This document shows positions 1 to 64,000 of a stretch of DNA of 64,000 bases, piece after piece; the stretch's first letter is position 1, and every line of letters begins with the position of its first letter. Below the pieces are notes generated by a model. That model did not search any database. It saw only the letters and a list, made by a program, of their open reading frames with translations, and was not told where the DNA came from. Position numbers and translations under genes: made by a program. The DNA lies in NCBI RefSeq assembly GCF_026230175.1, contig NZ_CP104208.1, forward strand, positions 558,001-622,000, written 5' to 3'. This stretch comes from Desulfovibrio mangrovi. Its GTDB lineage: Bacteria > Desulfobacterota > Desulfovibrionia > Desulfovibrionales > Desulfovibrionaceae.

Positions 1-1
1 C

Positions 2-157
2 AACTACATGGATGACGTGTGGGGTGCCTCCAATGTCGGTATGCACGCTGTGTGGCTGAACCTTGATTCGGCTGATGTGCGCACAGGCGAACGCTACCGG
101 ACAATCCATTCTTTTGCGGAATTGCCCGGAGCGCTTTCCGAGATGGGCTTTGTATAA
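2..157 (+). CDS. HAD-family hydrolase, C-terminal fragment
   Basis: The window opens inside this gene; the last 51 codons are visible, ending in TAA at 155-157. The fragment begins NYMDDVWGASNVGMHAVWLN, which fits HAD motif IV (acidic pair, then GA..xGM.xVWLN) followed by the usual short C-terminal tail. HAD hydrolases are mostly cytosolic phosphatases. The substrate cannot be told from this piece. An intrinsic terminator follows 30 nt downstream, so this is the end of its transcription unit. Confidence 0.75.
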   Translation, partial: NYMDDVWGASNVGMHAVWLNLDSADVRTGERYRTIHSFAELPGALSEMGFV

Positions 158-186
158 CGCCCCGACATTGATAATGCATAAAAAAA

Positions 187-211
187 GCCGGACATTGGTC
201 CGGCTTTTTTT
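187..211 (+). terminator. Intrinsic terminator, probably bidirectional
   Basis: Stem GCCGGAC/GTCCGGC with a 4-nt loop, flanked by an A-run on the left and seven T on the right. It lies between the HAD gene and the convergent small gene at 230-499 and can serve both. Confidence 0.85.
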
Positions 212-229
212 GTGTCATTTGGGCAGATG

Positions 230-499
230 CTACACGATAGAGCCGAACGAGTGGATCACGTTCTTGCGGAAGGCGCGGGTTCGCCAGATCTCTTCAGCGC
301 CGGCAGTGCTCAGGTCGCCGCGAACAGCGGAACGCAATTCGTCCTGCTGCGCAGGCGTTAGTTTGAGCAGCTTGATGTCGCCAAGCAGGGCAAGGGGATC
401 GGAATAATCCTTGGGCATGGGAGTGTTCCCGTTGTCGTGATACAGGAAACTGATGGTTGCCTTGGGACTGGTCTTGAGGCGTTCGATAAAAGTAAGCAT
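230..499 (-). CDS. Hypothetical small protein (89 aa)
   Basis: I do not recognise this protein. It begins MLTFIERLKTSPKATISF and has no signal peptide, membrane segment or cysteine. The middle (about residues 35-60) is rich in L, K, D and E and looks helical. The start is set by GGGAG seven bases upstream of this ATG; another ATG lies two codons earlier but is too close to that site. It is a single gene convergent with the HAD gene. It resembles short leader-like or regulatory proteins only in size, so no function is proposed. Confidence 0.6.
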   Translation of the reverse strand: MLTFIERLKTSPKATISFLYHDNGNTPMPKDYSDPLALLGDIKLLKLTPAQQDELRSAVRGDLSTAGAEEIWRTRAFRKNVIHSFGSIV

Positions 500-1100
500 G
501 GTCATTCTCCCTTCCGGAGCGTCTGGCTCCCGGCAATCGGACAATCTGGCCGACGTTTTAGCTGTCATTGTTGTTCAAGCGGCAAGCCGCTTCGGTGGGC
601 GCGCAATAAGTCACAAATCCGCCCGCCGGTATTACCGTTCCCGTCATTTCAGCGCTCCTGCAGGACGCAGGCTGCCGTTTTTCCGGTACTCCAAGAAAAA
701 ACGACCCCTCATGCCGAGAGGCCGATTGCATTACGTAATCTGGCCTCATGGTACCATGGTTGCATGGTTCGGCTTTGGCACCTTGCCTGGGGCAGGTTGC
801 CGGACGGTCTCAGGGCCATTCCCTCGCGTCCTCGTCATGAGTGCTGTTGCTTGCTTGTAGGAAAATGATTTACAGTTGTCAACAAGGAAATTCGGAAAAA
901 ATTATATAGTAATTAATTTAGATGGTTATGGTTAAGAAAATCGATTTTAGTTGTCCTTTTAGGTACTACTTTTTACCATCTTGTTCACAAAAATGTAGTT
1001 GCTGCTAGTACTACTATCAAAATGGCTTTGCTGGTCATTCAGCAGGCAATAGGATAGGCAGAAGCCTGCATTGCATAATCCAGCAAGGAGCTTGTTGCCG
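500..1100. other. 600-bp intergenic region with palindromes and an AT-rich block
   Basis: No convincing gene. Short open frames here lack ribosome sites and overlap on both strands. Around 714-760 there are dense dyads: ATTACGTAAT (730-739) nested in an imperfect GAGGCC/GGCCTC hairpin, then CATGGTACCATG (747-758). Bases about 855-1030 are strikingly AT-rich compared with the genes and probably hold the murJ promoter; the promoter of the leftward small gene should lie at 500-700. Confidence 0.5.
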
Positions 1101-2660
1101 ATGGGCATTCTTACCGGGCGGCATCGCATGGGGACCGCCGCCCTCATCATGGCCGGCAGTGTGTTTCTGTCCCGCTTCATGGGATTGATCCGCGATAAAT
1201 TCATATCCTACTATCACGGGGCTTCCGTGGAGTCGGACATATATTTCACCTCGTTCGTCATTCCGGATTTCCTGAATTATCTGCTTGCAGGAGGGTATTT
1301 TTCCATAACTCTGATTCCTCTGCTGGCTGAGTATTTTGAACGGGACGAGCGCGAAGGCTGGCAATTCCTTTCCGCCGTACTGTGTTGGGTGGCGTTGGTG
1401 GCTAGCCTGCTGACGGGGGCGGCGTGGATGGCAGCACCGTGGCTGTCGAAGCTTGCGGCTCCCGGTTTTGATACCGCCTCGCTTGAGCGCCTTGCATCCT
1501 TTCTTCGCATCATTCTGCCTGCGCAGGTGTTCTTTTTGATCGGAGCCTGCCTTTCCGGCGTGCTGTACATGCGCAGGCAGTTTTCCGTGCCCGCTTTGAC
1601 GCCGCTCGTATACAACGCCTGCATCATTCTTGGCGGCTGGCTGATGATCGATTCCGGTATGGAAGGTTTTTGCTGGGGCGTGCTGGGCGGTGCGGCAGTA
1701 GGGAGCTTTCTGCTGCCATTGATGGCTGTGCGTTCCGGTGGCGGCATGCGGCTTTCTGTCTGCTTCAGACATGCCGGAGTGTGGCGTTTCATGCTGCTGG
1801 CGCTGCCCTTGATGATAGGGCAATCCATTGTGGTGCTGGATGAGCAGTTTGTGCGTATTTTTGGCTCCCTGACAGGCGACGGTGCCGTCAGTCTGCTCAA
1901 CTATGCCCGGCGCATCATGCAGGTGCCCGTGGGCGTGGTGGCGCAGGCTGCGGGGGTTGCTTCCTATCCCTTCCTTGCCTCGCTGGTGGCGAAACGCGAG
2001 ACGGCTCAGTTCAACAGCACGCTCAATACGGCACTCAGAAATACCATGCTGATCATCGTACCGCTTTCGGCATGGATGATCGCGGCTGCGGAGCCTACGC
2101 TCCGGCTTATTTTCCAGCAGGGCGGCTTTGGGGCCGAGCAGACGCTTGGTGCAACACCGCTGTTGCAGGTTATGCTGGCTGCTGTTGCCTTCTGGGGCAT
2201 TCAGCAGATCATGGGGCGCGCCTTTTATGCGCACAAGGATACCGTAACCCCTGCTGTGGTCGGTACCGTGGCAACGGCTTTGGCGCTACCTGTGTACTGG
2301 TGGCTTGCCAACGTTCTGGGGGCGTTGGGGGTTGCGCTGGCTGGCTCCTGTTCCGTTGTGCTTTATACCGTGATGCTGTCTGCTGTGTGGCGGCGCAGGT
2401 TCGGGGGCGAAGCCTTTGCGGATGTGCCCATGGTGCTCGCCAAAGTGGTTGTGCTGAGTCTTCCGGCTGCCGTGTCTGGCTGGTGGACTGTGAGCAAGGT
2501 GGGCGGCTTCTTCCCGCAGGCCCCTCTGACGGGAGCCTTCATGGCCCTTGCTGCCAGCGGACTGCTCTTTTGCGTCGTGTACGCTGTCGTTGTCCGCTTG
2601 TTTGCCCCGTCCATGCTGTCGCCCGTTATGGAGATGGTACGGAGGAAGCTGCGGCGATAG
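1101..2660 (+). CDS. murJ: Lipid II flippase MurJ
   Basis: MurJ (MviN) moves the peptidoglycan precursor lipid II across the inner membrane. The 519-residue length and the run of about 13-14 hydrophobic segments fit the MviN/MOP family. The N-terminal region has the family signature S.FLSRFMGLIRDKFISYYHG near residues 15-35, followed by a charged segment and FVIPDFLNYLLAGG. The ATG is chosen because AAGGAG lies 10 nt upstream; an earlier in-frame TTG at 1071 has no ribosome site. The gene stands alone after an AT-rich region and ends at a strong terminator. Confidence 0.93.
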   Translation: MGILTGRHRMGTAALIMAGSVFLSRFMGLIRDKFISYYHGASVESDIYFTSFVIPDFLNYLLAGGYFSITLIPLLAEYFERDEREGWQFLSAVLCWVALVASLLTGAAWMAAPWLSKLAAPGFDTASLERLASFLRIILPAQVFFLIGACLSGVLYMRRQFSVPALTPLVYNACIILGGWLMIDSGMEGFCWGVLGGAAVGSFLLPLMAVRSGGGMRLSVCFRHAGVWRFMLLALPLMIGQSIVVLDEQFVRIFGSLTGDGAVSLLNYARRIMQVPVGVVAQAAGVASYPFLASLVAKRETAQFNSTLNTALRNTMLIIVPLSAWMIAAAEPTLRLIFQQGGFGAEQTLGATPLLQVMLAAVAFWGIQQIMGRAFYAHKDTVTPAVVGTVATALALPVYWWLANVLGALGVALAGSCSVVLYTVMLSAVWRRRFGGEAFADVPMVLAKVVVLSLPAAVSGWWTVSKVGGFFPQAPLTGAFMALAASGLLFCVVYAVVVRLFAPSMLSPVMEMVRRKLRR

Positions 2661-2700
2661 GCGGCAGGGGTGTTGCAAACACATTTATACGAAAAAAAAA

Positions 2701-2725
2701 CGCCTCCCGATCGGGAGGCGTTTTT
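2701..2725. terminator. Bidirectional intrinsic terminator
   Basis: A perfect 20-bp palindrome, CGCCTCCCGATCGGGAGGCG, with nine A before it and five T after it. It separates convergent murJ and the gene at 2748-3140. Confidence 0.9.
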
Positions 2726-2747
2726 GTGTATGTGTGCAACAGGCTTG

Positions 2748-3140
2748 CTACTGTTCCAGACCGCCCATATCGGGGCCGTCAAACATGGGGCCTGCACCTG
2801 CGGCTTCCCATTCCGCCTCAAGGGCGGTGAGCTTCTCGTCCAGCCAGTCATACATGGCCCGGGCCGTATTGTAGTTCATGACGACACGGGAATGGATATT
2901 GCGGATCACGACCTTGTGTTCGTTTTCCATGGGTACCATTTCATGGCCGATGCTTCCGTCCGGGGCGATGATCCGCTCTGACGTTGTGGGAAGCTTGTCG
3001 CTCTCCGTATAGAAATTCAGCTCAACTTCGCCGTGTGGATTCACGCCGCCCCAAACGCCGTGGGCGTATTCCAGTTTGGCGTCCTTTTCCATTTCGTATT
3101 CGTAGCGAATTCGCGCGGGGAGTTTGTATCCCTTGCTCAT
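2748..3140 (-). CDS. Hypothetical protein (130 aa)
   Basis: Not recognised. It is a soluble, acidic protein with no cysteine or signal peptide, starting MSKGYKLPARIRYEYEMEKD. The first 80 residues look beta-rich (alternating charged/hydrophobic, GVNPHGEVELNFYTES), and the rest is helical (MYDWLDEKLTALEAEWEAA) with a G/P/D-rich tail. AAGGAG eight bases upstream supports the start. It ends at the shared terminator with murJ and may be co-transcribed with the next leftward gene, 66 nt upstream. Confidence 0.7.
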   Translation of the reverse strand: MSKGYKLPARIRYEYEMEKDAKLEYAHGVWGGVNPHGEVELNFYTESDKLPTTSERIIAPDGSIGHEMVPMENEHKVVIRNIHSRVVMNYNTARAMYDWLDEKLTALEAEWEAAGAGPMFDGPDMGGLEQ

Positions 3141-3206
3141 GTCGTCTCCTTTCTATGTGATTGCGGCAGTGGGCCGCTGAAGCTTGGCGGTTGTTGTGCG
3201 GCTGAA

Positions 3207-3515
3207 TCAGGATGCGGTATCAAGCAGTCTTCCGGATGTCCTTTCCGGTGCCACCAGCGGGGTCTGCTGCGCAAGAGGGCCTGCGGAGGGCAGTTGGCCG
3301 GCTCTTGAACGGGCAATAAAACCGGCATCCCACTTCGCCTCGGCATCCGCAACCATATCGCCGATGATGATGGCGGTGTCGTCCATGAGCGTGGTGTATG
3401 GACGGCGGCTGAACGGCAGGCGCTTTATTCCCTCCATCCCCAGATTGAGCAGGGAGCGAATGATCAGGTCTTCAGAGTGCCTGATCCGTTCGGGGATGAC
3501 GGGAGGAAGGGCCAT
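3207..3515 (-). CDS. Hypothetical protein (102 aa)
   Basis: Not recognised. It starts MALPPVIPERIRHSEDLIIRS. The frame extends 27 codons further upstream, but this ATG has AGGA 9 nt before it and begins a sensible protein. The first 60 residues look structured (LLNLGMEGIKRLPF, then TLMDDTAIIIGDMVADAEAKWDAGFIAR); the tail is low-complexity. It runs the same way as the gene at 2748-3140. Another open frame overlaps on the opposite strand, so the call is moderate. Confidence 0.5.
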   Translation of the reverse strand: MALPPVIPERIRHSEDLIIRSLLNLGMEGIKRLPFSRRPYTTLMDDTAIIIGDMVADAEAKWDAGFIARSRAGQLPSAGPLAQQTPLVAPERTSGRLLDTAS

Positions 3516-3765
3516 GGTATCTGTCCTGTTGGAGTGACGGCGGATATGCCTGTGCCATACCCGTACAGGGCCATGTGCCGGTTGCATACCGGACAACCGT
3601 TCTCAACACATGATAGGGCAGGCAGGACGTGAAGTAAAGAGTATGTGAGATGCCGCATCCTGCGCTGCTGGGCGGCTGGTCTGCCGCGCTTGCGGCTTGA
3701 CGTATGGGCTGGAATGCCGCAAAGTCTCCGCGTCTTCAACCATAAACTCAAGTCGGGGATTATAT

Positions 3766-4326
3766 ATGGCCGATTATACCAGTGAAGTAATGGAAGTACG
3801 ACCGTATCTGGACATGGAGTTGCTCATGAGCGTGAGCCAGGAGTCTCGCGTTGATGGCAGCACCATGGACCACATGGGGCAGCTTTGGGAAAAGTGGACT
3901 CCCCATCTCTCCGCACGCAAGCTCAAAGTGGGCAAGATTCAGTATCTTGCCGTGTGGCTTGATGACGTTGTGGAAGCTGATGTGGATTCCATCTGGGATG
4001 AATCCCCTTCCAGTGCCTATCTTGCCGGTAGCCTTGCGCAGGTTATGGTGATGTGCGCAGTGAACCAGCTGCTGCCTGAAGTGCAGGATGCCGGATGTGC
4101 ACCCGCGCCCAAACCCACTGACGGGCTGGTTGATGCCCTGGAAGCGGAAGGATGTCCCTATAACGAACAGGGAACCATGCTCGCCCGCAAGTTTGCTATC
4201 ATTACGCACTACCCCTTCAAGGGCGCGTGTGAAATCTGTTATCTGCAGAAGGATTGTCCCAAGGGTTCCGGCAATCAGGACTCCGGTTCCATTGTTCTGC
4301 CCGGTTACGAGCGGGGCAAGGAATAG
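3766..4326 (+). CDS. Hypothetical protein with C-terminal cysteine motif (186 aa)
   Basis: Not recognised as a named family. It begins MADYTSEVMEVRPYLDMELL and is soluble and mostly helical. About residues 125-175 carry EGCPYNEQG and then ACEICYLQKDCPKG. These four cysteines, in a C...CxxC...C arrangement, could bind a metal or iron-sulfur cluster (inference). The ribosome site before this ATG is weak; the frame is open 23 codons further up but without a better start. The 3' flank holds a triplicated CCTTTTCAGA element and a hairpin that overlaps the convergent gene. Confidence 0.65.
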   Translation: MADYTSEVMEVRPYLDMELLMSVSQESRVDGSTMDHMGQLWEKWTPHLSARKLKVGKIQYLAVWLDDVVEADVDSIWDESPSSAYLAGSLAQVMVMCAVNQLLPEVQDAGCAPAPKPTDGLVDALEAEGCPYNEQGTMLARKFAIITHYPFKGACEICYLQKDCPKGSGNQDSGSIVLPGYERGKE

Positions 4327-4345
4327 CCGGTTTTCGCCGCCGATT

Positions 4346-4378
4346 CCTTTTCAGACCCTTTTCAGATCCTTTTCAGAT
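4346..4378 (+). repeat. Three tandem copies of CCTTTTCAGA
   Basis: The 10-bp unit occurs three times at a spacing of 10-11 bp, directly after the stop of the 3766-4326 gene. It is probably replication slippage; no function is evident. Confidence 0.7.
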
Positions 4379-4968
4379 CATTCCGATCGTTCAACCCGGA
4401 GGTGCACCTGTGCTTCCGGGTTTTTTTGCAGCCAGTCTCCGGCGGCCACTGTGCTCAAGGCGCCTTCGGGGGTGTTGATGGACAGCGCCTCGTTTTCCGG
4501 ATGCTCTTTCAGCAGCTTGGCGATGCGCCACGCCACCGAGGTCACTCCCCGCTCAAGAAAGGACTCTCCCTGTTCCTGCATGATGAGGTTGAACAGCAGT
4601 AACGTGATGGTTCCTTCCTCCGCCTGTGTGACGATTTCTGCCTTGCGGGTAATGTCTCCCCGCAGAGCCGCATACGGGCTGTTACGCCGCATGGCAATGC
4701 CGGCGGCACCGGGCAGGGCGGCTGCAAGCCCCATGCGTGCGCCGTCGTGTACTACTGCCGTATCAATGTCATCCACGGGCATGCCATCAAGAAAAACCGT
4801 TTGAATACGGTCTTCTACATATTCTCTCGGTATGCCGAACCCTTCTTCGAGCACCTGCCTTGCCGTTTTGTTTATCAGGGTGCGTACCTGAACACCGTGC
4901 TGGAGGATGTAGCTCCAGTGTCTGATCCCACAATCAGTCGTTCGTAAGAATAATTCGTTTTGAGTCAT
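4378..4968 (-). CDS. Hypothetical protein (196 aa)
   Basis: Not recognised. It starts MTQNELFLRTTDCGIRHWSY. It is soluble, with a mixed alpha/beta look: FGIPREYVEDRIQTVFLDGMPVDDID near residues 44-70, then a small-residue stretch (GARMGLAAALPGAAGIAMRR) and ITLLLFNLIMQEQGESFLERG. The C-terminus reads like a beta-rich cap. The upstream sequence is AT-rich and gives no clear ribosome site. Its last codons overlap a hairpin-T-tract that may terminate the convergent gene. Confidence 0.65.
   Translation of the reverse strand: MTQNELFLRTTDCGIRHWSYILQHGVQVRTLINKTARQVLEEGFGIPREYVEDRIQTVFLDGMPVDDIDTAVVHDGARMGLAAALPGAAGIAMRRNSPYAALRGDITRKAEIVTQAEEGTITLLLFNLIMQEQGESFLERGVTSVAWRIAKLLKEHPENEALSINTPEGALSTVAAGDWLQKNPEAQVHLRVERSE
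4393..4427 (+). terminator. Terminator inside the 3' end of the convergent gene
   Basis: Stem AACCCGGA/TCCGGGTT with a 14-nt loop, followed by a run of seven T. It lies within the coding region of the leftward gene at 4378-4968 and is positioned to end the 3766-4326 transcript. Confidence 0.6.
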
Positions 4969-5086
4969 TTTGAGTTATTTTTGGTTTGAATGAGTTTGTA
5001 TTGGGATTATTTATTACACAAGATTACTGTAACAGACGATATGTGAAATGCAATTATCTGTAGAACTGACTTTTGAAATAGTGTAT

Positions 5087-5098
5087 AGTAACGTTACT
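5087..5098. promoter_or_regulatory. 12-bp palindrome upstream of the AOR gene
   Basis: AGTAACGTTACT is a perfect dyad in the AT-rich 220-bp leader before the AOR gene, about 95 bp upstream of its ATG. The position suits an operator; the binding protein is unknown. Confidence 0.4.
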
Positions 5099-5192
5099 TT
5101 GCTCTGTATATCATGTTTATCGTGGTAGCAAATACATACTACATTGAAGGTGTGGGCTGCACCTTCTCAACAAAGGGCTAGAGGTAAAACAC

Positions 5193-6926
5193 ATGTCCAA
5201 GATTCTCAGAATCAATACCAAGGATCGCTCCTATCGTTTCGAAGAACCCGGCCAGTATGCCGGTATGGGTGGCCGCGGACTTACGTCCCGTCTGGTGCTG
5301 AATGAAGTGCCCGCCGATATCCACGCCCTGAGCGGGGACAACAAGCTTGTTGCCGCCATCGGCCTTCTTTCCGGCACTGCTGCGGCGAACTCCGGTCGTA
5401 TTTCCGTTGGTGCCAAGTCTCCGCTGACCGGTACCATCAAGGAATCCAACTCCGGCGGTTCCTTCTGTCAGAAGCTCGCCCGTCTGAACATTCTGGCTGT
5501 GGTGCTGGAAGACAAGCCCGCCGATGACGCAGATTTCTGCAACATCGTTATCACCAAGGAAGGCGTGACCTTTGAAGACGCCGCTCCCATCGTGGGCAAG
5601 GGCACCTATGATTCCATGGATTTCATCATGGAAAAGTACGGCAAGAAGGCTTGCGGCATGCTCATCGGACCTGCCGGTGAAGCCTGCCTGACCGCTGCTT
5701 CCATCCAGTTCTCCGACCCCTGGGGCCGTCCTGCCCGTGCTGCTGGCCGCGGCGGTCTCGGTGCAGTTATGGGTTCCAAGAAGGTCAAGGCCATTGTCGT
5801 GGACGACACCAATGGCGAGCGTTTCGGCTACGCCGACGAAGAGAAGTTCAAGGCCGCTTCCAAGCGCTGGGCTGAAATCCTGCGCTCCCATCCCGTTACC
5901 GGCGAAGGTCTGCCCGGATTCGGTACCGCGGTTCTGGTGAACATCGTTAACGAAGCCGGTGCGTTCCCCACCAAGAACTTCCGCGGTGGCCGTTGTGATC
6001 ATGCTTCCGAGATTTCCGGCGAAAAGATTGCCGAATTCATCACCAAGCGCGGCGGCAAGGTCAAGGAAGGCTGTCACGCCGGTTGTATCATCCAGTGTTC
6101 CCAGAACTACGTGGATGAAAAGGGCGAGTACCTGACCTCCGGCTTCGAATACGAAACCGTGTGGGCTTTCGGTGGCAACTCCCTGATCAAGGACATCGAC
6201 CAGATCGCCGCCCTTGACCGCGCCTGTGACGACCTTGGTCTCGACACCATCGAGACCGGTAACGCCGTGGCCATTGCCATGGACGGCGGCGTGATTCCGT
6301 GGGGCGACGGCATCGCCGCTCACAAGATGCTGTACCGCATTCTGGATAAGAATGACTACCTCGGCAAGATCATCGGCAGCGGTGTGGACTTTGCTGCTCA
6401 GGCTTTCGGTGTGGACCGCGTGCCCACCGTCAAGGGTCAGTCCATGCCTGCATACGACCCCCGTGCCGCTAAGGGTATCGGCGTAACCTACGCCACTACC
6501 ACCATGGGTGCGGACCATACCGCCGGTTACGCCATCTGCCAGAACCTGCTCAAGGTCGGCGGTGACGTGAACCCGTTGGGCAAGCAGGGGCAGGTGGAAA
6601 CCTCCAAGGCGCTTCAGATTGCAACCGCAACCGTGGACGCTCTGGGCCTGTGCCTCTTCGTTGCCTTTGCCGTGCTGGATACTGCTGATGCCGCTCAGGT
6701 TATCTGCGATATGGTCTCCGCACGTCACGGTATCGAGTTCACCACCGATGACTTCGGCGCACTGGGCATCAATACTCTGAAGGATGAACTGGCATACAAC
6801 CGTGCCGCCGGTTTCACCAAGGAAGACGACCAACTGCCCGCCTTCATGATGAAGGAAAAGTTGGCTCCCCATAACGTCGTGTGGGACTTCACCACCGAAG
6901 AACTGCAGGGCGCTCTGGTCGACTAG
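5193..6926 (+). CDS. aor: Aldehyde:ferredoxin oxidoreductase (tungstopterin type)
   Basis: Oxidises aldehydes to carboxylic acids, passing electrons to ferredoxin, using a tungsto-bispterin and one 4Fe-4S cluster in the cytosol. At 577 aa it is close to the family norm. The N-terminal pterin-binding domain shows GMGGRGLTSRLV (residues 25-35) and SGRISVGAKSPLTG. Cluster ligands are C294, C298 and C302 (CHAGCIIQC, a C-x3-C-x3-C form), with a late cysteine in ALGLCLF as the likely fourth. AGAGG lies upstream of the ATG. It stands alone, with its own AT-rich promoter region and terminator. A MoaD/ThiS-like protein that could serve pterin synthesis is encoded 16 kb away. Substrate range is unknown. 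Confidence 0.93.
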   Translation: MSKILRINTKDRSYRFEEPGQYAGMGGRGLTSRLVLNEVPADIHALSGDNKLVAAIGLLSGTAAANSGRISVGAKSPLTGTIKESNSGGSFCQKLARLNILAVVLEDKPADDADFCNIVITKEGVTFEDAAPIVGKGTYDSMDFIMEKYGKKACGMLIGPAGEACLTAASIQFSDPWGRPARAAGRGGLGAVMGSKKVKAIVVDDTNGERFGYADEEKFKAASKRWAEILRSHPVTGEGLPGFGTAVLVNIVNEAGAFPTKNFRGGRCDHASEISGEKIAEFITKRGGKVKEGCHAGCIIQCSQNYVDEKGEYLTSGFEYETVWAFGGNSLIKDIDQIAALDRACDDLGLDTIETGNAVAIAMDGGVIPWGDGIAAHKMLYRILDKNDYLGKIIGSGVDFAAQAFGVDRVPTVKGQSMPAYDPRAAKGIGVTYATTTMGADHTAGYAICQNLLKVGGDVNPLGKQGQVETSKALQIATATVDALGLCLFVAFAVLDTADAAQVICDMVSARHGIEFTTDDFGALGINTLKDELAYNRAAGFTKEDDQLPAFMMKEKLAPHNVVWDFTTEELQGALVD

Positions 6927-6951
6927 ACCAGTTAAGACCGCTATGAAACGA

Positions 6952-6981
6952 GGCCGGACAGCTGTTGCTGTCCGGCCTTTT
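6952..6981 (+). terminator. Intrinsic terminator of the AOR gene
   Basis: An 11-bp perfect stem, GGCCGGACAGC/GCTGTCCGGCC, with loop TGTT and then TTTTCATTT. Confidence 0.9.
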
Positions 6982-7025
6982 CATTTGGGGCGGAAGAGGG
7001 AGGACTCGCGTGCAATGCTATAAGG

Positions 7026-7042
7026 TGGAGAGCATAGTGCTT
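7026..7042 (+). promoter_or_regulatory. Possible sigma-54 promoter before the kinase gene
   Basis: TGGAGAGCATAGTGCTT has the GG-N10-GC spacing of a -24/-12 element and a good -12 half, but the -24 half departs from TGGCAC at three positions. It lies 123 nt upstream of the histidine kinase start. Confidence 0.3.
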
Positions 7043-7164
7043 TCCGCAGTGGGGCGCAGGGTGAGGTGCTCAGGACAGGGGGACTTGTACAAAGCGGTTC
7101 GAGGGAGTAGCATGCTCAGTCAGTCCATGTCATTTCAACATGTTGTCAAGCAACGGAGCGTCCG

Positions 7165-8604
7165 GTGATTCCAAGACTGAACATCAGGCAAAAGATCATC
7201 CTCGGTTTCCTCATACCGTCCATCTGTCTTGGGGTGCTGACGGTCGTGTCGTATTCCAACCTGCTGCTTATCGAAAAGAAGACGTATTCGGTCGAATTCA
7301 TCGACGATATGGAGAACTTCATTCTCGAGTTCCGCAGACAGGAAAAGAACTTTTTGCTGTATGGCGAGAAGAGCAGCTACGACCTTGCCATCCGTGAAGT
7401 GGATGCCACGCTGGAGATGCTGCAACATCTGGACGCCTTCAGCCTTGATGCCCACGTTGAGGCAATGATTGGGGAGCTGCGTGACAGGATAGAGCAGTAC
7501 CGCGCCCGCATGGTCCGCATGTATGAGGTGGCCAGTTCCGGCGGTAAGAATCTGGATACGGAAATCGACAAGCTGCGAGACATCGGCAAGGATCTTGTTG
7601 ATCTGGCCGTGGAGATATCCAAGCTGGAGCGCAGCAATATTCTCAAGATCAACAAACACCTGAGAAGCCAGTTGGTATTCTCCATCATGGGTGTTTCCAT
7701 ACTGTTCCTCATCATTTTCTATATTGTGAGTACGCGGGTTCTCAAGCCCCTCAAGATCATCGAATTGACCACCATGCAGATAGCCCGCGGCAACTTCCAG
7801 CCTTTAGAGGTGCGTAAGGCCAACGACGAAATCCGGCAGGTGCAGGAGGCGTTCAACCGCATGGTGCAGGAGCTTGAGAAGCGTCAGGACCAACTCGTGC
7901 AGGCGCAGAAGCTTTCGTCAATCGGCACGCTGAGTGCGGGTATTGCCCATCAGGTGAACAACCCTCTCAACAATATTTCCACATCTGCACAGATTCTGCG
8001 GGACGTTGTGAAGGACAGTGTTGATCCTTTCGGGATGAAGATGCTGGGCAACATTGAGACCGAAACGGCCCGGGCCCGCGATATTGTGCGAGGCTTGCTG
8101 GAGTTTGCGCGGCATACGGAGCTGTCCATCAAGCTGGTCCCCCTGAAGGGCGTGGTGGACAAGGCCGTTCAACTGGTCTCTTCACAGGTTCCGCCCGGCG
8201 TTACGGTGACGGTGAATGTGCCGGAGGACATCCGTCTGGAACTGGACCCCCAGCGCATGGGCGAGGTGCTTCTCAATCTTGTTCTGAACGCCATTCAGGC
8301 CATTGAAACCCTGCCGGGAGAGATATCCCTCTATCTGGGCAATGATGCGCCGGAAAACATGGTCACGTTGATCGTGGAGGATACGGGCAAGGGCATCAAT
8401 GAAAATGACCTGCCGCATATCTTTGACCCCTTCTTTACCCGTAAGGAAGTGGGTAAGGGCACGGGGCTCGGGCTTTCCGTGGCGTACGGCATCATCGAAG
8501 AGTTCAAGGGCAGGATTCGGGCTGAGAGTCAGGAGGGGGTGGGCACACGCTTCATGATCGATCTGCCGTTGCCTTCTGCCAGTGCGGACGGGGGCGAGCA
8601 ATGA
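7165..8604 (+). CDS. Membrane sensor histidine kinase
   Basis: Autophosphorylates and passes phosphate to a response regulator. TM1 is about residues 10-30. The periplasmic part, 31-170, is all helical with EFRRQEKNFLLYG, like four-helix-bundle sensors. TM2 is 171-190, followed by a HAMP segment to about 243. The HisKA box has H262 in GIAHQVNNPLNN, then come an N box (LVLNAIQAI), DTGKGI and GKGTGLGLSVAYG. The sequence HQVNNP replaces the usual HEINNP. It starts with GTG, six bases after GGAG. Its stop overlaps the start of the sigma-54 activator (ATGA), so the two form a cognate pair. The ligand cannot be inferred. Confidence 0.92.
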   Translation: MIPRLNIRQKIILGFLIPSICLGVLTVVSYSNLLLIEKKTYSVEFIDDMENFILEFRRQEKNFLLYGEKSSYDLAIREVDATLEMLQHLDAFSLDAHVEAMIGELRDRIEQYRARMVRMYEVASSGGKNLDTEIDKLRDIGKDLVDLAVEISKLERSNILKINKHLRSQLVFSIMGVSILFLIIFYIVSTRVLKPLKIIELTTMQIARGNFQPLEVRKANDEIRQVQEAFNRMVQELEKRQDQLVQAQKLSSIGTLSAGIAHQVNNPLNNISTSAQILRDVVKDSVDPFGMKMLGNIETETARARDIVRGLLEFARHTELSIKLVPLKGVVDKAVQLVSSQVPPGVTVTVNVPEDIRLELDPQRMGEVLLNLVLNAIQAIETLPGEISLYLGNDAPENMVTLIVEDTGKGINENDLPHIFDPFFTRKEVGKGTGLGLSVAYGIIEEFKGRIRAESQEGVGTRFMIDLPLPSASADGGEQ

Positions 8605-9968
8605 ACCACTCGCGCATCCTGATTGCGGAAGACGAGATGATCGCCCGTGAAAACCTTTCCCACGTACTGACCCGCAAGGGGGCTGAAGTCGTCGCGGTGG
8701 AGAATGGCCGCAAAGCCATGCAGGCTCTTGCGGGCGGAGAATTTGATCTTGTCATATCCGATCTGCGAATGCCGGATATGGATGGCATGCAGTTGCTGGA
8801 GCATGTAAAGGGCACGGCACCTGACACCGAAGTGATCATCATCACCGGTTATGCCTCCATTGAAACTGCCGTGGAAGCCATGCGCAAGGGAGCGTATCAG
8901 TACCTTGCCAAGCCTATTCGCTTGGACGAGGTGTGCGTCATGGCGGAGAAGGCGCTGGAAAAGCGCCGGTTGCGTCAGGAGGTGGACTCTCTCCGCAGAC
9001 AGCTCAAGGCGTCTGATGCACCTGTCATCATTGGCCACAGTCCTGCAATACGGGCCCTTAAAGAGAATATTGAACAGGTTGCGCCGGTGGATTGCACCGT
9101 GCTTATTCTGGGTGAAACAGGCACCGGCAAGGAGTTGGTCGCCCGTTCCCTGCATGCGGGAAGCCAGCGCAGCGCCAACCGGTTTCTTGCAGTCAACTGT
9201 GCCTCGTTCACGGAAGAATTGCTCGCCAACGAACTCTTCGGCCATGAGAAGGCTGCCTTTACCGGAGCGCAGACCATCAAGAAGGGGCTGATAGAATCTG
9301 CGGACAAGGGTACCTTCTTTCTTGATGAAGTGGGCGATATGCCGCTCAGCATGCAGGCGAACCTGCTGCGTGTGCTGGAGACCCGCACTCTGCTGAGGGT
9401 GGGCGGCACCACCGATATTCCTGTGGACGTGCGCATTGTTGCTGCCACCAACCGTGACCTCAAGCTTATGGTGGAAGAGGGGACTTTCCGGCAGGACCTG
9501 TACTACCGTCTGAACGTCATTACGTTGCGTGTGCCTCCGCTTGCGGAACGCAAGGAAGACGTGGTGCTGCTGGCCAGCTTTTTTGCCAACCGTTTTGCCT
9601 CAGCGTTCGGCAAGAATATTACTGAGATAGATGACGAAGCCCTGCGCATTCTCATGCATTACCCTTTTCCCGGCAATGTGCGCGAACTGGAGAATCTGAT
9701 GGAGCGGGCTGTTGTGCTTTGCAACGGCGATACCATCGGCGTTGCGCATCTGCCTCACGACATGCGGGATGAACAGCATCTGACACGTCCCTGCGCGGGT
9801 GCAGCCTTTGAATTCGACGGTATTGTTACGCTGGACGAGAACGAGCGGCGTTACCTTGTATGGGTGCTGGAGCAGACGCAAGGCAACAAGACGCGTGCTG
9901 CCGAGTTGCTGGGGCTGAATCGCGGTTCGCTCTGGCGAAAGCTCAAGCGTTTCGGGCTGGACGAATAA
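8601..9968 (+). CDS. NtrC-family sigma-54-dependent response regulator
   Basis: An activator of RNA polymerase-sigma-54. The receiver domain (residues 5-120) has acidic residues E10/D11, phosphoacceptor D54 and K104. The AAA+ domain carries Walker A GETGTGKE (171-178), Walker B TFFLDEVGD and an ELFGHEKAAFTGA loop, in which the first Gly of GAFTGA is Ala218. The C-terminal Fis-type helix-turn-helix is TRAAELLGLNRGSLWRKLKR. It overlaps the kinase gene by 4 nt and ends at a strong terminator. Its likely target is the dyad pair and sigma-54 promoter 2.4 kb away at 12292-12470 (inference from position and site type). Confidence 0.93.
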   Translation: MNHSRILIAEDEMIARENLSHVLTRKGAEVVAVENGRKAMQALAGGEFDLVISDLRMPDMDGMQLLEHVKGTAPDTEVIIITGYASIETAVEAMRKGAYQYLAKPIRLDEVCVMAEKALEKRRLRQEVDSLRRQLKASDAPVIIGHSPAIRALKENIEQVAPVDCTVLILGETGTGKELVARSLHAGSQRSANRFLAVNCASFTEELLANELFGHEKAAFTGAQTIKKGLIESADKGTFFLDEVGDMPLSMQANLLRVLETRTLLRVGGTTDIPVDVRIVAATNRDLKLMVEEGTFRQDLYYRLNVITLRVPPLAERKEDVVLLASFFANRFASAFGKNITEIDDEALRILMHYPFPGNVRELENLMERAVVLCNGDTIGVAHLPHDMRDEQHLTRPCAGAAFEFDGIVTLDENERRYLVWVLEQTQGNKTRAAELLGLNRGSLWRKLKRFGLDE

Positions 9969-10036
9969 GGGAGAGAGTGGATTAAGGCTGTGATGGTTTT
10001 GCAGTCCAACCTAATGCCGATATGCGGAAATAGTTC

Positions 10037-10079
10037 AGGGCCGTGTGACTCACTGTCACACGGCCCTTTCTGTTTTTTC
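10037..10079 (+). terminator. Intrinsic terminator of the kinase-regulator operon
   Basis: A 13-bp stem, AGGGCCGTGTGAC/GTCACACGGCCCT, with loop TCACT, then TTCTGTTTTTTC. Confidence 0.9.
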
Positions 10080-10170
10080 GTGGGGAAGGAGGAATGTCCG
10101 CAGTCTGTGCACTCGCAACGGAAAAGATGGTTCGTGCTTCAGACAAAACAGAGTGCGGGGTTATGTTGTG

Positions 10171-12201
10171 CTAGGCCTTGGGTTCCGGCTTCGGCAGCAG
10201 CACGGCCTCCACGGCCATCTCGATATTGCTGACGAACAGCAGTTCTACGGCGTTGCGGACCTCTTCGTCCATGGCCATCATCTCCGCCCTGTTGCGTTCA
10301 GGAAGGATCGCCAGTCGTACGCCGGCCTGCTGCGCCGCGAGTACCTTTTCACGCAGTCCGCTTACAGGCAGCACTCGGCCGCTCAGGGTGAACTCACCGG
10401 TAAGGGCCACGTCGCGGCGTGCCGGTCTGCCCGTCAGTAGTGAAATGAGCGCCATGCAGATGGTCATGCCTGCGGAGGGACCGTCTTTGGAGATGGCACC
10501 GGCAGGGATGTGCACGTGTATGTCGGAGCTTTCAAAGAACCCTTCGTCTATGCCGAACAGGGCAGCGTTGCTGCGCAGGTAGCTGAGAGCAGTCTGGGCG
10601 GATTCCTTGAGGATTTCTCCCAGCGAACCGGTCATGATGAGCTTGCCGCTGCCTTTCATGCGCGCCGTTTCAATAAAGATGATGTGGCCACCGGATTCGC
10701 TCCAGACAAGGCCGGTGGTTACGCCCGCGATGGGTTTTGCCGTAGCGGCTTCCAGCGAAAATTTGGGGTGGCCGAGCAGTGCGTGGATGTCTTTCTTCTG
10801 CACTGTCAGGGGGACCTGCCGTTCTTTCTGCAGAATCTGCAGGTTCAGCTTGCGGCATACCCCGCCGATTTCCCTGTTCAGGCTTCGCAGGCCTGCACCG
10901 CGGGTATACTCCGTCAGCAACGTATTCATGGCTTCCGGAGTGAAGGTGATGTCCTCAGGGGCGTAGCCGGTGGCACGGACCTGACGTGGGGCAAGATACT
11001 CAAGACCGATGTGGCGTTTCTCGCCAAGCGTGTAGCAGGAGAAGGGAATGGTCTCCATGCGGTCGCGGAGTGGGCCGGGCAGGTTCTCCAGCATGTTCGC
11101 CGTGGTGATGAACATGACCCGCGACAGGTCGAAGGGAATGTCCAGATAATAGTCGAGGAAGTGCCTGTTCTGTTCGGGATCGAGGATCTCAAGCAGTACG
11201 GAGGCCGGATCGCCCCGGAAGTCCTGTCCTATCTTGTCTATCTCGTCCAGCATGAACACGGGGTTGTTCACACCGCATTTGTTCAGTTCGCTGATGATGC
11301 GTCCGGCCATTGCGCCTACATACGTCCGCCTGTGGCCGCGCAGTTCGGCTTCGTCCCGCATCCCCGCTAGGGAAAGGCGGATGAACTTGCGCTGCAGCGC
11401 ATTGGCAACAGATCTGCCAATGGACGTCTTTCCCGTGCCGGGAGGGCCCGTAAAGCACAGAATGGGACCGGAAACAGAGCATGCCTGCGTCTTTCGGTCC
11501 AGAATGTCGCTTACGGTATCGCGCAGGATGTCCAGATTGAGAGGCTTGGGCAGGTAGTGAGCGGCTCCCTTGCGCAGGGCGTCCACCGCGTTATCCACTG
11601 TGGCGTAGCCGGTAACGATTATGAGCTGGGTGTCCGGCCATTCCGCCCGAACGCGTTCAAGCAGTCCGAGTCCGTCCACCTTCTGCATCTTCAGGTCTGT
11701 GACGATGCAATCCACATGCGTCTTTGCCAGAATATCAAGGGCTTCCTGACCGTTGGAGGCAGTAAGCACGTCGCATGACAGTTTGCCTACGGAGTAGGCC
11801 ATGTTGTCGCGGGAGATGTCTTCGTCATCCACCACCAGAACCGTGCTGCGGCGAAGGTGGCAGGTGATGTTGGAGGCAAGGTATTCCAGCACCCGCTGTT
11901 TTACGAGCGAAAGGCCGAAGTGCTCCTGATCAAGCACTTCCTCTGCATGAGCAAGATTCAGGTTGTCCTGTGAAGACGTGAGCCAGGGCAGGGAAAGCAG
12001 AAATTCCACATAGTTGATGCCAAGGCCGTATTCCGCAACGGAAGGATCCATCCGTTCCAGTTTTTCGATCTCGCTCTGCGCAACCCTCCGTACATTCTCC
12101 GGTAGTCGTGTCGCTTCAACGGCGCTTCGCAGTTCCGTGTGCTGGCTAGGTTCTGGTGCCGGTGCCGATGGTTTGGGTTCGCTTCTGGTGAACAATCCCA
12201 T
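10171..12201 (-). CDS. Lon-like protease with an internal response-regulator receiver domain
   Basis: A 676-aa ATP-dependent protease of unusual build. Residues 1-30 are Pro-rich. Residues 35-115 match the helical segment before the Lon AAA+ module (YVEFLLSLPWLT, HFGLSLVKQRVLEYLA). Residues 119-238 are a receiver: D125/D126, phosphoacceptor D169, T197, K219. The AAA+ follows with GPPGTGKTS (252-260), DEAELRGHRRTYVG and Walker B FMLDEID (D319/E320). The peptidase has S576 (DGPSAG) and K619, 43 residues apart as in Lon. The Lon substrate-recognition N-terminal domain is absent. The start has AGGAC upstream; a 23-codon extension is open but lacks one. It is convergent with the kinase-regulator pair and divergent from the sigma-54 operon. 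Confidence 0.9.
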   Translation of the reverse strand: MGLFTRSEPKPSAPAPEPSQHTELRSAVEATRLPENVRRVAQSEIEKLERMDPSVAEYGLGINYVEFLLSLPWLTSSQDNLNLAHAEEVLDQEHFGLSLVKQRVLEYLASNITCHLRRSTVLVVDDEDISRDNMAYSVGKLSCDVLTASNGQEALDILAKTHVDCIVTDLKMQKVDGLGLLERVRAEWPDTQLIIVTGYATVDNAVDALRKGAAHYLPKPLNLDILRDTVSDILDRKTQACSVSGPILCFTGPPGTGKTSIGRSVANALQRKFIRLSLAGMRDEAELRGHRRTYVGAMAGRIISELNKCGVNNPVFMLDEIDKIGQDFRGDPASVLLEILDPEQNRHFLDYYLDIPFDLSRVMFITTANMLENLPGPLRDRMETIPFSCYTLGEKRHIGLEYLAPRQVRATGYAPEDITFTPEAMNTLLTEYTRGAGLRSLNREIGGVCRKLNLQILQKERQVPLTVQKKDIHALLGHPKFSLEAATAKPIAGVTTGLVWSESGGHIIFIETARMKGSGKLIMTGSLGEILKESAQTALSYLRSNAALFGIDEGFFESSDIHVHIPAGAISKDGPSAGMTICMALISLLTGRPARRDVALTGEFTLSGRVLPVSGLREKVLAAQQAGVRLAILPERNRAEMMAMDEEVRNAVELLFVSNIEMAVEAVLLPKPEPKA

Positions 12202-12291
12202 GCTTGCCGTCCTTTTGAAAAAAGTAATGCGCTGCGAATAGATGCAACCAAAGATAGCACCGCGTGCCATCTCGTGCCACGTTTTCTTGCT

Positions 12292-12306
12292 GCTGCAAAT
12301 TGCAGC
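12292..12306. promoter_or_regulatory. Enhancer-like dyad, site 1
   Basis: GCTGCAAATTGCAGC, an inverted repeat with one central base. With its flank it is identical to site 2 over 19 of 20 positions (TGCTGCAA[A/T]TTGCAGCGCAT). Its centre lies about 182 bp upstream of the predicted sigma-54 start point. Confidence 0.75.
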
Positions 12307-12343
12307 GCATATCAGGCCGTAATTTCACAAAGAATGACCTTGT

Positions 12344-12358
12344 GCTGCAATTTGCAGC
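12344..12358. promoter_or_regulatory. Enhancer-like dyad, site 2
   Basis: GCTGCAATTTGCAGC, the exact reverse complement of site 1, displaced by 52 bp (five helical turns), with its centre about 130 bp upstream of the predicted start point. The position and pairing are typical of NtrC-type upstream activating sequences. Confidence 0.75.
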
Positions 12359-12454
12359 GCATGAATGCCATGGCGATGCCTTTTGCATCGCTTTTTGTGT
12401 TTGTGGAGCATGGGTTTTACTAGAATACTCATTAATAACAGTGATTTGCGAGAG

Positions 12455-12470
12455 TGGCACGCCATATGCT
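12455..12470 (+). promoter_or_regulatory. Sigma-54 (-24/-12) promoter
   Basis: TGGCACGCCATATGCT matches TGGCACG-N4-TTGCW at all seven -24 positions and four of five -12 positions, with GG (12456-12457) and GC (12468-12469) 10 nt apart. The predicted start is near 12481, 45 nt before the ATG at 12526. Confidence 0.85.
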
Positions 12471-12525
12471 TTCTAGTGGTCAGAAGCAAGCCGGAAGCGG
12501 TTCAAACCATGAGCAGGTCAGTTCC

Positions 12526-13008
12526 ATGAAGATAATGAAAGCGCTTGAAAAAATAGCAACGGCTGTAGCCTTTGCAGAAGCAGGTGATTGGGACTCTGCG
12601 CTGGATATTATGCATACGGAAAAGACTTCAAAGAAGATCCTCATAGCCTATGAGGGAGAGCCTGATAATAGGCGGCTCATTGAATATGCCATCGGCATTG
12701 CAGATCGTGTGAAGTGCGACATGCTGTTCTCATATGTGGCAACCAGAAAGAAGGCTGAGAATCTTTCGCAAAGCTACATAGATGCTGTTAACAAGTCGTT
12801 TAATGATGCGTTTGAAAGAGAAGTTGAAGCTCTTAAGATGCATGATCTGAAGCAAAGTGTTCAGCATGTTGTTGTCTCAAACGATTTTTATGATGCAGTC
12901 AACTCGATTTGCAGGGAAGTTAAGAAGATTGAATTTGTCATACTTGGATGCAGCGAGCGTAATGCTGCACGGTTGCGGCTCAATATTCCATACTTCTTCT
13001 TCAAATAA
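12526..13008 (+). CDS. Usp-like protein with a short helical N-terminal module
   Basis: A 160-aa soluble protein. Residues 1-33 (MKIMKALEKIATAVAFAEAG, then DWDSALDIM) form a helical module that recurs in the next gene's product. From residue 37 the sequence KKILIAYEGEPDNRRLIEYA follows the start of the universal stress protein fold, ending in IEFVILGCSERNAARLRLN, but the usual G-x2-G-x9-G(S/T) nucleotide loop is not recognisable. The start is chosen downstream of the sigma-54 promoter; open codons further up overlap the promoter. The ribosome site (AGGT) is weak. It is the first gene of the operon. The gene is more AT-rich than its neighbours. Confidence 0.75.
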   Translation: MKIMKALEKIATAVAFAEAGDWDSALDIMHTEKTSKKILIAYEGEPDNRRLIEYAIGIADRVKCDMLFSYVATRKKAENLSQSYIDAVNKSFNDAFEREVEALKMHDLKQSVQHVVVSNDFYDAVNSICREVKKIEFVILGCSERNAARLRLNIPYFFFK

Positions 13009-13083
13009 TGCAGATTTTGATTGTTAAACGAATCTGCAGGTGAATGGAGCAATATTCATACGCTTTAACAAAAGGAGGGCGTC

Positions 13084-13254
13084 ATGAGTCTGTTCAAAAC
13101 ATTGGAAAACGTGTTCGCGGCTGTTGCCTTTGCTGAAAAGGGCGACTTTGAAACGGCCATCTTCATTGCCAGTGGCAAGACGGCAAATGAAGAGCGGGTG
13201 AAGACCCAGCCCAAGAAGCAGGCAGACAAGAGAGCCCGCCTGCGCGCCCAATAG
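13084..13254 (+). CDS. Small protein (56 aa) sharing the N-terminal module
   Basis: Encodes MSLFKTLENVFAAVAFAEKG, then DFETAIFIASGK and a basic tail (KKQADKRARLRAQ). Residues 4-28 align with the start of the preceding gene product (K-x-LE-x4-AVAFAE-x-GD-x3-A). It has no membrane segment. AAGGAGG lies seven bases before the ATG, a strong site. It sits between the Usp-like gene and a small membrane protein gene. No known family is recognised; it may be an adaptor or a stand-alone copy of the module (inference). Confidence 0.8.
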   Translation: MSLFKTLENVFAAVAFAEKGDFETAIFIASGKTANEERVKTQPKKQADKRARLRAQ

Positions 13255-13301
13255 CCAGGTTTCCAGCACTTGTAGACGGAGCAAAGCAAGGAGGAGTTGT
13301 G

Positions 13302-13613
13302 ATGACCACTGTTCAGGAAAGAAGAAAGAAGGCGAAAGGGCAGGCCATTATCTTTGGCGCACTGAGTGTCGCACTGTATGCCGCCGTATTCAGCTTCGCT
13401 GATACCATGGTGCATCTGTTTGCCAAGGGCGGACTTTACACCGCACTGCCTATCGCCACGGTATTTCTGTTCTCGTACGTTCACGGCAATTTCACGGGCA
13501 ATGTGTGGACTGCCCTTGGTATTGAGGCTTCCGCCAAAGCCGGACGTGCAACCGAAAAGGCCGGCGCTGCAAAGCGTACCGATTCCCGCAACCGTGCGAC
13601 TGTAACCGCTTAA
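13302..13613 (+). CDS. Small membrane protein (103 aa)
   Basis: Not recognised as a named family. A basic N-terminus (TTVQERRKKAKG) precedes two hydrophobic segments, about residues 15-35 and 45-62, and then an Ala/Lys/Arg-rich cytosolic tail. GGAGG lies seven bases before this ATG; a GTG one codon earlier is too close. It lies 28 nt before the TauE/SafE permease gene and is probably an accessory subunit of that permease, judged by position only. Confidence 0.75.
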   Translation: MTTVQERRKKAKGQAIIFGALSVALYAAVFSFADTMVHLFAKGGLYTALPIATVFLFSYVHGNFTGNVWTALGIEASAKAGRATEKAGAAKRTDSRNRATVTA

Positions 13614-13641
13614 CCCGACAGAAATTGACAGGAGATTTCAC

Positions 13642-14712
13642 ATGCACGATTTGTTAGCAGAAAACCTGCGCTTCGTTGACCTCACGCTGGTCGGCGTCCT
13701 GTTCCTGTTCTTCGTCGGTTTCGTTGGCGGTCTCGTCAGCGGCTTCATCGGTTCAGGCGGCGCATTCGTTCTTACCCCCGGCATGATGAGCCTTGGCGTT
13801 CCCGGTCCTGTGGCCGTTGCCAGCAACATGTGCCACAAGTTCCCCAAGGCCCTCGTGGGCGCCATCAAGCGCTACAAGTATGGTCAGGTTGACATCAAGA
13901 TGGGGCTGATCATCGGCGTATCCGCTGAAATCGGCGTCCAGCTTGGTATTCAGATTCAGAAGTTCATTCTGGAACAGTGGGGCCAGGCAGGCTCCAACCT
14001 GTATGTTTCCTTTGCCTTTGTGTTCGTTCTGGTGACGGTGGGCAGCTTCGTTCTGAAGGATGCCATCCAGACCAAGCGTTCCGGTGGTGAAGAAAAGGTC
14101 ACCATGCTCGCCAAGCGTCTGCAGTCCATTGAGCTGTGGCCCATGATGACCTTCAAGGCCAGCAAGATCCGCATTTCCTTCTGGTTTACCGCTCCGGTCG
14201 GCCTTGCCGCCGGTCTGCTGGCAGCCACCATTGCGGTGGGCGGTTTTGCGGGTGTTCCCGGCATGATCTACATCATCGGTCTTTCCAGCCTCATGGCTTC
14301 CGCCACCGAACTGGTCGTGGCGTTCGTCATGGGTCTGGGCGGTACCATGGTATGGGCCTTCTACGGTATGGTGGATATCCGCCTCACGCTGATCATTCTC
14401 GCCGGCTCTCTGTTCGGCGTGCAGCTCGGCGCCATCGGCACCACCTACGTGAAGGACTATGCCATCAAGTTCGTTATGGCCACCATCATGCTGATCGTTG
14501 CTGTCAGCCGCGGTCTCGCCATTCCCAAGTACCTGAAGCAGCTTGAAGTCATCGGCTGGGATGCCGGTTTCATCGACATCATGAGCAAGGTCAGCTTTGG
14601 CCTCATGTGTTTTGCTCTGCTCGTGGGCGCATTCATCATCCTGAAGGCCATGATTCTGGGCCGCCGCGCTGAACGCCAGTTGGAGATGGAAGGGGCTGCA
14701 AGCCACGCCTAA
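13642..14712 (+). CDS. TauE/SafE-family permease
   Basis: Members of this family (PF01925) export or import sulfite, sulfonates, organosulfur acids or related anions across the inner membrane. The 356-aa protein has about 8 membrane segments. The first repeat carries the typical GLVSGFIGSGGAFVLTPGMM and the second has AATIAVGGFAGVPGMIYIIG. A cytosolic loop at about residues 145-170 is charged. AGGAG lies before the ATG. It is the main transport gene of the sigma-54 operon. In a sulfate reducer a sulfur anion is a plausible substrate, but the sequence does not fix it. Confidence 0.88.
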   Translation: MHDLLAENLRFVDLTLVGVLFLFFVGFVGGLVSGFIGSGGAFVLTPGMMSLGVPGPVAVASNMCHKFPKALVGAIKRYKYGQVDIKMGLIIGVSAEIGVQLGIQIQKFILEQWGQAGSNLYVSFAFVFVLVTVGSFVLKDAIQTKRSGGEEKVTMLAKRLQSIELWPMMTFKASKIRISFWFTAPVGLAAGLLAATIAVGGFAGVPGMIYIIGLSSLMASATELVVAFVMGLGGTMVWAFYGMVDIRLTLIILAGSLFGVQLGAIGTTYVKDYAIKFVMATIMLIVAVSRGLAIPKYLKQLEVIGWDAGFIDIMSKVSFGLMCFALLVGAFIILKAMILGRRAERQLEMEGAASHA

Positions 14713-14751
14713 ACGAGCGTTGAACCCGGACAGGATGGAAGGGAGGAGCTT

Positions 14752-15606
14752 ATGTACAAGAAGGTGCTCGTCGCATTCGACGGTACGGAGTCGGCAACCA
14801 ACGTGCTGGAACAGGCACTGGTTCTGGCCCGTTCGGAAAACGCTGCTGTCGACGTCGTGACCGTCATTCCCGGCTATCAGGGAGACCTGAGGCTTCTTGG
14901 CAACTCCCGCGTGCTGACTGAAATGCACGGCCATTACCAGACCTGTCTCGATTCCGCCATCAAAATGGCCTTGGCCCGCAATGTGCGGGCCAAGGCCCAT
15001 CTCCGCACCGGCGAGCCGCCGGAGGAGATTCTGCGCACGGCCGAAGAGATTCGGGCGGACCTTATCGTCATCGGCAAGCGCGCACGATTTTTACTGGATT
15101 CAATGCCCATCGGCTCAGTTGCTGACGACGTGATCAGGCAGAGCGATGCGGACGTACTGGTCATCTCCGGTGACAAGCAACTGGGGCTTGAGCGGATTTT
15201 TCTTGCCTATGACGGCACGGAAGGAGCCGATCTTGCGGCTCGTCAGGCCAGCGCGCTTGCGGCACGGTATGGAGCCGGGTTGTGCATCGGCATGACCTAC
15301 GAAATGGACATGGAGGCCTTCAGCCTTGCCCCTGAGCTGGAAGAGGCTCTGCACCGCAAGGCCCGTTCTGCCATCAATCCTGCAGTGGAATATGCCCGCA
15401 GGGCGGACGTGAAGCATGTGGAAACCGTCATCCGCCACGGCAATCCCTCGTACAAGACTCTTGTCGAGGAGGCAGCTGCCTGCAAGGCGGGGCTGCTTGT
15501 GGCGGGAGCCAGCGGCAGGGGCAGCTTGTCCCATGTGTTGTTGGGCGGCGTGGCAAGACGGTTGATTTCCCTGAGCACCTGTCCGGTGCTGATCGTGAAG
15601 GAGTAG
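14752..15606 (+). CDS. Tandem-domain universal stress protein
   Basis: Two Usp domains in 284 aa. The first starts MYKKVLVAFDGTESATNVLE and includes DLIVIGKRAR; the second starts near residue 146 (ERIFLAYDGTEGADLAARQA) and ends VAGASGRGSLSHVLLGGVAR, close to the G-x2-G-x9-G(S/T) ATP-binding pattern. Usp proteins are cytosolic stress or energy sensors and are often encoded beside transporters they modulate. GGGAGGAG lies just upstream. It ends two bases before the next gene, so translation is probably coupled. Confidence 0.9.
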   Translation: MYKKVLVAFDGTESATNVLEQALVLARSENAAVDVVTVIPGYQGDLRLLGNSRVLTEMHGHYQTCLDSAIKMALARNVRAKAHLRTGEPPEEILRTAEEIRADLIVIGKRARFLLDSMPIGSVADDVIRQSDADVLVISGDKQLGLERIFLAYDGTEGADLAARQASALAARYGAGLCIGMTYEMDMEAFSLAPELEEALHRKARSAINPAVEYARRADVKHVETVIRHGNPSYKTLVEEAAACKAGLLVAGASGRGSLSHVLLGGVARRLISLSTCPVLIVKE

Positions 15607-15608
15607 CC

Positions 15609-15992
15609 ATGGTTGCCGCGAAACAGGAAGCGACTGAGACTCAAGCACCGCAAGTTCTTCTTGGCGAGGCAGCGAATGAAGCCGCTGTTGCAGAACAGGA
15701 AGATGCCCAGCCGGTTGTGATATACCGTTATCTTGACGCGGATTCCGGCAAGGAGATTCCTGCGGAAACCGTGGACTGGGACGAGCCTGAATTGAGCGAT
15801 GGGGCTGTGGTGCACGTGCTGAAGGCCGAAGGCGGTAAACAGCACTATACAGTGAAGAGCATGGTCGGCGAGGACGTGGTGACCGTCTATCTGGACAAGG
15901 CGCGCAACATCCTCTGGCGCATGGTGTTCCTTGGCGTGCTGCTCACGGCCAGCTGGTTTGTTCTCGACTTCATCTTCGGAAAGATATTTTAA
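15609..15992 (+). CDS. C-tail-anchored hypothetical protein (127 aa)
   Basis: Not recognised. Residues 1-35 are Ala/Glu-rich and probably disordered. Residues 38-95 form a small beta-rich domain (VVIYRYLDADSGKEIP, then VVHVLKAEGGKQHYTVKSM). A single membrane segment lies at about 105-124 next to the C-terminus. GGAG lies 5 nt before the ATG, inside the stop region of the Usp gene. It is the last gene of the sigma-54 operon, before two hairpins, the second a clear terminator. Confidence 0.75.
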   Translation: MVAAKQEATETQAPQVLLGEAANEAAVAEQEDAQPVVIYRYLDADSGKEIPAETVDWDEPELSDGAVVHVLKAEGGKQHYTVKSMVGEDVVTVYLDKARNILWRMVFLGVLLTASWFVLDFIFGKIF

Positions 15993-16062
15993 AGAAATTC
16001 CTACACATACTGCGTCACTTGCAGTGTCTGCGGGGTATTGACCTCCCCCGCAGGCGACACGG

Positions 16063-16096
16063 AAAGCCCTTCATTCAGCAGAAGGGCTTTTCATTT
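16063..16096 (+). terminator. Terminator of the sigma-54 operon
   Basis: A 10-bp stem, AAAGCCCTTC/GAAGGGCTTT, then TCATTTT. A second hairpin (CTGCGGG...CCCCGCAG) lies just before it at 16028-16053. Confidence 0.85.
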
Positions 16097-16154
16097 TGCA
16101 TAAAGCGGGGGAGAGGCGGACAGCTACCATAAGCTGAGCGCCGATGTGTGATCG

Positions 16155-16187
16155 TAAAAAAGGCCGGACAGCGTTTGCTCTCCGGCC
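16155..16187 (-). terminator. Terminator of the AI-2E family gene
   Basis: Stem GGCCGGA/TCCGGCC at 16162-16187 with a run of A on its left, which reads as a T-tract on the minus strand. Confidence 0.75.
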
Positions 16188-16201
16188 TGTTCGTTATCAG
16201 G

Positions 16202-17389
16202 TTACTTGCCCTGTTTTTTGGCGGGGGCGGGGGGCTTTTCTCCGAGCACGTCGGCGAATTCTTCGCCGTATATGGTGAGCATGACCATGGTGAAGCTCAG
16301 AATGAGCGGGCCATACAGAATGCCCAGAATGCCGAATGCCTTGATACCGCCCAGAATGGACATGAAAATGAAGAACACCGAAACCCGCGCGCTGTCCTTC
16401 ATGAAGTAGGGGCGCAGGAAGCTGTCTATGGCGGCAACAGGCAGTGCGCACCACAACAGCAGAAAGATGGAGCTTTGCCATTCACCCACGATGAGCAGGT
16501 AGAGACAGGCGGGAATCCAGACCAGACCGGTACCCACTACGGGAATGAGCGAGCAGAAGCCCATGACCGTGCCCCAGAAAAGGGCGGGAATGCCCACCAT
16601 GGCCAGACCGAAACCGCCTACGATGCCCTGCAGCACAGCAACAAGCAGGCCTCCTACCAGAACGGAGCGGGAAACCTGACGCAGCGTGTTGATGATGTTG
16701 TCTTCCTGTTCCTCACGCATCGGGCAGAGATATTTGACCGCAGCCAGCATCTTCTTTCCGTCTTTGAGCAGGAAGAAGATGATCAGCAGCATGAGCAGGA
16801 AGTGGAAAAAGAAGGTCACCGTATCGCCAAGGGCGCTGGTGGCAAACGAGATCACGGTTTGTCCTGCCGACTTGGAGAACAGCGTGATGTTGTGCTTGAT
16901 GTCCAGTTCCAGGGGATCAATGAAGGGCAACTTCTGCTGCAGCCATTGAATGGCGGGCAGAATGCCGCTCTGCTGGGTGAGCTGGTCGAAATCCGTAATC
17001 CTGAGCCAGTCGTTTACGGCGCGGATGCTGTCTATGGCCTGCGGGATGAGGCCGGACAGGAATACCGTTACCGGCAGGGCAAAGCAGACCACAAGTATGC
17101 CGATCACGGCTCCCGAGGCAAGCAGTTCCCTGTTACCCATGCGTTGCAGAATGCGGTTGTAGAGGGGCGAAAAACAGGCGGCAATGACTATGGCGATGAT
17201 TCCCGTATGCATGAAAGGCCGGATGATGCCGTACATGAGATACAGGGAAAGCAGCACCAGAATGATGAGAAAATAGCCGTAGAGCCCCTGACGCGAAAAG
17301 GTGCGCGAGAACTGCGCAAGAGGGCTCGTTGCTTCCTGCGCTTGTTGTTCGCAAGTGTTTTCAGCAGGGGAGGTCGTTTGTTCGGTCAT
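16202..17389 (-). CDS. AI-2E family transporter (PerM/TqsA-like)
   Basis: An inner-membrane permease of PF01594. It is 395 aa with about 8 membrane segments. Two hydrophobic segments come early (LIILVLLSLYLMYGIIRPFM), then a soluble amphipathic region at 125-200, then a cluster of C-terminal segments with GFCSLIPVVGTGLVWIPACL and FLRPYFM, the family's best conserved part. Members include the AI-2 exporter TqsA and sodium-driven antiporters; which applies here is open. The N-terminus is Gln/Glu/Thr-rich and the C-terminus ends AKKQGK. It appears monocistronic, with a terminator directly downstream. Confidence 0.88.
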   Translation of the reverse strand: MTEQTTSPAENTCEQQAQEATSPLAQFSRTFSRQGLYGYFLIILVLLSLYLMYGIIRPFMHTGIIAIVIAACFSPLYNRILQRMGNRELLASGAVIGILVVCFALPVTVFLSGLIPQAIDSIRAVNDWLRITDFDQLTQQSGILPAIQWLQQKLPFIDPLELDIKHNITLFSKSAGQTVISFATSALGDTVTFFFHFLLMLLIIFFLLKDGKKMLAAVKYLCPMREEQEDNIINTLRQVSRSVLVGGLLVAVLQGIVGGFGLAMVGIPALFWGTVMGFCSLIPVVGTGLVWIPACLYLLIVGEWQSSIFLLLWCALPVAAIDSFLRPYFMKDSARVSVFFIFMSILGGIKAFGILGILYGPLILSFTMVMLTIYGEEFADVLGEKPPAPAKKQGK

Positions 17390-17410
17390 GTGTAAGGTGT
17401 GCCCGACCTG

Positions 17411-17593
17411 CTACATGGCACCGGCAGGTTTGCCGGCAAGGCCGCAGTAACCGGGGTCGGTCTCGTCTTTGCGTTGAGGGTTCTTGAATCGCCACATCAT
17501 GCAGTCTTCGCCGAGACAGAACTTCATCTTGTCATCGGACGTTTTCAGTAACGGGCACGTTTTAAAACGGGCTTCTTTTTCGGGCAACAACAT
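17411..17593 (-). CDS. Small four-cysteine protein (60 aa)
   Basis: Not recognised by name. Cysteines lie at 13, 26, 31 and 50 (KTCPLL, KFCLGEDCMMWRF, GYCGL), a spacing that could hold a zinc ion or iron-sulfur cluster. The start is the ATG with AAAGGAGG seven bases upstream; the frame stays open another 23 codons but without a ribosome site. The gene lies 21 nt upstream of the AI-2E family gene and may share its transcript. Confidence 0.75.
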   Translation of the reverse strand: MLLPEKEARFKTCPLLKTSDDKMKFCLGEDCMMWRFKNPQRKDETDPGYCGLAGKPAGAM

Positions 17594-17842
17594 TTCCGCC
17601 TCCTTTCTGCTTTGATCCGAGGGGGCCGCGTGGTCGGTCACTTTCTTTTCGCGCGCTGGCATGGTCCATGAGATTGCCTTGCTTATCGGAATACTATGCT
17701 AAACGGAACGGCTTTGCATCTGATTTTGCGTTTGGTGGCATCCATTGAAGAAAAAAGCCATCTGCCCCTAAAGGCTTTTGAAATCGTGCCGATCTGTTGT
17801 GTTGAATAGGACAATTGGAATCTCTGGACAGGAGGGGAGAAC

Positions 17843-18046
17843 ATGGAAATTGATGCCCTGAAAGGTGGTGCCGAAGGTGCCGCCAACGTGTTGGAGATGC
17901 AGCGCATGGCTCAGGCTGAGCCTCGTATGAACCAGCAGGATCAGAACAGACTTGCACAACGCGAGCAGCACGGGAACGGTGCCAGCCAGACCCAGACTGG
18001 TGCTGCCATCCAGGGGTTGGGTGAGAATCTGAACCTTATGGTTTAA
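17843..18046 (+). CDS. Small hypothetical protein (67 aa), possibly YjfB-like
   Basis: It begins MEIDALKGGAEGAANVLEMQ, has a Gln/Asn/Ala-rich middle, and ends GLGENLNLMV. The layout (MDI-like start, Met-containing helix, short GxNIDL-like end) recalls the YjfB putative motility family (PF14070), but the match is weak and from memory. GGAGGGGAG lies just before the ATG, a very strong site, and a strong terminator follows, so it is a single-gene unit likely to be well expressed. Confidence 0.75.
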   Translation: MEIDALKGGAEGAANVLEMQRMAQAEPRMNQQDQNRLAQREQHGNGASQTQTGAAIQGLGENLNLMV

Positions 18047-18071
18047 CCTGCCGGATTTCATCGCACTGTCG

Positions 18072-18104
18072 AAAGCGGAGCCCAAGGCTCCGCTTTGTTT
18101 TTTT
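18072..18104 (+). terminator. Intrinsic terminator of the small gene
   Basis: An 11-bp perfect stem, AAAGCGGAGCC/GGCTCCGCTTT, with loop CAA, then GTTTTTTT. Confidence 0.92.
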
Positions 18105-18199
18105 GGCTTTCGGAGTCCGGTTTATCCGTCTGGTGCTGTTCAGGGAGGCTCGAATCCTGTGTGGCGCCTGTGTGGCGGACGAGAAACGGCTCGGCGAGG

Positions 18200-19210
18200 C
18201 TATTTATCAAGCAGCGAGAGGGTGCGCATTACGTCTGTCATGTCGGCAGGATCAACCGTGCCGTAATCCGTTTCCCGCATGTCATCGCCGAAACCGGCGG
18301 CTTTGCCGAAGACGGCAAGGCTTATCCGTTCCATGATCTGGATCTCCTTGCGTGCTGCGTCTTCATGGATAAAGGGCGCTTGTGCACCCTGCATCATGAT
18401 CAGGTCCATGGAATAGCGCTGCATCCGTTCCGTGAACTCCTGTGACTGGCGCAGTGCCTTCTTCAGGCGTTGGTGACGCTTGTGCAGGTGGTGCCACGGG
18501 TTTTGTTCCCGAAGCACATAGTCAGCCTGGTTTGTCTCGTCTGCAACGGGGAACTGCGTGTCAGCCGGAAGGGATGAGAGAAAATGCAGCCAGAATACCA
18601 ATGCTTCCGGATAGGCCGGATCGCCGCAAGGGTATTGATCAAGAAAGCGGGCCGTCAATGCTTCAATGGGGCCCTCAAGGCGCAGGCGGCTGGCTTTGAG
18701 ACGGCATCTGGTGAATGTGGCCAGCGGTTGGGGCTGAAGCCGTGCAATGCGATGTCGTATGGGGGCGGGAATGCTACAGTCGAGATGCAGTCTGCGGACC
18801 GTGTCCCGCCATACATGGGGCGGGGGGACGAATTCTATTGACCGGCCGTGAGCCAAATGAAGAAGGCACGGCAGGGCCGCGCCTTCCAGATGGTCTGTCA
18901 GTTGTAACATGTCGGTGTTCGAGAACGGTGAGGAGTCTTCTCCGGGAGAAGATTCCTTTGTACCGGCATGTTCATGGGGATGCAGAATGGCATCCAGCGC
19001 ACGCAACAAGGGCTCGTCAGGAAAGAGCAGAAACTCGGCAAAAGTCTCGAAATCCGGATGGTCCGGAGAAAGAGCGTCTCGCAGGGTTGCTTCGTCGTGG
19101 TCGCCGAGCACGGTGTCCGCATAGCGACGGACATCGTCCGACAGGCTGCGGCCTGTCTTCAGCCACAGGCTGATGGCGTGTGTGATGTCCTGTGTTGCTG
19201 CGTGCGGCAT
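18200..19210 (-). CDS. Hypothetical protein (336 aa)
   Basis: Not recognised. It is soluble and largely helical, starting MPHAATQDITHAISLWLKTG. An acidic first third (DALSPDHPDFETFAEFLLFP) includes a low-complexity HPHEHAGTKESSPGEDSS stretch near residue 80. The middle has histidines and prolines, and a basic coiled-coil-like run (HLHKRHQRLKKALRQSQEF) lies near residue 245. It begins one base after the mazG stop, so it is the last gene of a cvpA-mazG-hypothetical operon. Confidence 0.7.
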   Translation of the reverse strand: MPHAATQDITHAISLWLKTGRSLSDDVRRYADTVLGDHDEATLRDALSPDHPDFETFAEFLLFPDEPLLRALDAILHPHEHAGTKESSPGEDSSPFSNTDMLQLTDHLEGAALPCLLHLAHGRSIEFVPPPHVWRDTVRRLHLDCSIPAPIRHRIARLQPQPLATFTRCRLKASRLRLEGPIEALTARFLDQYPCGDPAYPEALVFWLHFLSSLPADTQFPVADETNQADYVLREQNPWHHLHKRHQRLKKALRQSQEFTERMQRYSMDLIMMQGAQAPFIHEDAARKEIQIMERISLAVFGKAAGFGDDMRETDYGTVDPADMTDVMRTLSLLDK

Positions 19211-19211
19211 G

Positions 19212-20006
19212 CTATGCCCCTTGCTTCACCTCGTTCCACAGCGCGTCCATTTCGGAGAAGGAAAGGTCGGCAAAGACCTTGCCGCGCTCGCGGGCCAGTG
19301 CTTCCATGCGTTCAAACCGTGCAAGAAACTTGATGTTGGTGCTGTTCAGGGCGGCGTTGGCCTTGAGGCCCTTGCGGCGTCCGAGTTCGACCATGGTGAA
19401 GAGCACATCGCCGAATTCGCGTTCCTGCGCTTCCTTGTCATCCGTGGCGCAGGCTTCGTTGAATTCCTGCCACTCGGATTCAAGCTGCTTTTCAACGGCG
19501 GCGTCATCGGGCCAGGTAAAGCCGATGCGGGCGGACTTGGAGTTCAGGCGATAGGCCTTGAGCAGCGGCGGCAGTCCCTTGGGCAGGCTGTCGAAGGTGC
19601 CCTTGGGCTTGTCTTCTGCGCCGTCCTTTTTTTCGCTGCGCTTGATGCGTTCCCAGTTTGCCCAGACTTCTGCGATGTTCTCCACGCTGGAGTCGCTGAA
19701 CACGTGGGGGTGGCGGCGGATCATCTTGGCTGCGTTTTCCTGCATGGAGTCAGCAAGGGTAAAGCCCTTGCATTCGTAAAGTCGGCTGATGAAGAGAACG
19801 AGGAACATGACGTCGCCAAGCTCTTCACGCACATCCACGTTCTTGCCGCTGCGGATGGCGTCCACGAGTTCAAAGGTTTCTTCCAGCAGGTAGTCGCAGA
19901 GGGATTCGGGCGTCTGTTCTTTGTCCCACGGGCATCCGTCCGGACCGAGCAGTTTTTCGATGACGTCTTTCAGGGCAATGGTCGCTTCGGAAATGGGGCT
20001 GGTCAT
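19212..20006 (-). CDS. mazG: Nucleoside triphosphate pyrophosphohydrolase MazG
   Basis: Hydrolyses NTPs and dNTPs to the monophosphate and pyrophosphate, as house-cleaning and in adjusting the stringent response. The 264-aa length matches two-domain MazG. The first MazG domain has GPDGCPWDKEQTPESLCDYL, LLEETFELVDAI and EELGDVMFLVLF, giving the EExxE...ExxD metal site. The second has EREFGDVLFTMVELGRRKGL. It sits between cvpA and a hypothetical gene, all leftward. Confidence 0.93.
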   Translation of the reverse strand: MTSPISEATIALKDVIEKLLGPDGCPWDKEQTPESLCDYLLEETFELVDAIRSGKNVDVREELGDVMFLVLFISRLYECKGFTLADSMQENAAKMIRRHPHVFSDSSVENIAEVWANWERIKRSEKKDGAEDKPKGTFDSLPKGLPPLLKAYRLNSKSARIGFTWPDDAAVEKQLESEWQEFNEACATDDKEAQEREFGDVLFTMVELGRRKGLKANAALNSTNIKFLARFERMEALARERGKVFADLSFSEMDALWNEVKQGA

Positions 20007-20081
20007 GAAAATGTATCCTGTTGGCGCATCATGTCGTATATACCTGATGCGTGGGGTGTTGTGTCGGAAACAATCCGGCTG

Positions 20082-20552
20082 TTAAAACGTTTTTTCAGGT
20101 ATGTACTGCTGCAGGAAGGTTGTTGCTTGCTGCAGGTAGGGAACTGCTTTGGAATTGGTGACGAATTCTGCCTTGGGCAGGAAATAGGTGATGCATGCGA
20201 GCAGCACGCAGCTGATGAGCACGCCCTTCAGGCCGCCCAGCAGCAGGCCGGCCAGATGGTCGAGCCATGCGGCGGGAGAGGAATCTATGATGGTGTGGAT
20301 TACTGCAGCCAGCAGGGAGGTAATCAGAATTACGCCCAGAAAAACCCCTGCATAGGAGGCTATGCCCACCCATGAACTGTCGGAAATGATCTTGCTTACA
20401 TAAGGTTCCGCCTCGGGGTAGTAGCGGTTGGCCAGCAGAAAGCCGCCCACAACGCCGAAAATGGCTCCCAGCTCTGTGACCAGTCCTCTGAACAGGCCTC
20501 TGATGAGGAAGAAACCGACAATGACAATAAATACTATGTCGAGTGAATTCAT
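20082..20552 (-). CDS. cvpA: CvpA-family membrane protein
   Basis: A 156-aa inner-membrane protein with four hydrophobic segments. The N-terminus (NSLDIVFIVIVGFFLIRGLF, then RGLVTELGAIFGVVGGFLLA) is typical of CvpA (PF02674), first named for colicin V production and linked to envelope integrity. A GLLLGGLKGVLISCVLLA segment near residue 105 is also typical. It is the first gene of the leftward cvpA-mazG operon. The DNA upstream is shared with the divergent HDOD gene. Confidence 0.87.
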   Translation of the reverse strand: MNSLDIVFIVIVGFFLIRGLFRGLVTELGAIFGVVGGFLLANRYYPEAEPYVSKIISDSSWVGIASYAGVFLGVILITSLLAAVIHTIIDSSPAAWLDHLAGLLLGGLKGVLISCVLLACITYFLPKAEFVTNSKAVPYLQQATTFLQQYIPEKTF

Positions 20553-20839
20553 GTGCGTAGCATCCGAAAATTTGTTTCTTCGTAACTGGTTGCCACGTCA
20601 GGCGAACAATGGCTTGATACGTAGCGAAACCGGGCCTGAGTCGTGTGGCTGCACATGCATAGCAAAAGTGACTTCTCAGGGGAAGCGAAAGAGGTTGGTG
20701 CAGGCACTTTTCAAAGGAAAGAAGCGGATTGCCAAGCCGAAGCATTGTGGCTAAATAATAGTGGTTAAACGCGACATGTGTTGGCATGTTGGATCGAGGG
20801 GGAACGTATTGTTTTTGATGAATTGCAAACCGGAGTAAT

Positions 20840-22096
20840 ATGGGAACTCTTGCATTATCCGCTTTGAAGCCGGGCATGCGTCTGTCTGCCGATGTGCTGG
20901 ACAGAAATGGCCGTAAATTGCTTTCGTATGGTGACACGCTTTCCGAACAGGCTTTGCGCGTACTCAAGATCTGGGGCGTGACCGAGGCGCAGGTGGAAGG
21001 CGAAGGCTCCGAGGAAGCCTCTGCTCTTGTGTCTGAGGAAATCCCTTCGGAACTGTACGAAGCCGCCCGGCGCGATACGGAACATCGTTTTCGTCATAAC
21101 GACTCTTCCCTTCTTGTCATTCAGGAATTGCAAAAGCTTGTAACGCTGCATCTGGCCCGCAAGATGGCCCTTGCCCAAGGGCGGGGCGATGACCCGTTGG
21201 CGCTTGTGCAGCATGACTCTCCTGCCAAGCCTGCGGGCAAGTGTCCTCCTCCTCTGGATGTCCAGACGCTGCTGCGTGACGACGTCAAGCTCGGCTCGTT
21301 GCCTTCCGTCTTTCATAAGCTGGTTGAGGTGGTGAACGACTCCCGCAGCTCCGCGACGGATGTGGCGGAAGTAATTGCCAACGATACCGATCTGGTTGCC
21401 CGCCTGTTGCGTGTGGTGAACAGTCCCTTCTATGGTATGACTGCGAAGGTGGACACCATTTCACGCGCTGTTACGGTCGTGGGCAGCAACCAGCTTGTTT
21501 CGCTGGCCATGGGTATTTCCATTGTCGCATCGTTCAAGGGAATTCCCGAGCATCTGGTCAGCATGCGCGATTTCTGGGAGCATTCCATTGCCTGCGGCAT
21601 GGCCGCTCGTATTCTTGCCAGTTATCGTCGAATGCCCAATACGGAGCGTTTCTTCGTCGCGGGAATGTTGCATGACATAGGGCGACTCATCATGTTCAAG
21701 ATAGCGCCCGATCATTCGACGCATCTTTTCCATACTGCCTACTCCGAACACAGAATCGTGCAGCAGTGCGAGAAAGAGGTGATGGGGTTTACGCATGACC
21801 GCCTTGGCGGACTGCTCCTCAAGGCATGGAGATGCCCTGTTTCGCTCGAGAAGAATGTGCGGTACCATCATCTGCCCGGCATGGCCCCCACCGTGCCGGA
21901 AGCAGCCATCATGTGCGTGGCGGATGTTGTGGCAAATGCTTTCAGATTCGGTTCCAGCGGGGAGCGTCTTGTTCCCGTACTGAGCCGTGAAACGTGGGAT
22001 TGCCTGGAACTGCCTGTGAGCGTGCTCGGGCAGACAGTATTGCAACTGGACTATCAGGTCTCTGAAATCGTACGGTTGATGAATGTCGATGGATAA
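20840..22096 (+). CDS. HDOD domain protein
   Basis: The HDOD domain (PF08668) is an HD-like helical domain found in bacterial signalling proteins. Residues 1-60 form a small beta domain often seen before HD/HDOD regions (LSALKPGMRLSADVLDRNGR). HDOD spans about 140-350: LPSVFHKLVEVVNDSRSSAT, ANDTDLVARLLRVVNSPFYG, FFVAGMLHDIGRLIMFK, HDRLGGLLLKAWRCP and VRYHHL. The HD motif is present in MLHDIG. GGAG lies upstream of the ATG. The next gene overlaps its end by 14 nt, so the two are coupled. Confidence 0.88.
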   Translation: MGTLALSALKPGMRLSADVLDRNGRKLLSYGDTLSEQALRVLKIWGVTEAQVEGEGSEEASALVSEEIPSELYEAARRDTEHRFRHNDSSLLVIQELQKLVTLHLARKMALAQGRGDDPLALVQHDSPAKPAGKCPPPLDVQTLLRDDVKLGSLPSVFHKLVEVVNDSRSSATDVAEVIANDTDLVARLLRVVNSPFYGMTAKVDTISRAVTVVGSNQLVSLAMGISIVASFKGIPEHLVSMRDFWEHSIACGMAARILASYRRMPNTERFFVAGMLHDIGRLIMFKIAPDHSTHLFHTAYSEHRIVQQCEKEVMGFTHDRLGGLLLKAWRCPVSLEKNVRYHHLPGMAPTVPEAAIMCVADVVANAFRFGSSGERLVPVLSRETWDCLELPVSVLGQTVLQLDYQVSEIVRLMNVDG

Positions 22097-22973
22097 AGCA
22101 CCATACCCGACCGGGACACATAGTCTGGAGCAGCGGCTCAGGCATCTTGAGGAGCAGGCAAGGTTCACTCTGGACGTTCTGGAAATGGCTTCGACGTTGG
22201 GCGATTTCCAGACCTGCATCAACAAGCTGCATGAACCCACGGCCCTCTTGGAAGAAACCATCCTTCGCATCGGTGAACTGGTGCATTTTTCCGCGTCCGC
22301 ATTCTACCTTGTTGACGAGAACAGTTCGGACTTCACGCTTTCATTGTGTTCCCCGGCCTTGTTCCGTGAAATGCTTGATGCGGAAGTGCAGCATCTCATA
22401 GACAACGGGGTGTTCGCCCTTGCCGTGCGTGAGAACAGGCCGGTTACCGTGTATTCGCGTGACAACATGTACCGTCTTGTTCTGCATGTGCTTGCAACGA
22501 CATCACGCACCCGCGGTATGTTCGTCGGAGTCATGTCAAAGGGCGAGCGGAATCTGTCCGGCATTCTCATGTCCCTGCTGTCCATCGTGCTTAAACACTG
22601 CGCCAATGCCATTGAGAGCTTTGAGCTGTACCGGCTTTTCCGGCAGGGCGACAGGGACCAGTATCTTTTTGTCGATTCGCTTCCGGTGCCTGTTGTTGAG
22701 CTGAGCGCCGTGGGCGAGGTCGTGTACGCCAATGCCGCAGCCGTGCAGCTCAGGCTTGCGCAGGGTGACAGCTTTTTTGCCCGGGTGGCGCAGACAAGCC
22801 AGGGACTTGCACGATCCAGCATTGTGCAGTGCGGAGAAGGAGAATCTGTCAATGGTGTTCGGCTGGAGCTGACCGGTGAGGCGGATAATATCCTGCCGGT
22901 TATCCTGCACGCAGCGCCTTGGAAGACGGGGACTTCTGAACTGCATGTCCGTTGCATACTTGTTCCGGCGTGA
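22083..22973 (+). CDS. GAF/PAS-like sensory protein without an output domain
   Basis: A 296-aa soluble protein. Residues 15-45 look like a coiled coil (LEQRLRHLEEQARFTLDVLE). Residues 45-190 look like a GAF domain (ILRIGELVHFSASAFYLVDE, then MFVGVMSKGERNLSGILMSL). Residues 200-285 read as a PAS-like fold (VDSLPVPVVELSAVGEVVYA NAAA). No kinase, GGDEF or DNA-binding region follows, so it probably works with the overlapping HDOD protein as a partner. ATGs at 22083 and 22089 are both possible. Confidence 0.7.
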   Translation: MSMDKAPYPTGTHSLEQRLRHLEEQARFTLDVLEMASTLGDFQTCINKLHEPTALLEETILRIGELVHFSASAFYLVDENSSDFTLSLCSPALFREMLDAEVQHLIDNGVFALAVRENRPVTVYSRDNMYRLVLHVLATTSRTRGMFVGVMSKGERNLSGILMSLLSIVLKHCANAIESFELYRLFRQGDRDQYLFVDSLPVPVVELSAVGEVVYANAAAVQLRLAQGDSFFARVAQTSQGLARSSIVQCGEGESVNGVRLELTGEADNILPVILHAAPWKTGTSELHVRCILVPA

Positions 22974-23026
22974 TTGTTTTCGTCGTATCAGGCGGTTACC
23001 TTCCAATTTGATTACAGGATGTTTTC

Positions 23027-23251
23027 ATGAAGATAGAAGTGAAGTGCTTTGCCACCCTTGCTCACCATGCTCCCGCAGGCGGAGAGCTTGAGGTGGAAGC
23101 GGGAACCAGTGTGGACAGCATTATCGACTTGCTTGGCATTCCCAACGCCGAAGTGAAGATCCGGTTTGTGAACGGAGTGCATGTGAACGGTGACGCCGTG
23201 GTTGCCGAAGGCGACAGGGTCGGGCTTTTTCCTGCCGTCGGAGGTGGGTAG
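23027..23251 (+). CDS. MoaD/ThiS-family sulfur carrier protein
   Basis: A 74-aa ubiquitin-fold protein ending VGLFPAVGGG. The C-terminal Gly-Gly is the thiocarboxylate site used in molybdopterin/tungstopterin or thiamine synthesis, and FPAVGGG is the MoaD-like form. The core LEVEAGTSVDSIIDLLGIPN fits the family. Related carriers are often encoded next to tungsten AOR genes, but here the AOR gene is 16 kb away and no moaE or thiG is nearby. The ribosome site is weak (AGGATG). Confidence 0.87.
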   Translation: MKIEVKCFATLAHHAPAGGELEVEAGTSVDSIIDLLGIPNAEVKIRFVNGVHVNGDAVVAEGDRVGLFPAVGGG

Positions 23252-23357
23252 GCACTGAGGTTTTATTATCCGGGATGCTCTTGCTGTGAATTGTTGCCTC
23301 CCCTGCATCTGATAGGTATAGTCCCCTCCGTTTGTTTTGATGGGGGAGTAGGGCTGT

Positions 23358-25994
23358 ATGCCAGATAGCGCCAATGCTGCCGTCCGCAGCGATATATTGT
23401 CTTCCGACGTTGCCTTGTTCAGGGTTTTTGAAGCCGCTTCTGCCGGGGTGGCTGTCTATACTTGCGCGGGGCGCCTTGTTTATACGAATGAGGCCATGCT
23501 TTCTCTGACCGGACAACGGGCGGAAGCTCTGGGCTCGTTCTACTCCGGTGCGGAGTGTTACAGCGGGGCGCGGGCGGAAGAGGTTGCTCTGTTCAACGCG
23601 GTGGCCGGGGGGGACAGGGCGTTGGGTTCTGTTCGTCTGCGTCTTTCCAGGCCGGATGGCTCCTGCCTCTTTGTCCGTTCGGACATGTATACCATTCAGG
23701 ATATTCAGACCAACAGGCGGCTTGTTGTTCGTCAGATGCACGAGTTGGCCGATGTTTGCACGCCTGCCGCCGTGGTGGGGGGAACGCGCCGTGATAAGGC
23801 CTATATGGCCTTGCAGTTGCTTACACAGGTGATTCTTCGTGAATTCACGCTGATCGGTTTGATGGAAGGCATACACGGCGTATTGAGTGATCTCATGGCC
23901 GCGGAAAGTTGCTCCATTGCCCTGACAGACGGCCCCGGTTCAAGCATTTCATTTCCCTATTTCTGCGATATCAAGCGCAAGGCTCCGGGTACCCGTCCCT
24001 TCGGTAACGGTCTGACCGAGTTTGTCTATGTCTGGGGCAAGCCCTTCATGCTCAAACAGGAAGACATTCTGGGTATGGAATCCAAAGGGGTGGTGTGTCC
24101 GGCACAGCCGAGACCTGCTGTCTGGCTTGGGGTTCCCTTGCGTACGCATGCCGGTGAAAGCGTCGGCGTTCTTTCCGTGCGCAGCTACTCGGACGGTGAT
24201 GCCTTCACGTCCGACGACCTGCAGTTGCTTGAGCTTATTTCCGGCTACGTCGGCGGGGCCATCGAGACCTTCAGGCAGCAGGAGGCGCTGCGTGACAGTG
24301 AAGCGCGTTTCCGTGCCGTGTTCGAGCACTCCGGCCTTGGCGTATGCACCGTTACGGCCGAGCAGAGGATTATCGAGAGCAACGGGCGTGTCGCCGACAT
24401 GTTTGATACGGACGGCGGCAGCCTGCTTCATGCGGATCTTTTGCAATTCATCGTGGATGCTTCAGCCCGCAAGGAAGTGCTTCGGCGCTATGCCGCTCTG
24501 ATGGAAGGAGCGGCGGACAGCTTCAGTGAGATTGTGGAGTGTCGTTTGCCCGGTGCGGCCCGCTTCTGGTGCAGAATGACGTTCACCGCTGTCCGTGATG
24601 GCCATGGAGAGTTCTCTTTTTCCGTTGTGCTGCTCGAAGATGTGACCGAACACAAGCTTTCAGACGACAGACTCATGCACATGGCGTTTCACGACGCCTT
24701 GACCAGTCTCCCCAACCGAACCCTTTTCATGGATCGCCTCAACAGCGCCATCCGCAGATCCAGACGTCATGAAGGCTATCATTTTGCCGTATTATTCATG
24801 GATATGGACCGGTTCAAGGTTGTGAACGACAGCATGGGCCATGAGGCCGGAGACGAACTGCTCAAGCAGTTCGCCTTGCGTGTGAACGGGTGCCTGCGGG
24901 AATCGGATACCTTCGCCCGTTTCGGCGGGGACGAGTTTGCCGTGCTCATGGATGACTTGCAGGACGTGCTGCAGGCGACTCATGTGATTCAGCGTATTCT
25001 TGAGTCCCTGAAGGCGCCCTTCAAGGTCGGCGGGGTGGAAGTCTTCAGTGGAGCGAGTGTCGGTGCTGTGCTCCGTGCCAACGAATACGAGCGTTCCGAG
25101 GATATTCTGCGCGATGCCGATGCCGCCATGTATCGGGCCAAGGAGAACGGCTCAGGCCGGTACGAAATTTTTGATCGTACGCTGCATTCCCGCATGCAGG
25201 ACATGCTGCAATTGGAAAACGCAATCCGGCGGGGGCTGGAGTTTTCGGAATTCCAACCGGTGTTCCAGCCGTATGTGACCTTGCAGACGGGACGGGTGCG
25301 TGGCGCAGAGGTGCTTGCGCGCTGGAAACAGCCTGCGGGAGATATTGTTTCTCCGGAGCACTTCATTTCGGCAGCGGAAGAGTCCGGCCTTATCTATGGT
25401 TTGGACTGCCAGATGCTCGAGTATGGTTGTGCCGCCATGACGGAATGGCGTGCACAGAATCCGGATGCCGGTTCCTTTGTCCTGAATCTCAACGTATCGG
25501 CCATTACCATGCAGCGTTGGAATATGCTGGATGTGTTCATGAAGATCATTGCTGATTCAGGATGCAGGCCTTCTGATATCTGCTTGGAAATCACGGAGAA
25601 TACCCTGCTCAAGGGTGAGGAGGCGGTGACGGACCGCCTGTGGAAGTTGCGGGATAACGGGGTACGGATTGCCCTGGATGATTTCGGAACGGGGTATTCC
25701 TCGTTCAACTACCTGCGCAACTTCCCCGTGAACATGATCAAGGTGGACAAATCCTTTACGGCATCCGTGCTTGACGACAGGGCCACGCACGGCATTGTGC
25801 AGGCCATTGTCAGCCTTGGCAGGGGACTGGGCATTGAAGTGGTTGCCGAAGGAGTGGAGACGTTTGATCAGGCACAGATGCTGGCCTCGTTGGGTTGCGA
25901 GGCGGCTCAGGGCTATCTCTTCTCGCGTCCCGTGGGGCGTGACCGGTTGTACCGTGCCATGGAATACGGCAAGCTGCCCATGGAAGCCGGTTAG
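23358..25994 (+). CDS. PAS-GAF-PAS-GGDEF-EAL cyclic-di-GMP protein
   Basis: An 878-aa cytosolic protein with no membrane segment. Approximate domains: PAS 15-120, GAF 170-300 (FGNGLTEFVYVWGKPFMLKQ, then AVWLGVPLRTHAGESVGVLS), PAS 305-430, GGDEF 437-605 with an intact FGGDEFAVL near residue 521, and EAL 615-870. The EAL signature reads EVL (GAEVLARW); the other metal and catalytic stretches (LEITENTLL, ALDDFGTGYSSFNYLR, AEGVET) are intact, so both synthesis and breakdown of c-di-GMP are possible. It ends 9 bp before convergent recQ. Confidence 0.92.
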   Translation: MPDSANAAVRSDILSSDVALFRVFEAASAGVAVYTCAGRLVYTNEAMLSLTGQRAEALGSFYSGAECYSGARAEEVALFNAVAGGDRALGSVRLRLSRPDGSCLFVRSDMYTIQDIQTNRRLVVRQMHELADVCTPAAVVGGTRRDKAYMALQLLTQVILREFTLIGLMEGIHGVLSDLMAAESCSIALTDGPGSSISFPYFCDIKRKAPGTRPFGNGLTEFVYVWGKPFMLKQEDILGMESKGVVCPAQPRPAVWLGVPLRTHAGESVGVLSVRSYSDGDAFTSDDLQLLELISGYVGGAIETFRQQEALRDSEARFRAVFEHSGLGVCTVTAEQRIIESNGRVADMFDTDGGSLLHADLLQFIVDASARKEVLRRYAALMEGAADSFSEIVECRLPGAARFWCRMTFTAVRDGHGEFSFSVVLLEDVTEHKLSDDRLMHMAFHDALTSLPNRTLFMDRLNSAIRRSRRHEGYHFAVLFMDMDRFKVVNDSMGHEAGDELLKQFALRVNGCLRESDTFARFGGDEFAVLMDDLQDVLQATHVIQRILESLKAPFKVGGVEVFSGASVGAVLRANEYERSEDILRDADAAMYRAKENGSGRYEIFDRTLHSRMQDMLQLENAIRRGLEFSEFQPVFQPYVTLQTGRVRGAEVLARWKQPAGDIVSPEHFISAAEESGLIYGLDCQMLEYGCAAMTEWRAQNPDAGSFVLNLNVSAITMQRWNMLDVFMKIIADSGCRPSDICLEITENTLLKGEEAVTDRLWKLRDNGVRIALDDFGTGYSSFNYLRNFPVNMIKVDKSFTASVLDDRATHGIVQAIVSLGRGLGIEVVAEGVETFDQAQMLASLGCEAAQGYLFSRPVGRDRLYRAMEYGKLPMEAG

Positions 25995-26003
25995 CCGGAG
26001 CTG

Positions 26004-28301
26004 TTACCAGTCATCTCCGTCCACGCCCGCAGAGCGCATTTCCGTTGCAATGCAGCGCAGCAGGCCGTAGTCAAAACGGCCGCGCAGGGCTTCAAAGGCC
26101 CCTTTCAGACCTGAGCCGGAACCAATGCATGCTCCGAGCGCCTCGCGGATGCTGAGCATGTCTTCCGCGTTCATGGATTCCGTGATTTCTTCCAGTTCCA
26201 TCTCTTTAAGGCGCAATGCCTGTGCGAAGTGGCCGTAGACTGTGCCGATGGCAAGTCCTCGTTCCTTGGCGACGGCTTCCGGCGAGCCCAGCGTTTTGAG
26301 CAGATCCATGGACGCCTTGATCGTTTCCGTTATGCCTCGGTTCTGGCGTGCCGTTCTGCGGCGTTCCTTTTCGGCAGCACGTTGCGGCATGTCCGGAACG
26401 CTCTCCGGTTTGCCGTGTGTTGTTTCATGTGAGGCCATCAGGTCCAGAAACAGTTGGCCGTACATGGACAGCTTGGCCTGCCCCACTCCGTAGAGGTTGC
26501 TCAGGTCCTCAAGTGTGCAGGGGCGGTAGGCTGCCATTTCCATGAGCGTCTTGTCCGGAAAGACGGCATACGGCGGAACGTCCTGTGTTTCGGCCAGCTT
26601 CAGCCGTTCGTTGCGTAATGCCTGCAACAGCGAGGACGTGAGCGGATGCGACAGAGTGGCGTGAAGGGCTGCATCCGTTTCCGGGGTAACCCTGCCGTGC
26701 GAGCTGGCGGTCGAGAGCGCTTCCCGTCTCAGTTGCACGTTCCTGTCACCACGCAACACCTGCCAGCTGGCTTCGTTGAGCAGCAGGTTGCCGTGTCCTT
26801 CCATATCCACATCCAGCAGGCCGAGCGCCACAAGTTGCCGGAAAACGGACTTCCACGATTCCTTGGCCAGCTTTTTGCCACATCCAAAGGTCTTCAGTTC
26901 GTTATGACCATGGGCGGAAATTCGTTTGGAGAGCTTGCCCAGCAGGATGTCCGTCAAATGGGCAACCCCGAAGCGTTGTCCTGTGCGGTAGACAGAAGAC
27001 AGTGCCTTCTGGGCGGCCACCGTGCCGTCCCACGTTTGCGGGGGCGTCAGGCAGGTGTCGCAATTGCCGCATGGGGCGGGTAGCGTTTCGCCGAAGTAGC
27101 CGAGCAGTGCCTTGCGGCGGCATTCCACCGTTTCCAGAAAGCCGAGCAGTGCGTTCAGCTTCTGGTGCTCAAGATGTGCGCGGGAGTTGGTTTCCTGCGA
27201 GCCGATCATCTTGCGTAGGATAACGACATCCGCCAGACCGTAGGTCATGAAGGCTTCGGCAGGCAGGCCGTCACGGCCGGCGCGTCCAGTCTCCTGATGG
27301 TAGGCTTCAAGACTGCGGGGAGGCTCCAGATGGGCCACGAAACGCACGTTGGGTTTATCCACGCCCATGCCGAAAGCCACGGTGGCAACCATGACAACCC
27401 CTTCTTCGCGCATGAAGCGTTCCTGATTGTAGTTGCGCTGAATGGCCGTCATGCCTGCGTGGTAGGGCAATGCGGTGATGCCTGCCGCCTGCAGTTCTTC
27501 TGCGGTCTCCTCCACCTTCTTGCGCGATACGCGGTAGACAATCCCTGATTCACCGGCATGTCTGTGCCGGATGAAGGAAAGCAATTGATCCATGCCGCGG
27601 TCTTTGAGCACGATCGTGTAGCTGATATTGGGCCGGTCAAATCCCGTGGAGAAGGCGGAGGCTTCTTTCAGCTGCAGATGGTCAACGATGTCGCGGCGGG
27701 TGGGACCATCCGCCGTGGCAGTGAGTGCAATGCGCGGCACCTGCGGGAATCGTTCATGCAGGATGCTGAGCTGGGTGTATTCTGGCCGGAAATCGTGGCC
27801 CCATTGTGAAACGCAGTGCGCTTCATCGATGGCGAACAAGGCGATGGGGATGTTGTCCAGCCGGTTCAGAAATTGCGGAGTCATGAGCCGTTCCGGAGCC
27901 ACATAAAGCATGTCCAGTGAGCCGTTGTGCAGGGCGGCTTCCACTTCCCGCTGGCGGGCCGGAGAGAGGCTTGAATTCAGACAGGCCGCCCTGACGCCCA
28001 TCTGGTTCAGGGTGCTGACCTGATCCTGCATCAGGGCAATCAGCGGCGAGACCACAATGCCCGTTCCCGGGCGCAGGATGGAAGGAATCTGATAACAGAG
28101 TGATTTGCCGCCGCCCGTGGGCATGAGCACCAGCGCATCGCCGCCGTTCAGCACATGTTCTATGACGCGCTGCTGTTCTCCCTGAAATTCGTGATAGCCG
28201 TATACCGTACGGAGAACATCAATCGCTGTGGCTGCTTTCAATGTGTTGGAGGATGAGGGGAGCGGGGCAATCAATGATGCTTGTGTTGATGTGGTCGGCA
28301 T
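26004..28301 (-). CDS. recQ: ATP-dependent DNA helicase RecQ
   Basis: A 3'-5' helicase in recombination and repair. The motifs are [13 protein letters not shown] (motif I), [17 protein letters not shown] (II), [10 protein letters not shown] (VI), the zinc site [24 protein letters not shown] read as C...C..C..C, an RQC winged helix, and an HRDC domain near residues 545-620 ([19 protein letters not shown]). A further roughly 130-aa C-terminal region with a helix-turn-helix look ([20 protein letters not shown]) is seen in longer RecQ proteins. At 765 aa it exceeds E. coli RecQ (about 610). No clear ribosome site precedes the ATG. Confidence 0.92.
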
Positions 28302-28444
28302 GGCGCGGACACTAGCTCATATTGCTCCGGACAGGAAGGGGGATGGTGGCTATATGTTGTTATGCATGGAACATCGCTTGATCTATCGGGTGTCTATAGT
28401 TTACTCCTTGCGTTCTGCAATACAATTTGAACGGGGAGGCTGCT

Positions 28445-29986
28445 GTGCGTCGGTGTTTCTTACTGCTTGTCGTGCTTTTTCTTGTGGGGTGCAAAGCAAC
28501 TATGGTCGGTACGGATCTCAAACCTACCGATGTTGAAAACAAGGCGGTTACCGGCGACCAGCGGGTTGTATTCGTGACCCCTGAGGAAGCCATAGACATT
28601 GCCGAAGAGGTGGCAAGTCTCAAGTTCCGGTCTGTAAAGGTGAACAAGGCGGGCAATGCCGTCATCGTTCAGACCTATGATCCCATGTACGGGGCATTTA
28701 TCGGACGTATAGAACCTGTTGTATTGTATATTCCGAAGACGCAGGAGTATGGGGTTACCTTCCTCATGTACGGGAAAGGTGACGGCTTCTGGGACGGAAC
28801 TCTTGCCCCCAAGCTCTTTCTCAAGGCTTTTTATCAGGAGCTTGAGGACTATCTCAGCTTCAATGAGATAGAGACTTCCATTTATACTCAGGCTGAATAC
28901 ATGCAGTCCAAGGATATTCCCGTGGAGAAGGCCGGAGAAGATATCCCGCACGACCCGCAAGCCTTTGCCTTCTGGCTCACCAAGCGCGAGAACCGTGATC
29001 CCATGGAAGGGGTGTTTGAATCTTCGGACGGCGCGTTCACCTTGGGCATCTATGCCACTCCCAAAGATCGTAAATACAAGTTCAAAGCCATCATCCTTGA
29101 ATCGCGCGACCGTCGCTGGAAGGTCGGCGAAATTCTTATCCGGTTCAAGAAACTGCAGCCCGGTGCCATCTGTCTGAGCCGTCTTTCTGACAAGAGGGGC
29201 GATATGGAGGGCATAGCCTGGAGGGTTGAGCGTGGAGCCATCATCTCCATGCGCAAGCCCGAAGGCGATGTTGCGCTGTATCGGGAGTCGGAAGAGGATA
29301 TTCTCGGCACCGCGACAGGGGTAACGGAACGGGATAATGGTCCCACCATTACCAAAGGGGACACTGTCTACAGGGTACTCGGAAACGGCAGTGCATGGGT
29401 TCTGGGGAAGAAGTACCTCGCTACTGCCGAGCATGTAGTTGACGGCAATGATGACTATTTCGTTTTCGACGGTGATGAGGTCAGAGAAGTCCGCGTTGTG
29501 GCGGCCGACAAGGATCTTGATCTGGCCGTTCTCAAACTGATGGAAGGTTCCTTCTCGGTGTCGGCATTGCCTATCCGCAAGCAGAGTAAGCTTCCCAATG
29601 GTACTCCGGTGCTGGCGTTAGGTTTTCCTCATGCAAGCATATTGGGAAAAGAGATTAAGATTACCGACGGCATTGTGAGTGCCCAGACGGGGTATGGGGG
29701 AGAGGCTGAGAAGTATCAGATTACCGCCCCTATTCATCCCGGGAACAGTGGCGGTCCCGTTCTTGACGATTGCGGGAACGTAATGGGGATTGTCAGCACT
29801 GGTATGAATAAGGCCGTCATGGAGAATACTGCCTTTGTCGTGAAGTATCAGTTTCTGAAGGCGTTCATGCAGTCTCACAATGTGGAGTTTACCGAAGCAG
29901 AATCCAGCAGGCCTTTGAGTGCCGTGGAAGCTTTCGAGAAGTATTCCAAATCCGTCATGTTGATTTTGGCTGCTGAAAAGAAATAA
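28445..29986 (+). CDS. Lipoprotein with C-terminal trypsin-like serine protease domain (copy 1)
   Basis: A 513-aa exported protein. The signal peptide RRCFLLLVVLFLVGC has a lipobox with Cys16 as the acylated residue. Residues 40-290 are a domain I do not recognise. Residues 310-460 are a DegP-like protease fold with triad H330 (AEHVV), D359 (DLDLAVL) and S435 (GNSGGPV). No PDZ domain follows; a short helical tail ends the protein. It starts with GTG, five bases after GGGAGG. A paralogue follows 68 bp downstream. It is predicted to act in the periplasm on a membrane anchor. Confidence 0.85.
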   Translation: MRRCFLLLVVLFLVGCKATMVGTDLKPTDVENKAVTGDQRVVFVTPEEAIDIAEEVASLKFRSVKVNKAGNAVIVQTYDPMYGAFIGRIEPVVLYIPKTQEYGVTFLMYGKGDGFWDGTLAPKLFLKAFYQELEDYLSFNEIETSIYTQAEYMQSKDIPVEKAGEDIPHDPQAFAFWLTKRENRDPMEGVFESSDGAFTLGIYATPKDRKYKFKAIILESRDRRWKVGEILIRFKKLQPGAICLSRLSDKRGDMEGIAWRVERGAIISMRKPEGDVALYRESEEDILGTATGVTERDNGPTITKGDTVYRVLGNGSAWVLGKKYLATAEHVVDGNDDYFVFDGDEVREVRVVAADKDLDLAVLKLMEGSFSVSALPIRKQSKLPNGTPVLALGFPHASILGKEIKITDGIVSAQTGYGGEAEKYQITAPIHPGNSGGPVLDDCGNVMGIVSTGMNKAVMENTAFVVKYQFLKAFMQSHNVEFTEAESSRPLSAVEAFEKYSKSVMLILAAEKK

Positions 29987-30054
29987 TTATCTGAAATTGC
30001 TGAATAAACACGACAGTCTTTTATCGTGAGCGTCGTATAACAAAGAGGGTGGAC

Positions 30055-31635
30055 ATGAGGGGTTACAGCCTGCCGCGAATGATGGGAATAATTGCTGCGC
30101 TCGGCATGGTGCTGATGCTTGTTGCCTGCAACGGTCCTGTATCCATGGGCTCGTCTCCTGCGATCAAGCAGGTGGGCGGGCAGGTGGTGGGACCGCAGGA
30201 AGTGTATGAGATGTCTTTCTTTGAAGCTGTGGACATGGCGCAAACCGTGGCCAAGGATAAGTTCCGTGAGGCGGAGATAGACTACGAAGGCAGAAGCATC
30301 CGCGTGAAGAACTGCATGTATCCGGGTGGATGCATGAGCGGCGAGATCAAGCCGCTGTTGCTGCGCGACTATAATACCAGCAAGTCCGGTGTGATATTCC
30401 TTTTGGACATCAAGGGGGAGAACTCCAGCGACCCGTTCGAGTATAAGCGGCATGCCGACCTGTTCTATGGCGGCATCAAGGAATACGCCAAGCTGCGCGG
30501 CGTGTCCGTATCAACCTTCAGGCACTATACGCAGGAAGAAGGCACCTTTATCGAGGTGGCTCCCAAGGAAGTGCCCCGCGATCTGGCAGGGTTTGTTTAC
30601 TGGTTGGACAAGAAGGAAGGCCCCAAACCCTATGAAGGTGTGTACGAGTTTTCCAATGGCCGGTACACCCTTGGTCTGTACTATGACGGTTCCGACCGTG
30701 TGTACAAGTACAAGGCCATGATTCTGGAAACCCGCACCCGTGAATGGAATGCCGGTGAGATCAAGATCAAGTTCAACAAGCTTGAGCCTGACTCCGGCTG
30801 TCTGAGCCGCTATTTCCGGCAGGACAAGACCGAAATCGGGGCAACGTGGAAGGTCTTCAGCGACGGGTTGGTAGCCCACAACGTCGTTGATAGCGGTTCC
30901 AATGTGGTGCTTCTGCCTGTGGACGTGAGCGGTTATGCATCCGAAGGTTCCGGGCGTTCCGGTCATGGAGGCAGCAAGAAGGGCGGCGCGACGGCGAGAA
31001 AGGGTGAAAAGACGTACCGTTCGCTTGCCACGGGCACTTCATGGCTTATCAGCAAAAAGTATCTGGTCACCTGTAACCACGTGGTCGATACAGGCGACAC
31101 CTACTTCGTCAGAGTTGGCGACGACTACAAGGAAGTTCGTGTTGTGGCTCGTGACCATGATCTTGACCTTGCGGCTCTCAAATTGGTTGAAGGTACTATT
31201 GATGACCCCGCCTTGCCGCTTCGCAAGAGCGAGGTATTGGAAAACGGCTCGGAAGTGTATGCCCTTGGGTATCCCGAGGCTGGCCTGCTTGGCGTGACGA
31301 CCAAGATTACCGACGGTATCATCAGTGCCCAGACTGGGTTCAAGGGACGCGCGCAGGACTATCAGATTTCGGTTCCGCTGCAACACGGTAACAGTGGCGG
31401 GCCCGTGCTGGACGAATCTGGCAATGTGGTGGGGGTGGCTTCCTCCATCCTTCGGCCGGATATCGCCGACAACGTGAGCTTCATGGTGAAGTATCAGTTC
31501 CTTAAGATGTTCCTGCAGTCCCATAACGTGGAATTCACGGAAAGCGACTCCAATGAGACCATGAAGGCCAAGGAGATATTCCGCAAGTACGGTAGCTCGG
31601 TGTACTTCCTGTGGGTGCTGGAGCGTAGTAACTAG
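30055..31635 (+). CDS. Lipoprotein with C-terminal trypsin-like serine protease domain (copy 2)
   Basis: A 526-aa paralogue of the preceding gene. The lipobox LVAC puts the lipid on Cys25. The N-terminal domain shares a clear block with copy 1 (EFSNGRYTLGLYY, then RVYKYKAMILETRTREWNAGEI). The protease triad is H342 (CNHVV), D371 (DLDLAAL) and S447 (GNSGGPV). A Ser/Gly/Lys-rich linker (GSGRSGHGGSKKGGATARKG) at about 298-318 joins the two halves and is absent in copy 1. AGAGGG lies before the ATG. The pair ends at a strong terminator. Confidence 0.85.
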   Translation: MRGYSLPRMMGIIAALGMVLMLVACNGPVSMGSSPAIKQVGGQVVGPQEVYEMSFFEAVDMAQTVAKDKFREAEIDYEGRSIRVKNCMYPGGCMSGEIKPLLLRDYNTSKSGVIFLLDIKGENSSDPFEYKRHADLFYGGIKEYAKLRGVSVSTFRHYTQEEGTFIEVAPKEVPRDLAGFVYWLDKKEGPKPYEGVYEFSNGRYTLGLYYDGSDRVYKYKAMILETRTREWNAGEIKIKFNKLEPDSGCLSRYFRQDKTEIGATWKVFSDGLVAHNVVDSGSNVVLLPVDVSGYASEGSGRSGHGGSKKGGATARKGEKTYRSLATGTSWLISKKYLVTCNHVVDTGDTYFVRVGDDYKEVRVVARDHDLDLAALKLVEGTIDDPALPLRKSEVLENGSEVYALGYPEAGLLGVTTKITDGIISAQTGFKGRAQDYQISVPLQHGNSGGPVLDESGNVVGVASSILRPDIADNVSFMVKYQFLKMFLQSHNVEFTESDSNETMKAKEIFRKYGSSVYFLWVLERSN

Positions 31636-31670
31636 CCGCAAGCACTGCTCGCAGTGATTGGTCGAAAAGA

Positions 31671-31707
31671 AAGCCCCCGATGACGTATCGGGGGCTTTTG
31701 TTATTTC
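31671..31707 (+). terminator. Terminator of the lipoprotein protease pair
   Basis: An 11-bp perfect stem, AAGCCCCCGAT/ATCGGGGGCTT, with loop GACGT, then TTGTTATTT. Confidence 0.92.
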
Positions 31708-31738
31708 TGAGGCCCGTTCTGGTGTGGAAAGCAAGGTG

Positions 31739-32230
31739 CTAACCCTTGCGGCGTTTTGCCCACGGTACGGAGAAAATCCATTCGCTTGCGCAATGCAGCT
31801 CGTGGCGCGGCATTTCACTGGTGAAGATGAGGGGGGCGTTTTCCGGCACATCTTCCGCCGGAATGATTTCAGCCCTGCAACGGCAGCCCAGCGCAAAGGG
31901 GGGCAGGCAGCGGATAAGGTCGGGGTGCGAGGCGGGAAGAACGGCTCCGTGCAGCACTCTGCAGTGTTTGCAGGGGGGACGCATGGCCGTGTAGCCGTCG
32001 TCGTTGTTTGGTGGAGGATCGGTGGTGATCCGCAGATAGGCACCGCGGTTGGTCTCCAGCGCTGCCATAATACCAAGCTGCTCGTCGCGCCATGCCAGAT
32101 AGTGCTCCATGAACGCGTCGATGTCTTCGGAAGAGGCCTTATGTTCTTCAAAGAGCAGCCAGATGACTTGTCCTGTCAGTCGCGAAAATAGAGGATGGCG
32201 GCTGGCGAGATCTTTGAAATCAAAATTCAT
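31739..32230 (-). CDS. Hypothetical protein with a phage Mu gpF-like cysteine motif (163 aa)
   Basis: Soluble. It has a helical N-terminus (MNFDFKDLASRHPLFSRLTG) and then, at about residues 87-122, CKHCRVLHG...LPPFALGCRCRAEII. This spacing (CxxCxxLxG, then PPF...CRC) resembles the conserved end of the Mu gpF-like head morphogenesis domain (PF04233). The rest does not look like a phage head protein and no phage genes surround it. It could be a metal-binding protein that shares the motif by chance. The ribosome site is AGGG at 8 nt. Confidence 0.65.
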   Translation of the reverse strand: MNFDFKDLASRHPLFSRLTGQVIWLLFEEHKASSEDIDAFMEHYLAWRDEQLGIMAALETNRGAYLRITTDPPPNNDDGYTAMRPPCKHCRVLHGAVLPASHPDLIRCLPPFALGCRCRAEIIPAEDVPENAPLIFTSEMPRHELHCASEWIFSVPWAKRRKG

Positions 32231-32457
32231 TGTAACGACCCTGTATCAAGGTGAAGGAACAGGCGGTTTGTGTGTCTGAACACTGTCCGGTAAAACGCCT
32301 GAGAAGGTTTACTGCGAGCAGGCGCTGCTGGCAAGCTTCATCTGGGGTGACAAGGCAGGAATTTGACTGATTGTACACATTGTATGCATCAAGGGTGTTT
32401 GCTCCTGCAAAAAGCAGTGTGCTGAATGTCTTCCGTCCTCTGTAGAATGAAGAAAAA

Positions 32458-32487
32458 AAGCCTGCGACGGAATCCGTCGCAGGCTTT
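32458..32487. terminator. Bidirectional terminator closing the guaB-hisA string
   Basis: Stem CCTGCGACGG/CCGTCGCAGG extended by AAG/CTT, with a run of A to the left and T to the right. It mainly ends the long leftward operon. Confidence 0.9.
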
Positions 32488-32513
32488 TGCCTTTTAACTA
32501 TTGAAGGGGCGGC

Positions 32514-33254
32514 TTAGCTGTCCTGCTGGGCCGCAATCCACTCCATGGCTTCCTGCAGGTTGAGGGTGCCGGTGTAGATGGCCTTGCCGGAGATGGCTCC
32601 TTCCAGATTGGCGGAACGGCTCAAGGGGTAGAGCGCCTTCACGTCATCCAGCGTGGCTACGCCGCCGGCAGCGATAACGGGCAGGGAAGAGGTTTCCGCA
32701 AGCTTCTTGAGTGCGGGAACATTCACGCCGGTCTGCATGCCGTCGCGGTCAATGTCGGTGTAGATGATGAACGAGGTGCCCTGTGCTTCAAGGCGCGGCA
32801 GTACGTCATACACCGTCAGGCCGGTGTCTTCCACCCAGCCCTTGGTCTTCAGTTTGCCGCCCTCGGCGTCAAGGGATACGCCTATCTTGCCGGGCAGCGC
32901 TTCGCAGAGAGATCCGTAAAGATCTGGATCGGTCAATGCGATGGTGCCGATGATCAGGCGGGATACGCCTGCGTCAATGTATGCCTTGGCGGTATCCAGA
33001 TCGCGGATGCCGCCGCCAAGCTGCACGGGAATGTCGATGCTGGAGCAGATGCGGCGGATAAGCTCGCGGTTTACCGGTTCGCCGGAAAATGCTCCATCAA
33101 GATCTACCACGTGCAACCATTTTCCGCCCTGATCCTGCCACTGCTTTGCCATGGCCACGGGATCGGAAGAAAAAACGGTTTCTTCATCGGCCCGGCCCTG
33201 CTTCAAGCGAACGGCCTGACCGCCTTTAATATCAACTGCGGGAAAAATGATCAC
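32514..33254 (-). CDS. hisA: Phosphoribosylformimino-5-aminoimidazole carboxamide ribotide isomerase HisA
   Basis: The fourth step of histidine synthesis, a TIM-barrel isomerase. It is 246 aa. It starts with GTG ([20 protein letters not shown]), eight bases after AAGGAG; the general base is the Asp of PAVDIK. Other marks are [30 protein letters not shown] (second catalytic Asp) and [12 protein letters not shown]. Its start overlaps the stop of the lipoprotein gene (GTGA). It is the last gene of the string and is separated from hisB by the lipoprotein gene. Confidence 0.95.
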
Positions 33255-33895
33255 AGACCCAACTCCTTGATACCCTTGCGCATGCCTTCTTCGGCAAGCT
33301 GCTGTGCAGAGATCCACTTGCCCTTGCGCTCAACGAACTTACTGAAGTTCATGAGGTTGTTGGCAAGGCTCTCCTGTGTTTCCTCGAAGTGGAAACGGGA
33401 GCTGGCTCGCTGTCTCGCTACGTCGATGATGAAAATGTCCATGGTGACTGCTGCGGGATGGTAGGTTCCCGCTTCGCCGCCGTCACGGTCCTGCCACTGA
33501 AGAACCTGGGGCACAACCAGAAAGTCTACGCCCATGCATTGGCCGACATTGATCCACTTGGCGAGTGCCGTGGAAGAGCCTGCCTTCTTGCTCGTATCAA
33601 GCTCAAGGCAGCGGGCGCTGGCACCTGCACTGACGTAACGACGGTTAGTCATGCGGAACAGCTGCGTTTCGAAGTTCTGGTCAAGCTCGCGCAGAATTTT
33701 GTCTTCAAGCTCAGCCTGTCCTTCCGGAATATAGCCTGCAAGCAGGTCCCAGGTATGGAGAGGCTGGGTGAAGCGGGCAACGCCGATGGAAACCTCAGGC
33801 AACGGGGTGGGGCCTTGGGTTACCTTCTGGCATCCTCCAAGGATGAGGCCGGTAAGCAAGAGCAGGGTGATGCTGATACGCTGAACTAGTTTCAT
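33251..33895 (-). CDS. Predicted lipoprotein inserted between hisB and hisA
   Basis: A 214-aa exported protein with signal peptide [20 protein letters not shown] and lipobox LGGC (Cys22). The mature part, [11 protein letters not shown]...[10 protein letters not shown]...[20 protein letters not shown]...TMDIFIIDV, has the order of elements found in CsgG/LpoB-like periplasmic lipoproteins (inference, not certain). It overlaps hisB by 4 nt (ATGA) and hisA by 4 nt (GTGA), so it is translationally coupled to both, though no role in histidine synthesis is obvious. Confidence 0.8.
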
Positions 33896-34485
33896 GAATC
33901 CAGACTCCCTTTGGTGCTGAGTAGCTGCGCCCGATCGCGGCTGGCGGCCATGCGCAGGGCAAGACCGAGACCTTTGCATGCGGATTCGAGCAGATGATGT
34001 CCATTCTTACCATACAGATAGGAAATGTGCATGTTGATTCTTGCCGCGTATGCAACGGATTTGAAGAATTCCCTCCACAGGTCGCTCTCATCCCCTGCAA
34101 TGACGGGAGGCAGCAGATCGTCGTTTCGGTAGACCAGATAGGGTCGACCGGAAATGTCGATGTTCACTTCCGTCATGGATTCATCCATGGGAACCTTTGC
34201 GAAACCGACACGGTTGATGCCTGTCTTGTCTGCAAGGCACTGGTTCAACGCCTGTCCCAGGCAGAGGCCTATGTCTTCCAGCGTATGATGCGCATCAACG
34301 TGCAGATCCCCTTCGCAGGTCAGTGAGAGGTCAAATCCTCCCCAGAAGGCGAGAAGGGTGAGCATGTGATCGGCAAACCCCCATCCGCTCTTCACGTCCA
34401 CCTTGCCGGAGCCGTCGATATCCAGCGTCAGCGCAATGCGTGTTTCGTTGGTATCGCGTTGTATGGTGGCCATACGTTGTGTCAT
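33892..34485 (-). CDS. hisB: Imidazoleglycerol-phosphate dehydratase HisB
   Basis: Dehydrates IGP to imidazole acetol phosphate in histidine synthesis. The 197-aa monofunctional form lacks the phosphatase domain of E. coli HisB. Metal-binding marks are [29 protein letters not shown] and [16 protein letters not shown]. The start chosen is the ATG seven bases after AGGA; in-frame ATGs further up are too close to that site or lack one. It lies 62 nt after tatC in the same string. Confidence 0.95.
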
Positions 34486-34547
34486 GCGCATATCCTTTGA
34501 AACGCCGTGCGTGGGCACGGGTGTGCGTCCGGAGTTATACGGGCGCG

Positions 34548-35657
34548 TTATCTCGTTTCGGTGGCCTCTTCCTCTTCTTCATCGTCTTCTTCCGCTTCCT
34601 CTTCTTTCTTCTTGCGTCCGAATACGGCGGCCACAATGATGGAAAGTTCATACAGAACGAGCAGCGGACCGGCCATGAGCAACTGCGAGAAGACATCCGG
34701 CGGCGTCAAAATGGCACCAAGGATGAACGCGCCAAGCACGGCAAACCGACGGAATTTCCGCATCATGTCAGCCGTTACAAGACCGATTCTGCTGAGGACC
34801 AGAGAGAAGAGCGGCATCTCGAACACGAACCCGAACGCAAGCAGCAGTTTGATGGAGAAGCTCAGATACTCATCCAGCTTCAGCATCGCCTGAATGTGCT
34901 CGTTGTTGAAGCTCATGAAGAACTCGAACGCCGCAGGGAAGACGATAAAATATCCGAACGAAGCTCCGCCGATGAAGAACAGGGCGGAACTCAACGCGAC
35001 AGGAATGATGTATTTGCGCTCTTCCTCATACAGGCCGGGAGCGACAAATGCCCATACTTGATAGAAAATGTAGGGGCTGGTGAGAAAAACGCCGGCAAGA
35101 GCCGCTACCTTCAGGTAGGTCAGAAAGGCTTCCTGCGGCGCGGTGAAAATGAAGCTGCTGTTCTCCGGCATGAACTGGACCATGGGAGCAACAAGCAGAT
35201 TGAAAAGCTCTTCGGCAAAGCCGTAACAGGCCAGACAGCCGATAATGGCGGCAATGGCGACGTGCTTGAGGCGCTTGCGGAGTTCGTCCAGGTGCTGGAC
35301 GAGGGTCATGGGCCCCTCTTCTTCTTCCTCTTCCTCTTCTTCCTCCTCCTCCTCTTCTTCTTCTTCCTCTTCGTCGTCTATTTCTTCATCGGCGGCGACG
35401 GGGAGTAGAGAGGGATCGTCAATCCCCTCGCTAGAGGATTCCTCAAAGGGGAAGGGCGGGGGCGGATGGGGAACGGATTCGGAAACAGCCGGGGCGGCAT
35501 CAGCCGCCCCGGCATCGGGAGTATCGGATTCAGGTCGGGCTAGTTCGTCAGCCTGCGCTTCAGACGATGCCGCGATACCACTTACCTCTGCGTTATCGCT
35601 GGAGACGTTCTCCTGCCCCTCGTTGTTGTCCGGGGTGTTCTTGTCGGCGTTACTCAT
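34548..35657 (-). CDS. tatC: Twin-arginine translocase TatC with a long acidic N-terminal extension
   Basis: The core receptor of the Tat system that moves folded proteins across the inner membrane. Residues 117-345 are a standard six-segment TatC ([14 protein letters not shown], then [20 protein letters not shown]). Ahead of it lie 116 extra residues: acidic, Pro/Ala-rich, and ending in 19 consecutive Glu. The C-terminus also ends in an acidic run. Met117 could be a second start, since the GAG/GAA codons before it look like a ribosome site. It overlaps tatB by 4 nt. Confidence 0.92.
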
Positions 35658-36091
35658 GCCTTTTCCCCGACCACAGCAACTTCTTCGGTAGCAGATGCAG
35701 CAGCATCAGCAACTTCGTCCGGGGGGACAGCCAGATCGCCCGCAGGCTTCGGTGCAGCCTTGGCAGCGGTCTTGGCTGCCTTGGTCTTTTCGCCGGACTT
35801 GGCAGCAGTCTTGGTGGAAGATTTGGCTTTAGCCTTTTTCTTCGGCTTTTCCTCTTCTTCCGTATCGTCGTCGTCGCCGTACAGGCGCTTGGCAGCGGCC
35901 TTCTTGCGCTTCTCGTGTTCCTCCAGCTCGATCTCAGTGTTTATGGTGCGCTGAAAATCAGTGGAAACGCGGCGGAATTCCGCCATGCCCTTGCCCAGCG
36001 TGCGGGCAATTTTGGGCAGACTCTTCGGCCCGAGAATAATCAGGGCCACAACAAGAATAACAAGTATTTCTGTAGTACCAATGCCGAACAT
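35654..36091 (-). CDS. tatB: Twin-arginine translocase TatA/TatB-type subunit
   Basis: A single N-terminal membrane helix (MFGIGTTEILVILVVALIIL) is followed by GPKSLPKIARTLGKGMAEFR, the amphipathic helix of the TatA/B family. The GP hinge and the long charged tail (145 aa overall; Lys/Ala/Glu-rich from residue 65) fit TatB better than TatA. It is coupled to tatC by an ATGA overlap and lies 27 nt after guaA. No separate tatA is present in the window. Confidence 0.9.
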   Translation of the reverse strand: MFGIGTTEILVILVVALIILGPKSLPKIARTLGKGMAEFRRVSTDFQRTINTEIELEEHEKRKKAAAKRLYGDDDDTEEEEKPKKKAKAKSSTKTAAKSGEKTKAAKTAAKAAPKPAGDLAVPPDEVADAAASATEEVAVVGEKA

Positions 36092-36118
36092 GCCGTTTTT
36101 GCCTGAGATTATGTTAGA

Positions 36119-37669
36119 TTATTCCCACTCAATGGTGCTCGGGGGCTTGGAGGAGATGTCGTACACCACGCGGTTGACACCCTTGACTTCGTTGATGATG
36201 CGGCTGGAAATGCGCTCCAGAATTTCGGATGGCATGCGAACCCAGTCCGCCGTCATGGCGTCAACGCTGTCTACGATGCGCAATGCAATGACATGCTCGT
36301 ACGTACGGTCGTCGCCCATGACCCCGACGGTCTTGAGCGGCAGCAGTACGGCAAATCCCTGCCACACTTTGCGATACCAACCGGAGGCAGTCAACTCGTT
36401 CTGCACGATTTTGTCCGCTTTCCTGAGAATTTCCAGACGTTCGTCGGTGATTTCACCGATAACGCGGATGGCAAGGCCAGGTCCGGGGAAGGGGTGACGC
36501 CATACGATGGAGTCGGGCATGCCGAGTTCGATGGCAACCTTGCGGACTTCGTCCTTGAAGAGTTCACGCAGGGGTTCGATGAGCTTGAGCTTCATCTTGT
36601 CCGGCAGGCCGCCCACGTTGTGGTGGCTCTTGATCACGGCGGAGGGACCCTTGTGGGAGACGGATTCGATCACGTCGGGGTACAGGGTGCCCTGTGCCAG
36701 ATAGGCCACGTTTTCGATGCGGTGCGCTTCTTCATCGAAGACCTCGATGAATTCGTAGCCGATGATCTTGCGCTTCTTCTCAGGGTCTTCCACGCCGGCG
36801 AGCTTGCTAAGGAAGCGTTCGCTGGCGTCCACAACCTTGAGGTTCAGGTCGAAGTGTTCGCGCAGGTAGCTGGAAACTTCTTCCACTTCCTGTGCACGCA
36901 TCAGGCCGTTGTCCACGAAGATGCAGTGCAGGCGATGACCGATTGCCTTGTTGAGCAGCACGGCAACCACGGTGGAGTCGATGCCGCCGGAAAGGCCGCA
37001 TACAACGTTGCCCTCGGGGCCGACGGTTTCACGCACGTGCTGGATGACGCTGTCGATGAAGCCGGACATGGTCCAGTCGGGCTTGATCTTGGCAATCTTG
37101 AACAGGAAGTTGTTGATAAGATGGGTTCCGTCTTCGGAGTGGTGTACTTCGGGATGGAACTGCAGGGCGTAGATCTTTCTGGCTTCATCCGCCATGGCGG
37201 CGATATCCAGCGTCTCGGTGCGGCCGATGACCTCGAATCCGGCGGGCAGGCTCTTAACCTTGTCCCCGTGGGACATCCACACGCGGGAAGGAGAGGAAAT
37301 GTCCAGCCCTTCGAAGAGCGGGGTTTCCTTCAGCATGGTGAAGTCGGCGGGGCCGTACTCACGGGTTTCGGAGCTGGCCAGAGAGCCCTTGAGGTTGTGG
37401 GCCAGAAGCTGCATGCCGTAGCAGATGCCGAGTACCGGAACGCCGAGTTCCAGCAGACCCATGTCGAGGGTGGGGGCATCCTTGTCGCCTACGCTGGAGG
37501 GCCCGCCGGAGAGAATGATGGCGGAAGGCTGCATGGCCTTTACATCTTCAGCAGTGACGATGCAGGGGTGGATTTCCGAGTAGACGCCGGCTTCACGCAC
37601 GCGACGTGCGATAAGCTGGGTGAACTGGGAACCGTAGTCAACTATGATGACTTTGCTTATGGAATCCAT
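36119..37669 (-). CDS. guaA: GMP synthase (glutamine-hydrolysing)
   Basis: Converts XMP to GMP using ATP and glutamine. The 516-aa length is normal. The N-terminal glutaminase has the nucleophile Cys in [11 protein letters not shown] and HPEVHHSE. The ATP-pyrophosphatase has the PP-loop [11 protein letters not shown]. The C-terminal dimerisation domain ends [16 protein letters not shown], the usual terminus. It lies 30 nt after guaB. Confidence 0.97.
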
Positions 37670-37699
37670 GGTGTTCCTCTATGGTACGGTTCTGCGAAC

Positions 37700-39157
37700 C
37701 TAGTTTTCCATTTTGTAGTTGGGGGCTTCCTTGGTGATGATAACGTCATGGACGTGGGATTCGCGCAGACCGGCTGCGGAAATCTGTACCATGCGTGCCT
37801 TGTGGGTAAGGTCGGCAATGGTGGCCGCACCCACATAGCCCATACCGGAACGGAGGCCGCCGATAAGCTGGTGAATGGTATCGGTAACGGGTCCCTTGTA
37901 AGGAACGCGGCCAACGATGCCTTCGGGAACCAGCTTCTTGCTCTTTTCCTGGAAGTAACGGTCGGAGCTGCCGGCCTTCATGGCGTCGATGGAGCCCATG
38001 CCGCGATAGTTCTTGTAACGACGGCCCTGATAGAGCACGGTTTCACCGGGGGATTCGTCGGTTCCGGCGAACATTGAGCCCATCATAACGCTGGTGGCGC
38101 CTACGGCAATGGCTTTCACCACGTCGCCGGAGTACTTGATGCCGCCGTCGGCGATGATGCACTTGTCCACTTCCTGAGCTGCCTTGTAGGCTTCCTGCAC
38201 GGCAGTAACCTGCGGAACGCCAACACCGGCTACGATGCGGGTGGTGCAGATGGAGCCGGGTCCGATGCCGACCTTGACGGTGTCTGCACCGGCCTTGAAC
38301 AGAGCCATGGCGCCGTCGTAGGTGGCGATGTTGCCTGCAACGATCTGGGCGTTGGGGAAGCTGCCGCGAATCATGGCCACTGCGTCGAGAATGTTCTTGG
38401 AGTGACCGTGGGCGGAGTCGAGCACCAGGGCATCGGCACCGGCCTTGAGCAGGGCTTCGGCGCGCATTTCGCAGTCCTTGCCTACGCCGAGGGCAGCGGC
38501 AACGCGCAGGCGGCCGCTTTCATCCTTGGCGGAGTGGGGGTACTTCACGACCTTGTCGATGTCCTTCATGGTGATGATGCCCTTGAGCACGCGGTCATTA
38601 TCCACCACCAGCAGTTTTTCAATGCGGTGTTCGTGCAGATGGCGCTTGGCTTCTTCAAGGGTGGTGCCCACGGGAACAGTGACGAGATTCTTGCTGGTCA
38701 TGACCTCGGACACCTTGGTGGTGTCGGGGGATTCCACGAAACGGACGTCACGGTTGGTGAGAATGCCCACCAGTTCCTTGCCGCGCAGCACGGGCAGGCC
38801 GGAAACCTTGTACACGGACATGACTTCCAGAGCCTGTGTGATGGTCAGCTCAGGCTCGATGGTGACAGGGTCAATGATCATGCCGGATTCGGACTTCTTG
38901 ACCTTCTGCACTTCCAGGCACTGCTGCTCCAGAGGCATGTTTTTGTGCACAACGCCGATGCCGCCGTTGCGGGCCATGGCGATGGCCATTTCCGACTCGG
39001 TAACGGTGTCCATTGCTGCGGAGATGAGGGGGATGTTCAGCGGAATGGAGTTGGTAAGCTTGGTGCTGACGTCAACCATGTCCGGAGTGGTTTCAGAGTA
39101 ACCAGGAAGCAGCAGGACGTCGTCGAACGTCAAAGCCTTGCCTATGATTTCGCTCAT
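37700..39157 (-). CDS. guaB: Inosine-5'-monophosphate dehydrogenase
   Basis: Oxidises IMP to XMP with NAD+, the committed step to GMP. It is 485 aa. The catalytic loop is [18 protein letters not shown], with the active-site Cys. Two CBS domains lie at about residues 95-205 ([20 protein letters not shown]), and the flap has [13 protein letters not shown] and GVEG-like [13 protein letters not shown]. The start is the ATG after GGGAG; the frame is open 44 codons further without a ribosome site. It is the first gene of the guaB-guaA-tatB-tatC-hisB-lipoprotein-hisA string. Confidence 0.97.
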
Positions 39158-39712
39158 CGTGTGGGTCTCCCAAAGTTTGTTGTGGCTATCATTTTCAAGG
39201 CCCGAACGAGGGGTGCTCGTTATAAGGTCTTTAGCTGGCGCGTTATCGACCGCCGGTACAGGAAAAGCCTGAAAGGCCCGTCCGGACAATGTTTCCGGTG
39301 GTTCCTTTCTGCTTTCTATTACCCTGTCTATGGCGGTGTCTGGATAATGCTGTTATTGGTTTAACAAAAATGTTAAAGTATAATTTACCATAATACTGTG
39401 ATGGCGGTGGAGATGTCAATATGCAGGATGCGAGAGCTGCACCTGCTAATGCAGTGGCAGCAGCTTGAAGATGAGCGGCAGAAGAGATGAAATTGCATTT
39501 CTCAGGCAGCATTCTTCAATTTACGCCACAATCGGTAAACGGGCAATATGGATTCCCCTGATGAGGGCCAACTGCTGAAAGTAACAGGTAAAACTGCATT
39601 GTCGCCATGCGTTGGAATAAGGTAACCGTGCTCTGCCGTTGGATCTTTCTGCGAATGTGAGAAGGGGCACCGGCTTGTGCCGATGCCCCTTGTAGGCTGT
39701 TGCAATGCGGAT
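39158..39712. other. 555-bp intergenic region between guaB and the ccm cluster
   Basis: No supported gene. It should carry the guaB promoter. An inverted repeat TTAAC-N6-GTTAA (39361-39376) and an AT-rich run up to about 39395 mark the likely control site. A hairpin with arms AAGGGGCA/TGCCCCTT (39662-39691) lies just past the end of the TPR gene and may end the ccm transcript, though it lacks a good T-tract. The rest shows nothing I can name. Confidence 0.5.
39361..39376. promoter_or_regulatory. Inverted repeat upstream of guaB
   Basis: TTAACAAAAATGTTAA, arms TTAAC/GTTAA, about 205 bp upstream of the guaB start in an AT-rich stretch. It is a candidate operator. Confidence 0.35.
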
Positions 39713-40312
39713 TTACTTGTGCTCGCTGGCCAGTTCGGATTGCGCCCGTTGCTTCAGTTCGTCATCCGCCTTGGGATTGACGAGCAGGGCTTCGAAATGG
39801 GTCTTGGCCTTTTCCGGCTGTTTCAGGAAATGCTTGTAGATGATGCCGAGATTGTATCGGGCGGAAGGGTCGTCTTCCAGCGAGAGCAGCGTTTCAAACA
39901 CTTCCACGGCTTCGGCAGGTTTCTCTTCGTTGAAGAGAATGATGCCGTTCATGTACAGCACCTGCGGATCGGAGGGAGCCGCTACCTGTGCCTTCTGCAC
40001 GAAGAAGGAGGCCCGGCCCCAGTCGTGCTTGCGGATGAAGAAGTCGGTAAGCTGCTTCAGCACATCCACGTTGTTGGGGTCTTCCTTCATCAGCGCCATG
40101 AGGTGCGTGAGTTCGTCTGCGCCGCTGTCTGCACCTGCTGCTCCGGAGGGCATGGGGCTGCTGGCTTGCTGCCTGCCGGGTTCCGTAAGGTTGGGATGCG
40201 AAGTGCGGTAGGCGAAGGAGGTGGCCAGAATAGCGCACAGGCTGAGGCCGATGAGACCCAGCACAAGCTTTTTGCCGCCGGTAAGGGGCGTGAGAGTGAC
40301 ATTAATTGCCAT
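39713..40312 (-). CDS. TPR protein of the cytochrome c maturation cluster
   Basis: A 199-aa protein with one N-terminal membrane segment (LVLGLIGLSLCAILATSFAY), then periplasmic tetratricopeptide repeats at about residues 75-185 (NNVDVLKQLTDFFIRKHDWG, DPQVLYMNGIILFNEEKPAE, PSARYNLGIIYKHFLKQPEK). It resembles the TPR part of CcmI/CcmH-type chaperones that hold apocytochrome c. GGAG lies before the ATG, and its start overlaps ccmD by 11 nt. Confidence 0.8.
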   Translation of the reverse strand: MAINVTLTPLTGGKKLVLGLIGLSLCAILATSFAYRTSHPNLTEPGRQQASSPMPSGAAGADSGADELTHLMALMKEDPNNVDVLKQLTDFFIRKHDWGRASFFVQKAQVAAPSDPQVLYMNGIILFNEEKPAEAVEVFETLLSLEDDPSARYNLGIIYKHFLKQPEKAKTHFEALLVNPKADDELKQRAQSELASEHK

Positions 40313-40463
40313 TGCGGGACTCCGTTCCGGAATCAGCCAGCAGTTCCATCTGCCGGATGCGTTTATCAAGCTGCTTCTGGTTTGCGGCCAGCAGGCCGAT
40401 ATAGGCGCCCAAGCCGAGCCAGATGGCGATATTGGCCATGAGAAGCCAGGTGGAACTTTCCAT
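40302..40463 (-). CDS. ccmD: Haem exporter protein CcmD
   Basis: A 53-aa single-pass membrane protein. It starts MESSTWLLMANIAIWLGLGA, continues YIGLLAANQKQLDKRIRQME and ends in a polar tail. The size, the one membrane helix followed by a basic region, and the position between ccmC and the TPR gene identify CcmD, which helps release holo-CcmE from the CcmABC complex. AGGAGAGG lies just before the ATG. Confidence 0.88.
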   Translation of the reverse strand: MESSTWLLMANIAIWLGLGAYIGLLAANQKQLDKRIRQMELLADSGTESRNGN

Positions 40464-40493
40464 ATACCTCTCCTGAATTATGCCCGGAGGGCG

Positions 40494-41171
40494 TTACATG
40501 TCTTCACAGGTTGCAATGGTATCAAGCCGATCCGTCATGGCGGACTGGCGGGTGCGGACCGCCGTGAGCGCCAGCCAGAACAGGCCGAAGGTCAGCACAC
40601 AGGCGATGACCGTCAGCTTCATTTCCGGCTCCAATCCCCCTCCCTTCGATGCGAACACTGCCGGGTGGATGGAGCGCCACAGCCGTGCGGAAAGGAATAC
40701 CAGCGGAACGTCTACGAACGCGGCAATACCGAGAACGGCGCATACCACTGCACGGCGTTCGCGGGAAAGAGCCATGGAGCGCAGGATGAGATAGCCTGCG
40801 TAAACAAACCACATGATCAGCGTGGTGGTGAGGCGCGGATCCCACGTCCACCATACGCCCCAGCTGTGCTTGCCCCAGACCATACCGGTCGCGAGGGCAA
40901 GGCCGCTGAAGAGCACGCCCACCTCGGCGCATGCACCGGCAAGGTTATCCCAGAACCACGTACGTTTCTTCAGGTACATGATGGAGGCGACGAACACCAC
41001 GGCGAAGCTGATGAGCGACCACCATGCCAGCGGCAGGTGGAAGTAGAATATTTTCTGCACGATGCCCATGGTCTGTTCGATGGGGGCATAGACGAATATG
41101 AGGTACTGACAGACGGCAAAGGCAATTCCGGCCGCCAGGGATGTGAATGATATCCAGTTGTCGCGCATCAT
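40494..41171 (-). CDS. ccmC: Haem exporter protein CcmC
   Basis: Transfers haem to CcmE in the inner membrane. It is 225 aa with six membrane segments. The tryptophan-rich WWD motif KHSWGVWWTWDPRLT near residue 120 binds haem, and periplasmic histidines flank it (KIFYFHLPLAWWS, and SIHPAVF after it). The start is one of two adjacent ATGs after GAGG; the frame runs 13 codons further to a TTG without a ribosome site. Confidence 0.93.
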   Translation of the reverse strand: MMRDNWISFTSLAAGIAFAVCQYLIFVYAPIEQTMGIVQKIFYFHLPLAWWSLISFAVVFVASIMYLKKRTWFWDNLAGACAEVGVLFSGLALATGMVWGKHSWGVWWTWDPRLTTTLIMWFVYAGYLILRSMALSRERRAVVCAVLGIAAFVDVPLVFLSARLWRSIHPAVFASKGGGLEPEMKLTVIACVLTFGLFWLALTAVRTRQSAMTDRLDTIATCEDM

Positions 41172-41262
41172 GGCCTCGCTGCGAAGAGGGTTGCGGGGAG
41201 AAAATGGCAATGCCTGTGCCGCTCTGTGTAAGCAGCTCCCCTATGTTTACGGCAGTCTCGTA

Positions 41263-41940
41263 TCATTCTTCCCCGCTATACACAAAGCCGAAGAGCAGCA
41301 GGCCTGTTGCGCCGAAAAGGGCGTCAAAGGCACCGGCAAGGCCCAGCCAGTTGTCCGCGCCTTCGGGGATATCTCCTGAGAACGCGGCGGCTCCGATGCG
41401 GATACCCGCCAGCAGAACCGGAATGAGCAAGGGGAAGAGAATGATGGACAGCAGGGATTCCTTGGCTGCCTGCCCCTGCGACAACGCTCCGAGCAGAGAA
41501 CCGAGCAGGACTACGCCGATGTCCGTGAGCAGCAGGACGGCAAGTCCCGTTGTCCAGTGTTCCGAAATCGTCTGCCCCAGAAAGACGATGGTTGCCGGAA
41601 TGAACACCAGCTGGGCGCAGAGCAGCAGAATCATGCCCGCCATGGCCTTGCCCAGCCATATGGACTGAACGGGCATGGGAGACAGCAGCAGGCCGAAGCG
41701 GGCGCCGTTCTGTTCTTCAAGGCCGAACAGGGTGTTGAAGATGAGCACCTGACAGAAGGCGGAGGCCAGCCAGAAAATGGAAGCAGCCGCCTGAGGTGCC
41801 ATGACTTCGCCAACCTGTTGCGACAGGCTGAACACGAATATGAGCAACAGACCGAGCAGCAGGGCCTGAATCAGGCCGGTGCCGCGGGCGAGTACGAGAC
41901 GCAGATCCTTGGCGGCTATGGTGGTGGCGTACTTCAGCAT
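41263..41940 (-). CDS. ccmB: Haem exporter protein CcmB
   Basis: The membrane partner of the CcmA ATPase. It is 225 aa with six hydrophobic segments, including LIFNTLFGLEEQNGARFGLL and LFPLLIPVLLAGIRIGAAAF, both typical of CcmB. The start is the ATG five bases after GGAG; a GTG two codons earlier overlaps the ribosome site. It overlaps the ccmA stop. Confidence 0.92.
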   Translation of the reverse strand: MLKYATTIAAKDLRLVLARGTGLIQALLLGLLLIFVFSLSQQVGEVMAPQAAASIFWLASAFCQVLIFNTLFGLEEQNGARFGLLLSPMPVQSIWLGKAMAGMILLLCAQLVFIPATIVFLGQTISEHWTTGLAVLLLTDIGVVLLGSLLGALSQGQAAKESLLSIILFPLLIPVLLAGIRIGAAAFSGDIPEGADNWLGLAGAFDALFGATGLLLFGFVYSGEE

Positions 41941-42581
41941 ACGCACTCCGGGGTGTAGCCGCTGGCAGGACCGTAATAGTCAACGCGCTTGTCGCGAATG
42001 GCGAGCACCTTGTCAGCACGGGCAAGGTCAGAGGCCACGGAATGGCTTATCCACACAAGTCCGGCACCGCGTTCGCGGGCTGCGGCAATCTCGTTATGCA
42101 GGATGGACATGGAACGTACGTCAAGCCCTGTTCCCGGCTCGTCCAGCAGGATGAGCGAGGGATTCAGCAGAAACACACGGGCAAGGTTCAGACGCTGCGC
42201 CATGCCCCGCGAGAACGTGCCTGCCCGTTCAAAGGCAAAGCGTTTGAGTTCCACGCGGTCCAGCGCCTCCAGCAGATCCTGTTCCTCGATTTTGAGATCG
42301 TGGATGGAGGACCAGAAGGCCAGATTCTCCATGGCGGAGAGGTCGGGATAGATAAAGGTCTGGTGACCTACATATCCCACGCCCGCGTCACCTGCGTTGC
42401 ATTCCACAGTTCCCGCGCTGGGGCGGGCCAGACCTGCCATGATCTTGAGCAGGGTGGATTTGCCCGCACCGTTGGGACCGGCAAGGATGGTGACCGTTCC
42501 GGCTTCCACCGTACAGGTCACATCCTTGATGATAAGCTTGGTGCCGTAGAACTTGGCAACCTTGTCCAATCTACAGAGCAT
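41934..42581 (-). CDS. ccmA: Haem exporter ATPase CcmA
   Basis: The ABC ATPase that drives release of haem-loaded CcmE. It is 215 aa. Walker A is GPNGAGKSTLLK, the signature FSRGMAQRLNLAR replaces LSGGQ (the usual CcmA form), Walker B is LILLDEPGTGLD, and the switch is WISHS. The start overlaps the ccmF stop by 11 nt and its end overlaps ccmB. Confidence 0.95.
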   Translation of the reverse strand: MLCRLDKVAKFYGTKLIIKDVTCTVEAGTVTILAGPNGAGKSTLLKIMAGLARPSAGTVECNAGDAGVGYVGHQTFIYPDLSAMENLAFWSSIHDLKIEEQDLLEALDRVELKRFAFERAGTFSRGMAQRLNLARVFLLNPSLILLDEPGTGLDVRSMSILHNEIAAARERGAGLVWISHSVASDLARADKVLAIRDKRVDYYGPASGYTPECVC

Positions 42582-44484
42582 CTTCTTCCCTGCGTTTCAG
42601 GTTGCGGTAGCTGGTCAGGCCCAGCAGCGGGAAAAGACACATGAGGGTGCCGCCGATCCATACCCAGTTGACCAGCGGGTTCACGCTGAGCTTCAGGGTT
42701 GCGGCTTCCTGCTCGTCTGCGCCGAGCAGAGTGCCGTAGAGTTCATTGCCGAGAGAGGGAACGGTTGCCGCTTCGGAGAAGGCGCTGCGCTGGAACTTGT
42801 GGTACAGGCGGCGCTGCGGCTGCATGATGCCCACGAACTTGCCATCTCTGGTTACTTCCAGATCCGCCTGAATGAAGATGTAGGCGCGTTCGCTGCCCTG
42901 ATGCAATTGTTTGTAGGTGAAGGTGTAGTCGCCTACCTGCATGCTTTCACCGGGCTTGATTTCGCCTTCGGCTTCAACTTTGTAGGGGCCGGAAATGGCA
43001 ACACCGAGGATGGTCAGTGCCAGACCCACGTGCACGCCGTAAGCTGCGATGGAGCGCATGTTCTTGCGCATGGCGGGCTCGGTTGCGAAAAGCAGGATGA
43101 TGCCTGCAAGACCGGCCAGTGCGGTGGCACCACCGGCAACAGCCATGGGCAGGGTGAAGCCCTGGGTGTAGAGGATGCCTGCGGAGACGGCAAAGGCGAC
43201 GCCCACGATACCGGCCTTTTTCATGTCACGGATGCCGCCCTTCCAGCCAAGCCACGGGCAGACCATGAGCAGTGCAGAAAGAATGACAAAGAGGGGCAGA
43301 CAGACGCGGTTGTAGAATGCGGGTTCCAGACCTACAGGATTTTCACTCCAGAACTTGGAGAATACGGGCCACATGGTGGCGATGAGAATGATGATGCCCA
43401 GCGTCATCAGCACCCAAGCGGCAATGACGAGGAAGCCTTCGCGGCTTGCGATGTCGGAGAGCGGGCGGGAGTCGGGGTGACGATACTGGATGGCGACCAG
43501 CAGGCTGATGAAGGTGAACAGGATGATGAAGGCGAGCAGGGGGGTGCCCACGCCGCCGTCACCGAATGCATGCAGGGAATCTACCACGCCGCTGCGTACC
43601 AGATAGGTGGCGAAGAAGGCCGAAATGCTGGTCAGTGCAATAAGGAAGATGTTGATGCGATGCAGCTTGTTCCTGCGGGTTTCGATAACGGAGGTGTGCA
43701 GGAAGGCGGATGCGACGAGCCAGGGAATGAGCGAGGCGTTTTCAACTGGGTCCCATGCCCAGTAGCCGCCCCAGCCGAGTTCCATGTAGGACCACCAGCC
43801 GCCGAGAATGATGCCGGCAGTAAGGGTGAGCCATGCGATAAGAATGAAATTGCGGGTAATATCGGTCCACGAACCTTCCTGCTTGTAGGTGCCGTTCAGA
43901 GCCTGTGCAAGGGCAAGGCAGCCGGGGATGGTGAAGCCACCGTATCCGAGGAAGAGCAGGGGCGGGTGGAAGATCATGCCGGGGTTCTGCAGCAGCGGGT
44001 TCAGGCCGTTGCCGTCGGCAGGAGCGGGATCAACCATCTTGAAAGGGTTGCTCCATGCGGTGAGCAGCAGCAGGAAGAAGGCCATGACGGCGAGGAAAAT
44101 GAGCCAGAACCAGAGCTTGGTGCCCTCGGAAAGGGACTGGTAGGAGTCGGAGCAGAGGAAGAAGACGCCGAAGATGGCCACAGACCATGCCCAGAAGAGC
44201 AGCGAACCTGCCTGCCCTGCCCAGAAGGCGGTCATGCGGTAGAAGGTGGCGAGATCAAGGCTGGTGTAGCTGGCAACATACACGTTGGTAAAGTCGTAGT
44301 TTACCAGAGCCCACAGCAGGATGAAGCTGCTGACGGTCATCAGGGCCGTAACCATGATGTGCGCTTTTTCCATCCAGGGCAGGATCAGGGTGCGGCCCTG
44401 CCAGATCTGCATGACGGCGACAATGCTGAAGCCGACGGAAAACATGAGTGACGCCACGAGCAAGAGATACGCGAGAAGGTGCAT
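42571..44484 (-). CDS. ccmF: Cytochrome c haem lyase subunit CcmF
   Basis: Joins haem from CcmE to apocytochrome c in the periplasm. It is 637 aa with about 14-15 membrane segments. The WWD motif is GWGGYWAWDPVENASLIPWL near residue 235, with the nearby marks GGWWSYMELG and FHPPLLFLGYGGFTIP. The C-terminal periplasmic domain (about 480-600) precedes the last helix and a basic tail. The gene lies 81 nt after ccmE. Confidence 0.95.
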   Translation of the reverse strand: MHLLAYLLLVASLMFSVGFSIVAVMQIWQGRTLILPWMEKAHIMVTALMTVSSFILLWALVNYDFTNVYVASYTSLDLATFYRMTAFWAGQAGSLLFWAWSVAIFGVFFLCSDSYQSLSEGTKLWFWLIFLAVMAFFLLLLTAWSNPFKMVDPAPADGNGLNPLLQNPGMIFHPPLLFLGYGGFTIPGCLALAQALNGTYKQEGSWTDITRNFILIAWLTLTAGIILGGWWSYMELGWGGYWAWDPVENASLIPWLVASAFLHTSVIETRRNKLHRINIFLIALTSISAFFATYLVRSGVVDSLHAFGDGGVGTPLLAFIILFTFISLLVAIQYRHPDSRPLSDIASREGFLVIAAWVLMTLGIIILIATMWPVFSKFWSENPVGLEPAFYNRVCLPLFVILSALLMVCPWLGWKGGIRDMKKAGIVGVAFAVSAGILYTQGFTLPMAVAGGATALAGLAGIILLFATEPAMRKNMRSIAAYGVHVGLALTILGVAISGPYKVEAEGEIKPGESMQVGDYTFTYKQLHQGSERAYIFIQADLEVTRDGKFVGIMQPQRRLYHKFQRSAFSEAATVPSLGNELYGTLLGADEQEAATLKLSVNPLVNWVWIGGTLMCLFPLLGLTSYRNLKRREEDAL

Positions 44485-44565
44485 GATACTCCTTCAGCCG
44501 GATTCCGGCACAGGGATTGAGTATGATTGCGGGACCGTGTCAGCTGATGAGACGCCCCAAGGCTA

Positions 44566-44979
44566 TTACTGGCGATTTTCCTTCTGGTATTTGGAAGGAC
44601 ATTTCGTCATGAGAGTTTTGGCGGCAAAGACTTTGCCGGTAGCATCAAGGCCACCTTCGACAATGACTTCAACACCGGGCTTGAAGGTGTCCGGTACGGC
44701 TCCGCGATAAGCTATGCGCATTTCAAGGCTATTGTTGTCCTTGTCCTCGATAAGGAAGGAAACGCCGGGACCGTCATTGAATTCCTCAATGCCTTCTGCC
44801 TTTACCGTGCCGAAAAGACGAACTGAATGGAGCTTTTCCGCCGGCATGGACAGTGCTTCAGACACGTTCAGGAAGTATACGCTGTTTTCGGAGAAGCCGG
44901 AAAACAACAGGTAACCTACACCGCCAAGAAAGAGCAGCAGTGCGGCAAGGTAGACGCTTTTACCATTCTTTTTCGCCAC
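44566..44979 (-). CDS. ccmE: Haem chaperone CcmE, CXXXY variant
   Basis: The periplasmic haem carrier. It is 137 aa with one N-terminal membrane anchor (VYLAALLLFLGGVGYLLFSG) and then an OB-fold (VRLFGTVKAEGIEEFNDGPG). The standard HxxxY haem-binding motif is replaced by C127-PSK-Y131. The CXXXY form defines the Desulfovibrio-type System I*, which also lacks CcmH; no ccmH or ccmG is seen here. It starts with GTG, four bases after AGGAGG. It is the first gene of the ccm string. Confidence 0.93.
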   Translation of the reverse strand: MAKKNGKSVYLAALLLFLGGVGYLLFSGFSENSVYFLNVSEALSMPAEKLHSVRLFGTVKAEGIEEFNDGPGVSFLIEDKDNNSLEMRIAYRGAVPDTFKPGVEVIVEGGLDATGKVFAAKTLMTKCPSKYQKENRQ

Positions 44980-45198
44980 AGGGCCTCCTGAATATTGTAC
45001 CAACAGCAAAGGTAAATAGGGAGTTGTTGGTAGTGATTCCTGATAGGGTTACGCTTCTTCTTCAGTCCGCGTCAACCACTGCAAGCGGGTGTACCGTATA
45101 CCCTGCTGCTTTTCCAAGTAAAAATATTATACATACATGGGCAAAACCCAAGGGCAGTTTGCTGAAATGATTGGGAAATGAAGATCGAGAGGGGCTGC

Positions 45199-46233
45199 CT
45201 AAACGCCGGATTTGGTCAACTGGCTGCGCTTGCGGCGTGCCAGCTGGCGCAGGTCTTCCACCCGGTCGGTTTCATCAACGATTTCCTTGCCCAGAATTTC
45301 TTCCAGAACATCTTCCAGACTGACGACGCCTGAAAGACCGCCGTATTCGTCAAGGACGACGAAAAGGTGCATCCGGAGTTCAAGAAAACTGAGGAGCAGC
45401 TTGTCCAGCGTGACTGATTCCAGCACAAAATGGACGGGACGCATGATTTCCGAGAGCTTGGTCTCATCACGGTCGGCGGCGATCTCTTCCAGAATGGCGC
45501 GGCGCAGAACGATGCCGACCATGTCTTCGTTATGTTCGTCGTACACGGGGATGCGGCTGTAGTGCCAGAAATCACCCTGCTCGCGCGCCTGCTGCACAGT
45601 CAGGTCAGCGGACAGCGAAAAGGTGACGGTCCGTGGTGTCATGATGTCTTCTACGCGCTTCTGGTCCAGCGACAGGATGTTGCGGATGGACGTCTCTTCA
45701 TACGGCTTGATGGAACCGGAACGGCGGGAAAGGCTGACCACGGCGCGGATGTCGTCTTCCGTGGTGTGCGGGCCGCGCTTTTCCGGCGTGAGCAGTCGGG
45801 TGAGAGCTGCGCCGACGACGATGACGGGCTTGAGGCACCAGACAAGCACAGTCAGCGGGCGGGCGATGACCGGGGCGAGCGGGCGGGCATAGGAGACGCC
45901 CAGCGTTTTAGGAATGACTTCGGAAAGCACCAGAATGGCGACGGTGAAGCCCGCTGCAAAGACTGCCATGTATTGCGGGCCGAAAACATCGGCGAAGGCG
46001 GCCCCGGCTACGGCGGCCCCGGCTGTGTTGGCAACGGTGTTCAGCGTGAGCACGGCCGTGATGGGTTCTTCAATGTGCTGCCGCAGTTTGAAGAGGATTT
46101 CGCCGGAGCGCCTGCCTTCGTTCCGGAGTCGTTCTATGTAGCTCCACGGTATGGAATAGAGTACGGCCTCGGTGACAGAGCAGGATGCGGAAATGAAAAT
46201 GGCGAAGGTAACTGCAAGAATGAGTTCTAACAT
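45199..46233 (-). CDS. CNNM/CBS-domain membrane protein (hemolysin-like)
   Basis: A 344-aa CorB/CNNM-type protein, linked to magnesium or cobalt homeostasis. Residues 1-180 are the DUF21 membrane domain (LAVTFAIFISASCSVTEAVL, then VLSEVIPKTLGVSYARPLAP). A CBS pair at about 200-325 has EDIMTPRTVTFSL and LFVVLDEYGGLSGVVSLEDV. The C-terminal CorC_HlyC domain common in relatives is missing; the protein stops after the second CBS domain with a short basic tail. AAGGA lies before the ATG. Confidence 0.87.
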   Translation of the reverse strand: MLELILAVTFAIFISASCSVTEAVLYSIPWSYIERLRNEGRRSGEILFKLRQHIEEPITAVLTLNTVANTAGAAVAGAAFADVFGPQYMAVFAAGFTVAILVLSEVIPKTLGVSYARPLAPVIARPLTVLVWCLKPVIVVGAALTRLLTPEKRGPHTTEDDIRAVVSLSRRSGSIKPYEETSIRNILSLDQKRVEDIMTPRTVTFSLSADLTVQQAREQGDFWHYSRIPVYDEHNEDMVGIVLRRAILEEIAADRDETKLSEIMRPVHFVLESVTLDKLLLSFLELRMHLFVVLDEYGGLSGVVSLEDVLEEILGKEIVDETDRVEDLRQLARRKRSQLTKSGV

Positions 46234-46525
46234 TGGGTATCCTTCCGCCGGATGTGGCGGATCGGGTATAATTTGTGTGTTACGTAATCCAGCTATTGTA
46301 TAAAGGCTGAAGCCGGAAAAGCAAGGGGTTATGGGGGGCTTGGCTGGACGGTGATCCCTGTCCGTTGCAAGGTCGTCTTGCCAAAACGCCGTACGCGTGA
46401 CAAAAAACGCGCAGCTTGCAACCGTTTTGTCTGGCTGAGATGACCGCTGGCGCACCATTCTGCGACAGGCGCGTCCTGACGGCCGGTGGCACGGCGTGCA
46501 GGCAGCCAACCATTCAGGAGACACG

Positions 46526-47146
46526 ATGCCCCGTATTCGCAATATCCTTCTGGACCGTGACGGCACGGTCATTCTCGATAAGCACTATCAGCACGATCCG
46601 GATGAACTGGAGTTTGAGAACGGTGCGGTGGAAGGCCTTGGCCTGCTGGCTGCCGAAGGCATGCGCTTTTTTGTTCTTACAAACCAGTCCGGCATAGGTC
46701 GCGGGTATTTTTCCGAAGAGGCAATGAATGCCTGTATTGCAAGGCTTGATTCCATGCTCGCCGGACACGGTGTAGTGGTGACGGAAACCGTCTTCTGCCC
46801 CCATGCGCCCGATGATACATGCAACTGCCGCAAGCCGGCTCTGGGAATGTGGGAAGTGCTGCGCGAAAAATACGGATTGCTGCCGGAAGAAAGCGTCATG
46901 ATCGGCGACAAGGTTGCCGATGTGGAGCTCGGACTCAGGGCCGGGCTTGCAGCGTCCATTCTCGTTTTGACGGGCAAGGGTGAGAAGCACGCCCGGAAAC
47001 TCTCGTTGCCGGATTTTGATTTTTCATCACAGTCGCTCTGGATGGAGACTGCCCGTACGGAAGGTGGCTGGCCGCAGTGTGTGGCCCGTGATCTGGTCGG
47101 GGCGGCACAGTGGATACTTGAATCCCTGCACGAAGGAGAGGCGTAA
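46526..47146 (+). CDS. gmhB: D-glycero-beta-D-manno-heptose-1,7-bisphosphate 7-phosphatase
   Basis: A HAD phosphatase in the ADP-heptose pathway for lipopolysaccharide core. It is 206 aa. The nucleophile and acid are the two Asp of LLDRDGTVI, motif II is FFVLTNQSGIGRGYF, a zinc-binding loop CPHAPDDTCNCRKP is diagnostic for GmhB, and motif IV is MIGDKVADVELGLRAG. AGGAG lies 5 nt before the ATG. Its stop overlaps the next start by one base (TAATG), coupling it to the heptosyltransferase. Confidence 0.93.
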   Translation: MPRIRNILLDRDGTVILDKHYQHDPDELEFENGAVEGLGLLAAEGMRFFVLTNQSGIGRGYFSEEAMNACIARLDSMLAGHGVVVTETVFCPHAPDDTCNCRKPALGMWEVLREKYGLLPEESVMIGDKVADVELGLRAGLAASILVLTGKGEKHARKLSLPDFDFSSQSLWMETARTEGGWPQCVARDLVGAAQWILESLHEGEA

Positions 47147-48174
47147 TGAGCCGTATCGGTATCTGGAACACAGCCTTTCTTGGCGATGCAGTGCTGACGC
47201 TGCCTTTGATCCGTACGGTGAAGGCTGCCTATCCTGATGTGGAAATCGATTTTTACGTCCGCAAGGGGCTGCGTTCCCTGTTTACGGGACAGCCTGAGCT
47301 TGCAGAGGTGTACGAATACGACAAGCGTGGCAAGCAGAATGGGTTGCTTGCTGCTGCGTCCATGGGCCGTGAACTGGCATCCCGCAACTACTCGCTGTGG
47401 ATTTCCGCCCATACGAGTCTGCGTAGCGGGATTATTGCCCGCTGGACCAGTGCACGCATGCGCATAGGGTACAATCGGCCCCTCTTCAATCAATGGTTTT
47501 ACACGCATACCGTGGACAGACGCTTCCGCGAACTTGAGGAGGTGGAACGTCTGCTGCAGCTCGTGAAGCCGCTTGGCATAGAACATCTGGAGGACTGGCC
47601 CGAACTGGTGCTTCCGTCTGATGCCCGTGAGGCTGCCGACCGTTTTTGGAACGAGCATATTTCGGCTCCCGTACTTGGCGTACATCCCGGTTCCGTATGG
47701 GGAACCAAACGCTGGCCCGCGTCTTCTTATGCCGAGATTGTCCGGCGCGGAGTGGAGGCCGGAGCGCAGGTGCTCGTGTTTGCCGGTCCCGGCGAGGAGC
47801 ATATGGCCCGTGAAGTGCTGGACGCCTGCGGCGTTGTCGATTCCGGCAAGGTCGTGGATCTTTCCGCCAAGCTTTCGCTGCCGCAGCTTGCCGCCTATCT
47901 GGGTAAGTTGAACTGCTATGTGACCAACGACTCCGGTCCCATGCATCTGGCATGGGCGCAGCGTACGCCGGTGACGGCCATTTTCGGTCCTACCGTTCAG
48001 GCTTTGGGATTCTACCCGCGCGGTAAGGATTCCACCGTGCTGGAGGCGGATGTGGCCTGTCGTCCCTGTGGTCTTCACGGACCGCAGGAATGCCCGAAGG
48101 GACATTTCGAATGCATGCGGCAGGTAACGCCGGATATGGTTTGGAATGATGTGGAGCGAAAGCTGTTCCGGTAA
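47146..48174 (+). CDS. Lipopolysaccharide heptosyltransferase (GT9 family)
   Basis: Adds heptose to the inner core of lipopolysaccharide at the cytosolic membrane face. It is 342 aa. The N-terminal domain starts RIGIWNTAFLGDAVLTLPLI, where the G-D pair is the GT9 acceptor motif. The C-terminal ADP-heptose domain has VLGVHPGSVWGTKRWPASSY and YVTNDSGPMHLAWAQRTPVT, then CRPC and CPKGHFECM. This pattern matches heptosyltransferase II (WaaF) best. It is paired with gmhB and ends at a terminator. Confidence 0.9.
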   Translation: MSRIGIWNTAFLGDAVLTLPLIRTVKAAYPDVEIDFYVRKGLRSLFTGQPELAEVYEYDKRGKQNGLLAAASMGRELASRNYSLWISAHTSLRSGIIARWTSARMRIGYNRPLFNQWFYTHTVDRRFRELEEVERLLQLVKPLGIEHLEDWPELVLPSDAREAADRFWNEHISAPVLGVHPGSVWGTKRWPASSYAEIVRRGVEAGAQVLVFAGPGEEHMAREVLDACGVVDSGKVVDLSAKLSLPQLAAYLGKLNCYVTNDSGPMHLAWAQRTPVTAIFGPTVQALGFYPRGKDSTVLEADVACRPCGLHGPQECPKGHFECMRQVTPDMVWNDVERKLFR

Positions 48175-48211
48175 CCGGCAGGCCTCATGGCCTGTTCTTG
48201 CGAATACAGTA

Positions 48212-48245
48212 AGGGCGTGGTGCAAATGCACCGCGCCCTTTTTTC
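48212..48245 (+). terminator. Terminator of the gmhB-heptosyltransferase operon
   Basis: Stem AGGGCG.GGTGCA/TGCACC.CGCCCT, with one opposed mismatch and loop AA, followed by TTTTTT. Confidence 0.85.
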
Positions 48246-48273
48246 ATGCAGTGTACCGGGATGTGAGGGGGAG

Positions 48274-49050
48274 CTAGTCGCTGTCCTCGTGTTTGTGGTC
48301 CACATTGCCGCCGTCGTGAATGTGCACGTGCACATGCGGAACATGTTCCGTTTCCTGAATCGTGCCCTTGTGCAGGGAAACGAAACGGGAGCAGGTGCGT
48401 TCCAGAAAGTCCCAGTCATGAGAGATGATGCAGCGGGTTACGGAAAGCTGGTTCAAATGTTCGATGAGCCGTTCCCGTGTGTCCGGATCAAGGTCATTGG
48501 TGGGTTCGTCGAGCAGCAATACCTTGGGGCGCATGGCCAGCACAGAGGCGAGGGCTACCATTTTCTTTTCACCGCCGGAAAGTCTGTGGGTAATGCGATC
48601 TTCAAATCCGTTCATGCCCAGAGTCCGCAAGGTCTCAGAGGCGCGTTCCCGGGCTTCATCCGGCTTCATGCCCAGGTTGAGCGGCCCGAAGGCAACGTCC
48701 TCAATGACGGTGGGAGAAAAGAGCTGGTCGTCTGACTGCTGGAAGAGATAGCCCACTTCGCGTCGGAGCAGGCGAAAATCCGCTTCCGTCGAAATCGTTT
48801 TGCCGTTGTACCAGATGCTGCCATGCGTCAGGGGAATGAGGCCCATCATGGCGTGCAGCAAGGTTGTCTTGCCGCTGCCATTGTGCCCTATGAGGGCCAT
48901 GCGGTCGCTTTCGAACAGGGTGAGCGTAGCATGATTGAGAGCCGGTTTTGCCGAGCCGGGATAGGTGTAAGATATGCTTTCCGCCCGCAGCAGCGGCAGG
49001 CCGGTTTCGGTCTCGGTGTGGCGGTGTTTGCAGTCCGGAGTATGTGTCAT
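48274..49050 (-). CDS. cbiO: Nickel/cobalt ECF transporter ATPase (CbiO/NikO-like) with His-rich ends
   Basis: The energy-coupling ABC ATPase. Walker A is GHNGSGKTTLLHAMM, the signature RLSGGEKKMVALASV, Walker B VLLLDEPTNDLD and the switch ISHD. It is 258 aa. Both ends are His-rich: HTPDCKHRHTETE at the start and HVPHVHVHIHDGGNVDHKH at the end. The latter is a likely metal-binding tail and supports nickel or cobalt as cargo. It overlaps cbiQ by 4 nt and is the last gene of cbiM-cbiQ-cbiO. Confidence 0.92.
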   Translation of the reverse strand: MTHTPDCKHRHTETETGLPLLRAESISYTYPGSAKPALNHATLTLFESDRMALIGHNGSGKTTLLHAMMGLIPLTHGSIWYNGKTISTEADFRLLRREVGYLFQQSDDQLFSPTVIEDVAFGPLNLGMKPDEARERASETLRTLGMNGFEDRITHRLSGGEKKMVALASVLAMRPKVLLLDEPTNDLDPDTRERLIEHLNQLSVTRCIISHDWDFLERTCSRFVSLHKGTIQETEHVPHVHVHIHDGGNVDHKHEDSD

Positions 49051-49826
49051 AGCGTTCCCGTGAGTGAGTCGAAGCGCAAAAAGAGGTCGTAGCCGAAGCA
49101 GATGAGCGCGGGGAGCGTTATCAGCAATGCCGTTGTCATATCGGCCAGCCCGAGTCGCGGGGTATGCAGCGTGTGGAAAGAGCCCGTGAAGCCGCGCAGA
49201 CGCATGGCATTGTTCACCCGTTCGGCTCTGTCCCAGCTGCGCACCAGAACCATGGCGGCAAGGTTTGCGTAGGTCCTGTATGTGTGCATGTTCGTGGAGG
49301 GGGTGAATCCTCTGATCTTGGCTGCCGTGCTGAGGCGATCATACTCCTGTGCGATGACATGGATGTAACGCCATGTGAACAGGAACAGGAGTGCCAGCTT
49401 GTCAGGCACACGCAAGGCTGCCAGAGCGGAGCCGGTGGCCGTGATGGTGGATGTGCCGATGAGCGAGATGAAAATCAAAATGATGGCATTGGATTTCAGC
49501 GTGATGAGGGCGGCGAGTTGTATTCCCTCTATCGAGGCTGTGAAGGGGCCGACCTGCGCCAGAGGTGCTCCGGGAGTGGAAAACGGGAGGAACAGCCAGA
49601 GCAGGCCGATGAACAGATTCACAAGAGCCATACGGCGGAGCAGGGGGCGTATGGGCAGGCTGGCCAGAGCCAGTATAAGCAACGCAATGACGAATGCGGC
49701 TGCAGCACTTTCGATATGCTGCATCAGGGCCAAAGGAATGGTTGTGCTGACCGCTGCGAGTACTTTGCAGCGGGGATCAAGCCGGTGCATCGGGCTGCTA
49801 CCCGAGGAAAATGGTTCCTCTAGCAT
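49047..49826 (-). CDS. cbiQ: ECF transporter transmembrane protein CbiQ/NikQ
   Basis: The T component coupling ATPase to substrate-binding protein. It is 259 aa with about five or six hydrophobic segments. The coupling motif (Ala-Arg-Gly type) appears twice: TAAKIRGF near residue 165 and NAMRLRGF near residue 205. SSPMHRLDPRCKVLAAV at the start is typical. Its ATG overlaps the stop of a 17-codon open frame that could couple it to cbiM. Confidence 0.92.
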   Translation of the reverse strand: MLEEPFSSGSSPMHRLDPRCKVLAAVSTTIPLALMQHIESAAAAFVIALLILALASLPIRPLLRRMALVNLFIGLLWLFLPFSTPGAPLAQVGPFTASIEGIQLAALITLKSNAIILIFISLIGTSTITATGSALAALRVPDKLALLFLFTWRYIHVIAQEYDRLSTAAKIRGFTPSTNMHTYRTYANLAAMVLVRSWDRAERVNNAMRLRGFTGSFHTLHTPRLGLADMTTALLITLPALICFGYDLFLRFDSLTGTL

Positions 49827-49873
49827 CCGGTTGTCCTGTGCATGGGGCGATCAGTGTGCTTCATCCGGTTCAT
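49820..49873 (-). CDS. Possible 17-aa leader peptide ahead of cbiQ
   Basis: Reads MNRMKHTDRPMHRTTGC, fills most of the cbiM-cbiQ gap, has AGGA before its ATG, and its stop codon overlaps the cbiQ start region. It contains two His and a C-terminal Cys. It may only couple translation; too short to be sure. Confidence 0.3.
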   Translation of the reverse strand: MNRMKHTDRPMHRTTGC

Positions 49874-49889
49874 GCGTCCTGTCCGTTGG

Positions 49890-50558
49890 TTAGCGCGCGG
49901 GTGCTTCTGCCGGTTCGGCGGCAGTATCAAGCGTATTGGGGGCGCTGGAGGGCGCAGGCGTCGAGAAGACCAGAACTTCGGGGCGCACTTTGGCAAGGAA
50001 GGATACCACGGAAGCGGTGACAATACCTTCAATGAGCATGACAGGCAGGCTGGAAAGAATGAGCACCTGTGATACATGGAAGAACGCATCGCCGGAGAGG
50101 GCGAGAGAGCCTGCAGTGAGAATGGCCGAAAGGCCGACGGCAAAGGCTCCGCAGGCAAAAGCCGCAATGGAGCGGTTGGCCGTGGAGCGGATAAGCATCG
50201 GGCGGAAAATATAGAAACAGAGCACAGGGGGCAGAGCCATGTTGAAGGTGTTTACCCCCAATGTGGTAAGCCCGCCGAACTGGAATAGAATGGCCTGCAG
50301 GGCCAGCGCTACCAGAATGGCGGGAAAGGCAGCCCAGCCGAGAATGACTCCGAGCAGGCCGTTCAGTACGAGATGGGTTGCCGAGGGACCGACAGGGACA
50401 TGGATAAGGGAGGCGACAAAGAAGGCGGCGGACAGAATGGCGACCGTGACGAGATTGTCGTAGTCCATTTTCTTCAGACCGATGGCGGTTCCTGCTGCCG
50501 TCAGGCAGCCCGCACCGGCCAGCACCATCGGGGTGAGAACTCCTTCTGAAATGTGCAT
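49890..50558 (-). CDS. cbiM: Nickel/cobalt ECF transporter substrate-capture protein CbiM/NikM
   Basis: The membrane protein that binds the metal ion. The metal site is formed by the very N-terminus, MHISEGVLTP, where the His2 side chain and the free amino end are ligands, so the start is certain; GGGAG lies seven bases upstream. It is 222 aa with about seven membrane segments, including HVPVGPSATHLVLNGLLGVI (the second conserved His) and TFNMALPP. No separate cbiN/nikN gene is present. The C-terminal tail is Pro/Ala-rich. Nickel versus cobalt is open, as no NikR site or B12 riboswitch is seen upstream. Confidence 0.92.
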   Translation of the reverse strand: MHISEGVLTPMVLAGAGCLTAAGTAIGLKKMDYDNLVTVAILSAAFFVASLIHVPVGPSATHLVLNGLLGVILGWAAFPAILVALALQAILFQFGGLTTLGVNTFNMALPPVLCFYIFRPMLIRSTANRSIAAFACGAFAVGLSAILTAGSLALSGDAFFHVSQVLILSSLPVMLIEGIVTASVVSFLAKVRPEVLVFSTPAPSSAPNTLDTAAEPAEAPAR

Positions 50559-50765
50559 GTGGCATCTCCCTTGGTTCTGTCGAAATGACTGTGCTGAAAC
50601 CCGATAACTGCGTTCCGGCATACCATTTACTGTTCTTTGTCGTCAACGTGCTACAAAAATAAAAAATGTGTGATCGCTCAATATTATCCGTAGTTGCGTT
50701 GGGGGAGAAGGGATTACTGCGGGTTGGGCGGCTTGGTTTTGTCATTATTCTATGAGGGCAAAATG

Positions 50766-50795
50766 AAAAAGGCCTCCGGCAGATGCCGGAGGCCT
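50766..50795. terminator. Terminator downstream of nhaD
   Basis: A 13-bp stem, AAGGCCTCCGGCA/TGCCGGAGGCCTT, with loop GA. A-rich sequence on the left gives the T-tract on the minus strand. Confidence 0.87.
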
Positions 50796-50821
50796 TGATG
50801 TTCTTAGTGCTCGTTCTTCTT

Positions 50822-52270
50822 CTAGAAGAAGAGGAAGGTGACGAGGACGAAGCAGGGAACCAGAATGGAACCGGACCAAGCCATGTAGCCGAAGAAGCTG
50901 GGCATCTTGACGCCCTGGTCTTCTGCGATGGAGCGGACCATGAAGTTGGGTGCGTTACCGATGTAGGTGTTGGCACCCATGAACACGGCACCGGCGGAGA
51001 TGGCGAGCAGAGTCTGGCTCATGTCGTTCATCAGGTGCATTGCGTCACCACCGGCAGTGTTGAAGAACACGAGGTAGGTGGGGGCGTTGTCCAGGAAGGA
51101 GGACAGCAGGCCGGTCAGCCAGAAGTACATGACGTTAACGGGCTGGCCGTCGTGGGAAACCATGTTGATGACGCTGGACAGGGCACCATGTTCACCGGCC
51201 TTCAGAATGGCGATGGCCGGAATCATGGAGATGAAGATGCCGGAGAAAAGCTTGGCAACTTCGATGATGGGGAACCAGTTGAAGTCGTTCTTGCGGCGGC
51301 TCTCAGGGTCGGTCAGCTTCAGGGACAGGCCAGCGATGACGAGCAGCAGTACGTCGCGGACGATGTTCTGCAGGTCAACCGGCACGTGGTAAATGATGAA
51401 GCTTACGTGCGGGTGCCACATGCCGGAGAGCAGAACGGCACCAACAACGCCGCCGAGGAGGAGCAGGTTGATCTTGCCTTCCATACCCAGCTTTTCGCCG
51501 GTGCCGGCTGCTTCACCCTTGGGCATGGGCTTGCCTTCCTTGCCGAAGAGATAGGTATCCATGGCAAAGAACACAGCCAGCAGGATGGCTGCAACAAAGA
51601 GCATGGGGGGCAGCATGTGCACGGTGGTCCAGAAGAAGGAAACGCCCTTCAAGAAGCCGAGGAACAGCGGCGGGTCGCCCAGAGGCGTCAGCGAGCCGCC
51701 CACGTTGGCTACCAGGAAGATGAAGAATACAACGGAGTGTACCTTGTACTTGCGGTGAGCATTGGCGCGCAGCAGGGGACGGATGAGCAGCATGGCTGCA
51801 CCGGTGGTTCCCATCCAGCTTGCCAGAATGGTACCGACGAGCAGGATGCCGGTGTTCAGTACGGGAGTACCCACAAGGCTGCCGGTGAGGCGGACGCCGC
51901 CGGCAACGGTGAACAGGGCAAACAGCAGAATGATGAACGGAATATACTCAAGGAAGAGAGTATGCAGCGTTTCATACAGCGCCAGTTCAAACCCGAACTG
52001 GAAGGTGAAGGGGACAAGGAACGCCAGTCCCCAGAATGCGGCAACTTTGCCGAAGTGGTGATGCCAGAAATGCGGTGCCGCCAGCGGGAAAACCGCGATG
52101 GAAAGCAGCATGCAGGCAAAGGGAATTACCCAGATTCCGGACAGCAGTGCGCCGTCCAGATGGGGGCCGCCATGTCCGCCTTCGCTGGCAAATGCGAGTG
52201 CGGGCAGCATGATGGCAGTCAGCGAAGCAGCGATGACAGCCAAAGATTTGATAGAACGCCAATTAAACAC
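50822..52270 (-). CDS. nhaD: NhaD-type sodium/proton antiporter (ion transporter superfamily)
   Basis: An inner-membrane antiporter of the NhaD family. It is 482 aa with about 12 membrane segments, opening with a cleavable-looking segment (SLAVIAASLTAIMLPALAFA). Conserved stretches include ANVGGSLTPLGDPPLFLGFL and SSFLDNAPTYLVFFNTAGGD, the paired family motifs. A His-rich HFWHHHFGK sits in an early loop. It starts with GTG, eight bases after AAGGAGG; the frame runs 70 codons further without a ribosome site. Monocistronic. Confidence 0.88.
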   Translation of the reverse strand: MFNWRSIKSLAVIAASLTAIMLPALAFASEGGHGGPHLDGALLSGIWVIPFACMLLSIAVFPLAAPHFWHHHFGKVAAFWGLAFLVPFTFQFGFELALYETLHTLFLEYIPFIILLFALFTVAGGVRLTGSLVGTPVLNTGILLVGTILASWMGTTGAAMLLIRPLLRANAHRKYKVHSVVFFIFLVANVGGSLTPLGDPPLFLGFLKGVSFFWTTVHMLPPMLFVAAILLAVFFAMDTYLFGKEGKPMPKGEAAGTGEKLGMEGKINLLLLGGVVGAVLLSGMWHPHVSFIIYHVPVDLQNIVRDVLLLVIAGLSLKLTDPESRRKNDFNWFPIIEVAKLFSGIFISMIPAIAILKAGEHGALSSVINMVSHDGQPVNVMYFWLTGLLSSFLDNAPTYLVFFNTAGGDAMHLMNDMSQTLLAISAGAVFMGANTYIGNAPNFMVRSIAEDQGVKMPSFFGYMAWSGSILVPCFVLVTFLFF

Positions 52271-52733
52271 CGTCTCAGCCTCCTTATTGTCGCGGTGAAC
52301 GTCCATACTCGAGTGCACGATATTGTCCTTGCAGCAGCGTACCTGTCGGGAGAACCCCTCCTCACCGATCAACGCTGTACGTCCTGTCTTCATGTAGAAA
52401 CCGGGGCGTAACGCGATGGAAAACCCAGTGCAATTGCAATGAAAAACTCCACAAGACCACAGACCTTCTACCGAGTACACACCGTCTTTTCAATAGACGC
52501 TCAGGGGAAAATTTAATAAAACCCGTAACAAAAGACTAAAACAATGCAAATTCAGATGGTTAGTTTTCTGTAAAAGCTTATTGTGAAAAATGGTGCAAAT
52601 CGTTTGTGTGAACAGTTGTCGGATTGTGCACCCAACCAGCAAGGGTGACAAATGCAGGAAACATCTGTAAAGCATGGTTTGCAAACGTGAGCAAAACATC
52701 AACACACTTTAGATGTAACAGTGGTGCAACAGA
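52271..52733. other. 463-bp divergent intergenic region, nhaD / methyltransferase
   Basis: The stretch 52500-52720 is AT-rich and should hold the promoters of both divergent genes. I see no clear dyad, riboswitch or RNA gene. Confidence 0.5.
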
Positions 52734-53324
52734 ATGGTACGTGAAAGAACAACACACAGACTGGAGAAACTGAAGCGGGTGCTCTCACTCAGGCAGAAGG
52801 ACCTGACTCTGGTTCTCGCCAATATTCATGACCCGCATAATGTGTCTGCAATATACAGAAGTTGTGATGCATTCGGGGTGCCCAAGGTGCACCTCTATTA
52901 TACAGATACGGCTTTTCCCACGCTCGGTGCAAGCTCTTCGGCCTCTGCCCGCAAATGGGTGGATACGGTGCGCCACAAGGATAAGGAAAGCCTGATGGCT
53001 GCCATGCGCGCGGAAGGCATGCAGGTGCTGGCCACCAGCTGCACCCCCAACGCCAAGCCCCTGCAGGACTATGACCTTTCACGTCCCACGGCCGTGATCA
53101 TGGGCAATGAGCACAGGGGCGTGGATACCGAACTGGTCGATCTTGTGGACGGCGAAGTCTACATCCCCATGTACGGCATGATTCAGAGCTTCAACGTTTC
53201 CGTTGCGGCTGCCGTCATCCTTTCCGAGGCTGCCCGCCAACGCAAGTTGGCAGGAAAATATGATTCTCCGACCTATACGGAAGAAGAATACGAGGCCATT
53301 CTGGCCAAGTGGATCGAAAAGTAG
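52734..53324 (+). CDS. trmH: SpoU-family tRNA 2'-O-methyltransferase (TrmH-like)
   Basis: Methylates a ribose in RNA using SAM through a trefoil-knot active site. It is 196 aa. Motif 1 is LVLANIHDPHNVSAIYRSCD, motif 2 TAVIMGNEHRGVD, and motif 3 YIPMYGMIQSFNVSVAAAVI. The size and the C-terminal extension fit TrmH (tRNA Gm18) more than the longer 23S rRNA enzymes. The ribosome site is weak. A strong terminator follows. Confidence 0.88.
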   Translation: MVRERTTHRLEKLKRVLSLRQKDLTLVLANIHDPHNVSAIYRSCDAFGVPKVHLYYTDTAFPTLGASSSASARKWVDTVRHKDKESLMAAMRAEGMQVLATSCTPNAKPLQDYDLSRPTAVIMGNEHRGVDTELVDLVDGEVYIPMYGMIQSFNVSVAAAVILSEAARQRKLAGKYDSPTYTEEEYEAILAKWIEK

Positions 53325-53354
53325 CAGCACTTCACTTTCGTGCTGCGGCACATA

Positions 53355-53394
53355 AAAGAAGGGTCATATCTCGTTGAAGATATGACCCTTCTTT
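53355..53394. terminator. Bidirectional terminator
   Basis: A 17-bp near-perfect stem around AAGAAGGGTCATATCT, loop CGTTGA, with TTTT right and AAAA left. It is shared by the methyltransferase gene and the convergent glycosyltransferase gene. Confidence 0.9.
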
Positions 53395-53411
53395 TCGTTT
53401 GGTTGAGTTTG

Positions 53412-54662
53412 TTACAAAACGCCCAAGTCTCTCAGCCAGTCTTCGTACAACTGCTGCAAGTCGCTTTCTCCGGCCTTGCGGGCCCAGTTGGCGAGCCCCG
53501 CAGCCTTCTTGATCAGCGGGCCGGGGTCTTCGAGCAATTCGTTTACGTGATCGGCTTTTTCTATGGCTTGCTGGGCAAGGGGAATATTGCCGGCTTTGGC
53601 TGCCGTTGCGGCCAGCTGCTTGTAGTAGGGCAGCATGGGGAAGAAATAGGTTTGGAGCAGGCGCACGCCGCATGCTTCCGTAAACTGGCCGTTGTCTTCC
53701 AATATGCCTGCAAGCAGATTGTAGCCTGTGTGCCAGAGCGGTTCCTTTTGCAGCATGTCCCAGCAGGCCGCAGGGCTGAATTGCTGCGTCATGGTCAAGG
53801 TCAGCTCCTCTTCTTTCGCTGAAGGGAGGGTCAGATAGGATTCCAGCCATGGGGTCAGTGCCATCTCGTACCCGTCACGTCTGGCGAAACGGTGGATGTC
53901 CGGTCCGAAGCACCCCTTGCAGCGTTCGTTGAGCAGGGCGGCATTGTCGTTGTCGTCGTCGCCGCGTCCGGGGGTCTGGCTCTCCAGATGGTACACGCGG
54001 CTTTGCGTGATTACCGCGAGGCGTTTGCCTGCCTCTCGTATGCGGCAGCACAGTTCAAGATCCTCGGAACCGTTCCGGTAACCGGTGAAGAAGGCTCCGC
54101 ATTGGAAGAACAGCTCCTTCTCAAGCATGATGGCCGCGCCGGTAATGGCCTGCAGGGTGCGTTTGCCGTGTACAGCGGGATGGTTGGCAGGGAAGTTCGC
54201 ATACAGGTGTTCGGTGCGTAGCGAAGGGGTGAAGGTGATGCCGCAGTGCTGTACCCGGTTGGTATCTGGATACAGGAGCAGCGGGCCCACTGCACCGAGC
54301 CGGGGATCATCCTGCATGGCCTTCATGAGTGGCGGCAGCCAGTTGTCCGTCAGCAGGGTGTCGTTGTTCAGGAAAAGAAGGTGTCTGCCTTGTGCTGCCT
54401 TCGCTCCGGCATTGCAGGCGGGGCCGAATCCGGTGTTGGTGTCAAAGCGCAGATGCGTGAAACGGTCGCCGAAGAGCTGCCGCCCCAGCGGGGCAAGCGC
54501 TGTAGCCGTGTCGTCCTCTGAATGGTTGTCCGCCACGATCACTTCAAAGTAGTTGCCGGAAGTGTGCGCCTTCAGGCTGTTCAGGCAGGCTTCGGTCAGG
54601 TCCCAGCGGTTCCAGACGGGAATGATAATGGAAACGAGAATGGATGCAGGCATATGACTCAT
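53412..54662 (-). CDS. GT2 glycosyltransferase with C-terminal helical region
   Basis: A 416-aa family 2 glycosyltransferase. The N-terminal GT-A domain (residues 5-250) shows LVSIIIPVWNRWDLTEACLN, VIVADNHSEDDT, GFGPACNAGAKAAQGRHLLF and LNNDTLL (DxD-like NND), then GSEDLELCCRIREAGKRLAV. Residues 270-416 are helical and repeat-like (LLAGILEDNGQFTEACGVRL). It overlaps the preceding gene by 4 nt (ATGA). The acceptor is unknown; glycosylation of surface polysaccharide or flagellin is possible. Confidence 0.85.
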   Translation of the reverse strand: MSHMPASILVSIIIPVWNRWDLTEACLNSLKAHTSGNYFEVIVADNHSEDDTATALAPLGRQLFGDRFTHLRFDTNTGFGPACNAGAKAAQGRHLLFLNNDTLLTDNWLPPLMKAMQDDPRLGAVGPLLLYPDTNRVQHCGITFTPSLRTEHLYANFPANHPAVHGKRTLQAITGAAIMLEKELFFQCGAFFTGYRNGSEDLELCCRIREAGKRLAVITQSRVYHLESQTPGRGDDDNDNAALLNERCKGCFGPDIHRFARRDGYEMALTPWLESYLTLPSAKEEELTLTMTQQFSPAACWDMLQKEPLWHTGYNLLAGILEDNGQFTEACGVRLLQTYFFPMLPYYKQLAATAAKAGNIPLAQQAIEKADHVNELLEDPGPLIKKAAGLANWARKAGESDLQQLYEDWLRDLGVL

Positions 54663-56341
54663 GCACCAGCACGGTTGTGCAGGCGTGTGGTTTTGCGTTT
54701 GAGGTCGTCCAGAACAAGCGTGCGGGTGGTGTCCCGCAGTTGGGCGATGCTTTTTTCGCCGTGAATGTGTTCCAGTTTGATCTTGTTGCCGAAAATATGG
54801 CCGTTCTTGGCAGGTGTGTTGGCCTGCCGCAGGCTGGAATGCTGCATGTGTCTGATGCGCAGCGAACCGTTGTAGACGCTCGGGAATCCGGCCAGACAGG
54901 AACGCATGTCGCGCTCCAGATCGTCGAACTGGCTGGGAGAGAAGCGTACATCGAACGCGCCGCAGGCGTCCACGGATCGCATGTTGATCATGTGGCAGCA
55001 GCCGGAAACATGCATGCACGGTCTGGTGAACGCGGTCAAGGAGCTGTCGTGCTCTCCGGCGGCGTTGGCATACACGAAAGTATGTTCCATAAGGTCTTCG
55101 AAACTCCGCTGCCCCATTTCTTGCGGCAGGAGGTGGAAGTCCGCGCATTGTATGGCGTGGGGGGCTATGTGGTCCGTGATGGTGCACCCTACGGCTCCTG
55201 CCTCCGGATGGGCGAGGGCCGTGCCCCACAATTCATGGAGCCAGTTCTTCGGCAGGATGATGTCGTCATCCAGAAAAACGGTCCATGGTCGTTCTTTGAC
55301 TTCCGGCAGCGAAAGTAGCCAGTTGCGGGCGGCTGGCGCTCCCACGTTTACGGGCAGCGTAATCCGTTTGAAGAGAGCGGGATTCCACTGGTCGGCCATG
55401 GCGTCCAGCATGGCGGCGGTGTCGTCCGTTGAACCGTTGTCCAGCAGAATGACGGGCGCGTCTCCGGTGTCTGAGTCGCGTAGGCTGATCAGCGTTTGCC
55501 TTAGCTCATCCGCCTTGTTCCATGAATACAGCACGATTGCGGGAGCTTCGTTCCCTTTGGGCAATCCGGTCTGCGGCAGCGGCGTCATGGCATCATGGAG
55601 CAGCAGGGTCAGGTTGGGGTGAAAACCGATGGTCTTCCACAGATCGCTGAAGAGCGAGGTGGCGGACTCAGCCTCGCCGAGAAGGCGCAGCAGGGCCGCC
55701 GTCTGTCTCGTGTGCCACAGGGCGAATCCCGGATGTTTGACTTCCTGCAGGATGGGCAACGCTTCTTCGGCGCTGAGGGCATGCAGAGCCCACTGGGCAT
55801 GAAGGCGGCTATGGAGTGAGCCGCGTTCCGGGATCGATTGGGGCAGTGTGTCGAGTATTCTCAGGGCAAGATCGAAATGTCCGCCTGCAAGGGCTCGGTC
55901 CAGCCCCGCGGCTATCCAGTACAGGCTGTGCTCACCTGTGGTTTCCGGGGCAGGCAGGGTTTGTAAAATGTCGTCTTCGGTGTGTGCGGCGTGCCAGTCG
56001 GCATATTGCGGCGCAGACAGATCAGGGGCGGTTGCCAGCGTAAGCCAGTCCGCCACCGGAAGACCGGCAGCACAGCCGGAAATTGCGTCCATGTCTGCGG
56101 CAAGGCGCAGCAGGCGGGCATCAAGGGGATGGTCCTGCAGGGCCCATACGGTCATTTCAAGGGCAAACTGTCCGCAGAGTTTTTGTGTATCCTCTGGTCG
56201 TCCGGCCACGTTTTGGGCGGAAGCCTGCAGGGCAAGCGTGATGTGCCGCCACTGGTGCTCAAGGCCGAGTGCCCCGTATTCGAGGGTAGGCACGGCGCCG
56301 CAGAGGGCGTCTATCTGGTCGGCGGAGAAGGCCTGACTCAT
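54659..56341 (-). CDS. GT2 glycosyltransferase with N-terminal helical domain (paralogue A)
   Basis: A 560-aa protein. Residues 1-260 are helical and Leu/Ala-rich (LDRALAGGHFDLALRILDTL; TPR-like). Residues 268-500 are a GT-A fold: IVLYSWNKADELRQTLISLR, VILLDNGSTDDTAAMLDAMA, LPVNVGAPAARNWLLSLPEV, VFLDDDIILP (DDD metal site) and FSPSQFDDLERDMRSCLAGF. It shares most of these with the divergent gene at 56498. It couples to the next GT gene by overlap. Confidence 0.85.
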   Translation of the reverse strand: MSQAFSADQIDALCGAVPTLEYGALGLEHQWRHITLALQASAQNVAGRPEDTQKLCGQFALEMTVWALQDHPLDARLLRLAADMDAISGCAAGLPVADWLTLATAPDLSAPQYADWHAAHTEDDILQTLPAPETTGEHSLYWIAAGLDRALAGGHFDLALRILDTLPQSIPERGSLHSRLHAQWALHALSAEEALPILQEVKHPGFALWHTRQTAALLRLLGEAESATSLFSDLWKTIGFHPNLTLLLHDAMTPLPQTGLPKGNEAPAIVLYSWNKADELRQTLISLRDSDTGDAPVILLDNGSTDDTAAMLDAMADQWNPALFKRITLPVNVGAPAARNWLLSLPEVKERPWTVFLDDDIILPKNWLHELWGTALAHPEAGAVGCTITDHIAPHAIQCADFHLLPQEMGQRSFEDLMEHTFVYANAAGEHDSSLTAFTRPCMHVSGCCHMINMRSVDACGAFDVRFSPSQFDDLERDMRSCLAGFPSVYNGSLRIRHMQHSSLRQANTPAKNGHIFGNKIKLEHIHGEKSIAQLRDTTRTLVLDDLKRKTTRLHNRAGA

Positions 56342-56497
56342 TATACCGTCCTGTAACTATTTATTTATACTCGAAAGAGAAGCGGTGATGGGGTATTGAT
56401 TCCCTGTCGGAACCAAGGCACACTGCGAAGAGTCCGTTCTACGCAAACTTTGAAGGGGACTGCACCGGATGTCAACCCTGAACCAGAGGAACCTCTT

Positions 56498-58141
56498 GTG
56501 ATCATTGACTGGAAGGCGCTTGCGCCGGAACTTTCCCGCCCTCTGCTCAAGGGAGGAGTGGGCAAGGTGCATCTGCTCGGCATGGCTGACACCGCTCTCG
56601 GGCTGGCCGGAAAGGGCGGCCCCAAGGCTGCCCTGTATACGGAACTCGGTTGCGATATGCTGCTGGCCGCATGGGAACATGACTGTCTTGATGCTGACAC
56701 TGCCGGGCATCTTCTGGCGTTGCACAGGGTCAGACCCATGCTCAAGCCTGAGGTGCTGGCTGTGGTCTCTGCCGTGCATGGTGCAGGAAGACCGGACAAT
56801 CTTACCTATCTCAACCGGCTGTTGCAGAAGCGTGAAACCGATAAGACGTTCCGCTTTCTTGAACAGCAGCGTGAGAAAACGCCTGCTGTCCTGTTCTGGG
56901 CGGCGCAGGCTCTTATAGTCGGTTTCTATGAGGCCGAATATGACAGGGTCAGCGCGTGGCTTCATGCGGATACAGCCATTCCCGCGCCCCTGAAGGAACG
57001 GCTTTTCGGCGATGTGGCTTTTGCGGCAGGGGATTATGCCGCTGCGGTGACGCATTATGAAAGGGCCGTGCATGCCCTGCCGCTGGTGTCGCATTCCATG
57101 CGTCTTGCAGAAGCCGTATACCGTACGGGTGATACCATTCGGGCTACGGGGCTGTGGGAAGCGGCTGCGGCGCAGCGTCCCTGGTGCATCAATATTTTGT
57201 TTCGTCTGCATGACGTGAAGACCGGTCTGGATGTCGATGTGCGTCTGCCGGAAGGCCTCGGTGCAGCTCTGTTGTATACGTGGAACAAGGCCGAGTATCT
57301 GGACAGGGCGCTGGAGAGCATTGCCGCGAGCGAAATGGATGGCAACCGCGTGGTGGTGCTGGATAACGGCTCAACGGATGCGACTCCTGATGTGCTGAAG
57401 GCATGGTGCGACCGCATGGGCAGAGACAGGATGGAAGTTGTCACCCTGCCGCTGAACGTGGGGGCACCCGCTGCGCGCAACTGGCTCATGCATATAAAAG
57501 CCCTTGCGGATTGCCGCTGGGTGGCGTACCTCGACGACGACGCCATGCTTCCCCCCGACTGGCTGGGTCGTTTCGGTGCTGCCATGCATGCTTATCCTGA
57601 TGCCCTCGCATGGGGCTGCAAGGTGGTTGACCATACGAATCCCATGGTTCTGCAGTCTGTTGATTTGCATCTGGATGAGGGGGGCGAGGTGCTTCCCGCG
57701 CCCGAGCACATGGAACCGTATCAACGCCGGTTCAGCGTTTCGGACATACATCATCAGGAACTGGATTTCGGCTGGTTCGATTATGTCCGGCCCTGTGCCT
57801 CCGTAACAGGGTGTACGCACATGTACCTGCGGGAAACTCTTGTGGAGCACGGCGGATTCGACCTGCGATTCTCTCCCTCGCAATATGACGATCTGGAACA
57901 TGATCTGCGCGGTGTACTGTATGGGCGTCTGCCCGTGTACACGGGACACCTGCGCGTGACGCACATGAAGCGCACCGGCAAGGCCGCCCGCACGGACAGC
58001 GGGGAGTTCGGCAACGCCTATGCCAACATGTATAAACTGCAAATGAAATATACGGCAGCGGAATTCGAGACCATGCGCTGCAACGACGAGGCGGCCGCAC
58101 AGACGGACCTTCTCGCCAAGTTGCTGCGCCTTGAGCTGTAG
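56498..58141 (+). CDS. GT2 glycosyltransferase with N-terminal helical domain (paralogue B)
   Basis: A 547-aa protein with the same plan as the divergent paralogue: a helical N-terminal half (FGDVAFAAGDYAAAVTHYER), then a GT-A domain with LLYTWNKAEYLDRALESIAA, VVVLDNGSTDATPDVLKAWC, LPLNVGAPAARNWLMHIKAL, AYLDDDAMLP and FSPSQYDDLEHDLRGVLYGR. The start is a GTG with AGAGGA eight bases upstream; the open frame goes further up through a TTG without support. Only 156 bp separate the two head-to-head genes. Confidence 0.82.
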   Translation: MIIDWKALAPELSRPLLKGGVGKVHLLGMADTALGLAGKGGPKAALYTELGCDMLLAAWEHDCLDADTAGHLLALHRVRPMLKPEVLAVVSAVHGAGRPDNLTYLNRLLQKRETDKTFRFLEQQREKTPAVLFWAAQALIVGFYEAEYDRVSAWLHADTAIPAPLKERLFGDVAFAAGDYAAAVTHYERAVHALPLVSHSMRLAEAVYRTGDTIRATGLWEAAAAQRPWCINILFRLHDVKTGLDVDVRLPEGLGAALLYTWNKAEYLDRALESIAASEMDGNRVVVLDNGSTDATPDVLKAWCDRMGRDRMEVVTLPLNVGAPAARNWLMHIKALADCRWVAYLDDDAMLPPDWLGRFGAAMHAYPDALAWGCKVVDHTNPMVLQSVDLHLDEGGEVLPAPEHMEPYQRRFSVSDIHHQELDFGWFDYVRPCASVTGCTHMYLRETLVEHGGFDLRFSPSQYDDLEHDLRGVLYGRLPVYTGHLRVTHMKRTGKAARTDSGEFGNAYANMYKLQMKYTAAEFETMRCNDEAAAQTDLLAKLLRLEL

Positions 58142-58170
58142 AAAGACTTTCGCGCCATAACGGATTAAAT

Positions 58171-59340
58171 ATGACAGTTTTCGATACCCGGAGCACCGTG
58201 CTTGTTACCTGCCCTCGCGGCGCAACGTCCATTTGTGCGGATGAACTGCGTGCACTGGGCTTTCCTGTCCTCGGTGAACTGGCTGCCGCCGTGGAAACCG
58301 AGGCCACGCTCCGCGAGTGCATGCGGCTCAATCTGTATCTGCGCACCGCGCATCGCGTGCAGTTCGTGCTCAAGCACTTCAGGGCCTCCAATGCGGATCA
58401 GCTTTATTCGCATATTCATGCGGTTGAGTGGGAACAGTGGATTTCGCCTGACGGCTACCTTTCCATCGGTTCGCACGTGGTGAATAACGAATCCATTCGC
58501 GATACCCGTTTTGCCAACGTGCGCGTCAAGGACGCCATTGTGGATCGCATGCGCGCCAAGTTCGGCAGAAGGCCGGATTCCGGTCCGGACAGCACGGGTA
58601 TCGTGGTTTTCCTGCACTGGTCCGGAGACGACTGCACGCTCTATCTGGATACTTCGGGCGAGCCGTTGAACCGTCGCGGGTACCGCAAAATTCCCTGCAA
58701 AGCTCCCATGCAGGAGACGCTTGCCGCTGCCACCATCCTTGCTTCCGGCTGGAAGGGGGATACCCACTTCGTCAATCCTATGTGCGGCAGTGGCACCCTT
58801 GCCATTGAGGCTGCCCTTATCGCCCTGAACAGCGCCCCTGGCCTCATGCGCGATAACTACGGGTTCATGCATGTGCCCGGGTATGATCCCGCAGACTGGG
58901 ACGCATTGCTCGATGAGGCTGAAGCCAACGAAAAAGGCGAGCTTTCCATCCGCATTATTGCCACGGATATTGATCGTCCCACTGCGGAGGCCGCCTACAA
59001 GAACGCGAAAGAGGCCCGTGTGGAGCAGTATATCCAGTTCGGCGCCTGCGACTATGCCGAGACCCCAGTGCCGGAAGAAGGGGGCATGATCATCATGAAC
59101 CCGCCCTACGGCGAGCGTCTTGGCGACAAGGAGCAGCTCGGGCCGCTGTATTCGGGAATCGGCGATTTCTTCAAGAAGCGTTGCGCCGGATACATGGGCT
59201 ACGTTTTCACGGGCAACCCTGAACTTGCCAAGCAGGTGGGGCTGCGCACCAAGCGCAAGATTCCGTTCTTCAGCGCCAAGATAGAATGCCGCCTTCTGGA
59301 ATACGAACTGTACGGCGGAACCAGAAAGCAGAAAGACTAG
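58171..59340 (+). CDS. THUMP-domain RNA methyltransferase (RlmL-like)
   Basis: A class I SAM methyltransferase of the RlmL/YpsC type, acting on 23S rRNA guanine N2 in characterised members. It is 389 aa. The THUMP domain spans about 45-160. The SAM-binding motif is FVNPMCGSGTLAIEAALIAL near residue 205, ATDIDRPTAEAAYKNA follows, and the catalytic NPPYGERLGD lies near residue 310. It lacks the second (RlmK) domain of the E. coli protein. It lies 29 nt after the glycosyltransferase gene. Confidence 0.92.
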   Translation: MTVFDTRSTVLVTCPRGATSICADELRALGFPVLGELAAAVETEATLRECMRLNLYLRTAHRVQFVLKHFRASNADQLYSHIHAVEWEQWISPDGYLSIGSHVVNNESIRDTRFANVRVKDAIVDRMRAKFGRRPDSGPDSTGIVVFLHWSGDDCTLYLDTSGEPLNRRGYRKIPCKAPMQETLAAATILASGWKGDTHFVNPMCGSGTLAIEAALIALNSAPGLMRDNYGFMHVPGYDPADWDALLDEAEANEKGELSIRIIATDIDRPTAEAAYKNAKEARVEQYIQFGACDYAETPVPEEGGMIIMNPPYGERLGDKEQLGPLYSGIGDFFKKRCAGYMGYVFTGNPELAKQVGLRTKRKIPFFSAKIECRLLEYELYGGTRKQKD

Positions 59341-59367
59341 CGCCCTCAGCGCGCAGGGTGGCTGCGT

Positions 59368-61620
59368 ATGGACAGGGAACTCAGAAACAGCATTGCACCG
59401 CTGGTTATCGTCCTGTGTGTGGCGGTTCTGGGAACCTGTGCGTATTTCTGGCAGCCTGAATTTCTGCGGAAGGCCGAACTGGCCGCGTACGACATGCGGA
59501 TCAAGGCGCGTGGCGTACAGGCCGGTTCCGGCAAGGTCGTCATCATTGCCATTGATGAGGAGTCCATCCGCAGGGTGGGACGCTGGCCATGGTCCCGCGC
59601 GGTCATGGCGCGTCTTGCCTCGGCGCTGGATGCTGCCGGCGTCAAGGCCGCTGTCTACGATATCGGTTTCTTCGACCCGGAACCCAAACCCGCGCAGGAT
59701 GAGCTTGTCGCCCTTATCGGCAGGGCCAAGTCGCTAGGTCTGTCGCCGACTCCCGCCTTTCAGGCCTATCTGAAGGAACGGCTTTCCCTTACCAATCCCG
59801 ATGCCCTGTTTGCACAGGCGCTCGCTGCCAGCAGTACCCCGCAGATTCTGGGGTATTACATGCAGCTGGGCGGCAGCGCTGGTTCTAAACGTGAGATGGA
59901 CGGCAGCAGTGCCGGCGTGGCGGCCTATCCGGTACAGAAGAGGCTGGGGGGAGCCGCCGTCCGCTCCGGAGACGAAACGTCTGATGCCTTGCCCTTGCCT
60001 CTGGCTGTCGGAGGAAGGGCCAATCTGGCGTTGCTGGCGAAACCTGCGGCGGGACAGGCTGCCTTTAATGTGTTGCCGGATACGGACGGCACTGTCAGGC
60101 GCTATCAGATGGCTTTCCGCCTGATGTCTGAAGGGCGCGAGAGCGTGGTCATGCCGCTGGCGGCAGCCCTCTTCGGGCGGGCCGTACCGGAATCGCCTCC
60201 CTCCTTGCTGCTGGGGGATGCCGGAATTGCCGGTTGCGAGTGGGGCAGGCATGTCGTCTTCACGGATGAGCAGGGGCGCATGATCCTCAATTATCGCGGA
60301 CCGGGGGGAACCATTCCCCATATCCCGGCGTGGCGCCTGCTGGACATGGCTGGCGGGCAGACCAAGGGGAACGAGCTGCGCAGGATGATGGAAGGCAAGT
60401 TCGTGGTGGCGGGGGTGACCGCGCCTGCCGTGTTCGACATGCGAACCACGCCGTATGAAACGACCTTCCCCGGCGTGGAGATCCATGCCACGGCCCTGGA
60501 CAACATGTTTGCACAGGATGCCATTTCGCGTCCCGCATGGGCTGCGCTTGCCGATGTGGGAGCCATCTGGACGCTCTGTCTCGCGTGCCTGTTGCTGTTT
60601 GTCCGCACGCGTCCTCTTTTTTCCCTCGCCGGTTGCAGCGCATTGTTCGTGGGTTCGCTTATGGGCAACGAGTATGTTCTGGTCCACAAACTGTTCTGGC
60701 TGAATCTTGTCTTTCCTCTGCTTGCGCTCACCGCTTCGTTCATTGCGCTTAATACCCACCGCTTCTTATTTGTGGACAGGGAACGGAGACAGATGAGGGC
60801 GGCGTTTAACCGTTATCTGGACCGGAACGTGGTGCAGGAGGTCATGGAAAATCCGCAGCAGTTGCGGCTGGGTGGTGAAACGCGTGAACTTACGGTGCTG
60901 TTTTGCGATATTGTCGGCTTTACCACGTTTTCGGAACGGATGGAGCCGGAGGTGCTCGTACAGTTGCTCAACAGATACCTCACCTGCATGACGAAGGAAG
61001 TCATGCGGGGCAGGGGGCTGCTGGATAAGTACATCGGAGATGCGGTCATGGCCGTGTTCGGGGCTCCGCTGCATTTCGACGAGCATGCGGAAGCCGCGTG
61101 CCGGACTGCCCTGCGCATGCTGACAGGATTGAACGCCCTCAATACGGAACTGCAACGGGAAGGTTTTGCGCCGTTGCGCGTGAGCATAGGCATCCATACC
61201 GGTGAAATGGTCGCCGGTAACATGGGGTCGGAAGAGCGGATGAGTTATACCGTCATCGGCGATGCGGTGAACATTGCCTCCCGTCTTGAAGGGCAGACCC
61301 GGAAATATGGGTGCACAATCCTTTGCAGTGAAGCAACCTATGCGCAGGTGCATGACAAGTTCTGGATGCGTCCTGTGGACAGGGTGCAGGTTCGGGGCAG
61401 GGAAGGGGCTGTGGCTGTGTATGAATTGCTGGGCCGCATTGAGGAGGATTGTCCCGTAACGTACCTTTCCGAGTATTATGCCATGCTGGAGGCCATGGAG
61501 AGCGGAAATATCGCGCAGGCCCTCGAGCTGGCCGTAGCCATGACGGAAACCGCACCTGAGGACGGAGTGGCCGCCTATTACCGGAGGTTGCTGGAAGAAA
61601 AAACGCACGCGGCAGGGTAG
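59368..61620 (+). CDS. CHASE2-domain class III adenylate cyclase
   Basis: A 750-aa membrane protein. A first membrane helix (APLVIVLCVAVLGTCAYFW) is followed by a periplasmic CHASE2 sensor (about 30-390: VVIIAIDEESIRRVGRWPWS, VAGVTAPAVFDMRTTPYETT, FPGVEIHATALDNMF), three membrane helices (about 395-470), and a class III cyclase (500-690). The metal aspartates are in LFCDIVGFTTF and YIGDAVMAVFGAP, and SYTVIGDAVNIASRLE is also typical. It is expected to make cAMP in response to a periplasmic signal. A short helical tail follows. The start has AGGG at 10 nt. Confidence 0.92.
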   Translation: MDRELRNSIAPLVIVLCVAVLGTCAYFWQPEFLRKAELAAYDMRIKARGVQAGSGKVVIIAIDEESIRRVGRWPWSRAVMARLASALDAAGVKAAVYDIGFFDPEPKPAQDELVALIGRAKSLGLSPTPAFQAYLKERLSLTNPDALFAQALAASSTPQILGYYMQLGGSAGSKREMDGSSAGVAAYPVQKRLGGAAVRSGDETSDALPLPLAVGGRANLALLAKPAAGQAAFNVLPDTDGTVRRYQMAFRLMSEGRESVVMPLAAALFGRAVPESPPSLLLGDAGIAGCEWGRHVVFTDEQGRMILNYRGPGGTIPHIPAWRLLDMAGGQTKGNELRRMMEGKFVVAGVTAPAVFDMRTTPYETTFPGVEIHATALDNMFAQDAISRPAWAALADVGAIWTLCLACLLLFVRTRPLFSLAGCSALFVGSLMGNEYVLVHKLFWLNLVFPLLALTASFIALNTHRFLFVDRERRQMRAAFNRYLDRNVVQEVMENPQQLRLGGETRELTVLFCDIVGFTTFSERMEPEVLVQLLNRYLTCMTKEVMRGRGLLDKYIGDAVMAVFGAPLHFDEHAEAACRTALRMLTGLNALNTELQREGFAPLRVSIGIHTGEMVAGNMGSEERMSYTVIGDAVNIASRLEGQTRKYGCTILCSEATYAQVHDKFWMRPVDRVQVRGREGAVAVYELLGRIEEDCPVTYLSEYYAMLEAMESGNIAQALELAVAMTETAPEDGVAAYYRRLLEEKTHAAG

Positions 61621-61846
61621 TGTTGCTGTCTTCTTCACGTCTGCTTCGATTTGTTGAGTACATGCCGTCGTACTTGACAGATCGGTTACAACTGGGCAAA
61701 CCACGCAGCAACGGAACGTGCTGTCGTCCGTTTCATCTGACCGAACAGGTCCTTATTCCGGGCTTCACTATGAGGTGAAACCCTCTATTTTCATTTGAAA
61801 ACAGCCGGTTGTCCTGACCGGCACTGACACCGTAAGGCAGGAATAC

Positions 61847-62335
61847 GTGGGCAAATCCGATCGCTACCAGAAGATGTTTACCGTTACGTGGGATCAGTTT
61901 CACAAGGACGCAAGAGAACTGGCAAGGCGTCTCGCCGATCGCGGTCCTTTCAAGGGGATAGCTGCCATCACCCGCGGCGGTCTTGTTCCGGCGGCCGTGC
62001 TTGCGCGGGAGCTGAACATTCATCTTATCGAAACGGTGTGCATTTCCAGCTACAACTGGAAAGATCAGGACGAGCTGCGCATTCTCAAGCACGTGGAAGG
62101 CGATGGCGAAGGCTGGCTGATCGTTGATGACCTCGTTGATACGGGAAACACTGCCAAGGTTGTGCGCGAAATGATGCCCAAGGCGTTGTTTGTCACCGTC
62201 TACGCCAAGCCCAAGGGGCGTCCTCTGGTGGAGGAAGTCATTGCCGAAGTAAGTCAGGACACGTGGATACTGCTCCCCTGGGACAGTGCGGTGCAGTTCG
62301 TGGAGCCTATTGTAAATTTGACGGAAGAAGGGTAA
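61847..62335 (+). CDS. gpt: Xanthine-guanine phosphoribosyltransferase
   Basis: Salvages guanine and xanthine to GMP and XMP using PRPP. At 162 aa it follows E. coli Gpt closely: [69 protein letters not shown] (PRPP loop) and [20 protein letters not shown]. It starts with GTG after AGGA. It is followed by a BMP-type nucleoside transporter, forming a purine uptake and salvage group. Confidence 0.93.
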
Positions 62336-62453
62336 TTTTCCTTTTTTGCGATACAGCTTCTGAATCGGCGCGAGGTGGGCGTTCCGCAGCGGATGTCCGC
62401 AATTTTGCAACCCATTATCACAAATGACACTTTTCTGCGCTTGGAGGGATGTG

Positions 62454-63524
62454 ATGCGTAAACTGTTTGGTGTGCTGGCGCTTGTCGCCCTGGTCGCCAT
62501 GCTCGGTATCGGGACCGTGCACGCGGCTGACAAGGAACTGAAGGTCGGCTTTGTGTATGTTTCTCCCATCGGGGATGCCGGTTACTCCTTTGCCCATGAC
62601 CTTGGCCGTCAGGCCATTGCCAAGATGGACGGAGTTGAAACCTCCTATGTTGAATCCGTGCCGGAAGGTGCAGACGCCGAGCGTGTTATCATGAACATGG
62701 CTCGCAAGAACTTCGATATCATCTTCACCACCAGCTACGGCTACATGGACCCCACCCTGAAGGTTGCCCAGAAGTTCCCCAACATCACCTTCATGCACTG
62801 CTCCGGTTACAAGACCGCTCCCAACATGTCTGCGTACTTCGGCCGTATTTATCAGGCCCGTTACCTCGCAGGTATGGTTGCCGGCAAGATGACCAAGAGC
62901 AACATCCTCGGTTACGCTGCCGCATTCCCCATTCCTGAAGTTATCCGCGGCATCAACGCTTTCACCCTGGGTGCACGTTCCGTGAACCCCAACGTGAAAG
63001 TACACGTTGTATGGACCAAGACCTGGTACGACCCGGCAACCGAAAAGGAAGCCGCCAAGTCCCTGCTTGACGTGGGCGCAGACGTTATCGCCCAGCATCA
63101 GGACTCCCCCGCAGCTCAGGAAGCTGCTCAGGAACGCGGTGTATACAGCGTTGGTTACAACTCCGACATGTCCGCTTTTGCCCCCAAGGCTCACCTGACC
63201 TCCGTTGTGTGGAACTGGGCTCCTTTCTACACCACTGTTGTGGAGAAGGTACGTAAGGGCGAATGGAAGTCCGACCACTACTGGTGGGGCCTTTCCGAAG
63301 GTGTTGTTGACCTCGCTCCCTTCGGCGAAATGGTGCCGCAGGACGTACGTGATCTCGTGAATGCCCGTAAGGCCGAGATCAAGGAAGGCAAGTTCAAGGT
63401 ATTTGCAGGTCCCGTCAAGGATCAGTCCGGCAAGGAACGCGTAGCTGCTGGCGACGTTGCTCCTGACGACATGCTGCTCGGCATGACCTGGTTTGTTGAA
63501 GGCGTTGTCGGTTCCAACGAATAA
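62454..63524 (+). CDS. BMP-family ABC transporter substrate-binding protein
   Basis: A periplasmic binding protein of the PnrA/BMP family, which takes up purine nucleosides. It is 356 aa. The signal peptide is RKLFGVLALVALVAMLGIGT with cleavage after VHA. The mature protein has KVGFVYVSPIGDAGYSFAHD and FDIIFTTSYGYMDPTLKVAQ, both typical. GGAGGG lies 5 nt before the ATG; the frame goes 10 codons further up to another ATG without a site. The codons look optimised (few rare ones), suggesting strong expression. Confidence 0.92.
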   Translation: MRKLFGVLALVALVAMLGIGTVHAADKELKVGFVYVSPIGDAGYSFAHDLGRQAIAKMDGVETSYVESVPEGADAERVIMNMARKNFDIIFTTSYGYMDPTLKVAQKFPNITFMHCSGYKTAPNMSAYFGRIYQARYLAGMVAGKMTKSNILGYAAAFPIPEVIRGINAFTLGARSVNPNVKVHVVWTKTWYDPATEKEAAKSLLDVGADVIAQHQDSPAAQEAAQERGVYSVGYNSDMSAFAPKAHLTSVVWNWAPFYTTVVEKVRKGEWKSDHYWWGLSEGVVDLAPFGEMVPQDVRDLVNARKAEIKEGKFKVFAGPVKDQSGKERVAAGDVAPDDMLLGMTWFVEGVVGSNE

Positions 63525-63563
63525 CGTCGGTTTCCAATCCGGTTTACTGGAGATTCCCGCTTC

Positions 63564-64000
63564 ATGCTAGGATTCAGAATAGCAAAGAGACAGGAGCCCC
63601 TTCAGTGGGGCTCCTTTTTTATTTTTTTCGCGGCGTTGGCGTTGTCGCTGGGTATAAGCTGCCTGTTGCTCGCCATTCAGGGCAAGCCCTTCATGCGTGC
63701 GCTCTTCCTGTTGTGGGAAGGGGCGTTTGCTCACGGCTACTCGCTGGAAGACACAGCCCTGAAGAGCATCCCCATTTTCCTGTGTTCTCTCGGCGTGGCG
63801 GTGTGTTTCCGTATGCAGGTGTGGAACATCGGTGCGGAAGGGCAATACGCCCTTGGCGCCGTGGGAGCTACCTGGGCGGTTCTTACCTTTCCTGATGCCC
63901 CTGCATGGGCGCTCATGCCGCTCATGTTCTGTGCCGCAGCCCTGCTTGGCGCATTTTGGGCGGCTGTTCCAGCGTTCCTGCGCCTTAAGTTCGAGCTGAA
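63564..64000 (+). CDS. BMP-type ABC transporter permease, N-terminal part
   Basis: Runs off the right edge; the first 145 codons are visible. It starts MLGFRIAKRQEPLQWGSFFI, then a membrane segment (FAALALSLGISCLLLAIQ), then KSIPIFLCSLGVAVCFRMQV and WNIGAEGQYALGAVGATWAV. The last is the hallmark of the sugar/nucleoside permease family BPD_transp_2. It lies 39 nt after the binding protein gene. Codons 10-22 lie on a hairpin followed by a T-tract, a possible attenuator. Confidence 0.9.
   Translation, partial: MLGFRIAKRQEPLQWGSFFIFFAALALSLGISCLLLAIQGKPFMRALFLLWEGAFAHGYSLEDTALKSIPIFLCSLGVAVCFRMQVWNIGAEGQYALGAVGATWAVLTFPDAPAWALMPLMFCAAALLGAFWAAVPAFLRLKFEL
63593..63628 (+). terminator. Terminator-like hairpin inside the permease gene
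   Basis: Stem GGAGCCCC/GGGGCTCC with loop TTCAGT, followed directly by TTTTTTATTTTTTT. It is a textbook intrinsic terminator shape, but 30 nt inside the open reading frame. Confidence 0.65.

Follow-up and report, generated by a model that had tools for sequence, protein, structure and literature searches.

The closest described relative of the gene analyzed here is DVU3303 of Desulfovibrio vulgaris Hildenborough, which was described in 2011, together with DVU3304 and DVU3305, as a three-component system; the phosphorylation hypothesis put forward at that time is also the one that we discuss below. According to that study, DVU3305 controls DVU3302-3298 in addition to its own operon DVU3303-3305, and its authors name DVU3305 orthologues in other Desulfovibrio-type species as well as in Thermodesulfovibrio, Thioalkalivibrio and Dechloromonas, most of them accompanied by a lon-protease response regulator (PMC3333781). 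A list of DVU3305 targets also appears in PMC4641369. In a 2023 fitness screen, DVU3303, DVU3304 and DVU3305 were detrimental in 6.25 mM chlorate and had pairwise cofitness above 0.9; the target DVU3299 had a fitness of -2.3 in chlorate, so that its loss harms (PMC10102598). Since cells in chlorate benefit from losing the three genes but suffer from losing this target, the data do not describe a simple activator chain. Moreover, because DVU3303-3305 are treated as one operon, their cofitness may be polar.

The gene type is thus already in print and not new in kind, and the preliminary description of our locus, which knew of no functional account, was unaware of the 2011 description and of the 2023 mutant fitness data (PMC3333781, PMC10102598). 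Our search of the open-access literature, with subscription papers and preprints outside its scope, returned no further paper identifiable as dealing with such a protein, and the available portions of PMC12471899 and PMC8846402 hold no relevant passage. The architecture table of a 2008 survey of 117 Lon proteins contains no receiver, and the words receiver and response regulator are absent from its main text (PMC2605481).

We analyzed a 64,000-nucleotide stretch of the Desulfovibrio mangrovi genome, hereafter the window. Like DVU3303, its lon gene encodes a Lon-containing response regulator beside a histidine kinase and a sigma54 response regulator (counterparts of DVU3304 and DVU3305), and in both cases UspA-type and membrane-protein genes adjoin, including a putative anion transporter, as the two D. 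vulgaris papers have it (PMC3333781, PMC10102598). We draw this likeness from the published descriptions. The gene order differs: DVU3303-3305 are treated as one operon, whereas in the window lon is convergent with the regulator-kinase pair and divergent from the usp-tauE genes (Table 1).

Table 1. Features of the locus in window coordinates
Feature	Position	Strand	Basis
Sensor histidine kinase with HAMP, HisKA and HATPase_c domains, presumed to serve both receivers	7165..8604	+	Pfam; linkage
Sigma54-dependent response regulator (REC, Sigma54_activat, HTH_8), convergent with lon	8601..9968	+	Pfam; receiver trees
Terminator-like hairpin between convergent genes	10037..10067	+	13 pairs
REC-Lon gene	10171..12201	-	676 aa + stop
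Lon S16 protease domain, residues 467-668	10198..10803	-	Pfam
Catalytic Lys619 codon	10345..10347	-	91/91
Catalytic Ser576 codon	10474..10476	-	91/91
AAA+ large domain and lid, residues 245-461	10819..11469	-	Pfam + model
Walker A GPPGTGKTS, residues 252-260	11422..11448	-	sequence
Receiver domain, residues 119-238	11488..11847	-	Pfam Response_reg + predicted fold
Phosphoacceptor Asp169 codon	11695..11697	-	invariant in 91/91 rows
Lon pre-AAA helical segment, residues 19-116, last helix 98-116	11854..12147	-	PDB alignment + AlphaFold model
Palindrome GCTGCAAATTGCAGC, presumed response-regulator site 1	12292..12306	.	sequence pattern
Palindrome GCTGCAATTTGCAGC, presumed second site, 52 bp away from the first	12344..12358	.	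sequence pattern
Sigma54-like promoter TGGCACGCCATATGCT toward usp-tauE operon	12455..12470	+	one mismatch to pattern; not significant in window alone
Short Usp-like protein, N-terminal AVAFAEAG module	12526..13008	+	Usp match under Pfam cut-off
Small membrane protein	13302..13613	+	no Pfam family found
TauE/SafE-type transporter	13642..14712	+	Pfam
Protein with two Usp domains	14752..15606	+	Pfam

Domain make-up and site of the receiver

The gene, which we call REC-Lon, is read on the minus strand from 12201 to 10171 as one stop-free translation of 676 aa, and in 70 other members and 20 relatives from a second phylum the match likewise lies within a single open frame. There is therefore no frameshift, and the possibility of two separate genes, raised in the preliminary description, can be set aside. 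Pfam finds Response_reg at residues 121-230 (E 4e-25), AAA at 248-385 (2e-23), Lon_lid at 410-461 and Lon_C at 467-668 (7e-73); the first of these E values, together with the predicted fold, rules out a chance match to the receiver. The LON N domain (PF02190) had no match in the Pfam search of the 676-aa protein, and the median number of residues before position 23 is 25 in the REC-Lon family versus 275 in ordinary Lons. The match to TIGR00763 reaches 666 bits (cut-off 608). Two hallmarks of LonA are present, namely a Ser-Lys dyad (S576/K619, 43 residues apart, in a KDGPSAG context) and an AAA+ module with Walker A and B, sensor and Arg finger, and so are two of response regulators: the pocket of DD, D, T/S and K and, in the model, the (beta-alpha)5 fold. 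REC-Lon is a LonA-type AAA+ protease with a nested receiver and without the LON N domain.

Alignment to known structures locates the insertion. A phmmer search of the PDB pairs residues 22-110 and 241-675 with residues 252-340 and 347-782 of Thermus Lon, which has 6 residues where REC-Lon carries its receiver. An AlphaFold monomer model from a 21-row alignment (mean pLDDT 81.7, pTM 0.69) contains a complete (beta-alpha)5 receiver at 120-243, from beta1 (120-124) to alpha5 (223-243). The Lon helix 98-116 stops three residues ahead of receiver beta1, and alpha5 stops three residues short of the AAA+ strand 247-251 that enters the P-loop; the block 201-210 has a pLDDT of 62. All 50 Foldseek matches listed for this model are Lon chains. 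The highest TM-score among them, normalized to target length, is 0.88 (7yuh_A); rmsd values span 4.8-10.3 over the list, and identity to bacterial LonA-type structures is 35-39%, with two at 33-34% (3m6a, 6v11).

These results bear out the preliminary description on several counts. It had nested the receiver between the Lon pre-AAA helical segment and Walker A, and Pfam, the PDB alignment and AlphaFold agree; its assignments of D169 and K219 and of an intact Ser576/Lys619 pair with 43-residue spacing are correct, these four residues being invariant in the 91 rows described below, and the usual Lon N domain, which it reported missing, is indeed absent from the Pfam matches. The domain search and structure prediction that it proposed matched Response_reg, AAA and Lon_C and gave a full receiver fold.

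The joints on either side of the receiver are nearly fixed in length. From position 110 to 121 there are 10 residues in 91/91 REC-Lons, and from K219 to the first Gly of Walker A (G252) the number is 32 in 89 rows and 31 in the other 2. Such constancy across two phyla suggests a conserved geometry. In 71 ordinary Lons, the segment between columns 110 and 252 is 15 residues long in 61 cases, 16 in three and 31-54 in the remaining seven. An enlarged loop at the receiver insertion point was inspected in six ordinary Lons (L027, L052, L067, L071, L074, L086), all of them Anaerolineae-type records, and indicates that the site tolerates inserts.

At the N-terminus, the start at 12201 (MGLF...) fits an MxxFKK-like motif better than the longer open reading frame from 12270 does. 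This motif, at residues 1-6, occurs in 63 of 90 members (one of the 91 omitted; mean of 1.7 and at most 6 in shuffles) and perhaps serves membrane contact or self-recognition.

Distribution, conserved residues and kinship of the receivers

The preliminary description expected similar genes in other Desulfovibrio genomes, which is true but too narrow. Within the order, 101 of 297 genomes, by our count, have a REC-Lon match beyond the range of ordinary Lons. In the window's phylum a match at E 1e-165 was found in 49 of 395 genomes, one of them partial (residues 245-672 only), and the phylum of a Thermodesulfovibrio record (Nitrospirota) contributes 24 of 198. The gene type is therefore present in at least two phyla. 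A further sample, from the phylum of G879, is the window's own phylum and repeats the same matches; the phylum of a Brocadiaceae record gave 0/149, a sample without a known positive and so uninformative by itself. Most of the named relatives (L009-L018) are deltaproteobacterial MAGs with Desulfo- and Syntropho- names. None of 61 matching plasmid records covers 80% of the query. The genome of the window has two more Lon genes, with open frames of 866 and 842 residues and no receiver in the match.

Three further genomes of the order have a REC-Lon with low-complexity inserts. In these records (L290, L291 and L292, genus g9) the inserts follow the lid, and in L290 and L291 they also lie inside the protease domain. 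Loss of the protease domain in this genus, where matches end at residue 453, was rejected for two of these three loci, as L290 and L291 run on through a complete protease; the L292 gene ends with its contig.

Residue conservation was assessed in 91 rows from the two phyla: 71 rows comprising the window, the 10 receiver-bearing loci among the 80 of a first search and 60 drawn from about 144 further REC-Lon matches, plus 20 of 24 matches from the second phylum. Since this set was chosen on full-length similarity, the presence of both parts was itself selected, but the invariance of single residues was not. D125, D169, K219, K258, D319, R381, S576 and K619 are invariant, while D126, N133, T197, E320 and R439 each differ in a single row. 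At position 216 the aromatic residue is Y in 82 rows and F in 9. Among these relatives, neither a degenerate receiver nor a dead protease was found. The most conserved receiver elements measured are the beta4-alpha4 loop (0.80), alpha4 (0.75) and beta5 (0.71), and the least conserved elements are alpha5 (0.47) and the entry linker (0.42).

The nested receiver is related to that of the neighboring sigma54 regulator. We built trees from 24 of the 71 Lon receivers, 18 of the 51 partner receivers and 40 of the 74 remaining receiver matches in this genome. In a first tree, 2 of 8 long-branch rows from the last group fell within the Lon/sigma54-regulator group; in a more careful tree these 8 rows were dropped, and the 24 Lon and 18 partner receivers split from the 32 others with support of 99/94. 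The same split occurs in 100% of 200 bootstrap trees, from 124 columns and with a bootstrap that had not settled. The tree does not unite the Lon receivers in a single clade (3 changes); such a clade, apart from the sigma54-regulator receivers, is not rejected (p-AU 0.168). Lon receivers are on average 45% identical to those of the sigma54 regulators versus 31% to the others. The two groups have I129, A130 and N133 of alpha1 in common, and N133, at 99% and 100% in the two groups, is outside the four commonest letters at that position in the 40 other receivers. Helix alpha1 of receivers is where kinases dock. With this kinship, the adjacent kinase may phosphorylate both receivers.

Neighboring genes and promoter elements

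A histidine kinase and sigma54 response regulator pair lies within about 7 kb of lon in 51 of 71 loci, convergent and directly downstream in 27. In the second phylum 15 of 20 loci have it, 13 of them downstream of lon in the same direction. No pair was detected within reach in 20/71 and 5/20 loci, partly owing to contig ends: 3 of the 71 loci have less than 3 kb upstream and 8 less than 2 kb downstream. A transporter of the TauE or CitMHS/sodium-sulfate-symporter type is found nearby in 62/71 loci (15/20 in the second phylum); in 57 of the 71 it is divergent and upstream (TauE in 42, the other type in 15), as is a short Usp gene in 50. The scan for terminator-like hairpins yielded 9 sites versus 6.1 expected from shuffles.

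Two elements upstream of lon suggest how the regulator may act. The pattern GCTGCAANTTGCAGC, to which the paired palindromes of the window conform, has no other exact copy in the genome and one more with one mismatch. One or more copies of a looser palindrome lie in 32 of 70 regions upstream of lon (one of the 71 loci, with a short upstream end, being omitted) and two or more in 16, the window among these, compared with 6 and 0 of 991 control pieces from the same loci and with a mean of 0.51 of 70, at most 3, in Markov shuffles; in the second phylum it is found in only 2/20. The palindromes suggest that the response regulator may control the neighboring Usp and membrane-protein genes. The sigma54 pattern in the window is no evidence by itself, with 16 matches versus 15.8 expected. 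Across 88 of the 91 upstream regions (three omitted), sites scoring at least 14 face away from lon in 32 and toward it in only 4, so that a sigma54 promoter for lon was rejected; the control values are 33 and 34 of 1724 pieces (about 2%). The Usp/transporter operon is thus most likely driven by the sigma54 regulator, with lon itself probably expressed by other means.

Several small genes of this region are worth recording. The N-terminal AVAFAEAG module of the short Usp-like protein (12526-12630; consensus KLExxxxAVAFAEAGExxTA) occurs either alone (about 42-60 aa, with a basic tail) or ahead of a short Usp-like domain, and those examined matched TPR-like or other families only below threshold. 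Its HMM matches at E <0.01 in 50 of 91 loci, 14 of which are seeds, and 38 of these, by our count, are divergent within about 0.7 kb of lon. The module stands beside lon in 20 of 40 REC-Lon genomes; as a dedicated partner of REC-Lon it was rejected, being found in 21/40 genomes with REC-Lon and in 21/40 without. The 103-aa membrane protein (13302-13613), with its GGLYTALPIATVFLFSYVHG stretch, has no Pfam or NCBIfam match and recurs between Usp and TauE genes at many loci. The Usp/TauE run closes with the gene for a 127-aa protein (15609-15992) that has no Pfam match; a relative exists in 7 of 8 same-genus loci (L147-L154) and in none of the rest of the 71.

Just upstream of the kinase lies an aldehyde:ferredoxin oxidoreductase gene (5193-6926). 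In D. vulgaris, the fitness screen reports a common chlorate phenotype for Aor and the DVU3303-type kinase system (PMC10102598). We rejected this gene as a system component: of the 91 loci, only the window and L147 have it close to lon.

Possible modes of control and comparison with known systems

We propose that this Lon is controlled by aspartyl phosphorylation, in parallel to sigma54-dependent transcription, and put the probability of this reading slightly above one half (about 0.55). The adjacent kinase would phosphorylate two related receivers, that of the sigma54 regulator and the Lon-nested one at D169. The phosphorylated regulator would then turn on the divergent Usp/transporter operon. 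In Lon, phosphorylation would move the receiver held between helix 98-116 and its own alpha5, which leads directly into the Walker-A strand, and ring assembly or ATPase/protease activity might be altered as a result. Phosphotransfer from this kinase to REC-Lon and the existence of a specific substrate are both presumed here; gating of the enzyme by phosphorylation, which the preliminary description had suggested, is plausible and has indirect support. We infer that gating most likely means switching on, given the 2011 hypothesis and the same-sign, possibly polar, cofitness. In favor of the proposal are the intact and invariant sites, the fixed joints, the related receivers, the recurrent gene linkage and the promoter elements at part of the loci; against it count the low conservation of alpha5 and the entry linker, the loci in which no kinase-regulator pair was detected, a receiver tree of 124 columns in which the Lon receivers form no clade, and the puzzling chlorate signs and possibly polar cofitness in D. 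vulgaris. More tentative, at a little under even odds, is the stronger form of the proposal, an aspartyl-phosphate switch in the ATPase motor of a processive protease, where a receiver sharing its origin with that of the sigma54 regulator directly controls the Walker-A strand and one kinase sets both transcription and degradation.

If gating is true, two-component signaling reaches an AAA+ protease without a separate adaptor, in a compact kinase-controlled degradation machine, and such a directly gated protease is present in at least two phyla. Existing D. vulgaris mutants and the invariant sites make gating directly testable, and the system may bear on the open chlorate phenotype of a sulfate reducer.

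The ClpXP adaptors RssB and CpdR link receiver phosphorylation to proteolysis, and the receiver might likewise be a built-in, phosphorylation-dependent substrate adaptor in cis, replacing the N domain without gating the ring. The missing LON N domain and the fully conserved receiver and phospho-site would suit this explanation, and RssB-type receivers rank with the better NCBIfam matches, even if numerous other receivers match as well. However, joints of fixed length and helix-to-strand connections speak for a rigid coupling, not for an arm that docks flexibly. Because the joints are fixed, we favor gating through the helix-strand joint and consider a cis adaptor unlikely.

Still less probable is constitutive proteolysis, with the receiver serving as a structural or dimerization insert or as a phosphate sink by which the kinase and the sigma54 regulator are tuned. 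The related receivers may indeed compete for one kinase, and the insertion point accepts other inserts, as the 31-54-residue segments of ordinary Lons illustrate. Yet protease and ATPase sites kept in all 91 rows would be needless for a mere sink, and a sink mutant should differ in sign from kinase and regulator mutants, contrary to the cofitness above 0.9 (possibly polar) in the fitness screen (PMC10102598). Negative feedback, with the protease resetting the pathway by degrading the sigma54 regulator or regulon products, is quite improbable: linkage to Usp and transporter genes would agree with it, but the cofitness with kinase and regulator, possibly polar, has the same sign in that screen (PMC10102598).

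REC-Lon resembles several known systems and differs from each of them. With LonA of E. coli, Thermus and Meiothermus it shares the pre-AAA helices, AAA+ module, lid and S16 Ser-Lys protease; unlike them, it has no N domain, and the loop preceding its Walker-A strand holds a receiver of about 120 residues. Lon of Xanthomonas citri is altered in activity, in an inhibitory manner, by phosphorylation of Ser654, but this is serine phosphorylation, with no receiver in the abstract, whereas in REC-Lon the predicted site is a receiver Asp (PMC5784255). The best PDB match of the REC-Lon receiver is 3eq2, a 'probable two-component response regulator', and NtrC-family regulators (NtrC1, NtrC, LuxO, AtoC) are among its closest receivers in the PDB and NCBIfam. 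They too place a receiver ahead of an AAA+ ATPase; however, theirs is N-terminal and leads to sigma54 activation, whereas that of REC-Lon is nested and its predicted output is protein degradation. Finally, RssB and CpdR are separate adaptor proteins, whereas the receiver of REC-Lon is fused to the protease.
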